Assembly (NCBI GenBank): GCA_011050525.1
Contig: DRFO01000017.1
Location: 434,001-498,000, forward strand
Source of the DNA: Halopseudomonas xinjiangensis
GTDB taxonomy: Bacteria > Pseudomonadota > Gammaproteobacteria > Pseudomonadales > Pseudomonadaceae
Length of the DNA stretch: 64,000 bases
Reading direction: 5' to 3'
Below, piece by piece: positions 1-64,000 of the stretch (positions are counted from its first letter, which is position 1; every line of letters starts with the position of its first letter). The notes under the pieces are model-generated. The model worked only from the letters and a program-made list of their open reading frames with translations, searched no databases and was not told where the DNA came from. Both the position numbers and the translations under genes were made by a program.

Positions 1-1951
1 GCGCACTGTCGATCAACGCTTGCCAGGCCTGATCGTCGGGGTGGTCCATCAGCCTCAGCAATTGGCTGCCGAATTCATGCTGAATGGCATTGCCGGTCGG
101 ACAGGTCGCCAGAAACGCATTCAGCGCTTCGTGATACCACAGGAACAGCTGTTCCTGCGCCGTGCCTTCCAGATAGGGCACATGGAGCTGGATGATTTCG
201 CGCTGCCCAATCCGGTCAAGACGTCCAATGCGCTGTTCGAGCAGGTCTGGATGGGTTGGAAGATCGAACATCACCAGATGATGGGCAAACTGGAAGTTGC
301 GCCCTTCGCTGCCAATTTCGGAGCAGATCATCACCTGCGCCCCGAATTCCTCATCGGCAAAGAAAGCCGCTGCCCGATCACGCTCCACAATGCTCATGCC
401 CTCGTGAAACACCGTGGCTGGTATGCCGCTGCGCACGCGCAAGGCATCATCCAGGTCCAGCGCGGTTTCAGCGTGGGCGCAAATTACCAGGACCTTGGTA
501 CGCTTGAGCATTTTCAAGGTGTCGATCAACCAGTCGACACGCGGATCGTCCTGCCACCAGGCGGTTTCCACCGGCTCGAACTCGTCCTGCAAGCCGACTT
601 CCGGGTATAGCGCCGTGCGCCCTTCCAGGTCTTCATAAATGGCGGGGCAGGGCAGGGGGTGGGCGTGCAGCTGGCGTTCGGGGAAACCAGCGATGGCAGC
701 CCGAGTGTTGCGATACAGCACCCGCCCGGTGCCGTGGCGGTCGAGCAACTGACGTATCAGACTGGCCCGCGCCTCGTCTGCGGCTTCGCCACCGGCAGAG
801 AGGGCTTGGAGCAATTGCTCTGCGCTGCCGCCGAGCCAGTCGCTGATGGCTTGACGGTGCGACGGGGCAAGGGCGTCGGCTTCCATCAGATTCTGCACGG
901 CCTCGGCTACCGGCTGATAGCGAGCGGTCTCCTCACGAAACGTCTGGAAATCGTGAAAGCGGTCCGGGTCCAGCAGGCGCAGACGCGCAAAGTGGCTGGC
1001 CTGGCCTAGCTGTTCCGGCGTTGCGGTTAGTAGCAGTACAGCCGGTATCTGGCGCGCGAGCTGCTCTACCAGGGCATATTGAGTGCTGGGCGTGTCTTCA
1101 TGCCAGACCAGGTGGTGGGCTTCGTCCACGATCAGCAAATCCCAATCGCTGCTGAGCATGTATTCGCGAATCTTGTCCTTGGCAAGCAACAGCTCAAGGG
1201 AGACCAGCGCCAGTTGCTCTTCTTCGAACGGGTTGTCCTCGGCACCCTCGCACCGCTCATTATTGAACAGTGCAAAACGCAAATTGAAGCGGCGGCGCAT
1301 TTCCACCAGCCACTGATGCTGAAGATTTTCCGGCACCAGTATCAACACCCGGCGTACCCGCCCGGTTTGTATCTGGCGGTGAATGATCAACCCTGCCTCG
1401 ATGGTTTTGCCCAGACCCACCTCGTCGGCCAGCAACACCCTGGGAGCGGTCCGGTCGGCGACGTCCCGTGCAATGTGCAACTGATGCTGGATAGGCTGGG
1501 TCCTGACCCCGGCCAGACCCAGCAGCGGTGAACGCTGAATACGACAGAAATGACGCAGGCTTTCATAGCGCAGGCCGAACCAGGGAAGGGGGTCTATCTG
1601 GCTGGCGAACAACCGGTCGCTCGCCAGCCGAAACTGAATGAAGCTGTCCAGCATGGTTTCGGAAAAGCGCTCTGGGCTGCCGTCCTCGCGCAAGCCGGTA
1701 TAGACCAGCAAGCCTTCCTCTTCATTCACATCGCTGACAGTCAGGGTCCAGCCTTCATGGTGGCCGATGTTATCCCCTGGGCTGAACCGAACCCGCGTCA
1801 GCGGTGCGTTGCGCAGCGCGTAGTGGCGGGTTTCGCCGCTTGCGGGAAACAGCAGAACTACCAGTCGGTCATCGTGCGACAGCACAGTACCCAGGCCAAG
1901 TTCCGATTCGCTGTCGCTAACCCAGCGCTGTCCCGGGGTAAATACCGTCAT
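1..1951 (-). CDS. rapA: RNA polymerase-associated helicase RapA (HepA), 5' part; C-terminus beyond the left edge
   Basis: SWI2/SNF2-family ATPase that binds RNA polymerase and recycles it after transcription. About 650 residues are visible; the family is usually about 950, so the last third is off the window. The protein begins [10 protein letters not shown]. The Walker A segment [11 protein letters not shown] lies near residue 171-182, the DEAH box (VDEAHH) near residue 275, and the second helicase lobe shows [10 protein letters not shown] and [11 protein letters not shown]. The reading frame stays open to base 1. The start is the ATG complementary to 1949-1951. Next to it, on the opposite strand, are two small hypothetical genes. 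The identification rests on motif order and the N-terminal sequence and is firm. Confidence 0.95.
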
Positions 1952-2190
1952 GCTTCACTCCTGCCCGTGCGAAAAGGTCGCTATGTTAACCGATGAACCG
2001 GCCGCCACAAACCATTCTCCCGCCTCGAATGCCAGGGTATCATCGGCTGAGTCCTCTGGATTCTTTGCAGATATGAGAACAGGTTCACCTATTCAGGGAT
2101 CAAATATTGCTCTGTGTTGTCGATACACTTTAGACGATCATGGAATATTGCGGGCTGGTGCCGGTAAAACCGGGCCAAGCGAGGCTGACA

Positions 2191-2454
2191 ATGTTGATTC
2201 CAGGGCTTCCCACTGTAGGGACGCAACAGGACGCTATCAAACCCAAGCGGGGGGTTCAGCCCACCGCCAAGTCTGAAGTAGTGCATGAAGCGAAGCCCGA
2301 GTCGGTGGAAAGAAGGCGTCGTGACAAGGGACGCAAACCTGAGCGTCGTCGTGGCCGCAGGCGCGCACGCGCTGTCGAGTACACCTTGGAGGGCGTGGTC
2401 GAAACCTTCCCAGAGATGCCGACCAAAGGCCTTCTGGTTGACATCGAAGTCTGA
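2191..2454 (+). CDS. Small basic hypothetical protein (87 aa)
   Basis: I do not recognise a function. The frame is open upstream to 2140, but the ATG at 2191 has a GAGG ribosome-binding site six bases before it and gives an N-terminus starting MLIPGLPTVG. The middle is very rich in Arg and Lys (residues about 40-60), and the C-terminal third looks folded. It is transcribed away from rapA and is followed 39 bases later by another small basic gene, so the two are probably co-transcribed. Pseudomonas genomes have short uncharacterised genes at this place beside rapA. The basic tract could bind nucleic acid, but nothing shows this directly. Confidence 0.6.
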   Translation: MLIPGLPTVGTQQDAIKPKRGVQPTAKSEVVHEAKPESVERRRRDKGRKPERRRGRRRARAVEYTLEGVVETFPEMPTKGLLVDIEV

Positions 2455-2493
2455 TCTGGTGGTACGCTTGAACCTGCAAAGGAGATTTCAAGC

Positions 2494-2682
2494 ATGTCGG
2501 ACGAATCAGAGCCAGCCCCAATTATCGATCTGATCGAAGCCCGCCAGCAACGCCTGTACAAAATCCACGAAGGTAGGCTCGCCAAGGTGCGGGCTGCCTT
2601 TGAGAAAGCAATGCCTCTTCCTTCCAGATCCGCCAAGTCATCTACCAAGAAAAGCCGCCGGAAAAAACCACCCAAGCGATAG
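2494..2682 (+). CDS. Small hypothetical protein with Lys/Arg-rich tail (62 aa)
   Basis: A short open frame starting MSDESEPAPI, preceded by a good AAAGGAG ribosome-binding site. The N-terminal part is acidic, the middle (residues 10-35) is predicted amphipathic helix, and the last 17 residues are almost all Ser, Lys, Arg and Pro. No known domain is visible. It lies directly downstream of the preceding small basic gene on the same strand, and the strong ribosome-binding site supports it as a real gene. Function unknown. Confidence 0.65.
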   Translation: MSDESEPAPIIDLIEARQQRLYKIHEGRLAKVRAAFEKAMPLPSRSAKSSTKKSRRKKPPKR

Positions 2683-2781
2683 TGTCATTGTTGATTGTTG
2701 ATTTACCTTCAACTATCGAGGGGCGGGCTCACTGATTCGCCAGACGCTATACAGCGCGGCAGGCGCTAGCCTTTTTTGAAC

Positions 2782-2836
2782 TGAGGACGGCCTCATTTCT
2801 GTATTCGTATCTGGGACGACCCATGCTTTTATGAGG
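2782..2836 (+). promoter_or_regulatory. Guanidine-II (mini-ykkC) riboswitch
   Basis: Two small hairpins with the ACGR loops that define this class. Hairpin 1 is TGAGG (2782-2786), loop ACGG, CCTCA (2791-2795). Hairpin 2 is TGGG (2812-2815), loop ACGA, CCCA (2820-2823). The linker is 16 bases. The next gene is an SMR exporter of the Gdx/SugE type, the usual target. The 3' arm of hairpin 1 (CCTCAT, 2791-2796) is the exact complement of ATGAGG (2831-2836), which contains the Shine-Dalgarno sequence. This suggests that without guanidine the arm masks the ribosome-binding site, and that ligand-stabilised hairpins free it. Confidence 0.88.
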
Positions 2837-2843
2837 TATCGCT

Positions 2844-3164
2844 ATGAACTGGGTCATTCTTGTTCTCGCCGGACTGTTTGAAATAGGTTGGGCTATCGGG
2901 CTTAAGTACACCGAGGGCTTTACGCGGCTGTGGCCAACTGTCGGGACTGTGCTCGCAATGGTGGTCAGCCTTGGATTGTTAGGCATTGCGATGAAATCGC
3001 TTCCCGTTGGAACCGCCTATGCGATCTGGGTGGGTGTTGGTGCAATCGGCACAGCGATACTGGGAGTTGTGTTACTGGGTGAGCCAGTAAATGCCGGCCG
3101 GGTCCTGAGCCTTGCGCTTATTCTTGGTGGCATTATCGGCTTGAAGTTGGCCACCCCCGCCTGA
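2844..3164 (+). CDS. gdx: SMR-family guanidinium exporter (Gdx/SugE type)
   Basis: A 106-residue, four-helix small multidrug resistance protein that works as an antiparallel dimer in the inner membrane. The conserved membrane Glu is in [10 protein letters not shown] (Glu13), and the TRLWPT and PVGTAYAIW segments are typical of the Gdx/SugE branch rather than of EmrE-like drug pumps. The guanidine-II riboswitch just upstream supports guanidinium/proton antiport as the true role. The ribosome-binding site GAGG (2833-2836) is the element the riboswitch can mask. Older annotation would call it a quaternary ammonium resistance protein. No carboxylase or other guanidine-degradation gene is adjacent. 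Confidence 0.92.
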
Positions 3165-3247
3165 CATTAGTCCAGTCGAAGCCGCCACGCGGCTCGGCTG
3201 AAGTCAAAATGACCAATGGCGCTATCCCTCCATCGAAGACCCGTATA

Positions 3248-3263
3248 CTGTATATATAAACAG
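3248..3263. promoter_or_regulatory. LexA (SOS) box
   Basis: CTGTATATATAAACAG matches the LexA consensus CTG-N10-CAG with an AT-rich spacer. The flanks extend the symmetry to GTATACTG on the left and CAGTATAC on the right, an 8-base perfect inverted repeat. It ends 15 bases before the start codon of the radical SAM gene, so bound LexA would block that promoter. PA0069, the P. aeruginosa relative of the downstream gene, is a known LexA-regulon member. Confidence 0.9.
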
Positions 3264-3278
3264 TATACGAGGTGAGTC

Positions 3279-4340
3279 ATGTCGGTCTTACACCTTATTC
3301 GCGGCCGCGGCACCGCCATCAATTTGCCTAACCGATTCGCCAGCACACTTAGCGAGGCGGTGGACGATGGCTGGATACAGGATGTACCGCCGTCCATTGC
3401 AACCGAGGTGCGTGAGGAGCAATCCAAGACTATCATCACGCGCAACAACTCCCCGGATCTGCCCTTCGACAGGTCGATCAACCCCTATCGTGGTTGTGAG
3501 CATGGGTGCATCTACTGTTACGCCAGGCCCAGCCACGCTTACTGGGACATGTCTCCAGGATTGGATTTCGAGACGCGGCTGATAGCCCGCACCAACGCTG
3601 CTACCTTGCTGGAAGCTGAGCTCATGAAACCTGGCTATTCCTGCGCGCCCATCAATATTGGCGCCAATACCGACCCGTATCAGCCAATAGAAAGGAGCTA
3701 CAAGCTGACCCGGCAATGTCTGGAGGTACTGCTGCGTTTCAGGCATCCCGTGACGCTGGTAACCAAGGGCTCTTTGATACTGAGGGACATCGATTTGCTT
3801 GAAAAGCTGGCGCGTCTGCGTCTGGTTCGGGTGATGGTCAGTCTGACCACCCTTGACGACGAGCTAAAGCGCACGCTAGAGCCTCGAGCCGCCGCGCCCC
3901 AGGCACGCCTGAAAGTGATTCGGGAGCTGACGTCCCGCGGAATACCGGTTGGGGTTCTGTGTGCTCCGATCATTCCCATGGTCAACGATAGCGAACTGGA
4001 GCGTTTGCTGGAGGCGGCACAAGAAGCGGGTGCGTCAAACGCGTCGTATATATTGCTGCGCCTGCCAAGAGAAGTAGGGCCCTTGTTTGAAGACTGGCTG
4101 GAGACCCACCTCCCGCTCAGAGCTGCACATGTTCTGAGCATTGTGCGGCAGTGCCGCGGCGGTGAGCTCTACGACTCTCGCTTCGGCAGTCGCTTCCGTG
4201 GCGAGGGTCCGTTCGCTGCCTTGCTCGCGCAGCGCTTCAGTCTTGTAATAAAGCGGCTGGGCCTGAATCGCCGGGAATCGAATGATGAGCTGGATTGTTC
4301 GATCTTTTCGCCTCCTGGCGCGCAGATGAATCTTCTGTAG
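3279..4340 (+). CDS. PA0069-family radical SAM protein (spore photoproduct lyase-like)
   Basis: 353 residues. The radical SAM cluster motif is Cys73-x3-Cys77-x2-Cys80 (CEHGCIYC) in a segment starting INPYRGCEHG, as in the PA0069/SplB-like family. The next block, GANTDPYQPIE, is also a family signature. Such proteins bind a [4Fe-4S] cluster and S-adenosylmethionine; the substrate of this family is not established, though resemblance to spore photoproduct lyase and SOS control point to DNA damage. The start ATG follows AGGTGAG and the LexA box. Full length with no sign of damage. The following DTW gene begins 77 bases after the stop and may be co-transcribed. Confidence 0.88.
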   Translation: MSVLHLIRGRGTAINLPNRFASTLSEAVDDGWIQDVPPSIATEVREEQSKTIITRNNSPDLPFDRSINPYRGCEHGCIYCYARPSHAYWDMSPGLDFETRLIARTNAATLLEAELMKPGYSCAPINIGANTDPYQPIERSYKLTRQCLEVLLRFRHPVTLVTKGSLILRDIDLLEKLARLRLVRVMVSLTTLDDELKRTLEPRAAAPQARLKVIRELTSRGIPVGVLCAPIIPMVNDSELERLLEAAQEAGASNASYILLRLPREVGPLFEDWLETHLPLRAAHVLSIVRQCRGGELYDSRFGSRFRGEGPFAALLAQRFSLVIKRLGLNRRESNDELDCSIFSPPGAQMNLL

Positions 4341-4417
4341 GTATCCAGGCAACCGTTTTGAAAAGCCCGGAGGTGGCGGTAGCATACGGAACTCTAATCA
4401 CTTGGCGGCTGGTCGCA

Positions 4418-5041
4418 ATGGATCAAACAAGCAGGCGCAAACGGTGCAACGACTGTCTGCGACCAGCGGACCATTGTCTCTGCGCCTCGATTCCCAGGCT
4501 GGACTGCCCCGTTAGCGTATTGGTTATCCAGCATCCCAGTGAGCAGCACCACGCTTTGAATACTGCTCGATTCCTTTCCTTGGGGTTGAACCAGGCCACG
4601 CTATTGATTGCCGAAATGGTGCCTGAGAGCGTTGCAGCGACTCTTTTGGACCCCGAATGGCGTAATGAACTGCTATTTCCCGGCAATGACGCCACGGTGG
4701 TCGAAGCGGCGCCGCAGGACAGTCGTCCTCGTCGGCTCATCCTGCTGGACGGAACCTGGCGCAAGGCGCGGCGAATCCTGCATTTAAACCCGGTATTGCT
4801 AGAGCTGCCCAGAGTGACCCTGCCCGCAGGACTCCGTAGTCGTTACCGGCTGCGAAAGGCGCCGACCCCCGACGCCCTTTCCACGGTCGAAGCGGGCGTG
4901 GCGGCACTTGGTCTTATCGAGCCCCAGATTGATTTCGCTCCGTTGCTGCGCCCGTTTGATCTGCTCATAGAGGGGCAGATCAAGGCGATGGGCCAGTCCT
5001 GTTATCAGCGCAACTACAGCAGCCGACAGCCTGGGGCGTAG
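4418..5041 (+). CDS. DTW-domain tRNA-uridine aminocarboxypropyltransferase
   Basis: 207 residues. The family (TapT/YfiP) uses S-adenosylmethionine to put a 3-amino-3-carboxypropyl group on a tRNA uridine (acp3U). The N-terminus has four cysteines (10, 13, 20, 22) that likely bind zinc. The block VLVIQHPSEQHH with NTARFLSL follows, and the DTW-type motif is Asp-Gly-Thr-Trp at 111-114 followed by RKARRI. The frame is open further upstream to 4295, overlapping the previous gene, but homology starts only at this ATG (MDQTSRRKRC). Family assignment is good; which tRNA is modified is not visible. Confidence 0.85.
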   Translation: MDQTSRRKRCNDCLRPADHCLCASIPRLDCPVSVLVIQHPSEQHHALNTARFLSLGLNQATLLIAEMVPESVAATLLDPEWRNELLFPGNDATVVEAAPQDSRPRRLILLDGTWRKARRILHLNPVLLELPRVTLPAGLRSRYRLRKAPTPDALSTVEAGVAALGLIEPQIDFAPLLRPFDLLIEGQIKAMGQSCYQRNYSSRQPGA

Positions 5042-5187
5042 TTGCAGCGTGGTTATTCGCAGCGTTTATTATGGTCAGCTTTTGCTATCGGTTCAGGTTC
5101 TTCTCGTTAGACTCCATTAGTGATTATCGCGAGACAAAAAAAATTAATGTTTCATGGGCGGGTTGGTCCGTGAGCTGAGGGGTAGCC

Positions 5188-6006
5188 ATGAAGAACTCTG
5201 GTCAAAGAGTAGTAATTACGGGTGCCGGTAGTGGGCTGGGTCGGGAACTGGCATTGCGCTACGCCAGGGAGGGCGGGCGTCTGGCCCTGGCTGATATTCA
5301 GGATGACGGTGTAAAGGAGACGCTGGCGATGGTAGAGCAAGCCGGCGGCTGGGGGTTCACCCAGCGTTGTGACGTGCGCGACTTCAGCCAGCTGGCAGCT
5401 TTGGCGCAGAGCTGCCAGGAACGTATGCAAGGTGTGGATGTGTTGATCAACAATGCTGGCGTGTCGTCCGGTGGCTTTTTCTGGGACTTGACGCTGGAGG
5501 ATTGGGAGTGGCAAATCAGCATCAACCTGATGGGTGTCGTTAAAGGCTGCAAGGCGTTCATTCCGATGTTCACCGCCCAGCGCAGTGGCCGCATCGTCAA
5601 TATCGCCTCGATGGCTGCCTTGATGCAGGCGCCTGGAATGAGTAACTACAATGTCGCCAAGGCGGGTGTCGTGGCCTTGTCGGAAAGCTTGTTGGTCGAA
5701 TTGCAACCACTTGGAATAAAGGTCAACGTGGTATGCCCGTCGTTCTTCCAGACCAACCTGCTGGATTCCTATCGAGGCCCTGATCTGGCGTCCAAGGAAC
5801 AGGTTGCCAAGCTACTGGAAAGTTCGCCCATAACCGCTGCGGATATCGCTGATATCGTCTTCACCCAAAGCGAAGCCGATCGCTTCATGATTTTGCCGCA
5901 TGAGAGCGGCCGACAGGCCTGGGCGGTAAAGCAGGCCAATCCCCAAGCCATTTATGATGAAATGACCCGATTGGCGAGCAAGAAGCTGCAGGTTCCCTCA
6001 AGCTGA
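5188..6006 (+). CDS. Short-chain dehydrogenase/reductase
   Basis: 272 residues, classical SDR fold. The nucleotide-binding motif is TGAGSGLG near residues 11-18, NNAG lies near 89-92, and the catalytic Ser (NIASMAA) and Tyr-x3-Lys (YNVAK, about 156-160) are all present. It therefore should be an active NAD(P)-dependent oxidoreductase of unknown substrate. The C-terminal extension after the core resembles SDRs annotated as acting on lipid or ketone substrates. It stands alone between the DTW gene and argR. In P. aeruginosa the aot arginine transporter genes lie upstream of argR instead. Confidence 0.85.
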   Translation: MKNSGQRVVITGAGSGLGRELALRYAREGGRLALADIQDDGVKETLAMVEQAGGWGFTQRCDVRDFSQLAALAQSCQERMQGVDVLINNAGVSSGGFFWDLTLEDWEWQISINLMGVVKGCKAFIPMFTAQRSGRIVNIASMAALMQAPGMSNYNVAKAGVVALSESLLVELQPLGIKVNVVCPSFFQTNLLDSYRGPDLASKEQVAKLLESSPITAADIADIVFTQSEADRFMILPHESGRQAWAVKQANPQAIYDEMTRLASKKLQVPSS

Positions 6007-6157
6007 GCTGTTATGTTCTACCGTGGCTGGCTGTGAGCCTGACGAAATGGCTATCGGTCCGGTGTCAGCTGTTGCAGCTTGTGGCACAATGCGGTTTGCC
6101 TTGAATCGGGATCAAGCACAAGCATGTTTGCGTTGAATAACGTGCGTAGGATAACGG

Positions 6158-7150
6158 ATGGCTTCTGAGCTGCGCAGCGTGGCTTTTTTGCTGTGGCCGG
6201 GTTGCCACCCGGCTACGCTCATGTCCGGATTGTCGGTCTTGAGATCGGCCAACAGAATGGCCGGGTATGGCTGCTATTCGGTGCAGTGTTACACCTTGGG
6301 CAATGAACCGATCATTACCGACGAAGGCTGGCAACTGCCAGCCAGGACCTGGACAGGATGTCACACTGGATTGTCACGCTTCTGGCTGGTCGCCGACTCA
6401 TCGAGCATTCCCGAGGTCGTGTCGCCGCATTTAACCCACCAGTTCAAGGCACTAGCTCGGGAGGGTGTGGCCTTGGGCGGGCTGGAGGGAGGCGTGTTTG
6501 CCCTGGCCATGGCAGGTTTGCTGGACAACCATCGCTGTGCAGTGCACTGGCGTCTGATCGACGAGTTTCGCGAGCGCTTTCCGGGCGTGCAAGCCACCAG
6601 CCAGTTGTTCGAGCAGGATCGTGGGCGGCTCAGCAGCAGTGGGTGTCAGGCTACGGTAGATCTGTTTCTCTGTCAGTTGGCCGAGGACTATGGCCATGAT
6701 CTGGCGGCACTGGTGGCAGAGGACCTGATAGCCGAGCGTATCCGCGACGGGGGCGAGCGGCAGCGTATTCCGCTGCGCAATCGTCTGGGCAGCACGCACC
6801 CGAAGTTGACCCAGGCGGTCATTCTGATGGAATCCAATATCGAGGAGCCGTTGACCACTGACGAGATTGCCCGTCATGTGTGTGTTTCCAGGCGGCAGCT
6901 CGAGCGTATTTTCAAGCAGTACCTGAACAGCGTGCCTTCCCAGTATTACCTCGAGCTCAGATTGAACAGGGCTCGGCAGATGTTGATGCAGACCAGCAAA
7001 TCGATCATCCAGATTGGCCTGTCATGCGGTTTCTCGTCGGGGCCGCATTTTTCCAGTGCTTACCGGAACTGTTTTGGCATCACCCCGCGGGAAGACCGCA
7101 ACCAGCGCCGCGCACAGCAGGCGATGGAAATCACTATCAAAGAAAGTTGA
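6158..7150 (+). CDS. argR: Arginine-responsive AraC-family regulator ArgR
   Basis: 330 residues with an N-terminal DJ-1/PfpI-like (GATase-1) domain starting RSVAFLLWPG and a C-terminal AraC-type double helix-turn-helix (TTDEIARHVCVSRRQLERI and IIQIGLSCGFSS). In Pseudomonas, ArgR senses arginine and activates the aru succinyltransferase operon while repressing arginine biosynthesis. The immediate downstream genes are aruC, aruF and aruG, which fixes the identity. The gap to aruC is only 33 bases, so argR and aruC may be co-transcribed. The P. aeruginosa partner genes aotJQMOP are not upstream here. Confidence 0.92.
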   Translation: MASELRSVAFLLWPGCHPATLMSGLSVLRSANRMAGYGCYSVQCYTLGNEPIITDEGWQLPARTWTGCHTGLSRFWLVADSSSIPEVVSPHLTHQFKALAREGVALGGLEGGVFALAMAGLLDNHRCAVHWRLIDEFRERFPGVQATSQLFEQDRGRLSSSGCQATVDLFLCQLAEDYGHDLAALVAEDLIAERIRDGGERQRIPLRNRLGSTHPKLTQAVILMESNIEEPLTTDEIARHVCVSRRQLERIFKQYLNSVPSQYYLELRLNRARQMLMQTSKSIIQIGLSCGFSSGPHFSSAYRNCFGITPREDRNQRRAQQAMEITIKES

Positions 7151-8395
<1,245 letters not shown>

Positions 8396-8414
8396 GAACA
8401 TCGGAGACGTCGAG

Positions 8415-9437
8415 ATGCTGGTTCAACGTTTGTGCAGCCTAACCGACCTGCCAGAGATCGAAAGACTTGCGGCCGCCAGCCCGGCGGGGGTGACTTCGCT
8501 TCCGGCTGACCGGCACAGGCTCGTCGAAATCGTCGAGGCCTCGGTGGCGTCGATGGCGGAAGAGGTGACATTCAGCGGTGAAGAGCGTTACTTCTTTGTG
8601 CTCGAAGATCTCGTTAGCGGTCGGTTGGCCGGCTGTAGCAGTATCATTGCCTCTGCCGGCTTCAGCCAGCCGTTCTACACCTTCCGTAACGAGATGTTCG
8701 TGCATGCTTCCCGCGAGCTTGGACTGCACAATCGTATCCATGTCTTGTCGCTGTGCCACGACCTGACCGGGCATAGCCTGCTGGCGGGTTTTCAATTGGA
8801 AGCCTCATCGCAGTCCCACCCGGCCGCTTGGGAACTCAACGCGCGCGGGCGGCTGTTGTTCATGGCCTCACATCCGCAACGCTTCGCCGAATCAACGGCA
8901 GTCGAGATAGTCGGCGTCAGCGATGATGAAGGCAACGCACCATTCTGGGACGCGGTGGGGCGGCATTTCTTTGCGGTGAGTTACATGGAAGCGGAACAGA
9001 TCGGCAGCAGCAAGGGGCGCAACTTCCTGGCGGAACTCATGCCTGGCTATCCTATATATGTGCCGATGCTGTCTGACGCCGCGCAGGAAGTCATAGGCCA
9101 AGCGGATCCATCGGCCCAGGCCAATTTTGACATCCTCATGCGTGAAGGCTTCGAGACCGATAATTACGTGGATATTTTCGATGGAGGGCCAGTAGTGCAG
9201 AGCAAAACCGCGGCGCTACGCAGTGTCGCGCAGAGCCTGTGCGTCAAGGTTCAGGTCGGCAAGCCTGCTGGCGCTGATGCAGTCTGGCTGGCATCCAATA
9301 CCCGACTCGAAGGGTTTCGAGCCTGTGCCATTGAATTCGAGTACACGGCAGGCGAGACGGTGACCATCAGCCAGCATCAGGCTGATGTATTGAATGTCGT
9401 CGATGGCGACACGCTCAGAATCGTCAGGGAGGCTTGA
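8415..9437 (+). CDS. aruF: Arginine/ornithine N-succinyltransferase, alpha subunit
   Basis: 340 residues starting MLVQRLCSLT. AruF and AruG form the enzyme that moves succinyl from succinyl-CoA to arginine or ornithine, the first step of the AST pathway. Family blocks seen include FRNEMFVHASREL, SLCHDLTGHS, RGRLLFMASHP, FLAELMPGYPIYVP and YVDIFDGGP. The ATG at 8415 follows GGAGACGTCGAG and lies 19 bases after aruC; an earlier in-frame start at 8370 would overlap aruC. The stop is one base before the aruG start, indicating coupled translation. Confidence 0.93.
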   Translation: MLVQRLCSLTDLPEIERLAAASPAGVTSLPADRHRLVEIVEASVASMAEEVTFSGEERYFFVLEDLVSGRLAGCSSIIASAGFSQPFYTFRNEMFVHASRELGLHNRIHVLSLCHDLTGHSLLAGFQLEASSQSHPAAWELNARGRLLFMASHPQRFAESTAVEIVGVSDDEGNAPFWDAVGRHFFAVSYMEAEQIGSSKGRNFLAELMPGYPIYVPMLSDAAQEVIGQADPSAQANFDILMREGFETDNYVDIFDGGPVVQSKTAALRSVAQSLCVKVQVGKPAGADAVWLASNTRLEGFRACAIEFEYTAGETVTISQHQADVLNVVDGDTLRIVREA

Positions 9438-9438
9438 G

Positions 9439-10485
9439 ATGCTGGTACGTGCTGCCTGTACTGCCGATCTGGCAAGCCTGATGGAGCTGGCATCCAATGC
9501 CGGCTCCGGCTTGACCACTCTTCCAGCCAGCGAGGAGAGTCTCGGGCGTCGCCTGAAGAATGTGCAGGCCAGTTTCCTCGGTGGCGTCAACGCCGCCGAT
9601 GCGGATTATCTTTTCGTGCTTGAAAACGAGGCGGGCGAGGTGATTGGAACCAGTGGCATGCTGGCAGCTGCCGGGCTTCGAGAACCTTGGTACAGCTATC
9701 GAATGGGCCTGACGGTTACGGCCAGCCGGGAGTTGCAGGTATACCGGCAACAGCCGACCTTGTTTCTGGTTAATGATCTCACCGGCGCCACGGCACTGTG
9801 CTCGCTTTACCTGCCCGCTCGGCACCGCCAGGGGGTGGCCGGTCGGCTGCTGTCTAAGGCACGCTTTCTGTTCATGGCTGAATTTGCGGATGATTTTTCT
9901 GCGCGGGTGATCGTCGAAATGCGTGGGCGTTCGGACGCCGACGGGCGATCGCCGTTCTGGGACAGTTTGGGGCAGCACTTCTTTCATATGGATTTCGCCC
10001 GGGCGGACTACCTTACCGGTATCGGCAGCAAGGCCTTTATCGCCGAAATGATGCCCAAGTTTCCGCTTTATGCCTGCTTTCTCAGCCAGGCAGCACGGGA
10101 CGCTATCGGCCAGGTGCACCCCGATTCGGAGCCTGGGCTGGCGGTCATCAAGGAGGAGGGGCTCAGCTACCAGGGTTATATCGATATTTTCGACGGCGGC
10201 GCCACGCTCGAGGCGCCGCTGCAGCAGATTCGGGCGGTCAGGCAGAGCCAGTTACTGCTTCTGTCGATTGGTACGCCAGGTGATGAGGCGCACCCGTTCA
10301 TGATCCACAATCGAGGCAGATTGAACTGCCGTATAACCTGCGCGCCAGCCCGGGTGGCCACTGGAACGTTGGTGGTTGCCAAGCAAACCGCGGATCGCCT
10401 CGGCCTTCGGGCAGGCACCCTGGTTAGGGCGGTCTCGCTGGTCGGCCCCGAGGCGGAGTTACTGGCCGAACCCGGTCTTTTCTAA
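9439..10485 (+). CDS. aruG: Arginine N-succinyltransferase, beta subunit
   Basis: 348 residues starting MLVRAACTAD, clearly paralogous to AruF: it repeats the blocks YSYRMGLTVTASREL, LVNDLTGATA, KARFLFMAEF, FIAEMMPKFPLYA and YIDIFDGGA. It is the second subunit of the succinyltransferase. The GGAGG ribosome-binding site lies inside the end of aruF. In P. aeruginosa aruG is followed by aruD, aruB and aruE; here the gene ends and the alaS promoter region begins within 80 bases. Confidence 0.92.
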   Translation: MLVRAACTADLASLMELASNAGSGLTTLPASEESLGRRLKNVQASFLGGVNAADADYLFVLENEAGEVIGTSGMLAAAGLREPWYSYRMGLTVTASRELQVYRQQPTLFLVNDLTGATALCSLYLPARHRQGVAGRLLSKARFLFMAEFADDFSARVIVEMRGRSDADGRSPFWDSLGQHFFHMDFARADYLTGIGSKAFIAEMMPKFPLYACFLSQAARDAIGQVHPDSEPGLAVIKEEGLSYQGYIDIFDGGATLEAPLQQIRAVRQSQLLLLSIGTPGDEAHPFMIHNRGRLNCRITCAPARVATGTLVVAKQTADRLGLRAGTLVRAVSLVGPEAELLAEPGLF

Positions 10486-10565
10486 AGTCTGAAAAAGCCC
10501 TGTGACTATTACCCCCATAGATGTTATCAAGCGTACAGCTAATGCAAGCGGCGCTCTGATACCTA

Positions 10566-10571
10566 TATAAT
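10566..10571 (+). promoter_or_regulatory. Probable alaS promoter -10 box
   Basis: TATAAT in the 153-base gap between aruG and alaS, 68 bases before the alaS start. No convincing -35 hexamer is seen at 16-18 bases upstream, so the call rests on the perfect -10 and its position. Confidence 0.4.
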
Positions 10572-10638
10572 GCGCCTTTTGTCCTGGTGGAAGTCCCACG
10601 GTTTCCGCCTGTCCGACCTGTTTATTGGTAAGGGGATT

Positions 10639-13260
10639 ATGAAAAGCGCAGAGATTCGTGAAGCCTTCCTCCGCTTCTTTGAAGAAAAGGGTCACACCCG
10701 TGTTGCCTCCAGTTCGCTGATACCGGCAAACGACCCGACGCTGCTGTTTACCAATGCGGGTATGAACCAGTTCAAGGACTGCTTCCTCGGGCTGGACAAG
10801 CGTGCCTATACGCGGGCCACCAGTAGTCAGAAGTGTGTGCGCGCGGGTGGCAAGCACAACGATCTGGAAAACGTGGGCTACACGGCTCGTCACCACACGT
10901 TTTTTGAAATGCTCGGCAACTTCAGTTTTGGTGACTATTTCAAGCGAGACGCCATTCTTTACGCCTGGGAATTTCTGACCTCCGACAAATGGCTCGGCCT
11001 GCCCGCAGACAAGCTCTGGGTCACGGTCTATGCCACCGATGACGAGGCCTATGACATCTGGACCAGGGAAGTAGGTGTGCCAGCGGAGCATATGGTGCGC
11101 ATCGGCGACAACAAGGGCGCTCCCTATGCGTCTGACAATTTCTGGGCAATGGGCGACACCGGTCCATGCGGCCCCTGTACCGAAATCTTCTTTGATCATG
11201 GTTCCGAGATATGGGGCGGCCCGCCCGGTAGTCCCGAAGAAGACGGTGACCGTTATATCGAGATATGGAACAACGTCTTCATGCAATTCAACCGGACTGC
11301 TGATGGCGTCATGCATCCTCTGCCCGCGCCCAGCGTCGATACGGGTATGGGACTTGAGCGGATCAGTGCGGTTATGCAGCACGTCCATGCCAACTACGAA
11401 ATCGACCTGTTCCAGAGCCTGTTGGCCGCTTCCGCCGAGGCTATCGGTTGCACCCAAAACAATGCGGCGTCGCTGAAGGTAGTTGCTGATCACATCCGGT
11501 CCTGCGGATTTCTTATCGCCGATGGTGTGCTGCCTTCCAATGAAGGACGTGGCTACGTACTGCGACGCATCATTCGACGCGCCTGTCGGCATGGCAACAA
11601 GCTTGGTGCCCAAGGTGTGTTCTTCTACCGCATCGTGGCGGCGCTGGTTGCAGAGATGGGAGAAGCTTTTCCCGAACTCAAAACCCAGCAGGCGCACATC
11701 GAGCGTGTACTCAAGGCGGAAGAAGAACAGTTTGCCAAGACGCTTGAGCAAGGGTTGAGAATCCTCGAACAGGATCTCGCGGCGCTGGGCGGTACTGAAA
11801 TTCCTGGCGAGGTGGTGTTCAAGCTTTACGACACCTATGGTTTTCCGATGGACCTTACCGGTGACATCGCTCGGGAACGAGGCCTGACGCTGGACGAGGC
11901 TGGCTTTGAAACGGCGATGCAGGCTCAGCGTGAAAGAGCGCGGTCGGCCAGCCAGTTTGGTCTCGATTACAACAGCCTGGTCAAGATCGACGCCGAAACG
12001 CGCTTTCAGGGCTACGAAGGAACCTCCGGCGCAGGCGAGATCATTGCGCTATTTCGCGACGGTAATCCTGTAGACAAGCTGAATGAGGGCGAGAGCGGCG
12101 TGGTGGTGCTTGACCAGACGCCATTTTATGCCGAGTCAGGTGGCCAGATTGGCGATACTGGCTACCTGGAGAGCGCCGGTGTGCGGTTTGATGTGCGCGA
12201 TACGACCAAGGCCGCCAGTGCCCATTTGCATCACGGAATGGTCGCCGCTGGCAGTCTTGCTGTGGGCGCATCGATCAAGGCTATGGTTGATGACAGCGTG
12301 CGTCAGGCGACCAAACTCAATCATTCGGCCACCCACTTGCTGCACGCGGCGCTACGCCAGGTGCTGGGTGATCACGTGCAGCAGAAAGGCTCACTGGTTG
12401 ATAGTCTGCGTCTGCGCTTTGATTTCAGTCACTTCGAGTCGATCCGGCCGGAACAGTTGCGTGAGCTGGAATACATCGTCAACGAACAGATCCGCCTGAA
12501 CTCTGACGTCCGAATAGAAGTCACTGATGTGGAGACGGCCAAACGCAAGGGCGCCATGGCGCTGTTTGGCGAAAAATATGGTGATGAGGTACGCGTATTG
12601 ACCATGGGCGACGGATTCTCCGTGGAGCTGTGTGGCGGTACGCACGTAAGCCGCACTGGCGATATTGGCTTGTTCAAGATAACCAATGAAAGTGGTATCG
12701 CTGCCGGCGTTCGTCGTATCGAGGCGGTAACTGGCCAGGCGGCACTGGATTATCTGGTAGCCGCCGAGGACCAGCTTCGCCAGACTGCCCAATTGGTCAA
12801 AGGGGGGCGCGACAATTTGCTGGACAAGGTCTCGGCTCTGATCGAGCGCAACAGGCAATTGGAGAAGGACGTCGAACAGCTCAAGGCCAAAGCGTCCAGC
12901 GCCGCGGGGTCTGATCTCGTCTCCTCTGCACATCAGGTGGGAGACATGCAGGTTCTGGTGAAAAGGCTCGATGGCCAGGATGCGAAGTCGTTATTGGCTC
13001 TGGTCGATCAGCTGAAGAACAAACTGGGCTCGGCTGTGATCCTGTTGGGGGGCGAGCTGGACGGTAAGGTGGTACTGGTAGCCGGTGTTACCAAGGATCT
13101 GGTAGGGCGGGTCAAGGCTGGCGATCTGATTCGTGCGACGGCCGCAGCGGTCGGTGGCAAGGGCGGCGGGCGTCCGGATATGGCTCAAGGCGGCGGGACT
13201 GAGGTCGGCGCGCTTGATCAGGCGCTTGCCGAGGCTGTTAAAGCTCTCGGTCAGAATTAA
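10639..13260 (+). CDS. alaS: Alanyl-tRNA synthetase
   Basis: 873 residues, the normal length (P. aeruginosa about 874). Class-II synthetase that charges tRNA-Ala. The N-terminal catalytic core has [12 protein letters not shown] and the [20 protein letters not shown] segment; the editing domain has HSATHLLH near residue 562 and CGGTHV near residue 664; the C-terminal DHHA1-like domain ends the protein. The start at 10639 ([10 protein letters not shown]) follows AAGGGGA; the frame is open upstream to 10570 but that part has no similarity. lysC follows 92 bases later as in other pseudomonads. Confidence 0.97.
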
Positions 13261-13352
13261 AGGAAGAAAGTTGGTAACAAGGGGCGGGCGCTTGCGGGCG
13301 CCCGAGAAGCGGTCGGGAAAAACGATTTTGGTATGGGAGTTGGTGCAAAAAC

Positions 13353-14591
13353 ATGGCACTTATTGTCCAGAAGTTTGGCGGTACCTCTGTAGGCAGTGTC
13401 GAGCGAATTTGCCAGGTCGCTGAGAAAATCAAAGGTTTCAAATCACGGGGGGATGACCTGGTTGTGGTCGTTTCGGCCATGAGCGGGGAAACCAACCGTC
13501 TTATCGATCTCGCCAGAAAGATCCAGGCTGAGCCTGACGCGCGGGAGCTGGACGTCATAGTGTCCACCGGCGAGCAGGTGACCATCGGTTTGCTGGCCAT
13601 GGCACTGAAGGCGATCGATGTACCGGCGGTCTCCTATACTGGATCGCAGGTGCGGATCGTCACGGACAGCGCGTTCAACAAGGCGCGTATTCAGCAGATC
13701 GACGACGCCAATATTCGAGCTGATCTGGATGCCGGAAAGGTAGTTATCGTGGCCGGATTCCAGGGCGTCGACGAGCAGGGCAATATCACTACCCTGGGCC
13801 GCGGCGGATCAGATACGACGGGTGTGGCCCTGGCCGCAGCGCTGAAAGCTGACGAGTGTCAGATCTATACCGACGTGGATGGGGTCTATACCACCGACCC
13901 GAGGGTCGTCGAAAGCGCCCGCCGGCTGGACAAGATTACCTTCGAGGAAATGCTCGAAATGGCCAGTCTGGGGTCCAAGGTGTTGCAGATCAGAGCGGTC
14001 GAATTCGCAGGCAAATACAATGTACCGCTGCGAGTTCTCCACAGTTTCAAAGAAGGTCCAGGTACCCTTATTACCCTTGAGGAAGTCGCATCCATGGAAC
14101 AGCCTGTCATCTCCGGTATTGCCTTCAATCGTGACGAGGCCAAGTTGACCATACGTGGCGTGCCGGATACACCCGGTGTTGCGTTCAAGATCCTCGGCCC
14201 GGTTAGTGCGGCAAACATTGAAGTCGACATGATTGTGCAGAACGTATCCCAGGATAACACCACCGATTTTACCTTCACGGTTCACCGTAACGATCTGCGC
14301 AAAACCGAAGATATCCTCCGTAAGGTGGCACAGGACATCGGTGCCCGTGAAGTGGCGGGCGATGGCAAGATCGCCAAGGTCTCCATTGTCGGCGTCGGGA
14401 TGCGTTCGCATGCGGGTGTGGCGAGCAGAATGTTTGAAGCGTTATCCCACGACGGCATCAATATTCAGATGATTTCCACTTCAGAGATAAAAATCTCGGT
14501 GGTGATCGACGAAAAATATCTTGAGCTGGCAGTGCGATCATTGCACTCGGCGTTCGAGCTGGACGCCGACAGCTCAGCAGACAGGCTCTGA
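13353..14591 (+). CDS. lysC: Aspartate kinase
   Basis: 412 residues. First step of the Lys/Thr/Met/DAP pathway. The kinase domain begins MALIVQKFGGTSVGS, with the FGGTSVG signature, and GRGGSDTTGVALAA; two ACT domains make up the C-terminal 150 residues and should bind the feedback inhibitors. An in-frame ATG at 14094 (residue 248, MEQPVISG) is preceded by GAGGAA and would give a regulatory beta subunit consisting only of the ACT domains, as known for Corynebacterium and Bacillus lysC. Position between alaS and csrA matches P. aeruginosa. Confidence 0.96.
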   Translation: MALIVQKFGGTSVGSVERICQVAEKIKGFKSRGDDLVVVVSAMSGETNRLIDLARKIQAEPDARELDVIVSTGEQVTIGLLAMALKAIDVPAVSYTGSQVRIVTDSAFNKARIQQIDDANIRADLDAGKVVIVAGFQGVDEQGNITTLGRGGSDTTGVALAAALKADECQIYTDVDGVYTTDPRVVESARRLDKITFEEMLEMASLGSKVLQIRAVEFAGKYNVPLRVLHSFKEGPGTLITLEEVASMEQPVISGIAFNRDEAKLTIRGVPDTPGVAFKILGPVSAANIEVDMIVQNVSQDNTTDFTFTVHRNDLRKTEDILRKVAQDIGAREVAGDGKIAKVSIVGVGMRSHAGVASRMFEALSHDGINIQMISTSEIKISVVIDEKYLELAVRSLHSAFELDADSSADRL

Positions 14592-14632
14592 ATAACGTCT
14601 GCCGGGTTGTGGCCTTCTATTCATATTGATGT

Positions 14633-14657
14633 CGGAGACGCCTTGGAGGCGTCTCCG
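14633..14657 (+). terminator. Hairpin after lysC (terminator or RsmA-binding hairpin)
   Basis: A perfect 10-base stem, CGGAGACGCC with GGCGTCTCCG, and loop TTGGA. It lies 42 bases after the lysC stop. There is no clear T-run, so it may be a weak terminator. The loop contains GGA, the core of RsmA/CsrA binding sites, and the hairpin is upstream of csrA, so autoregulation is also possible. Confidence 0.5.
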
Positions 14658-14833
14658 CAGGGTACGGTTTCCGGTTACCGTGCCCCCTGTCAAACCGGTA
14701 GGTATGACATAACTGCACGCGTATCGAACCCATGGTGCATCGTGTGGTCAACATTCATGCCAGCAAGGCGGCCGACAGGCAACTAGCCGGTTTATGCAGA
14801 CTGCAGTGTCCTGATCAAAGCAAGGAGAATGGA

Positions 14834-15019
14834 ATGCTAATTTTGACTCGTCGGGTCGGTGAGACCCTGATGGTAGGTGATGAAGTGACGGTGACCGTGC
14901 TGGGTGTCAAGGGCAACCAGGTTCGTATCGGGGTGAACGCGCCTAAAGAAGTGGCAGTGCATCGTGAGGAAATTTACCAGCGTATTCAAAAAGAGAAGGG
15001 TGAAGAACCAAGCGGCTAA
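14834..15019 (+). CDS. csrA: Carbon storage regulator CsrA/RsmA
   Basis: 61 residues starting [16 protein letters not shown], the invariant CsrA N-terminus with the RNA-binding beta-1 strand (LTRR) and the [10 protein letters not shown] segment containing Arg44. It is a dimeric RNA-binding protein that blocks or stabilises mRNAs carrying GGA motifs and controls motility, biofilm and secondary metabolism; in pseudomonads it is called RsmA. The start has a strong AAGGAG site. The leader itself contains GGA motifs (AAGGAGAATGGAATG), compatible with self-repression. Confidence 0.97.
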
Positions 15020-15077
15020 TTTTCTTAAATTTTTCATTGCATTAGGTAAGGCGCAAAGGTAGTATTCTGCGCGTTAC

Positions 15078-15168
15078 GGAGAGGTGGCCGAGTGGCTGAA
15101 GGCGCTCCCCTGCTAAGGGAGTATATCTCAAAAGGGTATCGCGGGTTCGAATCCCGCCCTCTCCGCCA
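15078..15168 (+). tRNA. tRNA-Ser (GCT)
   Basis: 91 bases including encoded CCA. The acceptor arms GGAGAGG and CCTCTCC pair fully, the long variable arm of serine tRNAs is present, and the anticodon loop reads CTGCTAA, giving anticodon GCT. It follows csrA by 58 bases, as in P. aeruginosa. Confidence 0.97.
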
Positions 15169-15225
15169 CTTTGTGGTTATAGTGAAATTCAAACGTTAGT
15201 TTCTGAATCAAAAGGAAAAAATCGT

Positions 15226-15253
15226 TTGACAGAGAAAATACTCTCCCTATAAT
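15226..15253 (+). promoter_or_regulatory. Sigma-70 promoter of tRNA-Arg(ACG)
   Basis: TTGACA (15226-15231) and TATAAT (15248-15253), both exact consensus, with a 16-base spacer. A GC-rich segment follows the -10 box, and the tRNA begins 12 bases after it. Confidence 0.9.
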
Positions 15254-15265
15254 ACGCCCCACAAT

Positions 15266-15342
15266 GCACTCGTAGCTCAGCTGGATAGAGTACTCGGCTA
15301 CGAACCGAGCGGTCGGAGGTTCGAATCCTCCCGAGTGCACCA
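15266..15342 (+). tRNA. tRNA-Arg (ACG)
   Basis: 77 bases with encoded CCA. Acceptor arms GCACTCG and CGAGTGC pair perfectly, the anticodon loop is CTACGAA (anticodon ACG, read as inosine-CG), and the T-loop is TTCGAAT. It has its own strong promoter and terminator. Confidence 0.97.
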
Positions 15343-15350
15343 AACAAAAA

Positions 15351-15380
15351 ACCCACTGGTTAACCAGTGGGTTTTTTTTT
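15351..15380 (+). terminator. Rho-independent terminator after tRNA-Arg(ACG)
   Basis: Perfect 9-base stem ACCCACTGG with CCAGTGGGT, four-base loop, followed by nine T. An A-run before the stem makes it potentially active on the other strand too. Confidence 0.93.
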
Positions 15381-15513
15381 GCCGAAAGGTTTCGTCCATT
15401 GCTGAGCTGCCCTCGAAAGCCTGCTAGGCTTGAGCTCCCGGTCGACAAGGGCAGAGTTCATCCGCATTTGACTCAAGCCTTGCCCAGCCCAGATCCTGTT
15501 AGGGAAATACGCC

Positions 15514-16917
15514 ATGTCAGAGCCCAACAGAAAATCTCAAGAAAGCCTGCAGGATCGCCTGGAGCAGGTTGTCCTCCTGTTGGATCGGCATCAGAACCGT
15601 GACCCTGCCGAACCTGGCCAGCAATCACGCCATCTTGAAGAGCTCCAGCGCAAGCTCGAAGAGCTGCACCCTGCGGATATAGCCTACATCCTCGAATCCC
15701 TGCCGCATGATGAGCGTCTGGCTGTCTGGCAACTGGTCAAGTCGGAACGCGACGGCGAGATATTGCTTGAAGTGTCGGATGCAGTCCGTGAAACGCTTAT
15801 CGCGGACATGGACAACCATGAAATTATCGCGGCTGCGAATACTCTGGACGCGGATGAGCTGGCCGACCTGGCGCCGGATCTCCCACGAGACGTTGTTCGC
15901 GAGCTCATGGACACCCTGGATGCGCAGCAGCGTGAGCGGCTCAAGTCTGCCTTGTCCTATGATGAAGACCAGGTCGGCGCGATGATGGACTTCGACATGG
16001 TGACCATTCGCGATGATGTCACCCTGGAGGTGGTTACCCGCTATCTCCGCCGTTTCGAGGCGCTGCCGGACCATACGGATAAATTATTCGTAGTGGACAA
16101 TGAGGGTCTGCTCAAAGGGGTCTTGCCGATCAAGAAGCTTCTTGTCAGCTCTGCCGATGAGCTGGTCGCTGATGTCATGTCGGACGACCCGGTTTTTTTC
16201 AGTCCGCTGGATGCTGCGGGCGATGCCGCTCAAGCCTTTGAGCGGTACGACCTGGTCTCTGCCCCGGTAGTTGACTCCCACGGCAAGCTGTTCGGCCGGC
16301 TCACCATCGACGAAATGGTCGATTACATTCGCGAGGAGAGCGAGGCAGAAGTGTTGAACGCGGCGGGCCTGCGTGAAGAAGAAGATATTTTCGCCTCGGT
16401 TTGGAAGTCAGTACGGAACCGTTGGGCGTGGTTGGCGATCAATCTGTGCACGGCGTTGATCGCATCAAGAGTAATAGGACTGTTCGAGGCTTCTATCGAG
16501 CAGCTGGTTGCGCTGGCTGCGTTAATGCCTATTGTGGCCGGAATTGGCGGTAACTCCGGCAATCAGACCATTACCATGATCGTCCGCGGCATCGCTACCG
16601 GACAGGTTCAGGCAGCGCATGGAAGGCGCCTCATCAGGAAAGAGACCACGGTTGCCTCTATTAATGGCTTGTTCTGGGGGGTGGTGTTGGCTGGGGTAGC
16701 CTTCCTGCTGTACGAAAACGCAGCGTTATCGGTCGTGCTGCTGGCGGCAATGCTGCTGAACATGTTGCTGGCTTCAGTCATGGGGGTAGTCATACCCCTG
16801 GCGAGATTGCGCCTGGGTGGCGATCCTGCGCTTGGATCCAGCGTCCTGATTACGGCCATTACCGACAGCGGTGGGTTTTTTATTTTCCTTGGCCTGGCGA
16901 CCATTTTTCTGCTCTGA
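15514..16917 (+). CDS. mgtE: Magnesium transporter MgtE
   Basis: 467 residues. Magnesium channel of the MgtE family in the inner membrane. The N-terminal helical domain contains ELHPADIAYIL and the LAPDLPRDVVREL repeat; two CBS domains lie roughly at residues 145-265; five transmembrane helices fill the last 180 residues, with GIGGNSGNQT and the late pore motif ITAITDSGGFFIFLG. In the family, low cytosolic magnesium opens the pore through the N and CBS domains. The neighbouring order csrA-tRNAs-mgtE is conserved in pseudomonads. Confidence 0.95.
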   Translation: MSEPNRKSQESLQDRLEQVVLLLDRHQNRDPAEPGQQSRHLEELQRKLEELHPADIAYILESLPHDERLAVWQLVKSERDGEILLEVSDAVRETLIADMDNHEIIAAANTLDADELADLAPDLPRDVVRELMDTLDAQQRERLKSALSYDEDQVGAMMDFDMVTIRDDVTLEVVTRYLRRFEALPDHTDKLFVVDNEGLLKGVLPIKKLLVSSADELVADVMSDDPVFFSPLDAAGDAAQAFERYDLVSAPVVDSHGKLFGRLTIDEMVDYIREESEAEVLNAAGLREEEDIFASVWKSVRNRWAWLAINLCTALIASRVIGLFEASIEQLVALAALMPIVAGIGGNSGNQTITMIVRGIATGQVQAAHGRRLIRKETTVASINGLFWGVVLAGVAFLLYENAALSVVLLAAMLLNMLLASVMGVVIPLARLRLGGDPALGSSVLITAITDSGGFFIFLGLATIFLL

Positions 16918-17103
16918 AACAACCGCAGCGAGCTGCACCTTTATGTCGCCTGGATTGCCAAAAATGTCACATCAGGATACATTAGGCCGGTTTTGCGTAG
17001 GCAGAACCGTTGTATGGGGTGGCTCGGTCGATGCCGCTCCGATTGATTACGTTGATTGAGAAACGCCCGATCATATCCGGGCCTTTATGAAGGCGAAGAG
17101 CAA

Positions 17104-17355
17104 ATGACTTCATCCGAACTGATGATGGAAGGCGTGGAACTGATGATATTTGGCATGGGATCGGTGTTTATCTTCCTGATCCTGCTGGTAATAATCACTA
17201 CGTTAATGTCCAGGGTGCTTGGCCGCTATTTCCCCGACGCATTGCCGGCTCCCAAAGCTGCGCCCAGACGCAAGACAAGCCCCGCCGTAGATTCCGAGTT
17301 GATCGCTGCGATTGGAGCTGCCGTAAGTCAGCACCGGTCACGTCGTCGCTCCTGA
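17104..17355 (+). CDS. oadG: Oxaloacetate decarboxylase gamma chain
   Basis: 83 residues with one N-terminal membrane helix (MIFGMGSVFIFLILLVIIT) and a basic cytosolic tail; it anchors the alpha subunit to the membrane subunit of the sodium pump. ATG at 17104 follows GAAGAG; the upstream extension of the frame to 17056 is not needed. It is 47 bases before oadA, giving the usual oadGAB order. Short membrane proteins of this family diverge, so identity rests on size, topology and neighbours. Confidence 0.88.
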   Translation: MTSSELMMEGVELMIFGMGSVFIFLILLVIITTLMSRVLGRYFPDALPAPKAAPRRKTSPAVDSELIAAIGAAVSQHRSRRRS

Positions 17356-17402
17356 AACCATCGTATATTTCCGACTACTAAAAAATAAAAGGCCATAAGA
17401 TT

Positions 17403-19187
17403 ATGACCGACACCAAGAAGCCCTTGGGTATTACCGATGTCATCCTGCGGGACGCGCATCAATCCATTCTGGCTACTCGTATGCGCCTCGAGGACATGTT
17501 GCCAATCGCCGGGAAGCTGGATCAGATTGGTTTCTGGTCCGTGGAGTCCTGGGGTGGGGCGACCTTCGATGCCTGTATCCGTTATCTCGGTGAAGATCCC
17601 TGGGAGCGCATCCGGGCTTTGAAAAAGGCAATGCCCAACACCCGCCAGCAGATGCTGCTGCGTGGACAGAACCTTCTGGGTTACCGTCATTACGCTGATG
17701 ACGTAGTGGAAAAATTTGTCGAGCGCGCGGCCGTAAACGGTGTTGATGTTTTCCGTGTCTTCGATGCGATGAACGATCCCCGGAATCTGGAAACTGCGCT
17801 CAAGGCCGTCAAGCTCCAGGGCAAACATGCGCAGGGCACCATTTCGTATACCACCAGCCCCGTACACACCATTGAGATGTGGGTTGATCTGGCCAAGACC
17901 ATTGAAGACATGGGTGCGGATTCCATCGCCATCAAGGATATGGCCGGCATCCTCAACCCTTACGTGGCGTTCGATCTGGTCTCCCGTCTCAAGGCTACGC
18001 TAGCCATTCCAGTGCACATGCAGTGCCACGCTACGGCCGGCCTTTCCACCGCGGCGATTCTCAAGGCTGCCGAAGCGGGGATTGATAACGTCGATAGCGC
18101 GATTTCTTCGCTCTCCATGACCTACGGACACTCGCCGACTGAATCGGTAGTGGCTATCTTCCAGAACACCGAGCGTGACACTGGCTTGGATCTGCTGTTG
18201 CTGGAGGAGGTGGCTGCTTACTTCCGTGAAATAAGGAAAAAGTACGCCAAGTTTGAAGGCAACCTCAAAGGTGTGGACTCACGCATTCTGGTCGCTCAGG
18301 TTCCTGGTGGCATGCTTACCAACATGGAAAGCCAATTGAAAGAGCAGGGCGCTGGCGACAAGTTTGATGAAGTGCTTGCCGAAATCCCCCGCGTCCGGGA
18401 AGACCTGGGCTTCATTCCTCTGGTAACGCCTACTTCTCAGATCGTGGGAACCCAGGCCGTGATCAACGTACTGACCGGCGAGCGCTACAAGTCGATTACC
18501 AAGGAGACCGCCGGAATCCTCAAGGGCGAATACGGTTCTGCTCCAGCGCCGTTCAATTCTGAGTTGCAGCTTCGCGTCCTTGATGGCGCCCAGGCGATCA
18601 CTTGCCGCCCCGCTGATCTGCTTGAGCCGGAGATGGACAAACTGACCGCTGAGCTCAAGAGTATTGCGCAGGAAAAGGGCATCAAGCTGGCTGCGGATGA
18701 GATTGACGATGTGCTGACTTATGCACTGTTCCCCCAGATTGGCCTGAAGTTCCTCGAGAATCGTGGCAATGCTGATGCGTTCGAGCCCGCGCCTACAGGC
18801 CAGGAAGCAGCCGCTTCGACTGCCAAGCCGGGTGAACCAGAGGTATACACCGTCAGCGTAAACGGCAAGGAATTTGTCGTTCAGGTCGCTGACGGGGGCG
18901 ACATTACCGGCATCAAGCCGATCGGCGAGAGCGCTTCGGGTGTCGCCAGCCCGGCCGCTGCCCCAGCGGGCGGAGGTGATCCACAAACTGCGCCGCTAGC
19001 CGGTAACATTTTCAAGGTCCTGGTCCAGCCTGGTGAACAGGTTGACGAGGGGGATATCGTCATCATTCTTGAAGCGATGAAAATGGAAACCGAAGTCCGT
19101 GCTTTCAAAGCCGGTACTGTTGGCACTGTCAATTGCAAAGTCGGAGACGCGGTCAGCGTCGGCGATACTCTGCTGACCATAGGTTAA
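17403..19187 (+). CDS. oadA: Oxaloacetate decarboxylase alpha subunit (biotin protein)
   Basis: 594 residues. The N-terminal carboxyltransferase domain begins [19 protein letters not shown], with HMQCHATAG as metal-binding part, and the C-terminal biotinyl domain carries EAMKMET with the biotinylated Lys near residue 560. A Pro/Ala-rich linker (about 460-530) joins them. The subunit takes the carboxyl group of oxaloacetate onto biotin; OadB releases CO2 and pumps sodium out. It is twelve bases ahead of oadB. Confidence 0.95.
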
Positions 19188-19199
19188 GGGAGAGGTTGT

Positions 19200-20336
19200 A
19201 TGGATAAGCTTCTTCAACTATGGCACACGACAGGCCTGTACCAGATCGAGCCTGGGCAGGCGGTGATGATCCTGGTCTGTCTGGGGATGATCTATCTGGC
19301 GATTCGCAAGGGATTCGAGCCCCTGTTGCTAATCCCCATTGGCTTCGGCGGGATTCTGGTGAACCTGCCGGTGGCGGCGATGGGTGATCCTGGCGGGCTG
19401 CTTTATCTGATCTATCAGGTTGGCCTGCCTACCACAGTGTTTCCGCTTTTGATCTTCATGGGTGTCGGTGCAATGACCGACTTCGGTCCCATGCTGGCCA
19501 ATCCGCGCACCTTGTTGCTCGGCGCGGCGGCGCAGTTTGGTATTTTCGGTACCTTGATGGGCGCGCTGGCGTTGACAGCCTGGGGTATTCCCGGCTTTGA
19601 GTTCACTCTCAAGGAAGCGGCGTCGATTGCCATCATTGGTGGTGCAGACGGCCCGACCTCGATCTTCGTAACGTCTCAGCTTGCGCCGCAGTTGCTTGGG
19701 CCGATCGCTGTTGCAGCGTATGCCTATATGGCGCTGGTTCCAATGATCCAGCCGCCTATCATGCGTGCGCTGACCTCGGAGAAAGAACGCGCGATCGTAA
19801 TGACGCAGCTGCGTGTGGTCAGCAAGGCTGAAAAAATCATTTTCCCTATCCTGTTGCTGCTTCTGGTAGCGGTGCTGCTGCCCTCTGCTGCGCCTCTGGT
19901 GGGAATGCTCTGCTTCGGTAACCTGATGCGCGAAAGTGGTGTGGTTGAGCGCCTCGCGGATACGTCGCGTAACGCCTTGATTAACATCGTCACCCTGGGG
20001 CTGGGCCTGGCGGTAGGCTCCAAGCTGTCTGCTGAATCGTTCCTGCAGCTGACGACGCTGGGCATCCTGGTGTTAGGCATGATCGCATTCTGCGTAGGCA
20101 CAGCCTCTGGCGTATTGATGGCGAAGCTGATGAACGCGTTCAGCAAGATGCCTATCAATCCCCTGATCGGTTCTGCGGGGGTTTCTGCTGTACCGATGGC
20201 AGCGCGGGTATCCAACAAGGTCGGATTGGAATCGAATCCTCAAAACTTCCTGTTGATGCATGCCATGGGCCCGAACGTGGCAGGGGTTATTGGATCGGCC
20301 GTGGCTGCCGGTATTCTGCTGGCGTTCGTGAGTTAA
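19200..20336 (+). CDS. oadB: Sodium-pumping oxaloacetate decarboxylase beta subunit
   Basis: 378 residues, about ten membrane helices. The sodium and proton site is seen in [12 protein letters not shown] (Asp near residue 150, equivalent to Asp203 of the Klebsiella protein) and in [13 protein letters not shown]. The subunit decarboxylates carboxybiotin and exports sodium. Ribosome-binding site GAGAGG precedes the ATG at 19200. The operon ends at a strong terminator. The pump suggests a lineage that uses a sodium gradient, as marine pseudomonads do. Confidence 0.95.
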
Positions 20337-20351
20337 GCTTTATTGCCCGTT

Positions 20352-20390
20352 AAAAAAACCCGCTCATTTCACAATGAGCGGGTTTTTTTT
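20352..20390 (+). terminator. Rho-independent terminator of oadGAB
   Basis: Perfect 12-base stem AACCCGCTCATT with AATGAGCGGGTT, loop TCAC, followed by a run of T; an A-run precedes it. It lies between oadB and the convergent amrZ gene and can act for both. Confidence 0.93.
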
Positions 20391-20401
20391 GGATAGCGAA
20401 A

Positions 20402-20719
20402 TCAGGATGCTTCGTTGACAAGAAGAGCCAGCAGGGCGTTTTGCTGTCGACGACTCATTTCCCTGAAGCGCACCAAGAGTTCTTGTTCGGGATGACTTAA
20501 AGATTCCAGCTGTTGCTCGTTCAAAACCTGTCGAGATGGCTGCTCCGGCAGGGTGGGCAGATCCAGCAGGCTGTGTTCGAGCCTGGCTATGATTTCGGAA
20601 TTCATGCTGCGGTGATGTTGCTTTGCAACCTCGGCAATCCGGTCGCGCATGCCTTGCGGTAAACGGACAACAAATTTATCCGCAGTCCTGCTTGTATAGT
20701 GCTGAATTGCAGTTTTCAT
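20402..20719 (-). CDS. amrZ: AmrZ-like ribbon-helix-helix regulator
   Basis: 105 residues. The segment TSRTADKFVVRLPQGMRDRI and the following HHRSMNSEIIARLE are almost the same as in P. aeruginosa AmrZ (AlgZ), an Arc/MetJ-type protein whose beta strand (Lys, Val, Arg of DKFVVRLP) contacts DNA. AmrZ activates alginate genes and represses flagellar fleQ, linking envelope stress to the sessile state. The C-terminal part (RFREMSRRQQNALLALL) matches the AmrZ tetramerisation region. The gene stands alone. In P. aeruginosa amrZ depends on AlgU; I did not find a clear AlgU promoter in the 300 bases upstream. Confidence 0.87.
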   Translation of the reverse strand: MKTAIQHYTSRTADKFVVRLPQGMRDRIAEVAKQHHRSMNSEIIARLEHSLLDLPTLPEQPSRQVLNEQQLESLSHPEQELLVRFREMSRRQQNALLALLVNEAS

Positions 20720-21039
20720 ATGGCAACAATGATCGCTTTGTCTAATTTGATTGATGCTGGAGGGTCAAAATTGATGGCTCCCCGCCCCAGTCCACCAGCC
20801 TGTCGTCGGAAAATTAATTCCCGCTTCATGCAGACAACAGTTTGGCTTCAGTTACTTATCTTTATACCGACTTTTTTTGACAATGGTAGGGTGGTGACAA
20901 AAAAATGTCCTAAATTTGTGACGGAATTCAGACGTATGGCATTTTGTCAGTATACGGCTTGAACTTATTCTTGATGGCCAAATCCGCCTCGGATCAGTTA
21001 AGATGCGCGGCGATAACTGCAAGAGATTGTAGCATCCAT
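20720..21039. other. Intergenic region between amrZ and tRNA-Arg(CCT)
   Basis: 320 bases, AT-richer than the surroundings, with no supported gene. It should hold the leftward amrZ promoter and the rightward tRNA promoter. TTAAGAT at 20998-21004 followed by GCGCGG could be a tRNA -10 box with a stringent-type discriminator, but no matching -35 is seen. Confidence 0.5.
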
Positions 21040-21116
21040 GCGCTTGTAGCTCAGCTGGATAGAGCGACCGCCTCCTAAGCGGTAGGTCCCCGGTTCGAAT
21101 CCGGGCTCGCGCACCA
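21040..21116 (+). tRNA. tRNA-Arg (CCT) with two acceptor-stem mismatches
   Basis: 77 bases with encoded CCA. D-stem GCTC/GAGC, anticodon stem ACCGC/GCGGT, loop CTCCTAA (anticodon CCT) and T-stem CCCGG/CCGGG are all good. The acceptor arms GCGCTTG and CTCGCGC pair at positions 1-4 and 7, but 5-68 is T-C and 6-67 is T-T. The other two tRNAs in the window have perfect acceptor stems. The gene may still work, may be damaged, or its 3' half may have been replaced by recombination; accessory DNA starts right after it. Confidence 0.88.
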
Positions 21117-21124
21117 GTTAAAAC

Positions 21125-21160
21125 AAAGGCTTGCGAGGGATTACCCGGCAAGCCTTTTTT
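21125..21160. terminator. Terminator after tRNA-Arg(CCT), probably bidirectional
   Basis: Stem AAAGGCTTGC with GCAAGCCTTT (10 bases), 13-base loop, then six T on the plus strand. The minus strand has TTTGTTTT after the stem, so it can also end the leftward VOC/Rieske transcript. Confidence 0.85.
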
Positions 21161-21176
21161 GATTCTCTCCTGGAAT

Positions 21177-21551
21177 CTAGCGTTCGCTAATGCAGGTGGC
21201 CACTATCTTGTGACCATCTGGATCGCGCACGTAGGCTGCATACACATTCGGCCCCACATCGCGAAACCCCGGTGCGCCAGCATCCGTTCCTCCTGCTTGC
21301 AGGGCACGCTTGTGAAACTCATCCACTGCGGCTCGATCCGCCGCTGCAAAGCCTACCGTCAGCCCGTTGCCTACGCTGGCGACGTTGCCATCGGCTGGCT
21401 TAAGCACTACGAAGCGCGGGCCTCCGCTGCCCCAGAGCGATGCCTTCTCCATGTTGCCGAGGTTTTCATAACCCAGTGCGCCAAGCACTGAATCGTAGAA
21501 GATACGAGCTCTGGATAGGTCGTTGGTACCCAAAGTGACGTGTGAAAACAT
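21177..21551 (-). CDS. VOC-superfamily (glyoxalase-fold) protein
   Basis: 124 residues starting MFSHVTLGTNDLSRARIFYD, a single vicinal-oxygen-chelate unit, ending with YVRDPDGHKIVATC. The family His of the first strand (SHVTLG) and a probable metal site in the last strand are present, as in small lactoylglutathione-lyase-like or resistance-like proteins. The frame is open further upstream, but GGAG before this ATG and homology set the start. It is the last gene of a leftward run with the two Rieske-type genes, 73 bases after them, so it may act on the same compound. Substrate unknown. Confidence 0.82.
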   Translation of the reverse strand: MFSHVTLGTNDLSRARIFYDSVLGALGYENLGNMEKASLWGSGGPRFVVLKPADGNVASVGNGLTVGFAAADRAAVDEFHKRALQAGGTDAGAPGFRDVGPNVYAAYVRDPDGHKIVATCISER

Positions 21552-21624
21552 AGGACGGTTCTCCTGGTTAACGCGCCTTTCATGGCGCTCAGTCGGTTTA
21601 AGAGGTTTCCTGGGCACGCAGCGG

Positions 21625-22662
21625 TTAGCCATCCATGCCTAGCAATGCAGTAATGTCACGTCCCGGTTCGGCATCAGCGCCATAGGAGAAGTCCCCTCGG
21701 CGCTGGCGCTCGGCCAGTTGTTCCATCTGGTAACGGTATCGGGTGCCAGGTGCATCGAAGCGAGAATGCAGGTCACGCCTGTCTGATGCATCCAGATAAC
21801 GCTCGTTCTGCGGACGTACCACCGAGTTGTCCTGGGGCTGGATGATGTAATTGATCCGCGGCATCAGATAGCGAAAGGGAGAGGGTGCAGCGGTAGTATT
21901 GAAGGTCACGTCGCAACGCGAGCGATGCCTGCCTACCGGCAGAAACGGCTGCAGATTGGGAATGTCGTAGCCCGGCCGGAACCGTGGGTAGGAGATGCAG
22001 ACATTGCTGCGCAGATGAATATGCAGCACCGCACGGAAATCCTGATACCTGGCGCGTATCCCGCCCACCCAGCGCATGACTGGCGCGACTGACTTCTGCG
22101 TGACCATACGGGTTCTGGTTACCGTTTCGGACGTCCATTCCACTTCGACGACGTCGGATTCGGAGATGCCGTCGCCGATGGTATTGGCATGCAGGAAGTC
22201 GGCGTGGGTCAGGTCGATGAGGTTTTCCACCGAGAGCGCCGATGAGGCGTCGAACCGGACGGTCCGCTGCGTGTAGCCCGGAATATTGCCGTCCAGGGGC
22301 AGGAAGGGGATATGGGGCAATAGTTGGATATCCGCGTGGTCGGGGTCGCCATACCACGCCCAGATATAGCCGTAGCGTTCGATGACAGGATAGCTGCCGG
22401 AACCGCCGGTGAAGGCGCTGCTGGCGTGGCGCAAGGCTGCCAGCCGCGATGGATGGAACTCGGCCGCTTGAGGTATACCGTTTTCACGCCAGAGAAAATA
22501 AGGCTGGGAGTGGATGATCCGGCGGATGGGTCTTGAAGTCACGTCGCGACTGTGCGAGACCGGAAACCAGGTATCGTGCAGATCATAATTGACCGGAGTC
22601 CAGTCGGAGGGACGCTTGGTGCGCTGCCCTGCGGCGGTGTTGCTGGTGGATACAGTGTGCAT
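21625..22662 (-). CDS. Rieske-oxygenase-like catalytic protein lacking the Rieske cluster
   Basis: 345 residues. The mononuclear iron motif of Rieske non-heme oxygenases is intact: Asn147-x2-Asp150-x2-His153-x4-His158 (ENLIDLTHADFLH), with a likely carboxylate ligand near Asp278 (PQDNSVV). The N-terminal fold is recognisable from DTWFPVSHS and YPVIERYGYIWAWYGDP, but between them, where C-x-H and C-x2-H should bind [2Fe-2S], there is only EFHPSRLAALRH; the whole protein has two cysteines, neither placed for a cluster. The ATG at 22662 has AGGAG eight bases before it, so I prefer it to the ATG at 22683. It lies just behind the Rieske-bearing partner gene. Confidence 0.8.
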   Translation of the reverse strand: MHTVSTSNTAAGQRTKRPSDWTPVNYDLHDTWFPVSHSRDVTSRPIRRIIHSQPYFLWRENGIPQAAEFHPSRLAALRHASSAFTGGSGSYPVIERYGYIWAWYGDPDHADIQLLPHIPFLPLDGNIPGYTQRTVRFDASSALSVENLIDLTHADFLHANTIGDGISESDVVEVEWTSETVTRTRMVTQKSVAPVMRWVGGIRARYQDFRAVLHIHLRSNVCISYPRFRPGYDIPNLQPFLPVGRHRSRCDVTFNTTAAPSPFRYLMPRINYIIQPQDNSVVRPQNERYLDASDRRDLHSRFDAPGTRYRYQMEQLAERQRRGDFSYGADAEPGRDITALLGMDG

Positions 22663-22683
22663 TTTGAATTCTCCTGGCAGCAT

Positions 22684-23625
22684 TCAGACGGCGGCACGTA
22701 GAGGGATTATTGACGAGTCACGTAGCCTTGCCAGATCGCGGGAGGGTGCTTCCAGCAGAGTGGCTAGGAGCTTGCCGTCAACCTGAGTGTGCACTCGGAA
22801 GGGCGGGCGTTTCATTTTGCGTGCCGCCCTCCAGCGCAGCGGTACGTGGCTGACATCACTCTGGTGCAGGAAGCCTCGCCAACAGACACTGGTGGTACCG
22901 CGTCGGTTGGCCCCTGAGGCAATGAAAACGGTGCACAACGGCGCCTCCTGTTCGGTGAGAAGCTCAACGCGAATGTCGCCTCCGCGCACAGGAACAGACG
23001 TACGGACGATCAGGGGATAGTCGACAACGAACTGCGGCGGCAGCACCCTGGTTGACCAGACTGCGCCTCGGTCAAGAACCAGATGGTCATTTTGCAGACG
23101 GGGATCGCCTAAAAAGAAGTCAGTCATCTTCACCGCGTCAAAACTGATCAGGCAGTGGGGCCCATCGAGCATTGCGGCAAGATATTCCTCGTGCAGAATA
23201 CTGATGGTGCCCGCGCCGGTATATTCGCGACCTTCAGGCTGATAAGTTGCCGCAGGCACCGACTCGTTCGGCTCATCTTCCCCTAACCAGACGTGAACAA
23301 ATCCGTTTCGCTCAGCCACAGGGTAGGGTCGCGCCGCATATCGGGCAGGCACTCGTTCATTGGCGTGCAGGTTGGGTATCGTCGTGCAAGCGCCGCTGGC
23401 GCCGTCAAATGTCCAGCCATGGTAGCCACACTGGATTCCGCTCTCTACAACGCAGCCAAGGGATAGGGGCACGCGGCGGTGAGGGCAGCGGTCTTCCAAT
23501 GCAAACGCCTGACCTTGCCTATCCCGAAACAGCGCTAGCTCCTCGCCATTGCAGACGACTGCCAGGGGTTTTTCATTGTTTACGGCCTCGGACAAAGCCG
23601 AAGCCCACCAAGCGTTATTAGCCAT
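22684..23625 (-). CDS. Rieske [2Fe-2S] protein of oxygenase alpha-subunit type with degenerate iron site
   Basis: 313 residues. The Rieske motif is complete: Cys47-Pro-His49 and Cys66-x2-His69 (CPHRR, CGYHGW), in the usual N-terminal domain. The catalytic half is also present, but the iron motif reads Ala151-x2-Asp154-x2-His157-x4-Phe162, so the second His is Phe and the Asn is Ala; mononuclear iron is unlikely to bind. The protein should therefore carry electrons rather than react with oxygen. It is the first gene of a leftward run and ends 21 bases before the complementary catalytic-site protein. A ferredoxin gene is divergent from it. Confidence 0.82.
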   Translation of the reverse strand: MANNAWWASALSEAVNNEKPLAVVCNGEELALFRDRQGQAFALEDRCPHRRVPLSLGCVVESGIQCGYHGWTFDGASGACTTIPNLHANERVPARYAARPYPVAERNGFVHVWLGEDEPNESVPAATYQPEGREYTGAGTISILHEEYLAAMLDGPHCLISFDAVKMTDFFLGDPRLQNDHLVLDRGAVWSTRVLPPQFVVDYPLIVRTSVPVRGGDIRVELLTEQEAPLCTVFIASGANRRGTTSVCWRGFLHQSDVSHVPLRWRAARKMKRPPFRVHTQVDGKLLATLLEAPSRDLARLRDSSIIPLRAAV

Positions 23626-23713
23626 CAGGTTACCTCTTTGTTGTTGTTTTGGTGTTATGTGCAGCCTTCGCCTTGCGGAAGATGCCTGGAAATACTTTAG
23701 GCTGGGCCAGCAT

Positions 23714-23742
23714 TTTGATCAAATTAAAATAGACAGATATCT
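23714..23742. promoter_or_regulatory. Palindromes in the Rieske/ferredoxin divergent promoter region
   Basis: TTTGATCAAA (23714-23723) and AGATATCT (23735-23742) are perfect palindromes in the AT-rich gap between the divergent Rieske and ferredoxin genes. They could be operators for a common regulator. No regulator gene is adjacent. Confidence 0.3.
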
Positions 23743-23822
23743 TATAAATGTTCAAATCTACTATTTCTTAAGGCATCATGAATTACCCAGTTACCGGTAG
23801 TCGTCAGGCGCGGAGAACCCCA

Positions 23823-24146
23823 ATGCCAACTGTAATTTTCAATTTTTCAGATGATCGTCAACAGGTTGTAGAAGCCGTTGCAGGCCTGACGCTTATGCAG
23901 GTTGCGGCTAACCACGGTCTGGACGGGATCCTGGGTGATTGTGGAGGGGCGTGCCAGTGCGCCACTTGTCACGTTTATATTGACGAGTCATGGCTGGAAC
24001 AACTGCCGGAGATGGATGGGATGGAAGACGACATGCTTGAAGGGGTTGCGGCTCCCCGGCTTGCCCAGAGCCGGCTGGGTTGCTGTGTAACCGTGAAGGC
24101 CGAACATGAGGGTATGGTGGTGACGTTTCCACCAACGCAGATTTGA
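23823..24146 (+). CDS. [2Fe-2S] ferredoxin, putidaredoxin type
   Basis: 107 residues starting MPTVIFNFSD. Cluster ligands are Cys40-x5-Cys46-x2-Cys49 and Cys87, the putidaredoxin/adrenodoxin spacing; extra cysteines at 44 and 88 sit beside them. Such ferredoxins feed electrons to cytochromes P450 or Rieske oxygenases. The ATG at 23823 has GGAG seven bases upstream; an earlier ATG at 23778 lacks one. It is divergent from the Rieske pair and may supply it with electrons. No ferredoxin reductase or P450 is in the window. Confidence 0.92.
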   Translation: MPTVIFNFSDDRQQVVEAVAGLTLMQVAANHGLDGILGDCGGACQCATCHVYIDESWLEQLPEMDGMEDDMLEGVAAPRLAQSRLGCCVTVKAEHEGMVVTFPPTQI

Positions 24147-24161
24147 GACCAGGGGGATCGT

Positions 24162-24205
24162 GTAAATAAAAAAGGAAGGATCTGCTTTAAAAGCTCGTCC
24201 TTCCC
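24162..24205 (-). terminator. Terminator of the MDR gene
   Basis: Read on the minus strand: stem GGAAGGA with TCCTTCC plus an inner GCTTT/AAAGC helix, followed by a T-rich run (TTTTTTATTTA). It lies between the convergent ferredoxin and MDR genes. Confidence 0.8.
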
Positions 24206-24247
24206 AAGGGGAATCATCAGTCCGATGCGTTCCAGCTACGCGGGTAG

Positions 24248-25174
24248 CTATCTGACTTTGGCATAGATCTTTGCGTGTGGACCGTCGACCTGGGACGTCC
24301 ATGCCTGGGGCGAGTCATCAAAGGCAAACTCGGAATAGTCAACGGAAATGTTCTGCTCGGTTGCGATGGTGAGAAGGCGTTCCCAAATCTGGCGGCGGTC
24401 TGCAGGGGCGCGTTGGCCAGTGCCGATGCAGGAAAGCGTTTTGAACAGTAGATCGGCGATATCGAGATTGACCTGACGACCGGCTCCGGTCCCGATAGTC
24501 ATGATCCTGGCGCCCCAGCGCGACGCTTTTAACGCATTAAGCATGGGCTGTCCGCATACCAGGTCGAGCACCACGTCGAAACCCTCGCCAGCTTCCTTTT
24601 TCAGCGCCGCAACGTCAGTGTCGTCGCCTTTCAGACAGACTGTTGCATCGGCGATACCACGTTCCGTCAGCCGGGCCAGAGCCTTCTCGCTTCGGCCTGC
24701 TGCGACGACCCTGCCAGCCCCAAGGTAGCGTGCCAACTGCAATGCAATCTGGCCGAGCGTGCCGGTACCGCCCAGGATCAGAACGTTTTCACCTGGCTGA
24801 ATCCTGGCTGCTTCCAGCGGAACCAGCGCGCCTGTGGCCGCGATCCCCATGGTAATAGCCGTGCGATCATCGATATGGTCCGGCACATCCCAGACTTCTT
24901 CCGCGGGAACTACTGTTTGCTCCGCCCAAGCGCCAAACGGAAGCACTGAGCGTTCGCCGAAATAAACCCGTCTTCCATCATCAGTGCGGCCTACCCCTTC
25001 GCCGCGAATCACGCAGGGGTACTCGACGCCTAGCCGATAGGCCCCGAGTACGTCCCAGCCACCCAGGCCGGCGGTATCGACATGAATAAGTACGGCGCCT
25101 TCCTGGGGAGTCGGTTTCTTGAATTCCTGCATGACGGGCGTTGCGCCGCGTTCAGTAATGACAGCTGCTTTCAT
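24248..25174 (-). CDS. Zinc-free MDR oxidoreductase (quinone reductase/enoyl reductase type)
   Basis: 308 residues, GroES-like N-terminal domain and Rossmann domain with VLILGGTGTLGQIALQLAR (NADPH site). The zinc ligands of alcohol dehydrogenases (the catalytic Cys and the four-Cys lobe) are missing, so it belongs to the zinc-independent quinone oxidoreductase-like MDRs. Likely an NADPH-dependent reductase of an unsaturated ketone or quinone; substrate not visible. It points toward the ferredoxin gene and may belong to the same pathway as the Rieske pair. Confidence 0.85.
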   Translation of the reverse strand: MKAAVITERGATPVMQEFKKPTPQEGAVLIHVDTAGLGGWDVLGAYRLGVEYPCVIRGEGVGRTDDGRRVYFGERSVLPFGAWAEQTVVPAEEVWDVPDHIDDRTAITMGIAATGALVPLEAARIQPGENVLILGGTGTLGQIALQLARYLGAGRVVAAGRSEKALARLTERGIADATVCLKGDDTDVAALKKEAGEGFDVVLDLVCGQPMLNALKASRWGARIMTIGTGAGRQVNLDIADLLFKTLSCIGTGQRAPADRRQIWERLLTIATEQNISVDYSEFAFDDSPQAWTSQVDGPHAKIYAKVR

Positions 25175-25262
25175 TATTGTCTCCTTTGTCGATGCTGCGA
25201 TGTTCGCGAGTCGACTGGGCTAGTGGCCCGGTTTGAGGATGTATCGTTGCGCTGAGGTAGAT

Positions 25263-25305
25263 TGTTATTCTGTAATAAGATTTAAATTCTGTCAAAAGAA
25301 TAACA
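25263..25305. repeat. Spaced inverted repeat upstream of the MDR gene
   Basis: TGTTATTCT (25263-25271) and AGAATAACA (25297-25305) are perfect 9-base inverted arms separated by 25 AT-rich bases, about 90-130 bases upstream of the leftward MDR gene. It may be an operator pair. The rest of the 291-base gap to atoB shows no gene. Confidence 0.45.
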
Positions 25306-25465
25306 GTGTGGTTGCTTGCATGAGTTATGGCGTTCTGATCTTGCCTCCATGGGCATTTCGGAGCCTGGAGTAGGAAGGCCAGAATCGCTAAAAGAGGCAA
25401 GTCACAGGCTCGGCGTTACAGGGAAATGGGCGCTTTGGTCGACTCAACCTCAGCGCCCGCTCCGA

Positions 25466-26647
25466 TCAATCGCGCTCGACTGCCAGCGCGACCCCTTGTC
25501 CTCCACCGATACACAGCGTCGCCAGCCCTTTCTTGGCATCACGCCGAGCCATTTCATGAATAAGGGTAACCAGCACACGGCATCCGGATGCGCCGATGGG
25601 GTGACCCAGGGCGATAGCGCCGCCATTGACGTTGACCTTTGATACGTCCCATTCCAATTCCTTGCCGACCGACAGACACTGGGCGGCGAAGGCCTCATTG
25701 GCTTCGATCAGATCCAGTTCCGCGATGGACCAGCCGGCTTTGCTCAGGCATTTCTTGCTGGCTGGCACCGGTCCGATACCCATGATTGCCGGATCAACCG
25801 CTGCGCTGGCATAGCCCTTGATACGAGCCAGTACCGGCAGATTCAACGCCTTGGCCTTGTCCGCCGTCATCAGCATTACCGCCGCTGCGCCGTCATTCAG
25901 CGTCGAGGCATTACCAGCCGTGACGCTGCCGTCCTTCTTGAACGCTGGGCGCAGGCCCGCCAGGCTGCCTTCAGAGGTGTCGGCTCTGGGTTGCTCGTCG
26001 GTATCGAAGGCAACGGGATCGCCCTTGCGCTGGGGAATCATCACCGGTGTGATTTCATCCTGGAAGCGTCCGGCACTGATCGCCGCATTGGCGCGCTGCT
26101 GGGAAAGCAGGGCGTAGGCGTCCTGATCTTCGCGGCTGACCTGATACTGGCTTGCCAGATTTTCGGCGGTGATACCCATGTGGTAGTCGTTGAAAGCATC
26201 GATCAAGCCGTCTTTCAGCAAACTGTCTTCGAGCTGGGCATGGCCCATGCGCAGGCCGGTGCGCGCCTTGGGCAGCACGTAGGGCGCGAGGCTCATGCTT
26301 TCCATGCCGCCGGCAATGATGATCTCGGCGTCGCCACAGCGGATCGCCTGGATGGCCATATGCACGGCCTTGAGGCCGGAGCCGCATAGCTTGTTCAGCG
26401 TCAGCGCCGGGGTGCTGAACGGCAGGCCGGCATTGATTGCCGATTGACGGGCCGGGTTCTGGCCACAGCCAGCGGACAGTACCTGTCCGAGGATGACTTC
26501 ATCCACCTGGCTGGCGTCGAGGCCAGTGCTGCTCATTAACGAGCGGATAACGATGGCGCCCAGTTCAACCGCGGGCACGTTGGCCAGCGAGCCTTGAAAA
26601 CTACCGATGGCGGTACGCGTTGCCGCAACAATGACGACGTCTTGCAT
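25466..26647 (-). CDS. atoB: Acetyl-CoA acetyltransferase (thiolase)
   Basis: 393 residues. Thiolase type II with the acylated Cys in [10 protein letters not shown] (near residue 89), the EANEAFAAQ His/Asn segment (here Ala-Ala-Gln, as seen in some thiolases), [10 protein letters not shown] and the C-terminal [10 protein letters not shown] with the second active Cys. It splits acetoacetyl-CoA into two acetyl-CoA. The start [13 protein letters not shown] (26647) has a GGAGAA site; the earlier in-frame codon is not supported. It ends the leucine/acetoacetate module, after the CoA-transferase genes. Confidence 0.94.
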
Positions 26648-26782
26648 GATCTTTTCTCCAAAAAAAACGTGGCTACCGCAATGGTGAGCCACGTAAAAAC
26701 TTCAACGGGCAGCATTCCCAGTGCAGCTTGGTCAGCTACGCCGGAAACCAGGGAAGCCTGCCCCGTAGGGCAGTTGAGCAGG

Positions 26783-27433
26783 CTAGTGTTTGCTTTGGTA
26801 TTGCTCGGTCAGCACCGGGCAACCGGTTGCTTCCTGCAATGCCTGAACGGTGATGCCGGGCGCCAGTTCGAGCAGCTCCAGGCCAGCGTCGGTAATGTCC
26901 AGCACGGCCAGATCGGTGATGATCCGGGTGACCACACCCAGACCGGTCAGCGGCAGTTCGCACTGTTTGAGAATCTTCGGGCTGCCGTCTTTGGCGTTGT
27001 GCTCCATCAGCACCACGACGCGCTTGACGCCGGCGACCAGATCCATCGCGCCGCCCATGCCCTTGACCATCTTGCCGGGGATCATCCAGTTAGCCAGATC
27101 GCCTTTCTCCGACACCTGCATTGCACCCAGGATCGCCAGGTTGATATGTCCGCCACGGATCATGGCAAAGGAGTCGGCGTTGTCGAAGAAGCTGCTGCCG
27201 GGCAGGCTGGTAACGGTCTGCTTGCCAGCATTGATCAGGTCTGGATCGACCTTGTCTTCCTCCGGGAAGGGGCCGATGCCGAGCAGGCCATTCTCGCTCT
27301 GCAGCCACACATCCATGCCTTCGGGAATATAGTTGGCCACCAGTGTAGGCAGGCCGATGCCGAGGTTTACGTAAAAGCCGTCAGCCAATTCCTGAGCGGC
27401 TCGTTGCGCCATTTGTTCGCGTGTCCAGGCCAT
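26783..27433 (-). CDS. scoB: 3-oxoacid CoA-transferase subunit B
   Basis: 216 residues with the catalytic Glu in [14 protein letters not shown] and [13 protein letters not shown] near the N-terminus, typical of the beta subunit of succinyl-CoA:3-oxoacid CoA-transferase. Together with subunit A it moves CoA from succinyl-CoA to acetoacetate. An in-frame TTG at 27439 exists, but the ATG at 27433, two bases after the scoA stop, is the likely start with translational coupling. AtoA/DhcB are alternative names used for close relatives. Confidence 0.92.
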
Positions 27434-27435
27434 GA

Positions 27436-28134
27436 TCAAGCGCTCCGTGTGGTACGTTTTTCGATACGTTTTTCCGGATTGGCATTGAGCACAATCCGCT
27501 GTACGTAGATTCCCGGCAGGTGAATCTGATCGGGATCGAGCGCGCCGGTTTCGACGATTTCCTCGACCTCGACAATGCAGATTTTGCCGGCCGTTGCGGC
27601 GAGCGGGTTGAAGTTGCGCGCGGTCTTGTTGAACACCAGATTGCCGGATTTATCAGCCTTCCAGGCTTTGACCAGGGCCACATCCGCCGTCAACGAGTTT
27701 TCCATGACGTACCACTCGCCGTTGAACTGGCGGGTTTCCTTGCCTTCGGCGATCAGCGTGCCGTAGCCGGTCCGGGTATAGAAGGCCGGAATCCCGGCGC
27801 CACCAGCGCGCAGCTTTTCCGCCAGGGTACCCTGGGGCGTGAATTCCAGCTCCAGTTCGCCTGACAGGTACTGACGCTCGAACTCCTTGTTCTCGCCCAC
27901 ATAGGACGAAACCATCTTGCGGATCTGGCGGGATTCGAGCAGTAGCCCAAGCCCGAAACCGTCAACGCCAGCGTTGTTGCTGATAACGGTGAGATCCTTC
28001 TTCTGCGTGTCGCGCAGGGCTTCGATCAGCGCTTCGGGAATACCGCACAACCCGAACCCGCCGACCGCCAGCGTCATGCCGTCGTCGACAAGCCCGGCGA
28101 GGGCCTCCCGAGCGTTAGGATAAATTTTGTTCAT
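27436..28134 (-). CDS. scoA: 3-oxoacid CoA-transferase subunit A
   Basis: 232 residues. Shows the SCOT-A blocks [40 protein letters not shown] and [15 protein letters not shown]. These are of the SCOT type rather than the AtoD type. In P. aeruginosa a related pair handles 3-dehydrocarnitine next to atoB, so that substrate cannot be excluded, but the position directly after liuE, whose product is acetoacetate, favours acetoacetate activation. Confidence 0.92.
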
Positions 28135-28170
28135 TGTTATAGATGCTCCTCTTCCCGTTAAAGTCTGTCG

Positions 28171-29079
28171 TTATTGGTCACACTGACTGCTTTTGGCCCG
28201 GGCAACGCGGGAACCGGAGGGCCGGTTCAACAGCGTACTGATAAGGTTGCCGGCCTGCATCAGCGCGTCCAGGTCTATTCCAGTGTGGATGCCCAGGCCA
28301 TTGAGCATGTAGAGAACGTCTTCAGTGGCGACGTTACCGGTGGCGCCCTTGGCGTAGGGGCACCCGCCGAGGCCGGCAACCGAGCTGTCGAATACCTGGA
28401 TGCCTTCCAGCAGCCCGGCGTAGATATTGGCCAGCGCTTGCCCGTAGGTATCGTGAAAGTGGCCGGCCAGTTGATCACGTGGAATATGCTGGGCAACGGT
28501 TTCAAACAGATTGCGCGTGGCCCCGGGTGTGCCGGTACCAATGGTGTCGCCCAGGGAAATTTCGTAGCAGCCCATGGCGTGCAGTTCGCGGGCCACGCTG
28601 GCGACCTGGCTGGCGCTGATCTCGCCATCATAGGGACAGCCCAGCACGCAGGATACATAGCCGCGTACCCGCACGCCGGCTTCGGCTGCGGCGCTCATGA
28701 CGGGTTCGAAACGCTGTATGCTTTCACTGATCGAGCAATTGATATTGCGCTGTGAAAAGCCCTCGGAGGCTGCGGCAAACACTGCTACCTCTTCAGCGCC
28801 GGCTTGCAGCGCCATTTCAAAACCTTTCAGGTTAGGCGTGAGCGCCGCGTAGGTCGTGCCGGCGCGCCGCTGAATCCCGGCAAATACGTCCGAAGAGCCG
28901 GCCATCTGCGGGACCCACTTGGGCGAGACGAAACTGCCCACCTCGATATAGCCCACCCCGGCGTTGCTCAGGTCGTCGATCAGGCGGATCCTGTCAGCGT
29001 TGCTGACCGGCTGGGCTTCGTTCTGCAGGCCGTCACGCGCGCCTACTTCGACCAGTTTGACCGAGGCGGGCAGGCTCAT
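28171..29079 (-). CDS. liuE: Hydroxymethylglutaryl-CoA lyase
   Basis: 302 residues. TIM-barrel lyase of the HMGL family. VEVGARDGLQNE holds the metal-binding Asp and catalytic Arg, GHFHDTYGQALAN the metal His pair, and GGCPYAKGATGN the mobile loop with the active Cys. It splits HMG-CoA to acetoacetate and acetyl-CoA, the last step of the Liu pathway. Its ATG overlaps the liuD stop by four bases (ATGA), showing translational coupling. Confidence 0.95.
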   Translation of the reverse strand: MSLPASVKLVEVGARDGLQNEAQPVSNADRIRLIDDLSNAGVGYIEVGSFVSPKWVPQMAGSSDVFAGIQRRAGTTYAALTPNLKGFEMALQAGAEEVAVFAAASEGFSQRNINCSISESIQRFEPVMSAAAEAGVRVRGYVSCVLGCPYDGEISASQVASVARELHAMGCYEISLGDTIGTGTPGATRNLFETVAQHIPRDQLAGHFHDTYGQALANIYAGLLEGIQVFDSSVAGLGGCPYAKGATGNVATEDVLYMLNGLGIHTGIDLDALMQAGNLISTLLNRPSGSRVARAKSSQCDQ

Positions 29080-31037
29080 TGCGCTTCCTCCATTTCCACC
29101 AGCAGGGTGCCCTCGGCGATCAGCTCGCCTTCGGCGCAGAAGATTGCCTTAACTGTGCCGGCTTCGGCTGCGCGAATGCTGTGTTCCATCTTCATCGCTT
29201 CGAGCACCAGCAGCACGGCGCCAGCTTCGACCTGTTGGCCTGGCTCGACCATGACGCGCACGACGCTGCCATTCATTGGCGCCTGCAAACCCCCGGCGTG
29301 CTGGTGGGAATGGTCCACTTCAGCAATCGGGTCAAATCGATCGATCCGCTGCCAGCTGTTATGCCAGTGCAGATACAGGGCGCCATCGCTGATCAGCAGG
29401 CGGTAGCGGCGGGTCTGCTGCGCTTCGGTGATCAACAGCGTCTGGGTAGCCGGGCAATACGAGCAGCCGGTTACGTCTACGGCGGCAAAGGGCTGGTCCA
29501 ACTCACCACAACGCAGGTGCAGGCGGCTCTGCGCGGGCAGTCCGGCACGCCAGCTGGTCAGGTCAGTCCACGGCCCGGACGCCCGTGCGGCGGACTTGGA
29601 CGTTACGGACGAGGCACCCGGCATCGCCAGCAGCCAGGCCTTCGCCGCGGTGCGCCAAAATTGCTCATTGAGTGCTTCAGGCGCGGGCAACAGTTGCTCG
29701 GCATGACGCGGAATAAAGCCAGTATCCAGTTCGGCCTGGGCGAAGGCGGGGTGGGCCAGAATACGGGTCAGGAACTTCAGGTTGGTCTGCACGCCCGCCA
29801 CCACGGTCTCGCGCAGCATGGCCAGCAGCGACAGTCGCGCCTCTTCCCGCGTCTCGCCCCAGGCAATCAGTTTGGCGATCATCGGATCGTAGAACGGCGA
29901 GACGACGTCGCCTTCGGTAACGCCGCTATCCACGCGGCGGCCCTTGCCGGCGGGAGGTTCGCGATACAGCTGCAAAGTGCCGCTGGCTGGCAGAAAGTCG
30001 TTATCGGTATCTTCGGCGTACAGGCGCACCTCAATGGCGTGCCCCATCAGCGGCACCTGCTCCTGGGTCAGCGGGAGCTTCTCGCCCTGGGCCACCCGCA
30101 ACTGCCAGGCGACCAGATCCTGCCCGGTGATAGCTTCGGTGACTGGATGCTCGACCTGCAGGCGGGTGTTCATTTCCATAAAGAAAAATTCGCCGCGCGC
30201 GTCCAGCAGAAACTCCACCGTGCCGGCGCCGACGTAGCCGATAGCCTGGGCGGCCTTCACCGCGGCATCGCCCATGGCCTTGCGCAGCTCGGACGAAAGA
30301 CCCGGCGCAGGCGCTTCTTCAACCACCTTCTGGTGACGACGCTGGATCGAACAGTCGCGTTCGTTCAGGTACACGCCGTTGCCATGCTGGTCGGCAAACA
30401 CCTGGATTTCCACGTGGCGGGGCTGCAACACGTACTTTTCCACCAGCATGCGCGCATCGCCAAAGGAGGACTGGGCTTCGCGTTGCGCCGATGCCAGGGC
30501 TTCAGCCATATCCGCTTCGCGTTCGACCACCTTCATGCCCTTGCCACCACCACCGGCGGTGGCCTTGAGCAATACCGGGTAGCCGATGCGCTCAGCAGCC
30601 GTTATGAAGGTCTGCAGGTCCTGTTCGTCGCCATGGTAGCCGGGCACCAGCGGCACGCCGGCTTTTTCCATCAATGCCTTGGCCGCTGATTTGCTGCCCA
30701 TGGCATCAATGGCCGAGGCGGGTGGCCCGACGAAGATCAGGCCCTGCTCTTCGCAGGCACGGGCAAAGCCGGCATTCTCGGATAGAAAACCGTAGCCGGG
30801 ATGAATCGCCTGGGCACCGCTGGCATGGGCGGCGGCAAGAATCTTGTCGACCAGCAGATAGCTGTCCGCTGGTTTCGCGCCACCCAGGCCAATGGCTATA
30901 TCGGCTTGCAGGACGTGCTGCGCCTGACGGTCAACGTCACTGTGTACGGCAACAGTGGTAATGCCCATCTCTCTGGCGGTGCGCATGACCCGGCAGGCAA
31001 TTTCGCCGCGGTTGGCGATAAGCAGGGTATTGATCAT
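29076..31037 (-). CDS. liuD: Methylcrotonyl-CoA carboxylase, biotin-carrying alpha subunit
   Basis: 653 residues starting MINTLLIANRGEIACRV. Biotin carboxylase with the ATP-grasp glycine loop (KATAGGGGKGMK) and the EMNTRLQVEHPVTE active-site block, followed by a C-terminal biotinyl domain with EAMKMEH. With LiuB it carboxylates 3-methylcrotonyl-CoA. A start 16 codons upstream is in frame but lacks similarity. A long open frame on the other strand here is a by-product of GC-rich codon use. Confidence 0.95.
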   Translation of the reverse strand: MINTLLIANRGEIACRVMRTAREMGITTVAVHSDVDRQAQHVLQADIAIGLGGAKPADSYLLVDKILAAAHASGAQAIHPGYGFLSENAGFARACEEQGLIFVGPPASAIDAMGSKSAAKALMEKAGVPLVPGYHGDEQDLQTFITAAERIGYPVLLKATAGGGGKGMKVVEREADMAEALASAQREAQSSFGDARMLVEKYVLQPRHVEIQVFADQHGNGVYLNERDCSIQRRHQKVVEEAPAPGLSSELRKAMGDAAVKAAQAIGYVGAGTVEFLLDARGEFFFMEMNTRLQVEHPVTEAITGQDLVAWQLRVAQGEKLPLTQEQVPLMGHAIEVRLYAEDTDNDFLPASGTLQLYREPPAGKGRRVDSGVTEGDVVSPFYDPMIAKLIAWGETREEARLSLLAMLRETVVAGVQTNLKFLTRILAHPAFAQAELDTGFIPRHAEQLLPAPEALNEQFWRTAAKAWLLAMPGASSVTSKSAARASGPWTDLTSWRAGLPAQSRLHLRCGELDQPFAAVDVTGCSYCPATQTLLITEAQQTRRYRLLISDGALYLHWHNSWQRIDRFDPIAEVDHSHQHAGGLQAPMNGSVVRVMVEPGQQVEAGAVLLVLEAMKMEHSIRAAEAGTVKAIFCAEGELIAEGTLLVEMEEAQ

Positions 31038-31090
31038 TTTTGTTCGTCCCACATCATGGCGAAGTGTGTGTTGTTCGGTGTTCATTGTCT

Positions 31091-31885
31091 TTAGCCTTGC
31101 TGCCAGGCTGGCTTGCGCTTTTCCAGAAAAGCGCTCAGGCCTTCCTGACCCTCGGCGCTGACCCGGATGCTGGCAATGGCCGCTTCGGTATAACTGCGGA
31201 CGTCGCCGGTCAGTTCACCGTGCTTGACGGTCTGCATCAACGCTTTGGTCGCGCTCATGGCCTGGGGGCTGTTCAGCAGCAGATTGTCGACCCACTCCTG
31301 TAGCGCTACGCCCAGCTTCTCGGCCGGATAGCATTCGGCGAGCAATCCCAGTTCCCGTGCCCGTTCGCCGCTGAAACGCTCGGCGGTCAGGGCGTAGCGG
31401 CGCGCCGCTCGTTGGCCGATGGCCTGCACCACGTAGGGACTGATGACCGCGGGAAGCAAGCCGATGCGCACCTCGGACAGGCTGTACAGGCTGTCGCTGG
31501 TACCGATGGCGATATCGCAGCAACTGATCAAGCCCAGCGCACCACCAAAGGCTGCCCCGTGTACCACGGCCAGGGTCGGCAGGCTGAGCTGCGCAAGACT
31601 GGCCATCAGTTGCCCCAGCTCTCTGGCGTCACCCAGGTTGGCCTGATAATCGAGCTTGGCGCATTCCTGCATCCAGGTCAGATCGGCTCCGGCAGAGAAA
31701 TGCTTGCCGCGCCCGCGTAACAGGAGGAACCGCAGCCCTTCGGCAGACTGGATCTCATTCATGGCCGCCAGCAGTTCGCTGATCATCTCGGCATTGAAGG
31801 CATTGTTGCGTTCGGGCCGGTTCAGCCACAGAGTCGCTACGCCGTTGTCGCTGTATTCGAGTTCGATTGTCTTGAAGCTGGTCAT
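31091..31885 (-). CDS. liuC: 3-Methylglutaconyl-CoA hydratase
   Basis: 264-residue crotonase starting MTSFKTIELEY. Has the oxyanion-hole segments RGRGKHFSAGADLTWM and HGAAFGGALGLISCCDIAI, and SEVRIGLLPAVISPYV. In the AUH/LiuC group one catalytic Glu of the crotonase pair is replaced, as the GGALGL segment shows here. It hydrates 3-methylglutaconyl-CoA to HMG-CoA. Located between liuB and liuD in the operon order known from P. aeruginosa. Confidence 0.92.
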   Translation of the reverse strand: MTSFKTIELEYSDNGVATLWLNRPERNNAFNAEMISELLAAMNEIQSAEGLRFLLLRGRGKHFSAGADLTWMQECAKLDYQANLGDARELGQLMASLAQLSLPTLAVVHGAAFGGALGLISCCDIAIGTSDSLYSLSEVRIGLLPAVISPYVVQAIGQRAARRYALTAERFSGERARELGLLAECYPAEKLGVALQEWVDNLLLNSPQAMSATKALMQTVKHGELTGDVRSYTEAAIASIRVSAEGQEGLSAFLEKRKPAWQQG

Positions 31886-31943
31886 GGCTTTCTCTATCCG
31901 TGTTGTGGCAATCAGCCGCCTGGTGAGGCGGCGGCTGAAGCAA

Positions 31944-33551
31944 TCACATCCTGAACACCCCAAAGCGGGTCGGTACAATAGGCGCATTTAGCGCGGCGGA
32001 TATTGCCAGCCCGAGTACGTCGCGGGTCTGCGCCGGGTCAATTACCCCGTCGTCCCATAACCGCGCGCTGGAATAGTAGGGATGACCCTGCCGCTCGTAC
32101 TGCTCGAGAATCGGTTTGCGCAGCGTCTGTTCCTGCTCGGCGCTGAAGGTCTCGCCGGCGCGCTCAGCCTGTTCATGCTTGACCTGCACCAGCACGCCTG
32201 CTGCCTGTTCGCCACCCATTACCGAAATGCGCGCATTGGGCCACATCCACAGGAAACGGGGATCGTAGGCGCGGCCGCACATGCCGTAGTTGCCGGCGCC
32301 GAAGCTGCCGCCGATGATCACGGTGAACTTGGGCACCTGGGCGCAGGCCACGGCCGTGACCAGTTTGGCTCCGTGCTTGGCAATACCGCCAGCCTCGTAT
32401 TTCTGCCCGACCATAAAGCCAGTGATGTTTTGCAGGAACAGCAGCGGAATGCCGCGCTGGCAGGCCAGTTCGATAAAGTGCGCGCCTTTCTGCGCGGACT
32501 CGGCGAAGAGGATGCCGTTGTTCGCCAGGATTGCTACCGGATGCCCATGCAGATGGGCAAAGCCGCACACCAGCGTGGTGCCGTACAGCGCCTTGAATTC
32601 ATCAAACTGACTGTCATCGACCAGGCGGGCGACCACTTCGCGCACATCAAAAGGTTGCTTGGCATCGGCCGGGATGATGCCGTACAGCTCGTCGCTGGCG
32701 TAGCGCGGGTTGATTGGTGCGCGGCTGTTCAGCTCACCCTGCTTGCGCCAGTTCAGATTGGCGATGCAGCGTCGGGCAATGGCCAGGGCGTGTTCGTCGT
32801 TCTCGGCATAGTGATCAGCCACGCCTGAAGTCTTGCAGTGCACATCGGCGCCGCCCAGATCCTCGGCGCTGACCACTTCACCGGTGGCGGCCTTGACCAG
32901 CGGTGGCCCGGCAAGAAAAATGGTTGCCTGGTTGCGCACCATGATCGCTTCGTCTGCCATCGCCGGCACATACGCGCCGCCCGCGGTACAGGAGCCCATG
33001 ACCACGGCAATCTGCGGAATGCCCTGGGCGCTCATGTTGGCCTGGTTGAAGAAGATGCGGCCGAAATGCTCGCGGTCGGGGAATACTTCATCCTGGCGTG
33101 GCAGGTTGGCACCGCCGGAATCGACCAGATAGATACACGGCAGGCGATTCTGCTGGGCAATGGTCTGCGCGCGCAGGTGCTTCTTTACCGTCAGCGGATA
33201 ATAGGAGCCGCCTTTGACCGTCGCGTCATTGGCCACGATCATGCATTCGACACCTTCCACGCGCCCGATGCCGGCGATCAGGCCGGCGGCCGGCACGTCT
33301 TCGCCATAGACCTCATGGGCGGTCAGTTGGCCGATCTCCAGAAACGGCGAGCCTGGGTCGAGCAGGGCATCGATGCGCTGACGAGGCAACAGTTTGCCGC
33401 GCGAAAGGTGGCGCTCCTGGGCCTTGGCGCCGCCGCCTTCGGCAACGCGCGCCAGCAACTCGCGCAGGTCCGTCACCAGTGTTTGCATGGCCGAGCAGTT
33501 AACCGCATAGTCCGGCGCGTTGCGGTTGATTTGGCTGTTGAGAATGCTCAT
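31944..33551 (-). CDS. liuB: Methylcrotonyl-CoA carboxylase, carboxyltransferase beta subunit
   Basis: 535 residues, crotonase-fold carboxyltransferase with [31 protein letters not shown] and [22 protein letters not shown] blocks diagnostic of MCC-beta. It takes carboxyl from the biotin of LiuD to 3-methylcrotonyl-CoA. It follows liuA by 26 bases and shares its transcript. Confidence 0.95.
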
Positions 33552-33577
33552 GGATTATCTCTTTTCATAAGGGCGCT

Positions 33578-34759
33578 TCAGCGGGTCTCGTTGAACAGTT
33601 CACGCCCGATCAGCATGCGCCGAATTTCGCTGGTGCCTGCGCCAATCTCGTACAGTTTTGCGTCACGCCAGATGCGGCCGGTAGGGTAGTCATTAATATA
33701 GCCATTGCCGCCGAGTATCTGGATCGCTTCACCGGCCATCCACGTGGCTTTCTCGGCGGTGTAGAGGATCACGCCCGCACAATCCTTGCGCACCTGACGG
33801 ACATGCCCGCTGCCCATGGCGTCGAGGTATTTGCCCACGCTGTAGAGATAGGCGCGGCATGCCTGAAGGGTGCTGTACATGTCAGCGACCTTGCCCTGAA
33901 TGAGCTGGAACTCGCCGATGCTCTGACCGAACTGCTTGCGGTCATGAATATAGGGCGTGACGATGTCCATGGACGCCTGCATCAGGCCCATGGGGCCGCC
34001 GCTCAGGACGGCGCGTTCGTAATCCAGGCCGCTCATCAGCACCTTGGTACCTTCGCCCAGGCCGCCGAGAATGTTTTCTTCCGGGACTTCAACGTTGTTG
34101 AATACCAGCTCGCCTGTATGCGAGCCGCGCATGCCGAGCTTGTCGAGCTTCTGCGAAACGGAGAAGCCAGGGGTATTGGTATCCAGAATAAAGGCCGTCA
34201 TGCCCTTGGCGCCAGCGGCGAGATCGGTCTTGGCGTAGACCACCAGCACGTGGCAATCAGGGCCGTTGGTGATCCACATCTTGGTGCCGTTCAACACGTA
34301 ACGGTCGCCTTTCTTGTCGGCGCGCAGTTTCATGGAAACCACATCAGAGCCGGCATTCGGCTCACTCATGGCCAGGGCGCCGATGTGCTCGCCGGAGATC
34401 AGCTTGGGCAGAAACTTCTGCTTCTGCGCTTCGCTGCCGTTGCGATGAATCTGGTTTACGCACAGGTTGGAATGGGCACCGTAGGACAGGCCAATACCGC
34501 CCGCCGCGCGGGAAATTTCTTCCATGGCGATCATGTGCGCCAGGTAGCCCATGCCCGAGCCGCCGTATTCTTCGGCTACGGTGAGACCAAGCAGGCCCAT
34601 GTCGCCGAATTTGCGCCACAGATCCATCGGGAACTGGTCGGTGCGGTCGGCTTCGGCGGCACGTGGGGCGATTTCCTTGGCGGCAAAGCTGGCAACCGAA
34701 TCACGCAGCATGTCGATGTCTTCGCCAAGGAAGAAGTCCAGTCCGGGTATAGCGCTCAT
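33578..34759 (-). CDS. liuA: Isovaleryl-CoA dehydrogenase
   Basis: 393-residue FAD acyl-CoA dehydrogenase. [27 protein letters not shown] and the C-terminal [22 protein letters not shown] with [17 protein letters not shown] are close to known isovaleryl-CoA dehydrogenases. The catalytic Glu in this group sits near residue 250-255; here [10 protein letters not shown] is the corresponding segment. First enzyme of the Liu run. The MerR-type regulator LiuR usually found upstream is absent; a 2-oxoacid oxidoreductase gene takes its place 41 bases upstream. Confidence 0.94.
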
Positions 34760-34800
34760 AGCGTGTTATCTCCTGTTCTTATGTTTATAGCTGCGTGTAT

Positions 34801-37800
34801 TTATAACTGCGTCGCCTGGATGCGCGCATCCTTGGCGGTGGCGTCGTGAAATTCCGCTTTGCGCTCGTTGCGCCATGCCGATAGTAGCCGTGCGTGCTGA
34901 ATGCGGGCTTGATCCAGAAAACGCTCCTTGACCGGACCGTAGCCGCGAACGATGTCTGGCAGGTTAGCAAGCTCTATGGCAGTTTGCAGTTTCTCTGCGC
35001 TCAGCTTGTCAAGCACCTCGTCCAGAATGCCTTCGTAGGTCGCCAGCCACTCGCGTTCCACCTTGCGCTCGGCGGTATAGCCAAAGGGATCGATGACTGA
35101 ATTGCGCAGGAACTTCAGCCGTGCCAGCAGCTTGAAGCTGCGCATCATCCACGGGCCGAAACTGCGCTTCTTGGGTTCTTCGCCTGGCTTGGCATTGTTC
35201 ATTACCGGCGGAGCCAGGTGGAAGTTGAGCTTGTAGTTGCCCTCGAACTGCGCTTCGATCTTTTTCATGAAATCGCCGTTGGTATACAGCCGCGCCACTT
35301 CGTATTCGTCCTTGGTAGCCAGCACCTTGAAGTAATTACGCGCAACGGTCTCGGTCAGCTTGCCCGGCTCGCCAGCGATCTGCGTTTCAGCGTCGCGGAA
35401 CTGCTGCACGCGGGCCAGATATTTGTCACCCAGTTTGGCGTTCTGATATTCGGTCAGGGTGGCGATACGGCGCTGAATGACCTCATCCAGATTCTGCGAC
35501 AGCGGTTGCGCTGCGGCTTTGCTGCTGTTGCTGTCGATCAGGCTGCGCAGGCGTGGCAGATCCGCTGCGGCGCGGCGGCCCCAATCGAATGCCTTGAGGT
35601 TGAACTCGATAGCCGTCCCGTTCAGCTCGATGGCCTGAACCAGCGATTCTTGCGCGACCGGTAGCCAGCCCTTCTGATAGGCGAAGCCGAGCATGAAGGT
35701 GTTGGTGGCGATGGAGTCGCCCATCAGCACGGTGGCGATACGGCTGGCATCCAGGAAACTTGACTGGCCCTCGCCAACCGCTTCGGAAATCTGCGCCGAC
35801 ATGGCCTGGGTGCGGAACTTGGGATCGGGGTGCGCTTCGAGGTTGCCGCTTTCGGCCTGCATGGCAAAGGTGCGCACGAACTCGCTGGTGATGCTTTCGT
35901 CCGAGTTCACCACGGCATGGGTCACGCCGTGGCGGAGCTTTTCCAGGGTCTCGTTGTTGGCGCTGACCACTAGATCGCAACCCAGCAGCAGACTGGTTTC
36001 ACCTGCGGCAATGCGCGGTGCATGCAGCTGCGATTGCTCGGCAGCGATGCGAATATGTGACCACACGGCGCCGCCTTTCTGCGCCATGCCGGCCATATCC
36101 AGATTCAGCACGCCTTTGCCTTCGATGTAGGCGGCCATGCCGAGCAAGGCGCCGATAGTCACCACGCCGGTTCCGCCCACGCCCGTTACCAGGATGCTGT
36201 AGGGCTGATCCAGTGAGGCCATGGCCGGCGTTGGCAGATGCCATTCATCGGCACCGGTGTTGCCCAGCGCCTTGGCCTTGCGCAATGCGCCGCCTTCCAC
36301 GGTTACGAAGCTCGGGCAAAAGCCGGACAGGCAGGAGAAGTCCTTGTTGCACGATGATTGGTCGATGCTGCGCTTCTGACCGAATTCGGTATCAACGGTC
36401 ACCACGGACATGCAGTTGGATTTGCTGCTGCAATCGCCGCAACCTTCGCAAACTGCCTGGTTGATGACCACTCGGCGCGCCGGATCAGGGAACTTGCCGC
36501 GCTTGCGACGGCGGCGCTTCTCGGCGGCGCAGGTCTGGTCGTAGACGATGGCGGACACGCCGTCGAACTCGCGCAGTTCCTTTTGCAGCTTTTCCATTTC
36601 GTCGCGGTGCAGGACTGGCACGCCGTCGGCCAGGTTCTTCACCGATTCGTATTTTTCTGGCTCGTCGGTCACCACGGCAATGCGCTTGACCCCCTCAGCG
36701 GCCAGCTGCTGGGTGATCTGCGGCACGGTCAGAATCCCGTCAACCGGCTGACCGCCGGTCATGGCCACGGCGTCGTTGTAGAGAATCTTGTAGGTAATCT
36801 GCACTTTGGCGGCGACCGCTGCGCGGATTGCCAGGATGCCGGAATGGAAGTAGGTGCCGTCGCCCAGGTTGGCGAATACGTGCTTGGTGGTGGTAAACGG
36901 CGCCTGGCCGATCCAGGCTACGCCTTCGCCGCCCATCTGGCTGAAGGTCTGGGTTTGTGGATAGATCCATGCGGCCATGTAGTGACAGCCGATACCCGCC
37001 AGCGCCCGACTGCCTTCCGGCACCTTGGTAGAGATGTTGTGGGGGCAGCCCGAACAGTAATGAGGCACCCGATCCATCAGCGCGCCCAATACATTTTTGG
37101 TGGAGAGCTGTGCTTCGAGTTCCTGCAAACGGTTCTGCAATCTGTCGTCTGGGCGCAGGCGCAGAATCCGCTTGGCCAGAGCACGGGCGATGTGCGCCGG
37201 CGTCAGGTCATTGATGGCCGGTAGCAGCCAATCAGTGTGGGGCATGCTCCACTCGCCCTTGTCGTCGAACTTGCCGACGATGCGTGGCCGCACGTCTTCA
37301 CGCCAGTTGTACAGCTCTTCCTTCATCTGGTACTCGATCATGTGGCGTTTTTCTTCGACCACGATGATCTCTTCCAGGCCTTCAGCGAAATGGCGCACGC
37401 CTTCGGCTTCGAGAGGCCAGACCATACCCACTTTGTAAACGCGCAGACCCATCTGCTGGACCTGTTCTGCATCGATTCCGAGCATCTCCAGCGCCTGGCA
37501 CACATCCAGGTAGGATTTGCCTGCGGTGATGATGCCGATCCGGGCGTTGGGTGAGTCCATCACCACGCGGTCGATACGGTTGGCGCGGGCATAGGCCAGG
37601 GCGGCGTAAAGTTTGTGTTCGAGCAGGCGCTGTTCCTGGGCCAGCGGCGGATCGGGCCAGCGAATGTTCAGGCCGCCTTCGGGAATCTGGAAGTCGGGAA
37701 TGATCGATTCGACGCGGAACGGGTCGATATCGACAATCGCTGCGCTCTCAACGGTATCGGCGACGGCTTTCAGCGCCACCCAGCAACCGGAGTAACGAGA

Positions 37801-38364
37801 CATGGCCCAGCCATGAATACCGTAATCCAGGTATTCCTGGACGCCAGAAGGCGCCAGAACCGGCATCATCACGGCTTTGAATATATGCTCTGTCTGGTGC
37901 GGCAGAGAAGAGGAGCGGGCGCCGTGATCGTCACCGGCGACGGCCAGCACACCACCGAACTTCGAGGTGCCGGCAGCATTGGCATGCCGGAAGACGTCTC
38001 CGGAGCGGTCTACACCAGGACCTTTGCCGTACCACATGCCGAATACGCCGTCATAGGTGGCGCCTTCAAAAATGTTGACCTGCTGGGTGCCCCAGATAGA
38101 GGTGGCGGCCAGTTCTTCGTTGACGCCGGGCTGGAAATGGGTGTGGCTCTCTTTCAGATATTCCCGGGCGCGCCACAGATGCTGATCGAAGCCACCGAGG
38201 GGTGAGCCCCGGTAGCCGGAGATAAAGCCAGCGGTATTCAGCCCCGCAGCCATATCACGCTGGCGCTGCATAAGTGGCAACCGGACCAGAGCCTGGACGC
38301 CGGTCATCAATTGATAGCCGCTTATTTGCGTATACTTGTCGTCAAGCGAGAGGGAAGTTCCCAT
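34801..38364 (-). CDS. Fused indolepyruvate/2-oxoacid:ferredoxin oxidoreductase
   Basis: 1187 residues. The order is a pyrimidine-binding/transketolase-like N-terminus (SGYRGSPLGGFDQ), a TPP domain with GIGCHYMAAW and NLGDGTYFHSG, [4Fe-4S] motifs (CEGCGDCSSKSNC and CNKDFSCLSGFC), and a gamma-type domain with GVGGTGVVTIGALLG near residue 730. It oxidatively decarboxylates aryl- or branched 2-oxoacids to acyl-CoA and reduces ferredoxin. It is 41 bases upstream of liuA on the same strand, so it could turn 4-methyl-2-oxopentanoate into isovaleryl-CoA; arylpyruvates are the alternative. Full length, no disruption seen. Confidence 0.9.
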   Translation of the reverse strand: MGTSLSLDDKYTQISGYQLMTGVQALVRLPLMQRQRDMAAGLNTAGFISGYRGSPLGGFDQHLWRAREYLKESHTHFQPGVNEELAATSIWGTQQVNIFEGATYDGVFGMWYGKGPGVDRSGDVFRHANAAGTSKFGGVLAVAGDDHGARSSSLPHQTEHIFKAVMMPVLAPSGVQEYLDYGIHGWAMSRYSGCWVALKAVADTVESAAIVDIDPFRVESIIPDFQIPEGGLNIRWPDPPLAQEQRLLEHKLYAALAYARANRIDRVVMDSPNARIGIITAGKSYLDVCQALEMLGIDAEQVQQMGLRVYKVGMVWPLEAEGVRHFAEGLEEIIVVEEKRHMIEYQMKEELYNWREDVRPRIVGKFDDKGEWSMPHTDWLLPAINDLTPAHIARALAKRILRLRPDDRLQNRLQELEAQLSTKNVLGALMDRVPHYCSGCPHNISTKVPEGSRALAGIGCHYMAAWIYPQTQTFSQMGGEGVAWIGQAPFTTTKHVFANLGDGTYFHSGILAIRAAVAAKVQITYKILYNDAVAMTGGQPVDGILTVPQITQQLAAEGVKRIAVVTDEPEKYESVKNLADGVPVLHRDEMEKLQKELREFDGVSAIVYDQTCAAEKRRRRKRGKFPDPARRVVINQAVCEGCGDCSSKSNCMSVVTVDTEFGQKRSIDQSSCNKDFSCLSGFCPSFVTVEGGALRKAKALGNTGADEWHLPTPAMASLDQPYSILVTGVGGTGVVTIGALLGMAAYIEGKGVLNLDMAGMAQKGGAVWSHIRIAAEQSQLHAPRIAAGETSLLLGCDLVVSANNETLEKLRHGVTHAVVNSDESITSEFVRTFAMQAESGNLEAHPDPKFRTQAMSAQISEAVGEGQSSFLDASRIATVLMGDSIATNTFMLGFAYQKGWLPVAQESLVQAIELNGTAIEFNLKAFDWGRRAAADLPRLRSLIDSNSSKAAAQPLSQNLDEVIQRRIATLTEYQNAKLGDKYLARVQQFRDAETQIAGEPGKLTETVARNYFKVLATKDEYEVARLYTNGDFMKKIEAQFEGNYKLNFHLAPPVMNNAKPGEEPKKRSFGPWMMRSFKLLARLKFLRNSVIDPFGYTAERKVEREWLATYEGILDEVLDKLSAEKLQTAIELANLPDIVRGYGPVKERFLDQARIQHARLLSAWRNERKAEFHDATAKDARIQATQL

Positions 38365-38494
38365 GGCTGATCATTACCTGTCTTGTTCTGTTTATGGCTA
38401 CTGCAATACACGGTAGTACGGATTGACTGGAGTATATGAAGGGCAACGGGTATCGTAAATTTATAAAAACTAGATACAGGTATTTGAAAAACAA

Positions 38495-39403
38495 ATGGCA
38501 AGCCATGACGTTTCGATGCGCCAGTTGCGCTATTTCGTTGCCGCTGCGGAGACCGGCCAGTTTTCCCAGGCGGCGAGCAAGGTGCATGTATCGCAGTCGG
38601 CCATTACCACTGCGGTCATGCAGCTGGAGGAGCGCCTGGGTGTGAAGCTGTTCGAGCGGATGCCCTACGGCGTCAGTCTCACCGCGGAGGGCAACAAGTT
38701 CTTCCAGCACGCAAGCCACATTCTCGATACGCTGCAGGATGCGCTCAGCGAGCCGTTCTTTCTCAGCCATGCGATCAACGGTGTGGTCAGGGTCGGGGCG
38801 TCCTATACGGTGCTGGGCTACTTTTTGCCCAATTTGCTGGCGCGGTTCAAGCGCAGTTACCCCGACGTCGAAATCGACCTGATCGATATGGATCGGGGCA
38901 GTATCGAGGCGGCAGTCAGCTCGGGTGAGCTCGACGTGGGACTGACCATAATATCCAATGCCAGCGATCTCGGCGGCCTGGAGCACAGCGTGCTGATCAG
39001 GTCTCGTCGACAACTGTGGCTGGCTTCGACCCATCCTCTGATGCAGTCGGCGTCCATTACCTTGAAGGATGTCGCCGGACACGCCTATATCATGCCCACA
39101 GTGGACGAAGGCGAGACATCAGCGCTGCGCTACTGGCACAGCCAGAACCTTGAGCCGCAGGTGGCTTTTCGCACTTCTTCAATGGAATCGCTGCGCGGGC
39201 TGGTGGCCCACGGCTTCGGGGTGACCATTCTGTCGGACATGCTGTATCGCGCCTGGTCACTGGAAGGCAAGAAGATCGAAATTCGCCCGCTAACCGATGC
39301 CGTGCCGCCGATGGAGCTGGGCCTGCTGTGGCGTGAAGGCGCAAGCCTGAACGAGGCTGCCAGCGCCTTCCAGCAGTTCCTCATTCATGCTTGTGGGTCC
39401 TGA
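38495..39403 (+). CDS. LysR-family transcriptional regulator
   Basis: 302 residues. N-terminal winged helix (MRQLRYFVAAAETGQFSQAA, VSQSAITTAVMQLEERLG) and a periplasmic-binding-like effector domain. It is divergent from the 2-oxoacid oxidoreductase/liu run with a 130-base gap, so it is the likely regulator of that operon or of itself. GTATC and GATAC half-sites (about 38448-38475) lie just upstream of the gene. No good ribosome-binding site precedes the ATG at 38495; the ATG at 38516 (MRQLRYF) is an alternative start. Confidence 0.88.
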   Translation: MASHDVSMRQLRYFVAAAETGQFSQAASKVHVSQSAITTAVMQLEERLGVKLFERMPYGVSLTAEGNKFFQHASHILDTLQDALSEPFFLSHAINGVVRVGASYTVLGYFLPNLLARFKRSYPDVEIDLIDMDRGSIEAAVSSGELDVGLTIISNASDLGGLEHSVLIRSRRQLWLASTHPLMQSASITLKDVAGHAYIMPTVDEGETSALRYWHSQNLEPQVAFRTSSMESLRGLVAHGFGVTILSDMLYRAWSLEGKKIEIRPLTDAVPPMELGLLWREGASLNEAASAFQQFLIHACGS

Positions 39404-39463
39404 GTAGCAATGCTGTCCGGCCAGGCGATGCATTGTTAGATCAGGGTCCGGTCAGAAACCCGT

Positions 39464-40315
39464 TCAATCCTTGGCGGCAGTTTCCCGCCGTTGCCTGATC
39501 GACTCGGCGAAGTCGCGCTTTAGCGTAGGGAAGTAGGCGATCTGCCCGCCCATGCCGCCGGCAATATCGATAGACGCACCACTGATGAAGCTTGCATAGT
39601 CACTCGCCAGAAACAGCGCCATGCCGGCCACGTCCTCCGGACGACCGTAGCGTCCTAGCGGCACAACTTTCATGACCATTTCATCAAACTCTTCCCGGGT
39701 TACGCCTGGCCCCATTTCCTTGAAGTGCCGATCCCACTGGCCGGTGTCGATCCAGCCCATATTCAACGAGTTGACCAGGATATTGTCCTTGGGCAGCGAC
39801 ATGCCAAGCGATTTTGAAAGGGCTACGCAGGAGGCGCGGTTGATCACCGACGGAATGCCCTCGGGGGTAGGCACTACGCCTGCCAATGCATTGATTTCGA
39901 TGATTCTGCCCCAGCGCTGCTTGCGCATGAAAGGTACAACGGCCTGAACAAAGCGAAAGTGACCCATCTGCAACACGTTGGCATGGGCGAGGATATCTTC
40001 GGGCGTGAGGGTATCCAGATTGCCGCCTTTGCCCTGGCCTGCGTTATTGACCAGCACATCCACACCGCCCCAAGCGTCGGCGACTTCCGCAACGAATGCC
40101 TGGACCGCAGTGGTATCCGTGACATCGACAGAACGAGCGATGACCGCCGCTGCGCTGCTCTCCAGCTCGTTACCGGTTTGCGCAACGGCCTGCTCATCGC
40201 GGGCACAAATGGCAACCTTGGCACCATCCGCCGCAAACGCTCTGGCGATCGCCCGGCCAATGCCCCGGGAGGCGCCTGTAATGATCACTCGCTTACCGCT
40301 TAGATCAATATTCAT
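39464..40315 (-). CDS. SDR-family protein with altered active site
   Basis: 283 residues. The cofactor motif TGASRGIG (about 14-21) and NNAG are intact, so NAD(P) should bind. The catalytic part is not: where Ser and Tyr-x3-Lys are expected the sequence reads EINALAG and SVINRASCVAL, with Asn for Ser, Ser for Tyr and Arg for Lys. Either it uses different chemistry or it has lost activity. The C-terminal part (YFPTLKRDFAESIRQRRE) is long for an SDR. Located alone, leftward, opposite the DUF1302 gene with a 444-base gap. Confidence 0.8.
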   Translation of the reverse strand: MNIDLSGKRVIITGASRGIGRAIARAFAADGAKVAICARDEQAVAQTGNELESSAAAVIARSVDVTDTTAVQAFVAEVADAWGGVDVLVNNAGQGKGGNLDTLTPEDILAHANVLQMGHFRFVQAVVPFMRKQRWGRIIEINALAGVVPTPEGIPSVINRASCVALSKSLGMSLPKDNILVNSLNMGWIDTGQWDRHFKEMGPGVTREEFDEMVMKVVPLGRYGRPEDVAGMALFLASDYASFISGASIDIAGGMGGQIAYFPTLKRDFAESIRQRRETAAKD

Positions 40316-40759
40316 ACATTCTCCGTAGTGATGGAAGTCGGGCTCTTCCCGCTCTATCCTCAGTCGTAAGCGCCTTTTCAGGGCGCTTCAGCCGAGGCCC
40401 TGCTTCCTATTAAAACGACAACTGCGGGAAAAAAGAAACACAAATTGAACAAAAGATAAATTTATGTTTAATTTAAACCACTGATTAGAGGAAAGAAATG
40501 GCAAAAGCGCGGTTTAAAGGGCTCTAGCGCAGATTTTGTGGTTGTTGCATCTGCTCCAATTTCGTTGTTATTGTAGAATCTGAATGTAGAATGAAAATCT
40601 TGATATGGAATTTTGGGTTTTGTTCCGCTAGGATGGCCAGACGCTGAAAGAAGCGCGACAGGCTAAGCCAACTGGTGTTGCGGTTGAAGAGGCTTGGGAT
40701 CTTGCAGCGATACGCGAAAAATTTTCATTAGCCACTGAAAATAAAAACAAGGAATACAG
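40316..40759. other. AT-rich divergent intergenic region before the DUF1302 gene
   Basis: 444 bases with no supported gene. It holds GTTTAATTTAAAC (40466-40478), a near-perfect palindrome with six-base arms, and is much richer in A and T than the genes around it. It must contain promoters for the leftward SDR and the rightward DUF1302/DUF1329 run. I found no clear sigma-70 or sigma-54 promoter. Confidence 0.5.
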
Positions 40760-42418
40760 ATGAACACTAAAATCAAATTTGGTCACATCGGTTTGGCTCG
40801 CAGTGCGCTGGCTCTTGCAGTTCTAGCGGCTACAGGCAGCGCTTCAGCCATGCAAATCGATGTCGGAAATCCTGATATCCGGCTGCGCTGGGATAACACC
40901 GTTCGCTACAACCTGGGTATCCGGGCAGAGGACCAGGACAGCGCAATCCTGAACAACCCTAACTTCGACGAGTCGACCGGCAAGTTCGACAAAGGCGACA
41001 TCGTCACCAACCGTCTCGATCTGCTGACGGAAATTGACCTGGCCTACAAATGGCACTACGGCGCCCGGGTCAGCGCGGCTGCCTGGTACGACGATGCCTA
41101 CAGTGATCGCTCCGTTGAAAGCAGCGTGCCGGGTTTTGCCACCAGTTATGACAACGACACCTACAGCTCTGAAGTAGAGCGTTATGTCTATGGTCCTTCT
41201 GGAGAAATTCTGGATGCCTTTGTGTGGGCCAACTTTGACCTGGGCAAGACGCCAGTCAACGTTAAAGTCGGTAAGCACACGCAGTATTGGGGTGAGGGTC
41301 TGCTGTTCGGCGCACATGCCATTTCCTATTCCCAGGCACCTCTGGACGCAGTTAAGGCTGTAACCAGCCCGGGTATTGAAACCAAAGAAGTGTTTCTGCC
41401 GATCGGGCAAGTGTCGGCCAAAGCACAGGTAACCAATAACCTGTCTATTTCCGGCCAGTATTTTTACGAATGGGATCACACCCGTTTTCCGTTTGGCGGC
41501 ACCTATTTTGGCGCAGCTGACCCCTTCTTTGAGGGGCCTGATCGCCTGCCAGCGGCGCCCGGCTTCAACCTTCGTCATGCCGACTCCAAGTTCGGGCGAG
41601 ATGACGCCAACTGGGGTGTCATGGCGCGCTATGACCTTCAGGATCTAGGCGCAACGGTAGGCGCTTATTATCGTGAATTTGATGACTACCAGGCATGGCT
41701 AGCTCCTCAGATTGATCTGGCTGCTGGTGAGTACCGCCTGGTTTACCCACGAAACGTGAAGCTGACGGGTATCAGCTATGCGGGTAACATCGGCTCGGCT
41801 TCCATCGGTGCTGAACTGTCTTACCGTCAGGATGGCGCGTTGAACGCCACCGGTATCAGCCCCGTGAATAATGAAGGCCCCCGTGGTGACACTTATCATG
41901 CTGTGGTTAACGCGGTGTACGGTGTGCCCCGCAACTGGCTGGCCGATACCTCCATACTGGTAGCGGAAGTGGTATTCAGCCACCTGGACAAGGTTACCGA
42001 GAACGAAGAGTTCTACAAGGGCGAAGGCTTCAACTGCGTGGATCTTCGTGATGGCGGTGAAGGTAGCAAGGAAGACGGTTGTTCGACTCGTAACTACGCA
42101 GCCGTGGCAATGAATTATACGCCGCAATACCTGGCCGTTCTGCCTTCCTGGGATCTGTCCGTTCCGCTGACCGTCAACTACGGCTTGTATGGCAACGCAG
42201 CCAATGCCGGTGGTGGATCTGAAGGCGCGCTGGCCTGGTCTGTTGGTGCGCGGATGACCTATCGCCAGAGCCATGAGTTCACCGTGCGCTACGCGGATAC
42301 TGCAGCTCAGGAGAAGAACACTCGAAATGCCAGCGGCGCTGAAGTGGTCAATGGCAACGGGGCAGTAGGGGGTACCGACCGCGGTTGGGTATCGCTGACC
42401 TACAAGACCTCCTTTTAA
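40760..42418 (+). CDS. DUF1302 outer-membrane-type protein
   Basis: 552 residues with a signal peptide cut after GSASA (about residue 30), then VGNPDIRLRWDNTVRYNLG, the typical DUF1302 opening. The rest is rich in alternating aromatic strands and ends in Phe (YKTSF), as outer-membrane barrels do. DUF1302 proteins accompany catabolism of steroids, long-chain or other hydrophobic compounds and are thought to be channels, but the role is not proven. The gene is followed after 23 bases by a DUF1329 gene, its usual partner, and a second such pair lies at 58.98-62.21 kb on the other strand. Confidence 0.88.
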   Translation: MNTKIKFGHIGLARSALALAVLAATGSASAMQIDVGNPDIRLRWDNTVRYNLGIRAEDQDSAILNNPNFDESTGKFDKGDIVTNRLDLLTEIDLAYKWHYGARVSAAAWYDDAYSDRSVESSVPGFATSYDNDTYSSEVERYVYGPSGEILDAFVWANFDLGKTPVNVKVGKHTQYWGEGLLFGAHAISYSQAPLDAVKAVTSPGIETKEVFLPIGQVSAKAQVTNNLSISGQYFYEWDHTRFPFGGTYFGAADPFFEGPDRLPAAPGFNLRHADSKFGRDDANWGVMARYDLQDLGATVGAYYREFDDYQAWLAPQIDLAAGEYRLVYPRNVKLTGISYAGNIGSASIGAELSYRQDGALNATGISPVNNEGPRGDTYHAVVNAVYGVPRNWLADTSILVAEVVFSHLDKVTENEEFYKGEGFNCVDLRDGGEGSKEDGCSTRNYAAVAMNYTPQYLAVLPSWDLSVPLTVNYGLYGNAANAGGGSEGALAWSVGARMTYRQSHEFTVRYADTAAQEKNTRNASGAEVVNGNGAVGGTDRGWVSLTYKTSF

Positions 42419-42441
42419 TAAACACAATATTGGAGCACGTT

Positions 42442-43809
42442 ATGAAACTTCATTTAGCCTTAAGTATCGCCTTGACAGGGATTTCGGCGTATTCACTGGC
42501 CGCAGTGCCTGAGCAGGAGGCCGCCAAGCTTGGCGAGTCTCTTACACTGGTCGGGGCGATTCAAGCGGGCAATGAAGCTGGCACTATCCCCCCTTTTGAA
42601 GGGGGGCTTCGCGAAGCTCCTGCTGGTTTCGAACCGGGTAGCGGCTACTGGGCAAACCCCTTCAAGGATGAAGAGCCACTGTTCCGTATTGATGCCAGCA
42701 ACTATGAGCAGTACGCGGATCAGTTGAGTGCAGGTCAGATTGAATTGCTCAAGCGCAATCCAGACACCTACTACATGGATATCTATCCCAGCCACCGTAC
42801 CGCGGCTCATCCCCAGGAGGTTCTGGAAGCCACAGTGCGTAACGCCACTACCTGCGAAACCTTAAAGGATGGCCTTGCTCTGGAACCGGAATGTCGGGGC
42901 GGTATACCGTTTCCGATTCCACAGACCGGTCACGAGCTGATCTGGAACCAGCAGACACGCTACAACGATGGCCAGTACGGCACTACAACGACCGGATCCA
43001 ACAGCTGGATCGTGGCCTCCAATGGCACCGTTACCAAGGCTTCAGAACAGGCCACTTTCGTTGAGCGTCCTTATTATCAGACGGATCTGGAAGAACGAGA
43101 TCCGCAAATGTACACCCGCGTGTATTCGGTCACCAGAGCACCTGCGCGCCGTGCCGGTGAGCTGACCGGCTATATGGATTTTCTCGACCCGACTGAGCAG
43201 CCACGTCGTGCCTGGAGCTATACCCCCGGTCAGCGTCGGGTCAAGCTGGCCCCCGAGTTTGCCTACGATACCCCCGTAGCCAGCATGGGCGGGCTGGAAT
43301 TGTTCGATGAGCTGTTCATGTTTTCGGGTATGCAGGACCGCTTCGACTTCAATCTGGTTGGTAGAAAGGAGATGTACATTCCTTACAACAACTACGAGTT
43401 GTACTTTCACTGCGATCCTGAAACCCAGCTGATGGAATCCCACGTCAACCCCGAATGCGAGCGGTGGGAGCTGCACCGGGTATGGGAAGTGGAAGCGACG
43501 CTGAAGGAAGGCAACCGTCACGTCTACAGCAAGCGCACCTACTACCTGGACGAAGACACCTATGGCGCAGGCTTGTATGACGCCTGGGATCAGAGTGGTC
43601 AGCTGTATCGTTCAATGATGCTGGGTGGCGTGCAGCTTTATGACCATGACATTCCCTACATCGTCAAACACTCCATCTATGACTTCAACAAGGGCATGTA
43701 CGGTTTGATCAATGACGCGCTCAATGGCGGCTACCAGGTACTCGAGGAGCCTCGTTCCGAGCGCGAGTTGAACCCTGAAGCCATCGTGGGCCGAGAAACC
43801 GTTCGCTAA
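42442..43809 (+). CDS. DUF1329 periplasmic protein
   Basis: 455 residues with signal peptide (MKLHLALSIALTGISAYSLAA). DUF1329 blocks include AGNEAGTIPPFEGG, DTYYMDIYPSHRTAA, SYTPGQRRVKLAPEFAYDTP and VYSKRTYYLDEDT. The fold resembles LolB/outer-membrane lipoprotein-sorting proteins and is thought to carry hydrophobic molecules through the periplasm. The ATG at 42442 has GGAG upstream. It is paired with the DUF1302 gene and followed by the YCF48-MMPL genes. The C-terminal half is nearly the same as the partial DUF1329 gene at the right edge of the window. Confidence 0.88.
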   Translation: MKLHLALSIALTGISAYSLAAVPEQEAAKLGESLTLVGAIQAGNEAGTIPPFEGGLREAPAGFEPGSGYWANPFKDEEPLFRIDASNYEQYADQLSAGQIELLKRNPDTYYMDIYPSHRTAAHPQEVLEATVRNATTCETLKDGLALEPECRGGIPFPIPQTGHELIWNQQTRYNDGQYGTTTTGSNSWIVASNGTVTKASEQATFVERPYYQTDLEERDPQMYTRVYSVTRAPARRAGELTGYMDFLDPTEQPRRAWSYTPGQRRVKLAPEFAYDTPVASMGGLELFDELFMFSGMQDRFDFNLVGRKEMYIPYNNYELYFHCDPETQLMESHVNPECERWELHRVWEVEATLKEGNRHVYSKRTYYLDEDTYGAGLYDAWDQSGQLYRSMMLGGVQLYDHDIPYIVKHSIYDFNKGMYGLINDALNGGYQVLEEPRSERELNPEAIVGRETVR

Positions 43810-43927
43810 CCGGAACCAGACCTGGATAACGCCGCTTCTCCAGGACGGATAAAGCGCTGCCGATCATACCGGTTGACCCGGGGCATCCCGCCTGAGGATG
43901 CTCCTGGGATCACTGAGGATAAAAACA

Positions 43928-45088
43928 ATGAATGTATCCCGCCTGTTCAGTTGGTCTGCTGGTAAACGCGGCCCACATGCCTTGCTTGCCATGGCCGCCT
44001 GCTGTATCGGATTAACGGTACATGTGCTGCCGGTAACTGCTGCGGAGCAAGCTCCACAGTCACCAACTGGTTTCCATGACCCGTTGCAGCAATCCGCGTT
44101 GGTTCAGGCCGTCGCGCAGGCGCAGCCCGCTCTGGCCGTCACCCGCGCGGGTGATAACCTGGTGAGTGTCGGTTTGCGCGGGTTGATTCTGATATCTCGC
44201 GATGATGGCGAAACCTGGACCCAGTCCCCGAGTCCGGTGGCTGTCGATCTGGTTCAGGTGTACTTCCAGAATGAGCTCAACGGCTGGGCTGTCGGTCATG
44301 ATTCCGTCTTGCTGGCGACCACCGATGGTGGGCTTTCATGGAAAGTTCAGCTGGACGGTCGGAGTCTGGTCACTCTGCTCAAGGAACACTACGCTAACGC
44401 CTCGGATATCGATGAGTTTGAAGCGGAAAGCATGCTCCGGGAAGTCGACCTTGGAACAAGCACGTCTGCCAATCCCGACATCATGGCCACGCCTTTTCTC
44501 GATGTATTCGTGAAAGAAAATGGCGAAGGATTTGTGCTGGGTGCCTTCGGCATGCTGCTGCGCACTACCGACAGCGGCGCTACCTGGGAACCCTGGACCG
44601 AACATACCGAGAACGACCGTCGTATGCATCTATACGGCATCGACATGCAGGGCGATCAGGTCTACGTCAGCGGAGAGCAGGGCTTGCTGATGCGGCTGGA
44701 TCGTGAAGCGCAGCGTTTCGTGCAGGTGGATACTCCCTATACCGGCACCTTCTTCGGGGTGCATATCAGCGACGGCGTGTTGATGGTCTACGGTCTGAGG
44801 GGAAACCTCTACGCCAGCCGCGACGGGGGTGAGAACTGGCAGCATGTGGATACTCAGCAAAACGCGACGCTGATTGATGCCGTGGATGGCGCCGCTGCCG
44901 GACAGGTATTGCTGGTGAGCGAGCGAGGTGAGCTGGTTCGCCTGGATACCACGACGCTGGAGACTGATCTTCTGTCGGTTCCCTATGCCGGGCAGGTGTA
45001 TTCCTCGGCCAGACCGGACGCGCCCGGTACGCTCATAGTTGCGCAATTTTCCGGACTTCGAAAGATAGATATGAGTCAGTTTCAATAA
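43928..45088 (+). CDS. YCF48/BNR-repeat periplasmic protein
   Basis: 386 residues. The N-terminus has a cleavable signal peptide (about residues 18-38, ending AAEQ). The body carries BNR/Asp-box repeats such as SRDDGETW, TTDGGLSW, TTDSGATW and SRDGGENW, forming a beta-propeller like the photosystem assembly factor YCF48. In proteobacterial catabolic clusters this type is found directly upstream of an MMPL transporter, as here, so it is likely its periplasmic partner. A small hairpin (CTTCCG/CGGAAG, 45102-45122) lies after the stop. Confidence 0.87.
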   Translation: MNVSRLFSWSAGKRGPHALLAMAACCIGLTVHVLPVTAAEQAPQSPTGFHDPLQQSALVQAVAQAQPALAVTRAGDNLVSVGLRGLILISRDDGETWTQSPSPVAVDLVQVYFQNELNGWAVGHDSVLLATTDGGLSWKVQLDGRSLVTLLKEHYANASDIDEFEAESMLREVDLGTSTSANPDIMATPFLDVFVKENGEGFVLGAFGMLLRTTDSGATWEPWTEHTENDRRMHLYGIDMQGDQVYVSGEQGLLMRLDREAQRFVQVDTPYTGTFFGVHISDGVLMVYGLRGNLYASRDGGENWQHVDTQQNATLIDAVDGAAAGQVLLVSERGELVRLDTTTLETDLLSVPYAGQVYSSARPDAPGTLIVAQFSGLRKIDMSQFQ

Positions 45089-45251
45089 TAGCCATACCGC
45101 ACTTCCGTTCACCTTGCGGAAGGTTTGGGTAAGAACAGTTCCGTGCTGCTGGACGCCGGCACAGCGGAATGTCCGTTGGTCTAAATGAAGTTATGTCCGG
45201 GATGCACTGGCGTTGATAAGACCGCCACGCAACCTGATAGTGGAGAGAATG

Positions 45252-47765
45252 ATGGTCGATCTTAAAAGCAACGCTGGCATGCCAGTCGTGCGTGACGTCA
45301 AGGACTTTGACAAAAGTTCTGGTGGCCTGTTTGAGCGTATTATTTTCAGCCATCGGGTTCTGGTTCTTATAAGTTGTCTTTTGGTCACTGTCGTACTCGG
45401 ATTCTTTGCCACCAAACTGGACGTCAATGCCAGTTTCGAACGAATGATTCCAGTTAATAACCCTTATATTCAGAATTATCTGGATAATAAAAGTGAACTA
45501 CCTGGACTCGGCAATAATATTAGAGTTGTGGTCTCCAACAAGCAGGGCAGTATTTATGAGCCGGAATATCTTCAGACTCTGCAGGAAGTAAATGACACTC
45601 TCTATCTGATTCCAGGGATAGACAGATCCTGGATGCGTTCGCTGTGGATGCCAATTGTTCGGTGGCGCGAAGTCACCGAAGCCGGAATCAGCGGCGGGGC
45701 GGTAATGCCTTCCGATTATGATGGCAGTGAGGCGAGCATTACCGCGCTGCGTCGTAACGTAACCCGCGCGGGTCTGACAGGCAGCCTGGTGGCCAACGAC
45801 AGGTCATCAAGCATGATTGTCGCGCCCTTGCTGGAGACCCATCCACAAACCGGAGAGCCGCTGGATTACAGCGAATTTTCCGATCAGCTCGAAGAGAAAA
45901 TCAGATCCTTCGAAAGTGACCAGATCGGCATCCATATTGTCGGCTTCAGCAAGCTGGTCGGCGATCTGATCGATGGTTTACAGGTCGTAATGCTGTTCTT
46001 CGCGATTTCCGTGGCAATTGCCGCGCTGTTTGTGTACCTCTACACGCATTGCGTACGCAGCACGCTGCTGCTGGTGGGTATCGCGATTACCGGCGTGGTC
46101 TGGCTGCTGGGTTTGATGCAGCTTTTAGGCTATGACCTCGATCCCTATTCAATCCTGGTTCCATTTCTGATTTTCGCCATTGGCTTGTCCCATGGCACCC
46201 AGAAGATGAACGGCATTCTTCAGGATATCGGACGTGGCACCCATAAATATGTTGCGGCACGGTATACCTTCAGACGGCTGTTCCTTACCGGCCTGACCGC
46301 GCTGCTGACCAATGTGGTCGGGTTCGCGGTGCTGGCGATCATTGATATTCCGGTCATTCGGGACCTCGCGCTGACCACCAGTATCGGTGTGACCGTGCTG
46401 ATTTTCACCAAGTTGATTCTGATTCCCGTCGCGCTGTCCTATATCGGCGTAAGCAAAAAAGCCGCCCGACTTGCCATCGAGAAAGACGCTGCGGAGCAGG
46501 AGAACAAGAGCTGGCAGGGCAAGATCTGGCAGGGTCTGGATCTGTTCACCCAGCGCAAGTGGGCTACCGCGGCCATCGCGGTTTCGGTGCTGATCACTGG
46601 CGTCAGTGCGGTTGTCATGATGGACCTAAAGATCGGCGATCTGGATCCAGGCGCGCCCGAGCTGCGCGCCGATTCACGATACAACCGGGACAACGCGTTC
46701 ATCTCAGCCAACTATGGTCTTTCCAGTGATCAGTTTGCCGTGATCATGAAAACCGACGTAGACGGCTGCCGCTTCTATGGCCCCCTGCAAACCATGGATA
46801 AGCTGGCCTGGCGTCTGCGCCAGACCGAAGGCGTGCAGACCACCAGCTCCCTGGCCGACTCAGTGCGGTTCATGACCTCGGGGATGGCTGAGGGTAGCGG
46901 CAAGTGGCTAACCATCAGTCGTGACCAGGCCATTACCAATGCGTCGGTTGACGCAGCGATGATTTCGTCGCCTGGCATCACCAACCAGAATTGCTCGGTT
47001 ACCCCATTGATCGCCTATCTCACCGACCACAAGGCAGAGACCCTTACCCGCGTGCTGGACGTGGTGGAGGATTTCAACGCGGAACACGGAACCGGGCCCG
47101 AGAGTGATCAGCCTGTTCAGTTCTTGCTGGCTGCTGGCAACGCGGGTATCGAAGCAGCGACCAATATCGAGGTACAGAAGGGCATCATCATCATGTACTT
47201 CGCAGTTTACGGCGCTACCGCTCTGTTGTGCCTGATCACCTTCCGCAGTATTCGCGCCACCCTGGTTGCGCTTATTCCGCTGATCATGACCACCATCATT
47301 GCCAAGGCGCTGATGGTCTGGCTGGGGATTGGTCTGAAGGTCGCCACCTTGCCGGTCATGGCTGTAGGGGTTGGAGTCGGGGTTGATTACGCGCTTTATC
47401 TGCTGAGTGTTCAGCTTGCCGTGCAAGGCCGCGGGGAATCGCTGGCAGTGGCCTACCGCCGTTCGCTTGATTTTACCGGCCGGGTGGTTGCGCTGATCGG
47501 TTTGACGATGGCAGCAGGCGTTATCACCTGGGCCTGGTCACCCATCAAATTCCAGGCCGACATGGGCATCCTGCTGACCTTCATGTTCCTCTGGAACATG
47601 CTGGGCGCGCTGATTCTGATTCCAGCACTGTCCCACTTTCTGCTCAGAGATTTTGGTGCCGGGAAGAAGGCCCGTGGGGAGTTTTCTTCCCCTGCCAAGG
47701 CTCCGGTGCCTATTGCCTCACAGCCTACCCAGGCTAAAAAACAGGCGGTGGTCGACACCCATTGA
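45252..47765 (+). CDS. MMPL/RND-superfamily transporter
   Basis: 837 residues. Two halves, each with one membrane helix, a large periplasmic loop and a five- or six-helix bundle; the first bundle has FLIFAIGLSHGTQKMNG and the second AVGVGVGVDYALYLLS, the typical RND helix-4 signatures. It should move a hydrophobic compound, driven by protons. MMVDLKSN begins at two adjacent ATGs; GGAGAG is better spaced from the second (45252). It belongs with the upstream YCF48 and DUF1302/DUF1329 genes, possibly as one envelope-spanning uptake or export route. Confidence 0.9.
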   Translation: MVDLKSNAGMPVVRDVKDFDKSSGGLFERIIFSHRVLVLISCLLVTVVLGFFATKLDVNASFERMIPVNNPYIQNYLDNKSELPGLGNNIRVVVSNKQGSIYEPEYLQTLQEVNDTLYLIPGIDRSWMRSLWMPIVRWREVTEAGISGGAVMPSDYDGSEASITALRRNVTRAGLTGSLVANDRSSSMIVAPLLETHPQTGEPLDYSEFSDQLEEKIRSFESDQIGIHIVGFSKLVGDLIDGLQVVMLFFAISVAIAALFVYLYTHCVRSTLLLVGIAITGVVWLLGLMQLLGYDLDPYSILVPFLIFAIGLSHGTQKMNGILQDIGRGTHKYVAARYTFRRLFLTGLTALLTNVVGFAVLAIIDIPVIRDLALTTSIGVTVLIFTKLILIPVALSYIGVSKKAARLAIEKDAAEQENKSWQGKIWQGLDLFTQRKWATAAIAVSVLITGVSAVVMMDLKIGDLDPGAPELRADSRYNRDNAFISANYGLSSDQFAVIMKTDVDGCRFYGPLQTMDKLAWRLRQTEGVQTTSSLADSVRFMTSGMAEGSGKWLTISRDQAITNASVDAAMISSPGITNQNCSVTPLIAYLTDHKAETLTRVLDVVEDFNAEHGTGPESDQPVQFLLAAGNAGIEAATNIEVQKGIIIMYFAVYGATALLCLITFRSIRATLVALIPLIMTTIIAKALMVWLGIGLKVATLPVMAVGVGVGVDYALYLLSVQLAVQGRGESLAVAYRRSLDFTGRVVALIGLTMAAGVITWAWSPIKFQADMGILLTFMFLWNMLGALILIPALSHFLLRDFGAGKKARGEFSSPAKAPVPIASQPTQAKKQAVVDTH

Positions 47766-47833
47766 AGCGCTACTTGAGGTAGCGCTGCCAAACAACCCGT
47801 TTTTTTCGCTCCCCTGTAAGAATGGAGATAAAG

Positions 47834-48799
47834 ATGTTCGAATTGTTGATGAGCGCCGACATGATGGTGCCAGACCCGGATGGAATGACCGAATTGCTGG
47901 TGGACAAGCTGGGCATTCACAAGCACGAGCGCTGGCGCCAGGCCTTTGATGACCATCCCTATATTGCCCATTTCCTGCGGGTGCACAAATCATTGGCCGT
48001 GTCGCCGACCCGGGTCGAGCCGCAGTGGCACCTGGACCGGCCCAATCCGGGCGATCCGATGTTCCATGATTTCCTGGAAAGTCTGAAGGAGTACCAGGGT
48101 CGGCACCGCCCGATGCTGACCCACTCCATCGTGCTAAGTCTGCATGGGGATAAATTCGATGCCCTGGTAGCGAAACTCATGCGTCGGCGTCTACCGTTCC
48201 GAATGGCGCAACGCACGCCTGACATGCCCTTCGACCGCCTGTGGTTGGGAGCGTCGCCGGAAAAGCCGGTCTACGATCCCATCGTCGATGGCGGACTGTG
48301 TATCGAAGTCATGCCAATGGAGCCGCTGCAGATGCCGGCCGATACGTTCTCGGTTCCTGCTCCGCAACCACGTGATTCCAAGCCCGGCGATATGGTGCGT
48401 GTTTCCGCCCGCGGTTATCTGGTGCGCGACCTGAACGAGACGCTTCGCCGTTGCTCTGCCAATCTTGACTGGGAACCCTCAGGCCCGGTTGAACTGATCG
48501 AGAGCGAAGGCTATCGCCGCGCGCGCATGGGCTTCAGCCTGGCCAACAGCGCCACGCTGGACATCATCGAAGCGACCCGCTGGAACAGTGAAGCGGGCCT
48601 GTACCTCAACAGCTGGGGTCCTGGCCCCTATTACATCCGCATCGCAGTAAACGATCTGGCGGCCAAGGCTGAAGATCTGCGCGCGCGGGGCACAGCGTTC
48701 AGCTGGATCGAGTCCAGCGATGCGGTGGGTGGCAAGGCGCTGATCAGGATTGATCCGTCTGAGCTCAGAGGCCAGTTGTTCGAGTTCGAGGAGTGCTGA
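47834..48799 (+). CDS. Two-domain VOC-fold protein, possible extradiol-dioxygenase or lyase relative
   Basis: 321 residues starting MFELLMSADMMVPD. Two glyoxalase-like halves can be made out (about 1-160 and 190-321), the second ending in RGQLFEFEE, where the last metal-binding Glu of VOC enzymes sits. I cannot confirm the two metal His, so enzymatic class is open: extradiol-type ring opening, isomerase or lyase. GGAG six bases upstream supports this ATG over the one at 47822. The next gene starts one base after its stop, so the two are tightly coupled. Confidence 0.72.
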   Translation: MFELLMSADMMVPDPDGMTELLVDKLGIHKHERWRQAFDDHPYIAHFLRVHKSLAVSPTRVEPQWHLDRPNPGDPMFHDFLESLKEYQGRHRPMLTHSIVLSLHGDKFDALVAKLMRRRLPFRMAQRTPDMPFDRLWLGASPEKPVYDPIVDGGLCIEVMPMEPLQMPADTFSVPAPQPRDSKPGDMVRVSARGYLVRDLNETLRRCSANLDWEPSGPVELIESEGYRRARMGFSLANSATLDIIEATRWNSEAGLYLNSWGPGPYYIRIAVNDLAAKAEDLRARGTAFSWIESSDAVGGKALIRIDPSELRGQLFEFEEC

Positions 48800-48800
48800 C

Positions 48801-49613
48801 ATGAGCACGGATGAAAGCCTACCCGAAGTAATCAACGATGCAGTGCAGATGCACTGCGACGGCGCCGTGGGGTGGGTGGTGCTCACCCGTCCCGGCCAGA
48901 TCAATGCCATCAATGATGCAATCCGCGTTGGTGTTCCAGCGGCCCTCGAACGGCTGGAGAACAACGACAGGATTCACGTCATAGTGATTCGCGGTGAGGG
49001 CGAACGGGGGTTTTGCGCCGGGGCGGACATCAAGGAAAAGCGCGGAATAGAGACCTCCATCCAGGTTCGTAAACGGATGGAGGGTGCTCGCTGGATTGAA
49101 GCTATCGACGCAGTAAGCAAGCCGGTTATCGTCGCAATCCACGGTTACTGCATGGGCGGAGGCCTGGAACTTGCGCTAGCCTGTGATATCCGCTTTGCTT
49201 CGCCAAATGCGGTGCTGGCATTGCCGGAAACCGGTCTGGGATTGATTCCTGGCGGAGGCGGTACGCAGCGCCTGTGCCGGGTGGTGGCGCCAGGTCATGC
49301 GCTTGATCTACTGCTGACGGGTGAACGCCTGGATGCCGACAGGGCGCGGCAGATCGGCCTGGTATCGCGTGTCGCTAAAAGCGCCGATACCTTGCTTGAG
49401 GAGGTGTCGGCGCTGGCGTTGCAGATAGCCGGTAAATCACCTATGGCTTCGGTATATGCAAAAAGAGCCGCACGAGCTGCCTCAGAAATCGACCTGAAAA
49501 AGGGCCTGGATCTGGAACTGGACCTGTTTTCGTTGCTGGCCACCACCAAGGATGCCAGGGAGGCTGCTCTGGCCTTTGCCGAGCGTCGTGCGCCGCAGTT
49601 CACTGGTGAGTGA
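48801..49613 (+). CDS. Enoyl-CoA hydratase/isomerase
   Basis: 270-residue crotonase. The oxyanion loop is RGFCAGADIKE, and both catalytic Glu of hydratases are present: GGGLELALACDIRFA and LPETGLGLIPGGGGTQRL. It should hydrate an enoyl-CoA, so the pathway of this cluster goes through CoA esters although no CoA ligase is seen in the window. Start at 48801 directly after the VOC gene. Confidence 0.92.
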   Translation: MSTDESLPEVINDAVQMHCDGAVGWVVLTRPGQINAINDAIRVGVPAALERLENNDRIHVIVIRGEGERGFCAGADIKEKRGIETSIQVRKRMEGARWIEAIDAVSKPVIVAIHGYCMGGGLELALACDIRFASPNAVLALPETGLGLIPGGGGTQRLCRVVAPGHALDLLLTGERLDADRARQIGLVSRVAKSADTLLEEVSALALQIAGKSPMASVYAKRAARAASEIDLKKGLDLELDLFSLLATTKDAREAALAFAERRAPQFTGE

Positions 49614-49647
49614 AATTGATCGTCTCGTATCAAGACAAGAGAAGAAT

Positions 49648-50481
49648 ATGATGACAACAGACAAGCTCAAGGATCGTGTAGCGATCATCACCGGCGCTGG
49701 TGGTGGTCTGGGCGCCGAGTGCGCGCGGGTACTGGCCTCCCATGGCGCTGCCATCGCAATCGTCGATATCAATCAGGAGGCGGCGGCCAGTGTGGCGGCA
49801 GAGATCGAATCGGCCGGTGGTCAGGCCATTGCCATACGCACCGATGTTTCCAGCGAGGATGACGTCAAGGCGATGGTTGAACAGGTGATGGACCGGTTCG
49901 GCCGTATCGACGTGCTGCACAACAATGCCGCCGTGCTGGATGTGAACCAGCGCCAGAAGGACCGCGATATCTGCAACCTGGACATGGACGCCTTCGATCG
50001 AGCCATCGCGGTGAATCTGCGTGGCGCCGTGTTGTGTTCCAAGCATGTTATTCCGGTGATGCTGAAACAGGGCAAGGGCTCGGTAATCTTTGCCACCTCC
50101 GGACTGGGTGCCCAGGGAGATTTGTCCCTGACCGGCTACGCGTCAACCAAAGCTGCGCTGAACATGCTGCCCAAGCTGGTAGCGGCGCAGTACGGCAAGC
50201 TGGGTGTGCGCGGCAATGCCGTGCAGATTGGGCTGGCGCCTGCGGAAAATGCCCACGGTTCCATGCCGCCCGAGCTGCTGAATATTCTGCGTGACAATCA
50301 TCTGACGCCTGAACTGGGCACCCCACGACAGATCGCTGATGTGGTGGCCTTTCTTGCCTGCGACGAGTCTTCGTTCGTGACCGGTACTACCCTGGTAGCA
50401 GATGGAGGTTTTGGCAGCCACACGCCTTCACTGGTTGCAATGCGTGCCTTCTTCGAGCAGTCGGGCCGCGGCAGCATGTAA
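49648..50481 (+). CDS. Short-chain dehydrogenase/reductase
   Basis: 277 residues. TGAGGGLG cofactor motif, HNNAA, catalytic Ser in FATSGLG and Tyr-x3-Lys (YASTK) all present. Two ATGs in a row (49648 and 49651); GAAGA upstream fits either. It closes the plus-strand run VOC-hydratase-SDR and could oxidise the hydroxyacyl-CoA made by the preceding hydratase. A strong hairpin follows. Confidence 0.88.
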   Translation: MMTTDKLKDRVAIITGAGGGLGAECARVLASHGAAIAIVDINQEAAASVAAEIESAGGQAIAIRTDVSSEDDVKAMVEQVMDRFGRIDVLHNNAAVLDVNQRQKDRDICNLDMDAFDRAIAVNLRGAVLCSKHVIPVMLKQGKGSVIFATSGLGAQGDLSLTGYASTKAALNMLPKLVAAQYGKLGVRGNAVQIGLAPAENAHGSMPPELLNILRDNHLTPELGTPRQIADVVAFLACDESSFVTGTTLVADGGFGSHTPSLVAMRAFFEQSGRGSM

Positions 50482-50491
50482 CTGGGTTCAC

Positions 50492-50530
50492 GACCCCTAT
50501 GGCGCCCCGGCCTGGGGCGCCATAGGGGTC
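50492..50530. terminator. Long hairpin between convergent SDR and TetR genes
   Basis: Perfect 17-base stem (50492-50508 with 50514-50530), five-base loop, no T-run. Its right arm ends on the stop codon of the leftward TetR gene. Probably ends both transcripts. Confidence 0.75.
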
Positions 50531-51170
50531 AGGATTGCCGCATGATGCTGGCCAGAATGAAGTTGGCCGAGTGTTCACGCCAGATCCGCATGCCATTCTC
50601 AGAGGTAGTGTCAAAGCCAACGAGAACGGACATGGTGTAATGATTGGTGAATCCGCCTGACATCAGCAGCGCAGAACTCGCCAGGAACAGACGGGCATCT
50701 ATATCCTGCTTGAATACGCCGTTCTCTATTCCACGTTTTAGGACCAATGAAAACTTGGTGGCCAGCGCAGGGGACTGACTGGTGAAGCTGTTGGGTCTGG
50801 TTTCTGCCGCTTCGTGATAGCGAATGCCTTCGAGGGCCAGGGCACCCAGCAGCGGATCTTCCAAATATTGATCAAAACAGCAGTAAAGCAATCTTCGCAG
50901 CGCTTCTTCCGGCGGCAGATCATCTATCTCAACGGCGATCAGTTCCTGCATTATCTGCTGCGAGGCGTCATCCAGGACGGTTGAAAATAATACTTCCTTG
51001 GATCCGTAATAGTGATAGACCAGTTGTTTGGTCACGCCGGCTTCCCGGGCGATATCTTCTACCCGGGCGCCCGCCAGACCTTTAAGGGCAAAGATCTGCC
51101 TGGCGGCGGCAAGCAGACGGTTCATGGTATCCCGCTTGCCAGGTTCTGCACGGGTTGACGGGGTGCTCAT
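50529..51170 (-). CDS. TetR-family transcriptional regulator
   Basis: 213 residues. Helix-turn-helix at about 30-60 (GARVEDIAREAGVTKQLVYHYYGSKE) and an all-helical ligand domain. VYHYYGSKE is typical of TetR. It is divergent from an SDR gene across 119 bases and convergent with the VOC-hydratase-SDR run, so it may control one or both. Ligand unknown; TetR proteins in such clusters often bind CoA esters. Confidence 0.92.
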   Translation of the reverse strand: MSTPSTRAEPGKRDTMNRLLAAARQIFALKGLAGARVEDIAREAGVTKQLVYHYYGSKEVLFSTVLDDASQQIMQELIAVEIDDLPPEEALRRLLYCCFDQYLEDPLLGALALEGIRYHEAAETRPNSFTSQSPALATKFSLVLKRGIENGVFKQDIDARLFLASSALLMSGGFTNHYTMSVLVGFDTTSENGMRIWREHSANFILASIMRQS

Positions 51171-51289
51171 GGTATTTCCGTCTCCGGTTTTATGGAAAAA
51201 AAGTCAGGCGTCAGTGGCCTACAGCATAAAGGATTGCGGCATCGCTGTAATGAACTTGAACCGCTGGAAAACAGACAACGGGAGTAGAT

Positions 51290-52069
51290 ATGGATCTGAA
51301 TATTACCAGTCGCAAAGCCATTGTCTGTGCTTCTTCAAGGGGCCTGGGTAAAGCCTGCGCCATGGCCTTGGCCGCTGAAGGATGTGAGGTGTTCATCAAC
51401 GGCCGCGACGCCACCAGCTTGAATGAGGCTGCGATGGCAATCCGTGACAGCACGGGTCTCGAGGTGGTTCAGGTGGTCGCGGATCTCAACACCCGCACTG
51501 GTAGGGAGGCGCTGCTGGCGGCTTGTCCCGCTCCGGATATTCTGATCACCAATAATGGCGGGCCGGCGCCGGGCAAGTTCCAGGACTGGGACCTGGAATG
51601 CTGGCAGCAAGCGCTGGAGGCCAATATGCTCAGCGCCATACTGTTGATTCAGGCAGTAATTGAGGGAATGCGCGAGCGGCGTTTTGGCCGGATCGTCAAT
51701 ATCACCTCGGCCATGGTCAAGTCTCCGCGGTTGCCAATGGGTCTGTCGACGGCGGCCAGAGCCGGTCTGACGGCCTTCTCGAAGGCGCTGTCAGTGGAAG
51801 TCATCCGCGACAATGTCACAGTCAACAACCTTTTGCCCGAGCGCATCGCGACCGATCGGCTGGCCTACATGACCGGCCAGTTGGCAAAGCACCGGAACAT
51901 CAGCCTGGAGGAGGCGCGAGCCGAAATGCTCCGGCCGGTTCCGGCACGGCGTTTCGGTACTCCTGACGAATTCGCCGCCGCCTGTGCTTTTTTGTGCGCG
52001 GCCCAGGCGGGTTACATTACCGGGCAGAATTTGCAGCTGGATGGCGGGGCCTACACCGGCCTGATCTAA
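51290..52069 (+). CDS. SDR-like protein of the divergent group without the usual Tyr/Lys
   Basis: 259 residues. The cofactor loop reads CASSRGLG instead of TGxxxGxG, and the catalytic region is ITSAMV followed by GLSTAARAGLTAF: Ser may remain, but Tyr and Lys are replaced (Arg at the Lys place). This matches a known beta-ketoacyl-reductase-like SDR subgroup that lacks the classical tetrad. TTNNGG replaces NNAG. It is divergent from the TetR gene and ends one base before a convergent VOC gene. Confidence 0.83.
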   Translation: MDLNITSRKAIVCASSRGLGKACAMALAAEGCEVFINGRDATSLNEAAMAIRDSTGLEVVQVVADLNTRTGREALLAACPAPDILITNNGGPAPGKFQDWDLECWQQALEANMLSAILLIQAVIEGMRERRFGRIVNITSAMVKSPRLPMGLSTAARAGLTAFSKALSVEVIRDNVTVNNLLPERIATDRLAYMTGQLAKHRNISLEEARAEMLRPVPARRFGTPDEFAAACAFLCAAQAGYITGQNLQLDGGAYTGLI

Positions 52070-52070
52070 A

Positions 52071-52478
52071 TCAGGCTTTGCTTCTGGTTTTCCAGTCGGC
52101 TGGAGCCTGCTCTTCGGGAGCAAAATCGAGTTCGACGTCCACGTCATTGGGGTCTTTGAAGAACACCTGCCAGGTCCGGATGTCCCCCGGCGCGCGGATG
52201 ATTCGATAACCAATGGCGTGCTGGTCGAGTCTGTCCAGTGTCTCTGCCAGACCCTGGGCAAAGAAAGCCATATGATCCAGCACACCGCGGCGAGGGTTAG
52301 GCATGTCAGCTACTGCGATGACGTGAAGTACAGGATGATCCTTGGCGTAAAGCCACAGCCCGGGTACTGGAAAGGGCGGTCTTGGTCCCACCTCGAGTCC
52401 AAGCAGGTTTACGTAAAACTGCTGGGTTTGCTCGAGCTGGTCAGTAACGATGGTGAAGTGGTCCATTCTGAGAATCAT
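52071..52478 (-). CDS. VOC-superfamily protein (glyoxalase-like)
   Basis: 135 residues starting MILRMDHFTIVTDQLEQTQQFY. Shows metal-type residues: His in MDHFTIV, His in LDHMAFF, and Glu in VDVELDF, as expected for an active VOC domain. The C-terminal tail is charged. Substrate unknown; similar proteins are annotated as glyoxalase/bleomycin resistance. It is convergent with the SDR-like gene and may be transcribed with the small secreted protein upstream. Confidence 0.85.
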   Translation of the reverse strand: MILRMDHFTIVTDQLEQTQQFYVNLLGLEVGPRPPFPVPGLWLYAKDHPVLHVIAVADMPNPRRGVLDHMAFFAQGLAETLDRLDQHAIGYRIIRAPGDIRTWQVFFKDPNDVDVELDFAPEEQAPADWKTRSKA

Positions 52479-52512
52479 GGCTTGCCTGCCGTTCTATGGG
52501 AGGTGTCTATTA

Positions 52513-52539
52513 CGGGCTAATCCTCAGATGGTTAGCCCG
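52513..52539 (-). terminator. Possible terminator after the small periplasmic protein
   Basis: CGGGCTAA (52513-52520) and TTAGCCCG (52532-52539), 8-base stem with 11-base loop, directly after the stop of the leftward gene. The following bases are AT-rich but not a T-run. Confidence 0.5.
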
Positions 52540-52552
52540 CAATAAACGTAGG

Positions 52553-52909
52553 TTACTGTTCTTCGTTGCAGATCAGTTTCGCCCGCGTCGTGGCGCTCGC
52601 ATAACTGCCGTCCAGCCTGAGAGTGGCCGACTCACCTGCCTTGATTGGAGCCATCGGAGATTCAGAGGCCGCAGTTTCGGCTGGACCCGGATCCAGTTGA
52701 CAGGTCACGGTGGAATCACTGTTGTTGGTTACCTGAAGCACCTGGGTACTGGCTGTTCCTCCGGGCCCTGGCGCCGTGGCAGTACTGTCACCGATTACCT
52801 GCGTTTCGATATCCAGACCGTTCAGTTCCTTGTCCAGCTTGATATCTTGCGCGAAAGCCGCCAATGGCAGACAAGCGAGCAAGCCTAGTGTCGTTGCAAT
52901 CTTTTTCAT
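52553..52909 (-). CDS. Small periplasmic protein of unknown function
   Basis: 118 residues. Signal peptide MKKIATTLGLLACLPLAAFA, then a small domain with two cysteines (TVTCQLDPG and KLICNEEQ) that could form a disulfide. The opening of the mature part (KELNGLDIE) resembles a family of small Pseudomonas exported proteins that are mislabelled 3-phosphoglycerate kinase in some databases. The frame is open 39 codons upstream, but the signal peptide marks the true start and AGGAG precedes it. Confidence 0.78.
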   Translation of the reverse strand: MKKIATTLGLLACLPLAAFAQDIKLDKELNGLDIETQVIGDSTATAPGPGGTASTQVLQVTNNSDSTVTCQLDPGPAETAASESPMAPIKAGESATLRLDGSYASATTRAKLICNEEQ

Positions 52910-53176
52910 TGTAATTCTCCTGCTATGTTGGGAAGGACATAAATGTAGAGACGCTACCCACCCAGGAGTTCCTGCAATTTGCTCCGAGAAGTTTGGGTTT
53001 GTTCGATGAAAAGAGCAAGTTTCCACTGTGTTCTGTATCGGTTAAAAAAGTAGTTTCAGATATTGGTTTTTCCGATACCTGAAACTGTTATTTATCGATT
53101 GTTTATTGGGCTTGAACGGTTATCCTGAAGGATAAAAATCAGTGCTAAACAAAAATAATCGCTGAGAGTGTCCGTT

Positions 53177-54073
53177 ATGTATTCAGTACATTACGATGAA
53201 TACGATCCGTCCGCGGCTGGAGAGTTTCTGACAGAATCTCGACTGGTGAATGACGGCTTTGACATACGTATTGAGCACGCGCACTGGTCGAATTCCGGCA
53301 CCGCGGTAATTCAGGCGAAGAGCAGCTGTTTGCTGCGTCTGGTATTACCAACACCAGCCAGACGGTGGTCTCCTTTTTCGGATAATAAAGGCCGTTTTTC
53401 CGATCTCAACTGTGAGTTCCAGCCACTTGGGCAGGCGCTGTTTCTGCCGCGTGACACGGAGTTCCAGTTTTGCCACGGCGTCTCCGAATACAAAGCCATG
53501 ATATGTCTGTTCGATCCCGGCATTATGGGCCCGCTGGCGGGAATTCAGTGGCAGTGGGATGGCTGTCTGAGCGACAGCATGCTGAATCTGGAAAGCCCCT
53601 ACCTTAGGACGTCACTGCAGCGTCTTGCCCAGGAAGTTGCTGCACCCGGTTTTGCCAGCGAACTGCATACCGAGTGCCTGCTGACAGGTGTTGCGCTTGA
53701 TTTGCATCGGCAGTTCCTGAGTTCCCAGGTTACCGCTGATTCCGGGAAATTGAGTCCCAGGCAGTTGAGAGTCCTGCGCGAAATGCTCGAGACGGAACCT
53801 GAACACAGCAGCTCCCTCAAGCAATTGGCAGACGCGCTCGATATGCCGGCCAGACGCCTTTCGGAGCAGTTCAAGAACACCACCGGTCTCACGCTACGCC
53901 AATTTGCCGCGCAGGCACGCATCCGCCGCGCAAAGTCATTGCTGCTCGATAGCAAAGTGTTGATCAAGCAGATCTCCTATCAAACCGGATTTCTCAATCC
54001 GGCCTCCTTTACGGCAGCGTTCCGCAAGGAGGTCGGCATGACCCCTGAAGCCTTTCGTCAAATGCACCGGTAG
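53177..54073 (+). CDS. AraC-family transcriptional regulator
   Basis: 298 residues. N-terminal cupin-like sensor and a C-terminal AraC/XylS double helix-turn-helix (LKQLADALDMPARRLSEQF; IKQISYQTGFLNPASF; ending GMTPEAFRQM). The ATG at 53177 has GAGAG at proper distance; a GTG at 53168 is a possible earlier start. It converges with the MFS gene at the end of the leftward catabolic run and may regulate it or the facing genes. Confidence 0.9.
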   Translation: MYSVHYDEYDPSAAGEFLTESRLVNDGFDIRIEHAHWSNSGTAVIQAKSSCLLRLVLPTPARRWSPFSDNKGRFSDLNCEFQPLGQALFLPRDTEFQFCHGVSEYKAMICLFDPGIMGPLAGIQWQWDGCLSDSMLNLESPYLRTSLQRLAQEVAAPGFASELHTECLLTGVALDLHRQFLSSQVTADSGKLSPRQLRVLREMLETEPEHSSSLKQLADALDMPARRLSEQFKNTTGLTLRQFAAQARIRRAKSLLLDSKVLIKQISYQTGFLNPASFTAAFRKEVGMTPEAFRQMHR

Positions 54074-54083
54074 GCCGTTGCCC

Positions 54084-55337
54084 TCAGTAAGCGGGCACGG
54101 CGTCGTCGCGGCGAAATACTGGGTAACCGCCCAGCGTCAGTAGCATCAGGGGGCCGACAACAAAGCAGACGGTGCTGAAGGCCAGCAGGCCGGAGTAGTC
54201 GCCAGTAAGACTGTAGAGCGCGCCAAACAGTAGCGGCGCTCCGGCAGCGCCCGCTGTGATCAAACCCAGGTGAACGCCAAAGAGCCGGCCATAGTCACGC
54301 ATGCCGAAATACCGGGCGATAAGGAAGGCGGCGATGTCGAATTCCGCTCCCGCACCTATGCCTACCAGCAAGGTTGCCAGAACATAAAGCCCGGTGTTGC
54401 CGCTGGTCAGAGCGAAAATCAGGCAGGCAACAGCGGGCATAAGCAGGGCAATGGCCGCTACTCCCGGAGCCCACAAACGGTCGATCAGATAGCCTACTAC
54501 CAGTCTTCCGAAGATCAGCGAAATACCGAAGGCACTGAAAATCTGTCCGGCCTCAACGGCGCTCAGCCCTCTGTCCTGCAGCAGCGGGATGATATTGGTG
54601 ACCAGTCCGACCACGCAGGCTACCACCAGGGTCATGGACAGGTTGCATACCCAGAAACGCCAGGATTTTAGCGCCTCACTCAGCAGCATGCCGCTGGATG
54701 GGTCCTGGGGCTTGGGTTGTCCCACCGAAGCCGCACTGTTTTCTGACCTGACAGGCATCAACCAGCGCAAGGTCAGCGGCAGGGCTATCAGCACCGGCAG
54801 CAGCGACAAGGCGATAAATCCGGCTTGCCAGTTCCAGGTTGATACAGCCCATGTGACCAGCAGCGGCAACCCGGCGGCGGCGAGCCCCGAACCGCTGAGG
54901 ATGATGGCCAGAGCCAGCCCGCGATTTTCCACAAACCAAAGGTTGACCAGATGGGACCAGGTGATCTGCAACGTCCCCAGGCCCGCCAGGGGGACCAGAA
55001 AATAACCCAGGTAAAGGCTCCATATCGTCGCCTGCATCTGGGTCAGCAGAACCATGCTGATTGAAAGTGCGAGCAGCGAGAGGATGGTGACAATTCGCAA
55101 CCCGAATTTCAGGTTCAGCCAGCCCGCTAGTTGAGCCGCGACTATGGTGCCGAGCGACAGTGCGGTGATGGCGGCTTGCAGCTCGCTGCGGCCCCAACCC
55201 ATTGCCTGCTCCAGCGGAATCATCATTGCGCTGAAGCTGTACAACAGCAACGAGCTGGAGCTGGTCGCCACGCCTACGATGGCGAGAATGAGGATCTTCC
55301 AGCCGATTTTGAATTCTCTGTTATCGAACTGTTTCAT
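54084..55337 (-). CDS. MFS transporter
   Basis: 417 residues, 12 predicted membrane helices, central loop near 200-225 rich in polar residues. Helix 1 and the loop NLKFGLRI are of the MFS type; overall like the monocarboxylate/oxalate group. It is last in the minus-strand run SDR-LEH-like-APH-SDR-MFS, so it may import the substrate or export an intermediate. Substrate unknown. Confidence 0.88.
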   Translation of the reverse strand: MKQFDNREFKIGWKILILAIVGVATSSSSLLLYSFSAMMIPLEQAMGWGRSELQAAITALSLGTIVAAQLAGWLNLKFGLRIVTILSLLALSISMVLLTQMQATIWSLYLGYFLVPLAGLGTLQITWSHLVNLWFVENRGLALAIILSGSGLAAAGLPLLVTWAVSTWNWQAGFIALSLLPVLIALPLTLRWLMPVRSENSAASVGQPKPQDPSSGMLLSEALKSWRFWVCNLSMTLVVACVVGLVTNIIPLLQDRGLSAVEAGQIFSAFGISLIFGRLVVGYLIDRLWAPGVAAIALLMPAVACLIFALTSGNTGLYVLATLLVGIGAGAEFDIAAFLIARYFGMRDYGRLFGVHLGLITAGAAGAPLLFGALYSLTGDYSGLLAFSTVCFVVGPLMLLTLGGYPVFRRDDAVPAY

Positions 55338-55381
55338 GGTCTCTGCCCGTTAAAGATAGTTTCAAATCATGCGGTATGGCG

Positions 55382-56233
55382 TCAGTCGTTCCCGATAAAC
55401 TGAGCCGCCTCGGCACTTTTTTTCATCACGTGGTCACGCCTCAGGTTGCCGGGCGAGGCTGCGCCTGCCGCCACCTCAAGATCTTCAGGGTGAATGAACG
55501 TCGGCCCGTTGCGCAGCTCTTGCAGAGCCACGCGGGCAATGTCATCCGCCTGCGGTAGCGGCATGGTCATGGCATTGGGAATATTCAATCGTTGCATGGT
55601 CTCGCGCATCGTTGGGGTGTCCACGGTGCTGATCAGCAGATTGAGCACATCGACGCCCCGATCCTTCCACTCGGCCCAAAGCGATTCGCCCAGATTCAGC
55701 GAAAAGGCCTTCGTCGCAGAATACATCCCCAGCTTGCGCACGCCGCCCAGTGCCGCATGTGAACCCACCAGCAGCAGCCCTCCACGGCCTTGTTCCATCA
55801 TCCGGCCACCAAATGCGTGGCTGATATCCATGACCGTCTGCGTGTTCATCCTGAGTAGCTTCATCCAGTGCTCGGCATCGGTGTTGAGAAACTGGCTGAT
55901 AAAGGGATCACCGCCGGCGTTGTATATCACCAGGCCGACCTGGCGGCTGCCGATGGCTCCCAGCAGCCTTGAGGTGGCGTCCGCTGCCGACAGGTCCTGC
56001 GTCACGCATAACGCCTGAATGCCGTGCTGCGCTTCGAGCTCGGCTTTCAGGGACTCAAGCGCTGTCTCGTTTCGGGCGACCAGAATGCAGTTCAGACCTT
56101 GCGCTGCGACCTGGCGCGCGAAGGCTGCACCGATGCCATGGGACGCTCCCGCGATAAGCGCCCAGTCACCATAACGACGGCAGAACGCGGGCGCATCGTC
56201 CAGTTGGTTGGTACGATCAGTGTCCAGGTTCAT
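55382..56233 (-). CDS. Short-chain dehydrogenase/reductase
   Basis: 283 residues. A 20-residue leader is followed by the cofactor motif AGASHGIG, then YNAGG, catalytic Ser (LVGSHAALG) and Tyr-x3-Lys (YSATK). Intact tetrad. Its ATG overlaps the stop of the APH-like gene by four bases, so the two are translationally coupled. The motif ATKAFSLNLGESLWAEW resembles SDRs that act on lipids or ketones. Substrate unknown. Confidence 0.87.
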   Translation of the reverse strand: MNLDTDRTNQLDDAPAFCRRYGDWALIAGASHGIGAAFARQVAAQGLNCILVARNETALESLKAELEAQHGIQALCVTQDLSAADATSRLLGAIGSRQVGLVIYNAGGDPFISQFLNTDAEHWMKLLRMNTQTVMDISHAFGGRMMEQGRGGLLLVGSHAALGGVRKLGMYSATKAFSLNLGESLWAEWKDRGVDVLNLLISTVDTPTMRETMQRLNIPNAMTMPLPQADDIARVALQELRNGPTFIHPEDLEVAAGAASPGNLRRDHVMKKSAEAAQFIGND

Positions 56234-57600
56234 AGGGGTGGAAGGTCGATGTGGCTGGCCGAGGCGCCAATAGCGGTGCCGCCGAACACCTGAACGCGTC
56301 GTTCAATCTGCGAGGCAAAGAGTGCCAGCAGAGACAGGTCATGCTCTGCGCCAGCGGTGCTTACGAAGCTTTCCAGCGCCGCCTCCATTTGCTGGTGGTG
56401 GTCAAAGCGCTGGCCGAGCAGTGCTTCGGCTTCACGCATGTCCTGGGCTTGCAGCTCAAGCATCATGGCGTCGGCCTTGCTTAGATATTCGACGATCTTG
56501 CGCACGGCGTTCAGCTTGGTCTTCTGGAAGGGATCAGCCACTTCGACCTGTTCGACCGCATCGCTCAGCATGCTCAGCAGTTCGGCGTTGGGTCCCTGTG
56601 GTTTAACGGGGGTGGTTGGCGTCTCGATTGCCACGCCCATTGATTCGGCCAGGGCGTGGACCACCACGCGGCGCAGGGCGATGTCGAATTCGATATAGGT
56701 ATCGTGGGGATCTCCCGGTTTTGGTGTGGCGACCGTCGAGGAGAACTGCATGGTGCTGACCGTGGAAAACAGTGTGGTATGAAACCGCACAACGTCTGGC
56801 TCAGGCGGTTCGCCGCTGACCTGCTGGTAATATTCGTAAAGCTGTTTGAAAGGTCCTCCGAGCGGTTCGTAATTGTCCCGCATCCGCGCCGATGCCAGGT
56901 CGGCCAGCGGGTCGCCGATCATTGCAAACTCGAAATCATAGAGGGTGGTGAGCTTGCCATTCTCGAACAGATACTGGCCCGAGTCGTACTGCACCAGACT
57001 GGGCTTGGTGCGATGCTGCGGGACGTTGCGGCGCAGCCAGTTCAGGGCAAACTCCAGCAGCGGCTGCGGACGGGTTTTATTACGTGCGTAAAGCGGGTAA
57101 TACGCATCAAGCCCGGCCAGCGAAATGGCTTCGGCACCCTCGGGCAGCTTGATGCCCTTGGCCACAAAGCCATCAAGTGGCAACTGATGCATGGCCACCA
57201 TGGCGTCTATGTATTGCTTGGCCAGGCTCAGACGTTCGGCATCGTCCCTGGCGGTGGAGAGATCTCGGGTGCCAGGTACGGCTTGCATGACGATGGCCAG
57301 CGGGTCTTCGCAGAACCCATAGATATGCGGTGCGGGAACACCCTGCTGACCGATCAGCGCAAGAATATCCGCTTCGCGGCGCAGGTCATCCGGAAACGGG
57401 CTGACATCACCGCCGCGGTCGCCGCGGATGTGCAGTTTGAGTATTTCGTCGCCACGTTGCAGATCCATATTCCAGGCAGGGCGCCAGCGCGGTAGCCGGT
57501 CTGTGCTGACCACGGTCCCGCCCAGCAGCGTTTCGACGAAACCGCGTATCTTTTGTTCCATCACCTGGTCGGTACTGGAATTGTCTAAGGCCATGTTCAT
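56230..57600 (-). CDS. APH-family protein with altered Brenner motif
   Basis: 456 residues. The N-terminal 300 residues fit the aminoglycoside-phosphotransferase/ACAD10-11 N-terminal fold: VMQAVPG hinge, and LYDFEFAMIGDPLADLAS with the metal-binding Asp222. The catalytic HGDxxxxN motif reads Gln204-Tyr-Asp206 with no Asn at the expected place, so the general base remains but His and Asn are lost. About 130 extra helical residues follow at the C-terminus. In the operon between an LEH-like gene and an SDR it may phosphorylate a hydroxylated intermediate, or be a binding protein. Confidence 0.78.
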   Translation of the reverse strand: MNMALDNSSTDQVMEQKIRGFVETLLGGTVVSTDRLPRWRPAWNMDLQRGDEILKLHIRGDRGGDVSPFPDDLRREADILALIGQQGVPAPHIYGFCEDPLAIVMQAVPGTRDLSTARDDAERLSLAKQYIDAMVAMHQLPLDGFVAKGIKLPEGAEAISLAGLDAYYPLYARNKTRPQPLLEFALNWLRRNVPQHRTKPSLVQYDSGQYLFENGKLTTLYDFEFAMIGDPLADLASARMRDNYEPLGGPFKQLYEYYQQVSGEPPEPDVVRFHTTLFSTVSTMQFSSTVATPKPGDPHDTYIEFDIALRRVVVHALAESMGVAIETPTTPVKPQGPNAELLSMLSDAVEQVEVADPFQKTKLNAVRKIVEYLSKADAMMLELQAQDMREAEALLGQRFDHHQQMEAALESFVSTAGAEHDLSLLALFASQIERRVQVFGGTAIGASASHIDLPPL

Positions 57601-57666
57601 TGTTACTCCACGAATATGCTTCTTGGACCCGGTGCTGGCCAGGTCTAGTAAATGAATAAAGTGCGC

Positions 57667-58113
57667 TCAGGCCCCTGGGGCAGCCAGCTCTGGGCCGCCA
57701 ACCTGTTCCAGAGCTACGCCTTTTTTCTTCGCCAGATCGGCGGTGTCGAGGTACTCGCGCCACGCCGTGATCTTTCCCTCGGCATCGAGTTCATAAACCG
57801 CGACCATGGAATGCGGCATGGGCTTGCCGCTGGAAACGGCGTAGTCATCCCGCTCGGTCATCACGATGCTGTCCGAGGACACGATGTTGCGGATCACACA
57901 ATGGTTGTGGGTGACGTAACTCATTTGCCGCTGGATCTCGTCGCGTAGCGCAGCACGGCCGCGAATCACTGGCCCGCCGGGCACCCAGAGCTGCCAGACT
58001 GCTTCCTCGCTCATCATGTTGAGGATGGTGTTCAGTTGCGGGCGCGACGTAGCTGTCCCATCGCCCCATGCCGCGCAGAATTCCCTGATGATTTCTTCTT
58101 GTCGTAAGCCCAT
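57667..58113 (-). CDS. Limonene-epoxide-hydrolase-like (SnoaL/NTF2 fold) protein
   Basis: 148 residues. The segment VMTERDD followed by GKITAWREYLD lines up with the active site of Rhodococcus limonene-1,2-epoxide hydrolase: Arg88, Asp90 and Asp123 would be the Asp-Arg-Asp triad. This favours an epoxide hydrolase over a plain SnoaL-like protein. It lies between SDR and APH-like genes on one transcript. The substrate need not be limonene. Confidence 0.75.
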   Translation of the reverse strand: MGLRQEEIIREFCAAWGDGTATSRPQLNTILNMMSEEAVWQLWVPGGPVIRGRAALRDEIQRQMSYVTHNHCVIRNIVSSDSIVMTERDDYAVSSGKPMPHSMVAVYELDAEGKITAWREYLDTADLAKKKGVALEQVGGPELAAPGA

Positions 58114-58150
58114 TGCAAAAATCTCCTCGGAGTAGGTTAAAGGTCTGCGA

Positions 58151-58948
58151 TCAGAGGTAGGCGCGGACTACCGGGACCATGGGCGTGCCGCAACTCATTC
58201 CGCCGTCGACACGCATCAGGGCGCCGTTCACATAGCGCGCCTCATCCGAGGCGAGGAAGAGCGCCATATTGGCGATATCTTCCGGTTCGCCAAGCTGCGG
58301 CACGTTCTGCAAGTCGAGGAAGGCGCGGGTCATCTCTTCATTGGCCCAGCCTTCAAGGGCTGCGGTACGGATCACGCCCGGGAGGATCGCGTTGCAGCGA
58401 ACGCCCTGCTTGCCGAAGGTGGCGGCGATGGTTTGCACATACCAGTTGAGTGCCGCTTTGGACGCGCCGTAACTGAACTGGGCGACTTCCCCGGCAATCG
58501 AGCTGGTGGACGAGGTGAAAATGATCGAGCCAGAGGCTTGCTCCAGCATATGAGGCAGAGCGTGCTTGCAGGCAAGAACGCCCCCCAGCACGTTGACGCG
58601 CATGTTGTCGTGGAACAGCGCTTCATTGAAGTTGATAAAGTCCACATCCCGCGCTGTTTCGGGGTTCTTGTTGACTGCGTTGTTGAACAGGATGTCGATC
58701 CGGCCGTAGGTCTCGATGGTGGTGGCTATCATCTGCTTCAGATCAGCCTCCTGGCCAACATCGACCTTGAGCGCCGTCGCTTCGTTGCCCGCCGCCGTGA
58801 TGCTTTGGGCGACTCGATCTGCGGCGTCCGCATACAGGTCGGTCACTACAACCTTGGCGCCTTGGGTGGCGAATGCGATGGCGCTGGCGCGGCCGATACC
58901 GCTGCCGGCGCCTGTGATAACCGCTACTTTTCCAGCAAGTCTGTTCAT
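58151..58948 (-). CDS. Short-chain dehydrogenase/reductase
   Basis: 265 residues. TGAGSGIG cofactor motif, NNAV in place of NNAG, catalytic Ser (FTSSTSS) and Tyr-x3-Lys (YGASK), and a C-terminal GGMSCGTPMV. Complete tetrad, so probably an active dehydrogenase. It follows the DUF1329 gene by 30 bases in the leftward run, a typical place for an alcohol dehydrogenase acting on the imported compound. Confidence 0.88.
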   Translation of the reverse strand: MNRLAGKVAVITGAGSGIGRASAIAFATQGAKVVVTDLYADAADRVAQSITAAGNEATALKVDVGQEADLKQMIATTIETYGRIDILFNNAVNKNPETARDVDFINFNEALFHDNMRVNVLGGVLACKHALPHMLEQASGSIIFTSSTSSIAGEVAQFSYGASKAALNWYVQTIAATFGKQGVRCNAILPGVIRTAALEGWANEEMTRAFLDLQNVPQLGEPEDIANMALFLASDEARYVNGALMRVDGGMSCGTPMVPVVRAYL

Positions 58949-58978
58949 GTAAAGCTCCAGTCCGGGATCAGGTAAGCG

Positions 58979-60328
58979 TTAACGGCGCTGGCCAGCGGCG
59001 ATAGTCTGTGGATTGGCTTCGCGTTCCATGATGGGCGCCTCGCGGTAGCGCGTCGGACCATTGCCGAACATCCCGTACTGGTTGCGGGTGAAGTCATACA
59101 GCGAGTAGGAATCCTGCTGGGGATTGTTGGGAATGCCATAGGCCTGAATGTTGTACTGCGCTCCCGAGCGGAACATTTCGCCGCTGTCGTCCCAGGCGTC
59201 GTACAAGGCTGCGCCGAAGGTATCTTCGTCAATGTAGTAACGGCGGGATTTCTGTGCGTGCCGTACACCTTCCTTGCGCTCTGCCGAGACCACCCATGCG
59301 CGGTGCAACTCCCAGCGCTCGCAGGCGGGGTTGATATGGTTGTCCATCAGCTTGGTGTCCATATCGCAGCCCCACTTCAACTCATAGTTGCTGTAAGGCA
59401 GGAACATTTCCTTTTTGCCTTCCAGCGTCCAGTTGAAACGATCCATCTTGCCGGAGAAGAGAAAGATCTCGTCATAGAAGGAAACGCTGCCAAACGCTGC
59501 GTTGGGCGTGTCGTAGGAAAACTCCGGAGCCTTGCGGATGCGCCGCTGCCCAGTCGTATAGCTCCAGGCATAGCGATCATTTTCGACCGGATCAAGATGA
59601 TCCCAGTAGCCCGATGCGGTACCAGCGGTTCGGGCTGGCGCAACGATACGTGACCAGATCCGGCTGGCGATCTTGGGGTCGCGTCCTTCCACGTCCATTT
59701 GATAGAACGGCTTCTCGCCGGTGGAGCGATTGGTGTTGGTCAGGGTGACATGGCCCTGATTGACCACGTAGGCGCTGTGGTTCCAGTTCCAGCCGTTGAT
59801 GCCCTGGTAGTTAAGCAGGTAGTTCCACATCGCCTGCTCGCCACTCTCCGGAATCGGAAAGGGCAACCCGCCACGGCAGGCTTCGCTGACGGATAATCCA
59901 CCGTGCAGCGATTTGCATTCCGGATTGCCTGCATTGTCCACGGTTGCTGCTAGAAAGGCCTCGGGGAACGCAGCCGTGCGGTGGGTCGGATAAATGTCCA
60001 TGTAATAGGTATCCGGGTACTGCTTGAGCAACTTCATTTGCCCGGAGGACAACTGGTCGGCAAATTCATCGGCGTTGTCAGCGGTAATGCGAAACAGCGG
60101 GGCTTCGTCGGCGAACGGGTTAGGCCAGAATCCGTCACCTGGCTCCAGGTCGGCGGCCAATTCCAGCCCACCGGTGTAAGGGGGGATGGTGCCTGCATCG
60201 TTGCCGGCGGCTATCGCACCAAAGCGGGTAAGCTCCTGGCCCAGGTCTTCGGCAGTCCATGTCTCATTACTCAGCGCCGGGGTAGCTATGACCGCGAGAA
60301 GGCTGATTGCAATCTGATTCATCTTCAT
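58979..60328 (-). CDS. DUF1329 periplasmic protein
   Basis: 449 residues with a signal peptide (MKMNQIAISLLAVIATPALS). Shares AGNDAGTIPPYTGG, DTYYMDIYPTHRTAA, SYTTGQRRIRKAPEFSYDTP and KSRRYYIDEDTFGAALYDAWD with the DUF1329 protein at 42.4 kb, but is clearly more diverged from it than the right-edge copy is. The ATG at 60328 has GGAG six bases upstream. Partner of the DUF1302 gene 220 bases upstream. Confidence 0.88.
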   Translation of the reverse strand: MKMNQIAISLLAVIATPALSNETWTAEDLGQELTRFGAIAAGNDAGTIPPYTGGLELAADLEPGDGFWPNPFADEAPLFRITADNADEFADQLSSGQMKLLKQYPDTYYMDIYPTHRTAAFPEAFLAATVDNAGNPECKSLHGGLSVSEACRGGLPFPIPESGEQAMWNYLLNYQGINGWNWNHSAYVVNQGHVTLTNTNRSTGEKPFYQMDVEGRDPKIASRIWSRIVAPARTAGTASGYWDHLDPVENDRYAWSYTTGQRRIRKAPEFSYDTPNAAFGSVSFYDEIFLFSGKMDRFNWTLEGKKEMFLPYSNYELKWGCDMDTKLMDNHINPACERWELHRAWVVSAERKEGVRHAQKSRRYYIDEDTFGAALYDAWDDSGEMFRSGAQYNIQAYGIPNNPQQDSYSLYDFTRNQYGMFGNGPTRYREAPIMEREANPQTIAAGQRR

Positions 60329-60452
60329 GGAGTACTCCAAATTTTATTGTTATGACTGGCTGTTATTGGCCTACGACAACCCTGATTAACTCGAATGGTT
60401 TGCAAGCGGCATTGCCAAGCACCTGGTCTGGACACGCTGTGAACCCATCCAT

Positions 60453-60507
60453 AGGCGCTCGGCGATGCCCGTCCCTGGGCATCGACGGTCCAGAACAGGC
60501 GCTCGGC
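60453..60507. repeat. Short direct repeat and hairpin between DUF1302 and DUF1329
   Basis: AGGCGCTCGGC occurs at 60453-60463 and 60497-60507, and CGATGCCC/GGGCATCG (60463-60484) forms a hairpin between them. It could stabilise or attenuate the mRNA between the two genes. Confidence 0.5.
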
Positions 60508-60548
60508 AACACCGCGTGTTTAGGCCGCATGCAATTAATCAGCGTTTC

Positions 60549-62210
60549 CTAAAAGGCGGTGCCCAGGGTTAACGATATCCAGTCGCGATCGGAGAGCCCG
60601 ATGCTGCCGTTACCCCCTACCACGGTGTTTCCAACACCGGGAACGTTGCGAGTGATGGTGTCGGAGCCGTAGCCGATGTAGGACAGGCTGATCTCGTAGC
60701 GCTCGTCGAGCAGCCCCTTGACGCCCACCTTGAAGTTGTAATCGCCCTCATTGCCGCCGCCGGTGGCAGCATTACCGGCAATACCGTAGTTGAAGCTCAT
60801 TGGCGCGGAGATATTCCAGCCGGGCAGAACGCCTAGCCATTGGGGCGTAAAGTTGACCGCCAGCCCGGCGTAGTTGCGGGTAGCGCAGCCCCAGTCCTTA
60901 TCCTGATCGACGCAGCCGCCGTAGCCTTCGCCGCGGAACTGATCGGCGTTCTCGGTCACTTTATCCAGGTGGCTGTAGGCGACTTCTGTAATCAGGGCCC
61001 CGGTGTCCCACAGCGGTGTGGAAGGTAATAACCAGAGCGCATTGGCAACCATGTGCCAGGTATCGCCCCGGGCGCCCTGGGCGTCCGTCAGATCGAACCG
61101 GCTGGAAGTCAGCGAAGCGTTTTCGCGGTACGACAGGTCGACACCCACCGAGGCACCGCCGAGTACCGGACCCGCTGACCAGCTCAAGCCATACAGCTTG
61201 ACGTCTTCGGGATAGACGTAGCGGGCGAAGCCGGGCCCGGTTTGCAGGCCCCAGGGGGTGTAGTCATCAAATTCGCGGTAGAACGCGCTGAGATCCGATT
61301 GCATGAAATCGAGGCTGTAACGCGCCATAACGCCCCAGTTGCCGCGGTTGTCAGGTTCGAGCGGGTCTTCAATGGGGAAGGCAAAGCCGGGCGCAACGGG
61401 CAGGCGATCCGGGCCTTCAAGGGCCACATCGGCGGATGCCAGGTAGGTTCCTCCTTCAGGGGCACGGGTTGAATCCCATTCGAGGAAGTACTGTGCTGCA
61501 AGGGAGAGTCGATCAGTCACCTGAGCCTGGCCGGACAGCTGTGCCAGAGGCAGGAATATTTCGCGGGTTTCGGTGCCGGGGTTTGCCTGGGCTTTGCGGC
61601 CATCAAGAGGGGCTTGTGCGTAAGACACCGCATGGCCGGGAATCAATAGTCCGTTGCCCCAGTAAAGAGTGTGCCGTCCGGCGCGAAGACTGACAGGCGC
61701 ATCGCCTACATAAAACCGGGTGAATAAAAAGGCATCGAGGAGCTCACCGCTCAAGCCGCGGTGGTAGCGCTTGGTATGGGAAGAATACTGGTCGTCGAAA
61801 TAACTGGTGGTGCTCGGGCCGGCAGGCGCGCCGGGGTAAAAAACGTTGCCCGGATTGGTCTCGACGTCGGTATCGGCGTAGGCCTGATCGTACCAGGCTG
61901 CACCGCTGATGCGCAGGCCGTGGTCTCGTTTATAGGCCAGCTCGAATTCGCTCATCACATCCAGACGATTGGTCACCACGTCGCCGCGATCAAACTTGTA
62001 GTTCGATTCGTCGTAGGTGGCGTTGTTGCCGAGCGCGTTGTCGCGGCCCTCGGCGCGGACGCCCAGGTTGTAGCGAATGGTGTTGTCCCAGCGGCCGATC
62101 AAGTCGGGATTGCCGGTATCGAATTCTGCTGCCTGGATATTATTGACACAGACAAGCGAGACTGAGAGTCCTACAGCCTTGCTGAGTGATGACAACTCTG
62201 GCTTGAACAT
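60549..62210 (-). CDS. DUF1302 outer-membrane-type protein (second copy)
   Basis: 553 residues with a signal peptide ending NNIQAAEF. The mature protein opens TGNPDLIGRWDNTIRYNLG and ends LTLGTAF with terminal Phe, like the DUF1302 protein at 40.8 kb; strand blocks such as LRAGRHTLYWGNGLL and SAFYREFDDY are shared. GGAG eight bases before the ATG. It heads the minus-strand run. Confidence 0.88.
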   Translation of the reverse strand: MFKPELSSLSKAVGLSVSLVCVNNIQAAEFDTGNPDLIGRWDNTIRYNLGVRAEGRDNALGNNATYDESNYKFDRGDVVTNRLDVMSEFELAYKRDHGLRISGAAWYDQAYADTDVETNPGNVFYPGAPAGPSTTSYFDDQYSSHTKRYHRGLSGELLDAFLFTRFYVGDAPVSLRAGRHTLYWGNGLLIPGHAVSYAQAPLDGRKAQANPGTETREIFLPLAQLSGQAQVTDRLSLAAQYFLEWDSTRAPEGGTYLASADVALEGPDRLPVAPGFAFPIEDPLEPDNRGNWGVMARYSLDFMQSDLSAFYREFDDYTPWGLQTGPGFARYVYPEDVKLYGLSWSAGPVLGGASVGVDLSYRENASLTSSRFDLTDAQGARGDTWHMVANALWLLPSTPLWDTGALITEVAYSHLDKVTENADQFRGEGYGGCVDQDKDWGCATRNYAGLAVNFTPQWLGVLPGWNISAPMSFNYGIAGNAATGGGNEGDYNFKVGVKGLLDERYEISLSYIGYGSDTITRNVPGVGNTVVGGNGSIGLSDRDWISLTLGTAF

Positions 62211-62369
62211 TAAGCTTCTCCGTTGATCTTGTTTTTATAATCTGACCGTTGTCAGTAAACGCGACAGGGGGGGAGGGGACAACGCCAATGCCTATCGCTG
62301 AACTGCCTGGACCTATCGATAAACTGCATCGCGCAGTGATGGGTGGCGGCATTTGCCTGTTGTGGAGAA

Positions 62370-62460
62370 TCCGCTCGCCTGCCCGGCCTGCCCGGCCGGC
62401 CCGGCCGGACAAAACCAAACCGGACCAAACCGAACCAGTCTGGACCAGCCTGGCCGGTAG
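62370..62460. repeat. Low-complexity GC-rich repeat tract
   Basis: Imperfect short repeats (GCCCGGCCGGCCC units, then alternating AAACC, GGACC and GAACC units) in the 269-base gap between the DUF1302 gene and the hydrolase gene. It is not a CRISPR and has no coding signal. The self-complementary CCGGCC core could fold strongly in the mRNA. Confidence 0.6.
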
Positions 62461-62479
62461 CCTTCGGGTAGTTGGCGGC

Positions 62480-63388
62480 TCAGTGCGCCTGTAGCCAGGT
62501 ATCCATTGTCTGCCACACCTGCAATCGCGAGGAGGCCATGTTATGCATATGGGCTGCGTGTCCGATGAGAGTGATCGTTCGGTCGCTGGCATGGGGATAG
62601 AATGAGGTTTCGCGTTGCGGGTCGGGGCTGACATCGACTTCGCCATACAGCAGCAGCACCGGACAGTCGATGGCACCTGCTTCGTTCTCCACCGCACCAG
62701 GGGTAAGCGCCGCCAGAGCGAGTGTCACGGGCGTGAGACCGGCGTGCTGGTCGTCGCGCGCTATCAGGTCCTCCGGCACATCAGGCAGGTGAAAGAATCC
62801 GCGCATTGCCTGCCGATCAGTCGGAATGTAGCCGCCATCGGAAAGGCTCGCCTGAACGCTGGCTGCGTCAGTGTCACCAAGATCGAGGGGCAGGTTGCTC
62901 CATCCCGCAACGATCAGTCGCTCAAAGCTCTTGAAACGGCCTTGTTGATAAACCGAGAGCATCCCGCCCATCGAGTGGCCCAGGCCGGACACGCGCAGCT
63001 TGCTGTGTGGCGGCAGTTGCAGCCATTCACCGTCCTGCAATGCAGCTGCGGCCTGCCGTGCCGCGAAGTCGCTGGCAGCGGCAATCACCTCCAGCGTCAG
63101 TTGTTTTTCGGGTTCGGGCTTGCTGCTGTTGCCCATTCCGAGGGTGTCCAGGGCCAGCACCAGATAGCCACGGTCGGTCATGAATCTGGCAAAGCTGTAG
63201 GACGGGTCCAGATAGCTCGGATGGTAATACTCACCGCAGCAGCTGCCGCCATGCAGGCACACCAGCAGGTCAACCGGGCGCTCGGTCGCTATTGCTTCGT
63301 CTGGGGCGAACAATGAACCCGACAATGTAACGGGTACGGAATAGGGTGTGAGATGGCTGACATTCCACGTCAGTTTGATTTGCCGCAT
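62480..63388 (-). CDS. Alpha/beta hydrolase
   Basis: 302 residues. Nucleophile elbow Gly-His-Ser-Met-Gly (GLGHSMGGML), catalytic Asp probably in LYGEVDVSPDP and His in IGHAAHMHN; the oxyanion-type loop is LHGGSCCGEYYHP. Likely an esterase or ring-opening hydrolase. The start MRQIKLTWNVSHL lies just behind the terminator of the right-edge DUF1329 gene, so it may depend on read-through. The frame runs 24 codons further upstream into that terminator. Confidence 0.87.
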   Translation of the reverse strand: MRQIKLTWNVSHLTPYSVPVTLSGSLFAPDEAIATERPVDLLVCLHGGSCCGEYYHPSYLDPSYSFARFMTDRGYLVLALDTLGMGNSSKPEPEKQLTLEVIAAASDFAARQAAAALQDGEWLQLPPHSKLRVSGLGHSMGGMLSVYQQGRFKSFERLIVAGWSNLPLDLGDTDAASVQASLSDGGYIPTDRQAMRGFFHLPDVPEDLIARDDQHAGLTPVTLALAALTPGAVENEAGAIDCPVLLLYGEVDVSPDPQRETSFYPHASDRTITLIGHAAHMHNMASSRLQVWQTMDTWLQAH

Positions 63389-63409
63389 GGTTTGATTCCT
63401 TTTTGCAAA

Positions 63410-63446
63410 GAAAAAGCCCTTCAGCTGCGAATGCAACTGAAGGGCT
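63410..63446 (-). terminator. Terminator of the right-edge DUF1329 gene
   Basis: On the minus strand, stem AGCCCTTCAG with CTGAAGGGCT (10 bases), followed by five T. It lies 15 bases after the DUF1329 stop. Confidence 0.88.
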
Positions 63447-63460
63447 CTCGGATCGTTCAA

Positions 63461-64000
63461 TCAGCGCTGTGATTCACGGGATACGATCGCTTCCGGATTC
63501 AGCTCTCGCTCGCTTCTGGCTTCCGTCAGCACTTTATATCCGCCGTCCATGCCGTCGTTGATGATGCCGTACATGCCCTTGTTGAAGTCGAAAATGGTGT
63601 GTTTGACGACGTAGGGAATGTCATGGTCATAGAACTGTACGCCACCGAGCATCATGGAGCGGTACAGCTCGCCGTTCTGATCCCACGCGTCATACAGGCC
63701 TGCACCGAAGGTATCTTCATCCAGGTAGTAGGTGCGCTTGCTGTAGACGTGGCGCATGCCCGGCTTCAGCGTTGCTTCCACTTCCCAGACCCGGTGGCGT
63801 TCCCAGCGCTCGCATTCTGGATTGGCATGTGAGGTACGGAATTGATCGTCACAGTCGAAGTAGAACTTGTAGGCGTTGTAAGGGATCAGCATCTCCTTTC
63901 GGCCAACCAGTTTGAAATCAAACCGGTCCTGCACCCCGGAGAACATGAAGAGCTCGTCGAACAGTTCCAGACCACCCATGCTGCCAACCGGCGTGTCGTA
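63461..64000 (-). CDS. DUF1329 protein, C-terminal part; start beyond the right edge
   Basis: 180 residues visible, reading in frame from the window edge (YDTPVGSMGGLELFDE). It is almost the same as the C-terminus of the DUF1329 protein at 42.4-43.8 kb (shared VYSKRTYYLDED, SMMLGGVQ, DIPYVVKH and NPEAIV), so the two are recent paralogues, while the 59-60 kb copy is more distant. A further DUF1302 partner may lie outside the window. Confidence 0.92.
   Translation of the reverse strand, partial: YDTPVGSMGGLELFDELFMFSGVQDRFDFKLVGRKEMLIPYNAYKFYFDCDDQFRTSHANPECERWERHRVWEVEATLKPGMRHVYSKRTYYLDEDTFGAGLYDAWDQNGELYRSMMLGGVQFYDHDIPYVVKHTIFDFNKGMYGIINDGMDGGYKVLTEARSERELNPEAIVSRESQR

Follow-up and report, generated by a model that had tools for sequence, protein, structure and literature searches.

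Rieske non-heme iron oxygenases divided between polypeptide chains have already been described, and two of them are close to the system presented here. In the work of Kunugi et al. in 2013 in JBC, the Rieske and iron motifs of the Micromonas chlorophyllide a oxygenase are reportedly on separate chains, both of which are needed. In the sections cited here, the enzyme of Micromonas pusilla is described as two polypeptide chains, earlier suggested to form a heterodimer and proposed to assemble as a trimer of dimers, and as active in vitro with VanB and NADPH (PMC9615114). In the caffeine N7-demethylase NdmC/NdmD/NdmE of Pseudomonas putida CBB5, as far as the cited part of its description goes, the iron subunit has no cluster and uses the Rieske centre of the other chain, NdmD, in which the Rieske domain is fused to a reductase, and the GST-like protein NdmE is required (PMC4408171). 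For the class in general, the cited part of a 2025 review places the Rieske cluster of one monomer at about 12 Å from the iron of the adjacent subunit, with a conserved aspartate bridging cluster and iron between subunits, and states that C3 oligomers are formed; it lists dicamba monooxygenase (DdmC) as an alpha3 trimer and NdmA/NdmB as an alpha3-alpha'3 oxygenase (PMC12445004).

The window, i.e., the whole stretch of 64,000 nucleotides of Halopseudomonas xinjiangensis DNA that was analysed, contains two adjacent genes of the same strand, hereafter A and B, each of which lacks the metal site kept by the other. A preliminary description, made from the letters alone, had claimed exactly this division, and it is borne out: both frames are open, the translation of A contains C47-x-H49/C66-x2-H69 together with Ala151, Asp154, His157 and Phe162, and that of B contains N147, D150, H153 and H158 and no Rieske cysteines. 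To these residues can be added D278, the third iron ligand of B, which was absent from that description. The ribosome-binding sites that it had called good are also found, as AGAGG and AGGAG before the starts of A and B, respectively. We propose, with a probability of roughly 0.86, that A and B together make up a single Rieske non-heme iron oxygenase, as subunits between which its two metal sites have been divided. The features of the pair, with the residues of B numbered from the ATG at 22662, are the following.

21625..22662, minus strand: gene B, iron-only alpha-like subunit of 345 aa, the longest frame starting at 22683 (frame, Pfam, alignment and model)
22189..22224, minus strand: iron motif of B, N147-x2-D150-x2-H153-x4-H158, present in 33/33 aligned B sequences
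21829..21831, minus strand: D278, third iron ligand of B, carried by the long helix 263-290 (alignment and models)
22671..22675, minus strand: ribosome-binding site of B, AGGAG, 8 bases before the ATG (by eye)
22684..23625, minus strand: gene A, Rieske-only alpha-like subunit of 313 aa (frame, Pfam, alignment and model)
23419..23487, minus strand: Rieske motif of A, C47-x-H49 ... C66-x2-H69, its ligands present in 34/34 aligned A sequences
23140..23175, minus strand: former iron site of A, A151-x2-D154-x2-H157-x4-F162 (joint alignment)
23633..23637, minus strand: ribosome-binding site of A, AGAGG, 7 bases before the ATG (by eye)

Gene A keeps 4/4 Rieske ligands and 1/3 iron ligands. Its product thus has one of the two conventional marks of an alpha subunit, the C-x-H ... 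C-x2-H motif, and lacks the other, the 2-His-1-carboxylate iron site. Pfam finds only Rieske domains in it (PF00355, 1.6e-21), with no flavin, NAD or Fer2 domain, and its matches to the Rieske ferredoxin models AndAb and HcaC fall short of the cut-offs of these models. The product of gene B is the converse: Pfam finds only the VanA_C catalytic domain (1.4e-32), and the 2-His-1-carboxylate iron site is complete, without the C-x-H/C-x2-H Rieske motif, whose columns are gapped in 33/33 B sequences.

To place the pair in a family, 84,980 species genomes were scanned with peptide patterns taken from B, which cover neither metal motif, so that motif retention is not built into the outcome; being seeded from B, the scan could miss more distant or intermediate forms. 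It yields 74 loci. True members are found at 58 of them (L032-L089), where the sequence is 38-100% identical over most of B or to the contig end, while the other 16 (L090-L105), with 23-37% identity over part of B, hold ordinary oxygenases with both motifs. As the database records name the taxa, the 58 loci span Gamma-, Beta- and Alphaproteobacteria and Actinomycetota, and they belong to Halopseudomonas, Stutzerimonas, Pseudomonas, Paraburkholderia (including P. xenovorans LB400), Polaromonas, Oxalobacteraceae, Aromatoleum/Thauera, Colwellia, Spongiibacter, Pseudomaricurvus, Porticoccaceae, Hyphomonadaceae, Sphingobium, Streptomyces and Mycolicibacter(ium). At each of the 58, A and B lie on one strand with the A directly upstream, as holds for 58 of the 59 B genes that these loci contain, the odd one being an extra B that lies beside a complete A-B pair in Mycolicibacter senuensis (L120:12944-13984, minus strand) and has no A of its own. 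This extra B might share the A of its neighbour, so that one Rieske subunit would serve two catalytic ones. Mycolicibacterium porcinum has two divergent A-B pairs within 8 kb (L119:7218-15211), and in Pseudomonas fluorescens PS662 the pair occurs twice, on separate contigs with similar flanks (L052 and L053), which may reflect a large duplication or an assembly artefact. When the longest frames are taken, A and B overlap by 4 bases in L089, by 1 in L070 and L074 and by 8 in L088; these short overlaps, seen at several loci, suggest coupled translation.

The two genes are also present or absent together in the genome samples searched. Among 96 related genomes, B is found at 95-100% identity in the window genome and in 7 of the 36 others of the same genus, with A adjoining it in each, and three diverged A-B pairs, with B at 37-47% identity, occur in one genome of another family of the same order (G087). 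This last genome (L079, L088 and L089) is titled Verrucomicrobiaceae although it is placed in the window's own order, and the title of this MAG may be wrong. Profile searches at E 1e-45 find A in 14/298 genomes of the family to which the window belongs, and exactly these 14 also have B. In the phylum sample, both are found in the window genome and in 0/298 others; the A/B system is therefore rare. In the family of M. porcinum (151 genomes) and in the order of Sphingobium TCM1 (186 genomes), A or B is found only in the starting genome, which has both, and these two samples thus add no independent positives. In all the family, phylum and order searches the best few candidates were scored per genome, so that absence is to be read as not absolute. 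A search of 72,556 plasmids at a coverage of at least 80% finds A in four records, two of them of Croceicoccus marinus, and B in these same four. None of the 16 pattern-matching stretches in the viral collection encodes an A/B relative. The preliminary description had asked whether homologues of either gene are commonly found alone, and the 58/59 B genes with an A directly upstream, together with the same 14/298 genomes of the family, answer that they are not.

The split is strict throughout the family. A joint alignment was made of 34 A sequences, 33 B sequences and 26 of the 36 ordinary oxygenase frames, the former two sets comprising 33/59 A and 32/59 B genes of the 58 loci plus the window's own. 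The genes omitted are mostly near copies; among the others, L080 was left out of the A set since the frame chosen was short, its stop-to-stop frame having the Rieske motif, L060 out of the B set as its chosen frame was short, though open upstream of the start used, and L078 and L083 out of the B set as the contig ends inside the gene. The Rieske ligands are present in 34/34 A and 26/26 ordinary sequences, with gaps in 33/33 B. Conversely, the Asn, the bridging Asp, the two His and the third-ligand Asp are present in 33/33 B and 26/26 ordinary sequences. In A, the iron-site Asn is kept in 1/34 sequences, the first His in 3/34, the window's A among them, and the second His in 0/34, and 34/34 have a gap at the third ligand; the bridging-Asp position is nevertheless kept in 28/34 and Pro156 in 34/34. 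When all open frames of all loci are considered, a set that is redundant as some genomes were fetched more than once, they comprise 81 Rieske-only A, 81 iron-only B and 36 ordinary frames with both sites, with no intermediate motif state among them: both sites are on one polypeptide in 0/81 A-type, 0/81 B-type and 36/36 ordinary frames. Homologues with full motifs in the same clade, another possibility raised in the preliminary description, are hence not found among the 81 A-type and 81 B-type frames. Scores separate the groups by a wide gap as well, the A scores being at least 259.3 bits for A frames vs at most 120.5 for ordinary frames, and the B scores at least 362.9 bits for B frames vs at most 85.5.

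Both genes are under purifying selection in 6/6 pairwise comparisons, with dN/dS of 0.10-0.36 for A and 0.02-0.15 for B. The comparison of the window with H. bauzanensis gives a relaxed value of 0.36 for A and 0.02 for B. The A-A and B-B distances are correlated (r 0.92 over 25 thinned pairs, with 0/5000 permutations as high), as joint inheritance alone could also produce. In a quick tree, accompanied by long-branch warnings, the A sequences form one side of a branch with a support of 99 and the B sequences likewise with a support of 100. An AU test on A and B as sisters arising from one gene duplication gives p 0.49, by which this origin is neither shown nor rejected.

The single-chain structure predictions proposed in the preliminary description give, for both A and B, models with the two-domain fold of an oxygenase subunit, with mean pLDDT of 89.3 and 86.3, respectively, and moderate scores in fold searches: whole-chain TM values are at most 0.72 for either chain. 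Dicamba monooxygenase is ranked first for both, with a query-normalised TM of 0.64 at rank 1 for A and of 0.69-0.70 at ranks 1-3 for B, while the highest TM for A is that of guaiacol O-demethylase (7qwt). DdmC and 7qwt are the leading fold matches of A and B, and also their best PDB sequence matches; unlike A and B, which have one metal site each, such ordinary alpha subunits bear both. The whole-chain superposition of A on solved oxygenases is loose (rmsd 6.4-12.3 Å among the best 50 matches), and the packing and orientation of its two predicted domains are therefore uncertain. Where the model of B has the helix bearing the third ligand, that of A has only a short helix (263-270), indicating that A has lost this element in the predicted structure. 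The Rieske-like domain of B is in turn without cluster-binding loops.

The two domains of each chain are not conserved to the same extent. In the thinned set, mean pairwise identity in A is 0.51 for the Rieske domain vs 0.28 for the catalytic-like domain, whereas in B it is about equal, at 0.49 for the Rieske-like domain and 0.51 for the catalytic domain. A is not alone in having a faster-changing catalytic domain: the same trend, although weaker, is observed in the ordinary oxygenases compared (0.38 for the Rieske domain vs 0.24 for the catalytic domain). The outstanding feature is rather that the Rieske-like domain of B is conserved despite the absence of cluster ligands.

When compared with the known systems, A and B are a variant of the split Rieske oxygenases and not a new kind, because NdmC/NdmD/NdmE and the Micromonas chlorophyllide a oxygenase precede them. 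The latter, likened here by description, is a Rieske oxygenase in two chains, as A and B would be, with motifs that are reportedly complementary, but it is eukaryotic and serves chlorophyll b synthesis, whereas A and B are spread over four bacterial classes and have catabolic-looking neighbours. B resembles NdmC as an iron chain that would be served by a Rieske centre on another chain. A differs from NdmD in being an alpha-like Rieske chain with no flavin or NAD domain by Pfam, and membership of the NdmC/NdmD type was rejected since Pfam finds no reductase domain in A. NdmC/NdmD, named in the preliminary description as the nearest precedent, is thus a related one, but the closest is the Micromonas enzyme, which was not named there. 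NdmA/NdmB shares with the pair the presence of two different alpha-type subunits in one complex, as A and B would have. In the open literature, subscription papers lying mostly outside the scope of the search, no bacterial Rieske oxygenase split into two complementary alpha-like subunits was found.

The genes that surround the pair could provide indications on its electron donor and its substrate. Those nearest to it in the window are the following.

23778..24146, plus strand: divergent [2Fe-2S] ferredoxin (Fer2, 9.3e-9), candidate electron donor
21177..21632, minus strand: VOC/glyoxalase-like gene downstream of the pair, likely start at 21551 (by eye), possibly in the same operon
24248..25174, minus strand: zinc-binding dehydrogenase of 308 aa, weakly PIG3 quinone-reductase-like, below the cut-off

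A relative of the window ferredoxin is found in 10/76 sequences searched, the window included, these sequences partly overlapping and many having short flanks. In G087, a ferredoxin is followed by a gene resembling, by eye, a ferredoxin reductase, and this putative FAD reductase, used as a query, matches its own locus only, with no relative in the other 75 sequences. With a ferredoxin in only 10/76 sequences, an electron donor shared by the A/B pairs is not established. The VOC gene lies beside the pair in 8/8 loci of the same genus, including the window's, and is cut by the locus end in one of them. Relatives of the zinc-binding dehydrogenase are found in 12/76 sequences searched, the window included; several Gamma- and Betaproteobacteria have this gene in the vicinity of the pair (L126:15064-15990, L106:13152-14078 and L125:6949-7875). 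Farther along the window, 25466-33551 on the minus strand holds thiolase, CoA-transferase, HMG-CoA-lyase-like and carboxylase genes that resemble, by eye, those of leucine/isovalerate degradation. Elsewhere, the neighbours of the pair, identified by annotation, Pfam or eye, include SDR dehydrogenases, thiolase, DUF1302/DUF1329, MMPL, P450, CoA-transferase and GMC oxidoreductase genes. Some A-B clusters also hold a separate ring-hydroxylating dioxygenase, and the clusters differ between hosts. These differing neighbours point to substrates that would be hydrophobic and vary with the host. The abietane (dit) pathway was considered following the presence of the pair in Paraburkholderia xenovorans LB400 and P. 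vancouverensis, and it was set aside: the passages on dit consulted name no such subunits.

From the sequences, their conservation, co-occurrence and selection and the predicted folds, we strongly infer that A and B act as one enzyme. The [2Fe-2S] Rieske cluster of A would take electrons from a ferredoxin or a reductase, perhaps, in the window genome, from the divergently transcribed [2Fe-2S] ferredoxin. Electrons would then presumably cross the A/B interface from the cluster of A to B, whose mononuclear iron would activate O2 and oxidise a probably hydrophobic, catabolic substrate. Electron transfer between subunits is the normal route in this class, which counts in favour of an A-to-B transfer. 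The degenerate domains, catalytic-like in A and Rieske-like in B, could serve as a scaffold holding the subunits head to tail. Only the A-to-B interface would have all that is needed, i.e., the cluster of A and the iron and Asp of B; A-A, B-B and B-to-A interfaces would not.

Other readings of the same data have to be weighed against this one. A could be a free-standing, oversized Rieske ferredoxin acting as a transient shuttle to a homotrimer of B, without any fixed mixed oligomer. Such a shuttle would agree with the faster drift of the catalytic-like domain of A than of its Rieske domain (0.28 vs 0.51) and with the sub-cut-off matches to AndAb and HcaC. However, a predicted full-length, two-domain fold, with Pro156 in 34/34 and the bridging-Asp position in 28/34 sequences, seems to be more than a shuttle needs, the gene overlaps at several loci suggest co-translation, and the Rieske-like domain of B remains conserved (0.49) though its cluster loops are gone, so that we consider a shuttle unlikely. 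It is very improbable that A and B are independent enzymes or pseudoenzymes merely sharing an operon, with, for example, B fed by a ferredoxin and A being regulatory: the joint presence and joint absence of the genes in the samples searched, the exact partition of the ligands and the correlated divergence all argue against it, even if one B of M. senuensis has no A of its own.

It is scarcely credible, finally, that an ancestral oxygenase was duplicated and both copies are being lost, or that the split is a sequencing artefact. The loss of one metal site per gene could be read in this way, as could the dN/dS of 0.36 for A between the window and H. bauzanensis, against 0.02 for B. But the same state is found in four bacterial classes with intact frames, the ligands are invariant in 34/34 A and 33/33 B sequences, and dN/dS is low in the other five comparisons; decay into pseudogenes was rejected on this ligand conservation and these dN/dS values. 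The preliminary description had already argued against decay from the two frames of the window, and conservation across 58 loci together with purifying selection in 6/6 comparisons now gives this argument a broader basis.

If A and B are indeed subunits of one enzyme, their arrangement is constrained: A and B cannot alternate strictly around a head-to-tail ring of three, and stoichiometry is therefore the sharpest question. That the pairs form a family of bacterial Rieske oxygenases in which two chains are obligatory, and whose quaternary structure is new to the class, has in our opinion an even chance of being right. If this is true, either each trimer would have a single working A-to-B interface, or the assembly would be even-membered or a trimer of dimers, and a dead interface would be freed for another role, for example substrate channelling or control. 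The products of A and B are currently annotated singly, on three plasmids as "Rieske 2Fe-2S domain-containing protein" or "Rieske (2Fe-2S) protein" for A and as "oxygenase" or "aromatic ring-hydroxylating dioxygenase subunit alpha" for B; going by such single-protein annotations, either of them expressed alone may be a dead enzyme. In ordinary oxygenases, both metals are on each alpha subunit, so that cluster and iron are inseparable without mixing mutants. In the A/B system, the half-reactions would be on two genes; cluster and iron could be mutated, reduced and counted independently, and the number of productive interfaces per ring would become directly testable.
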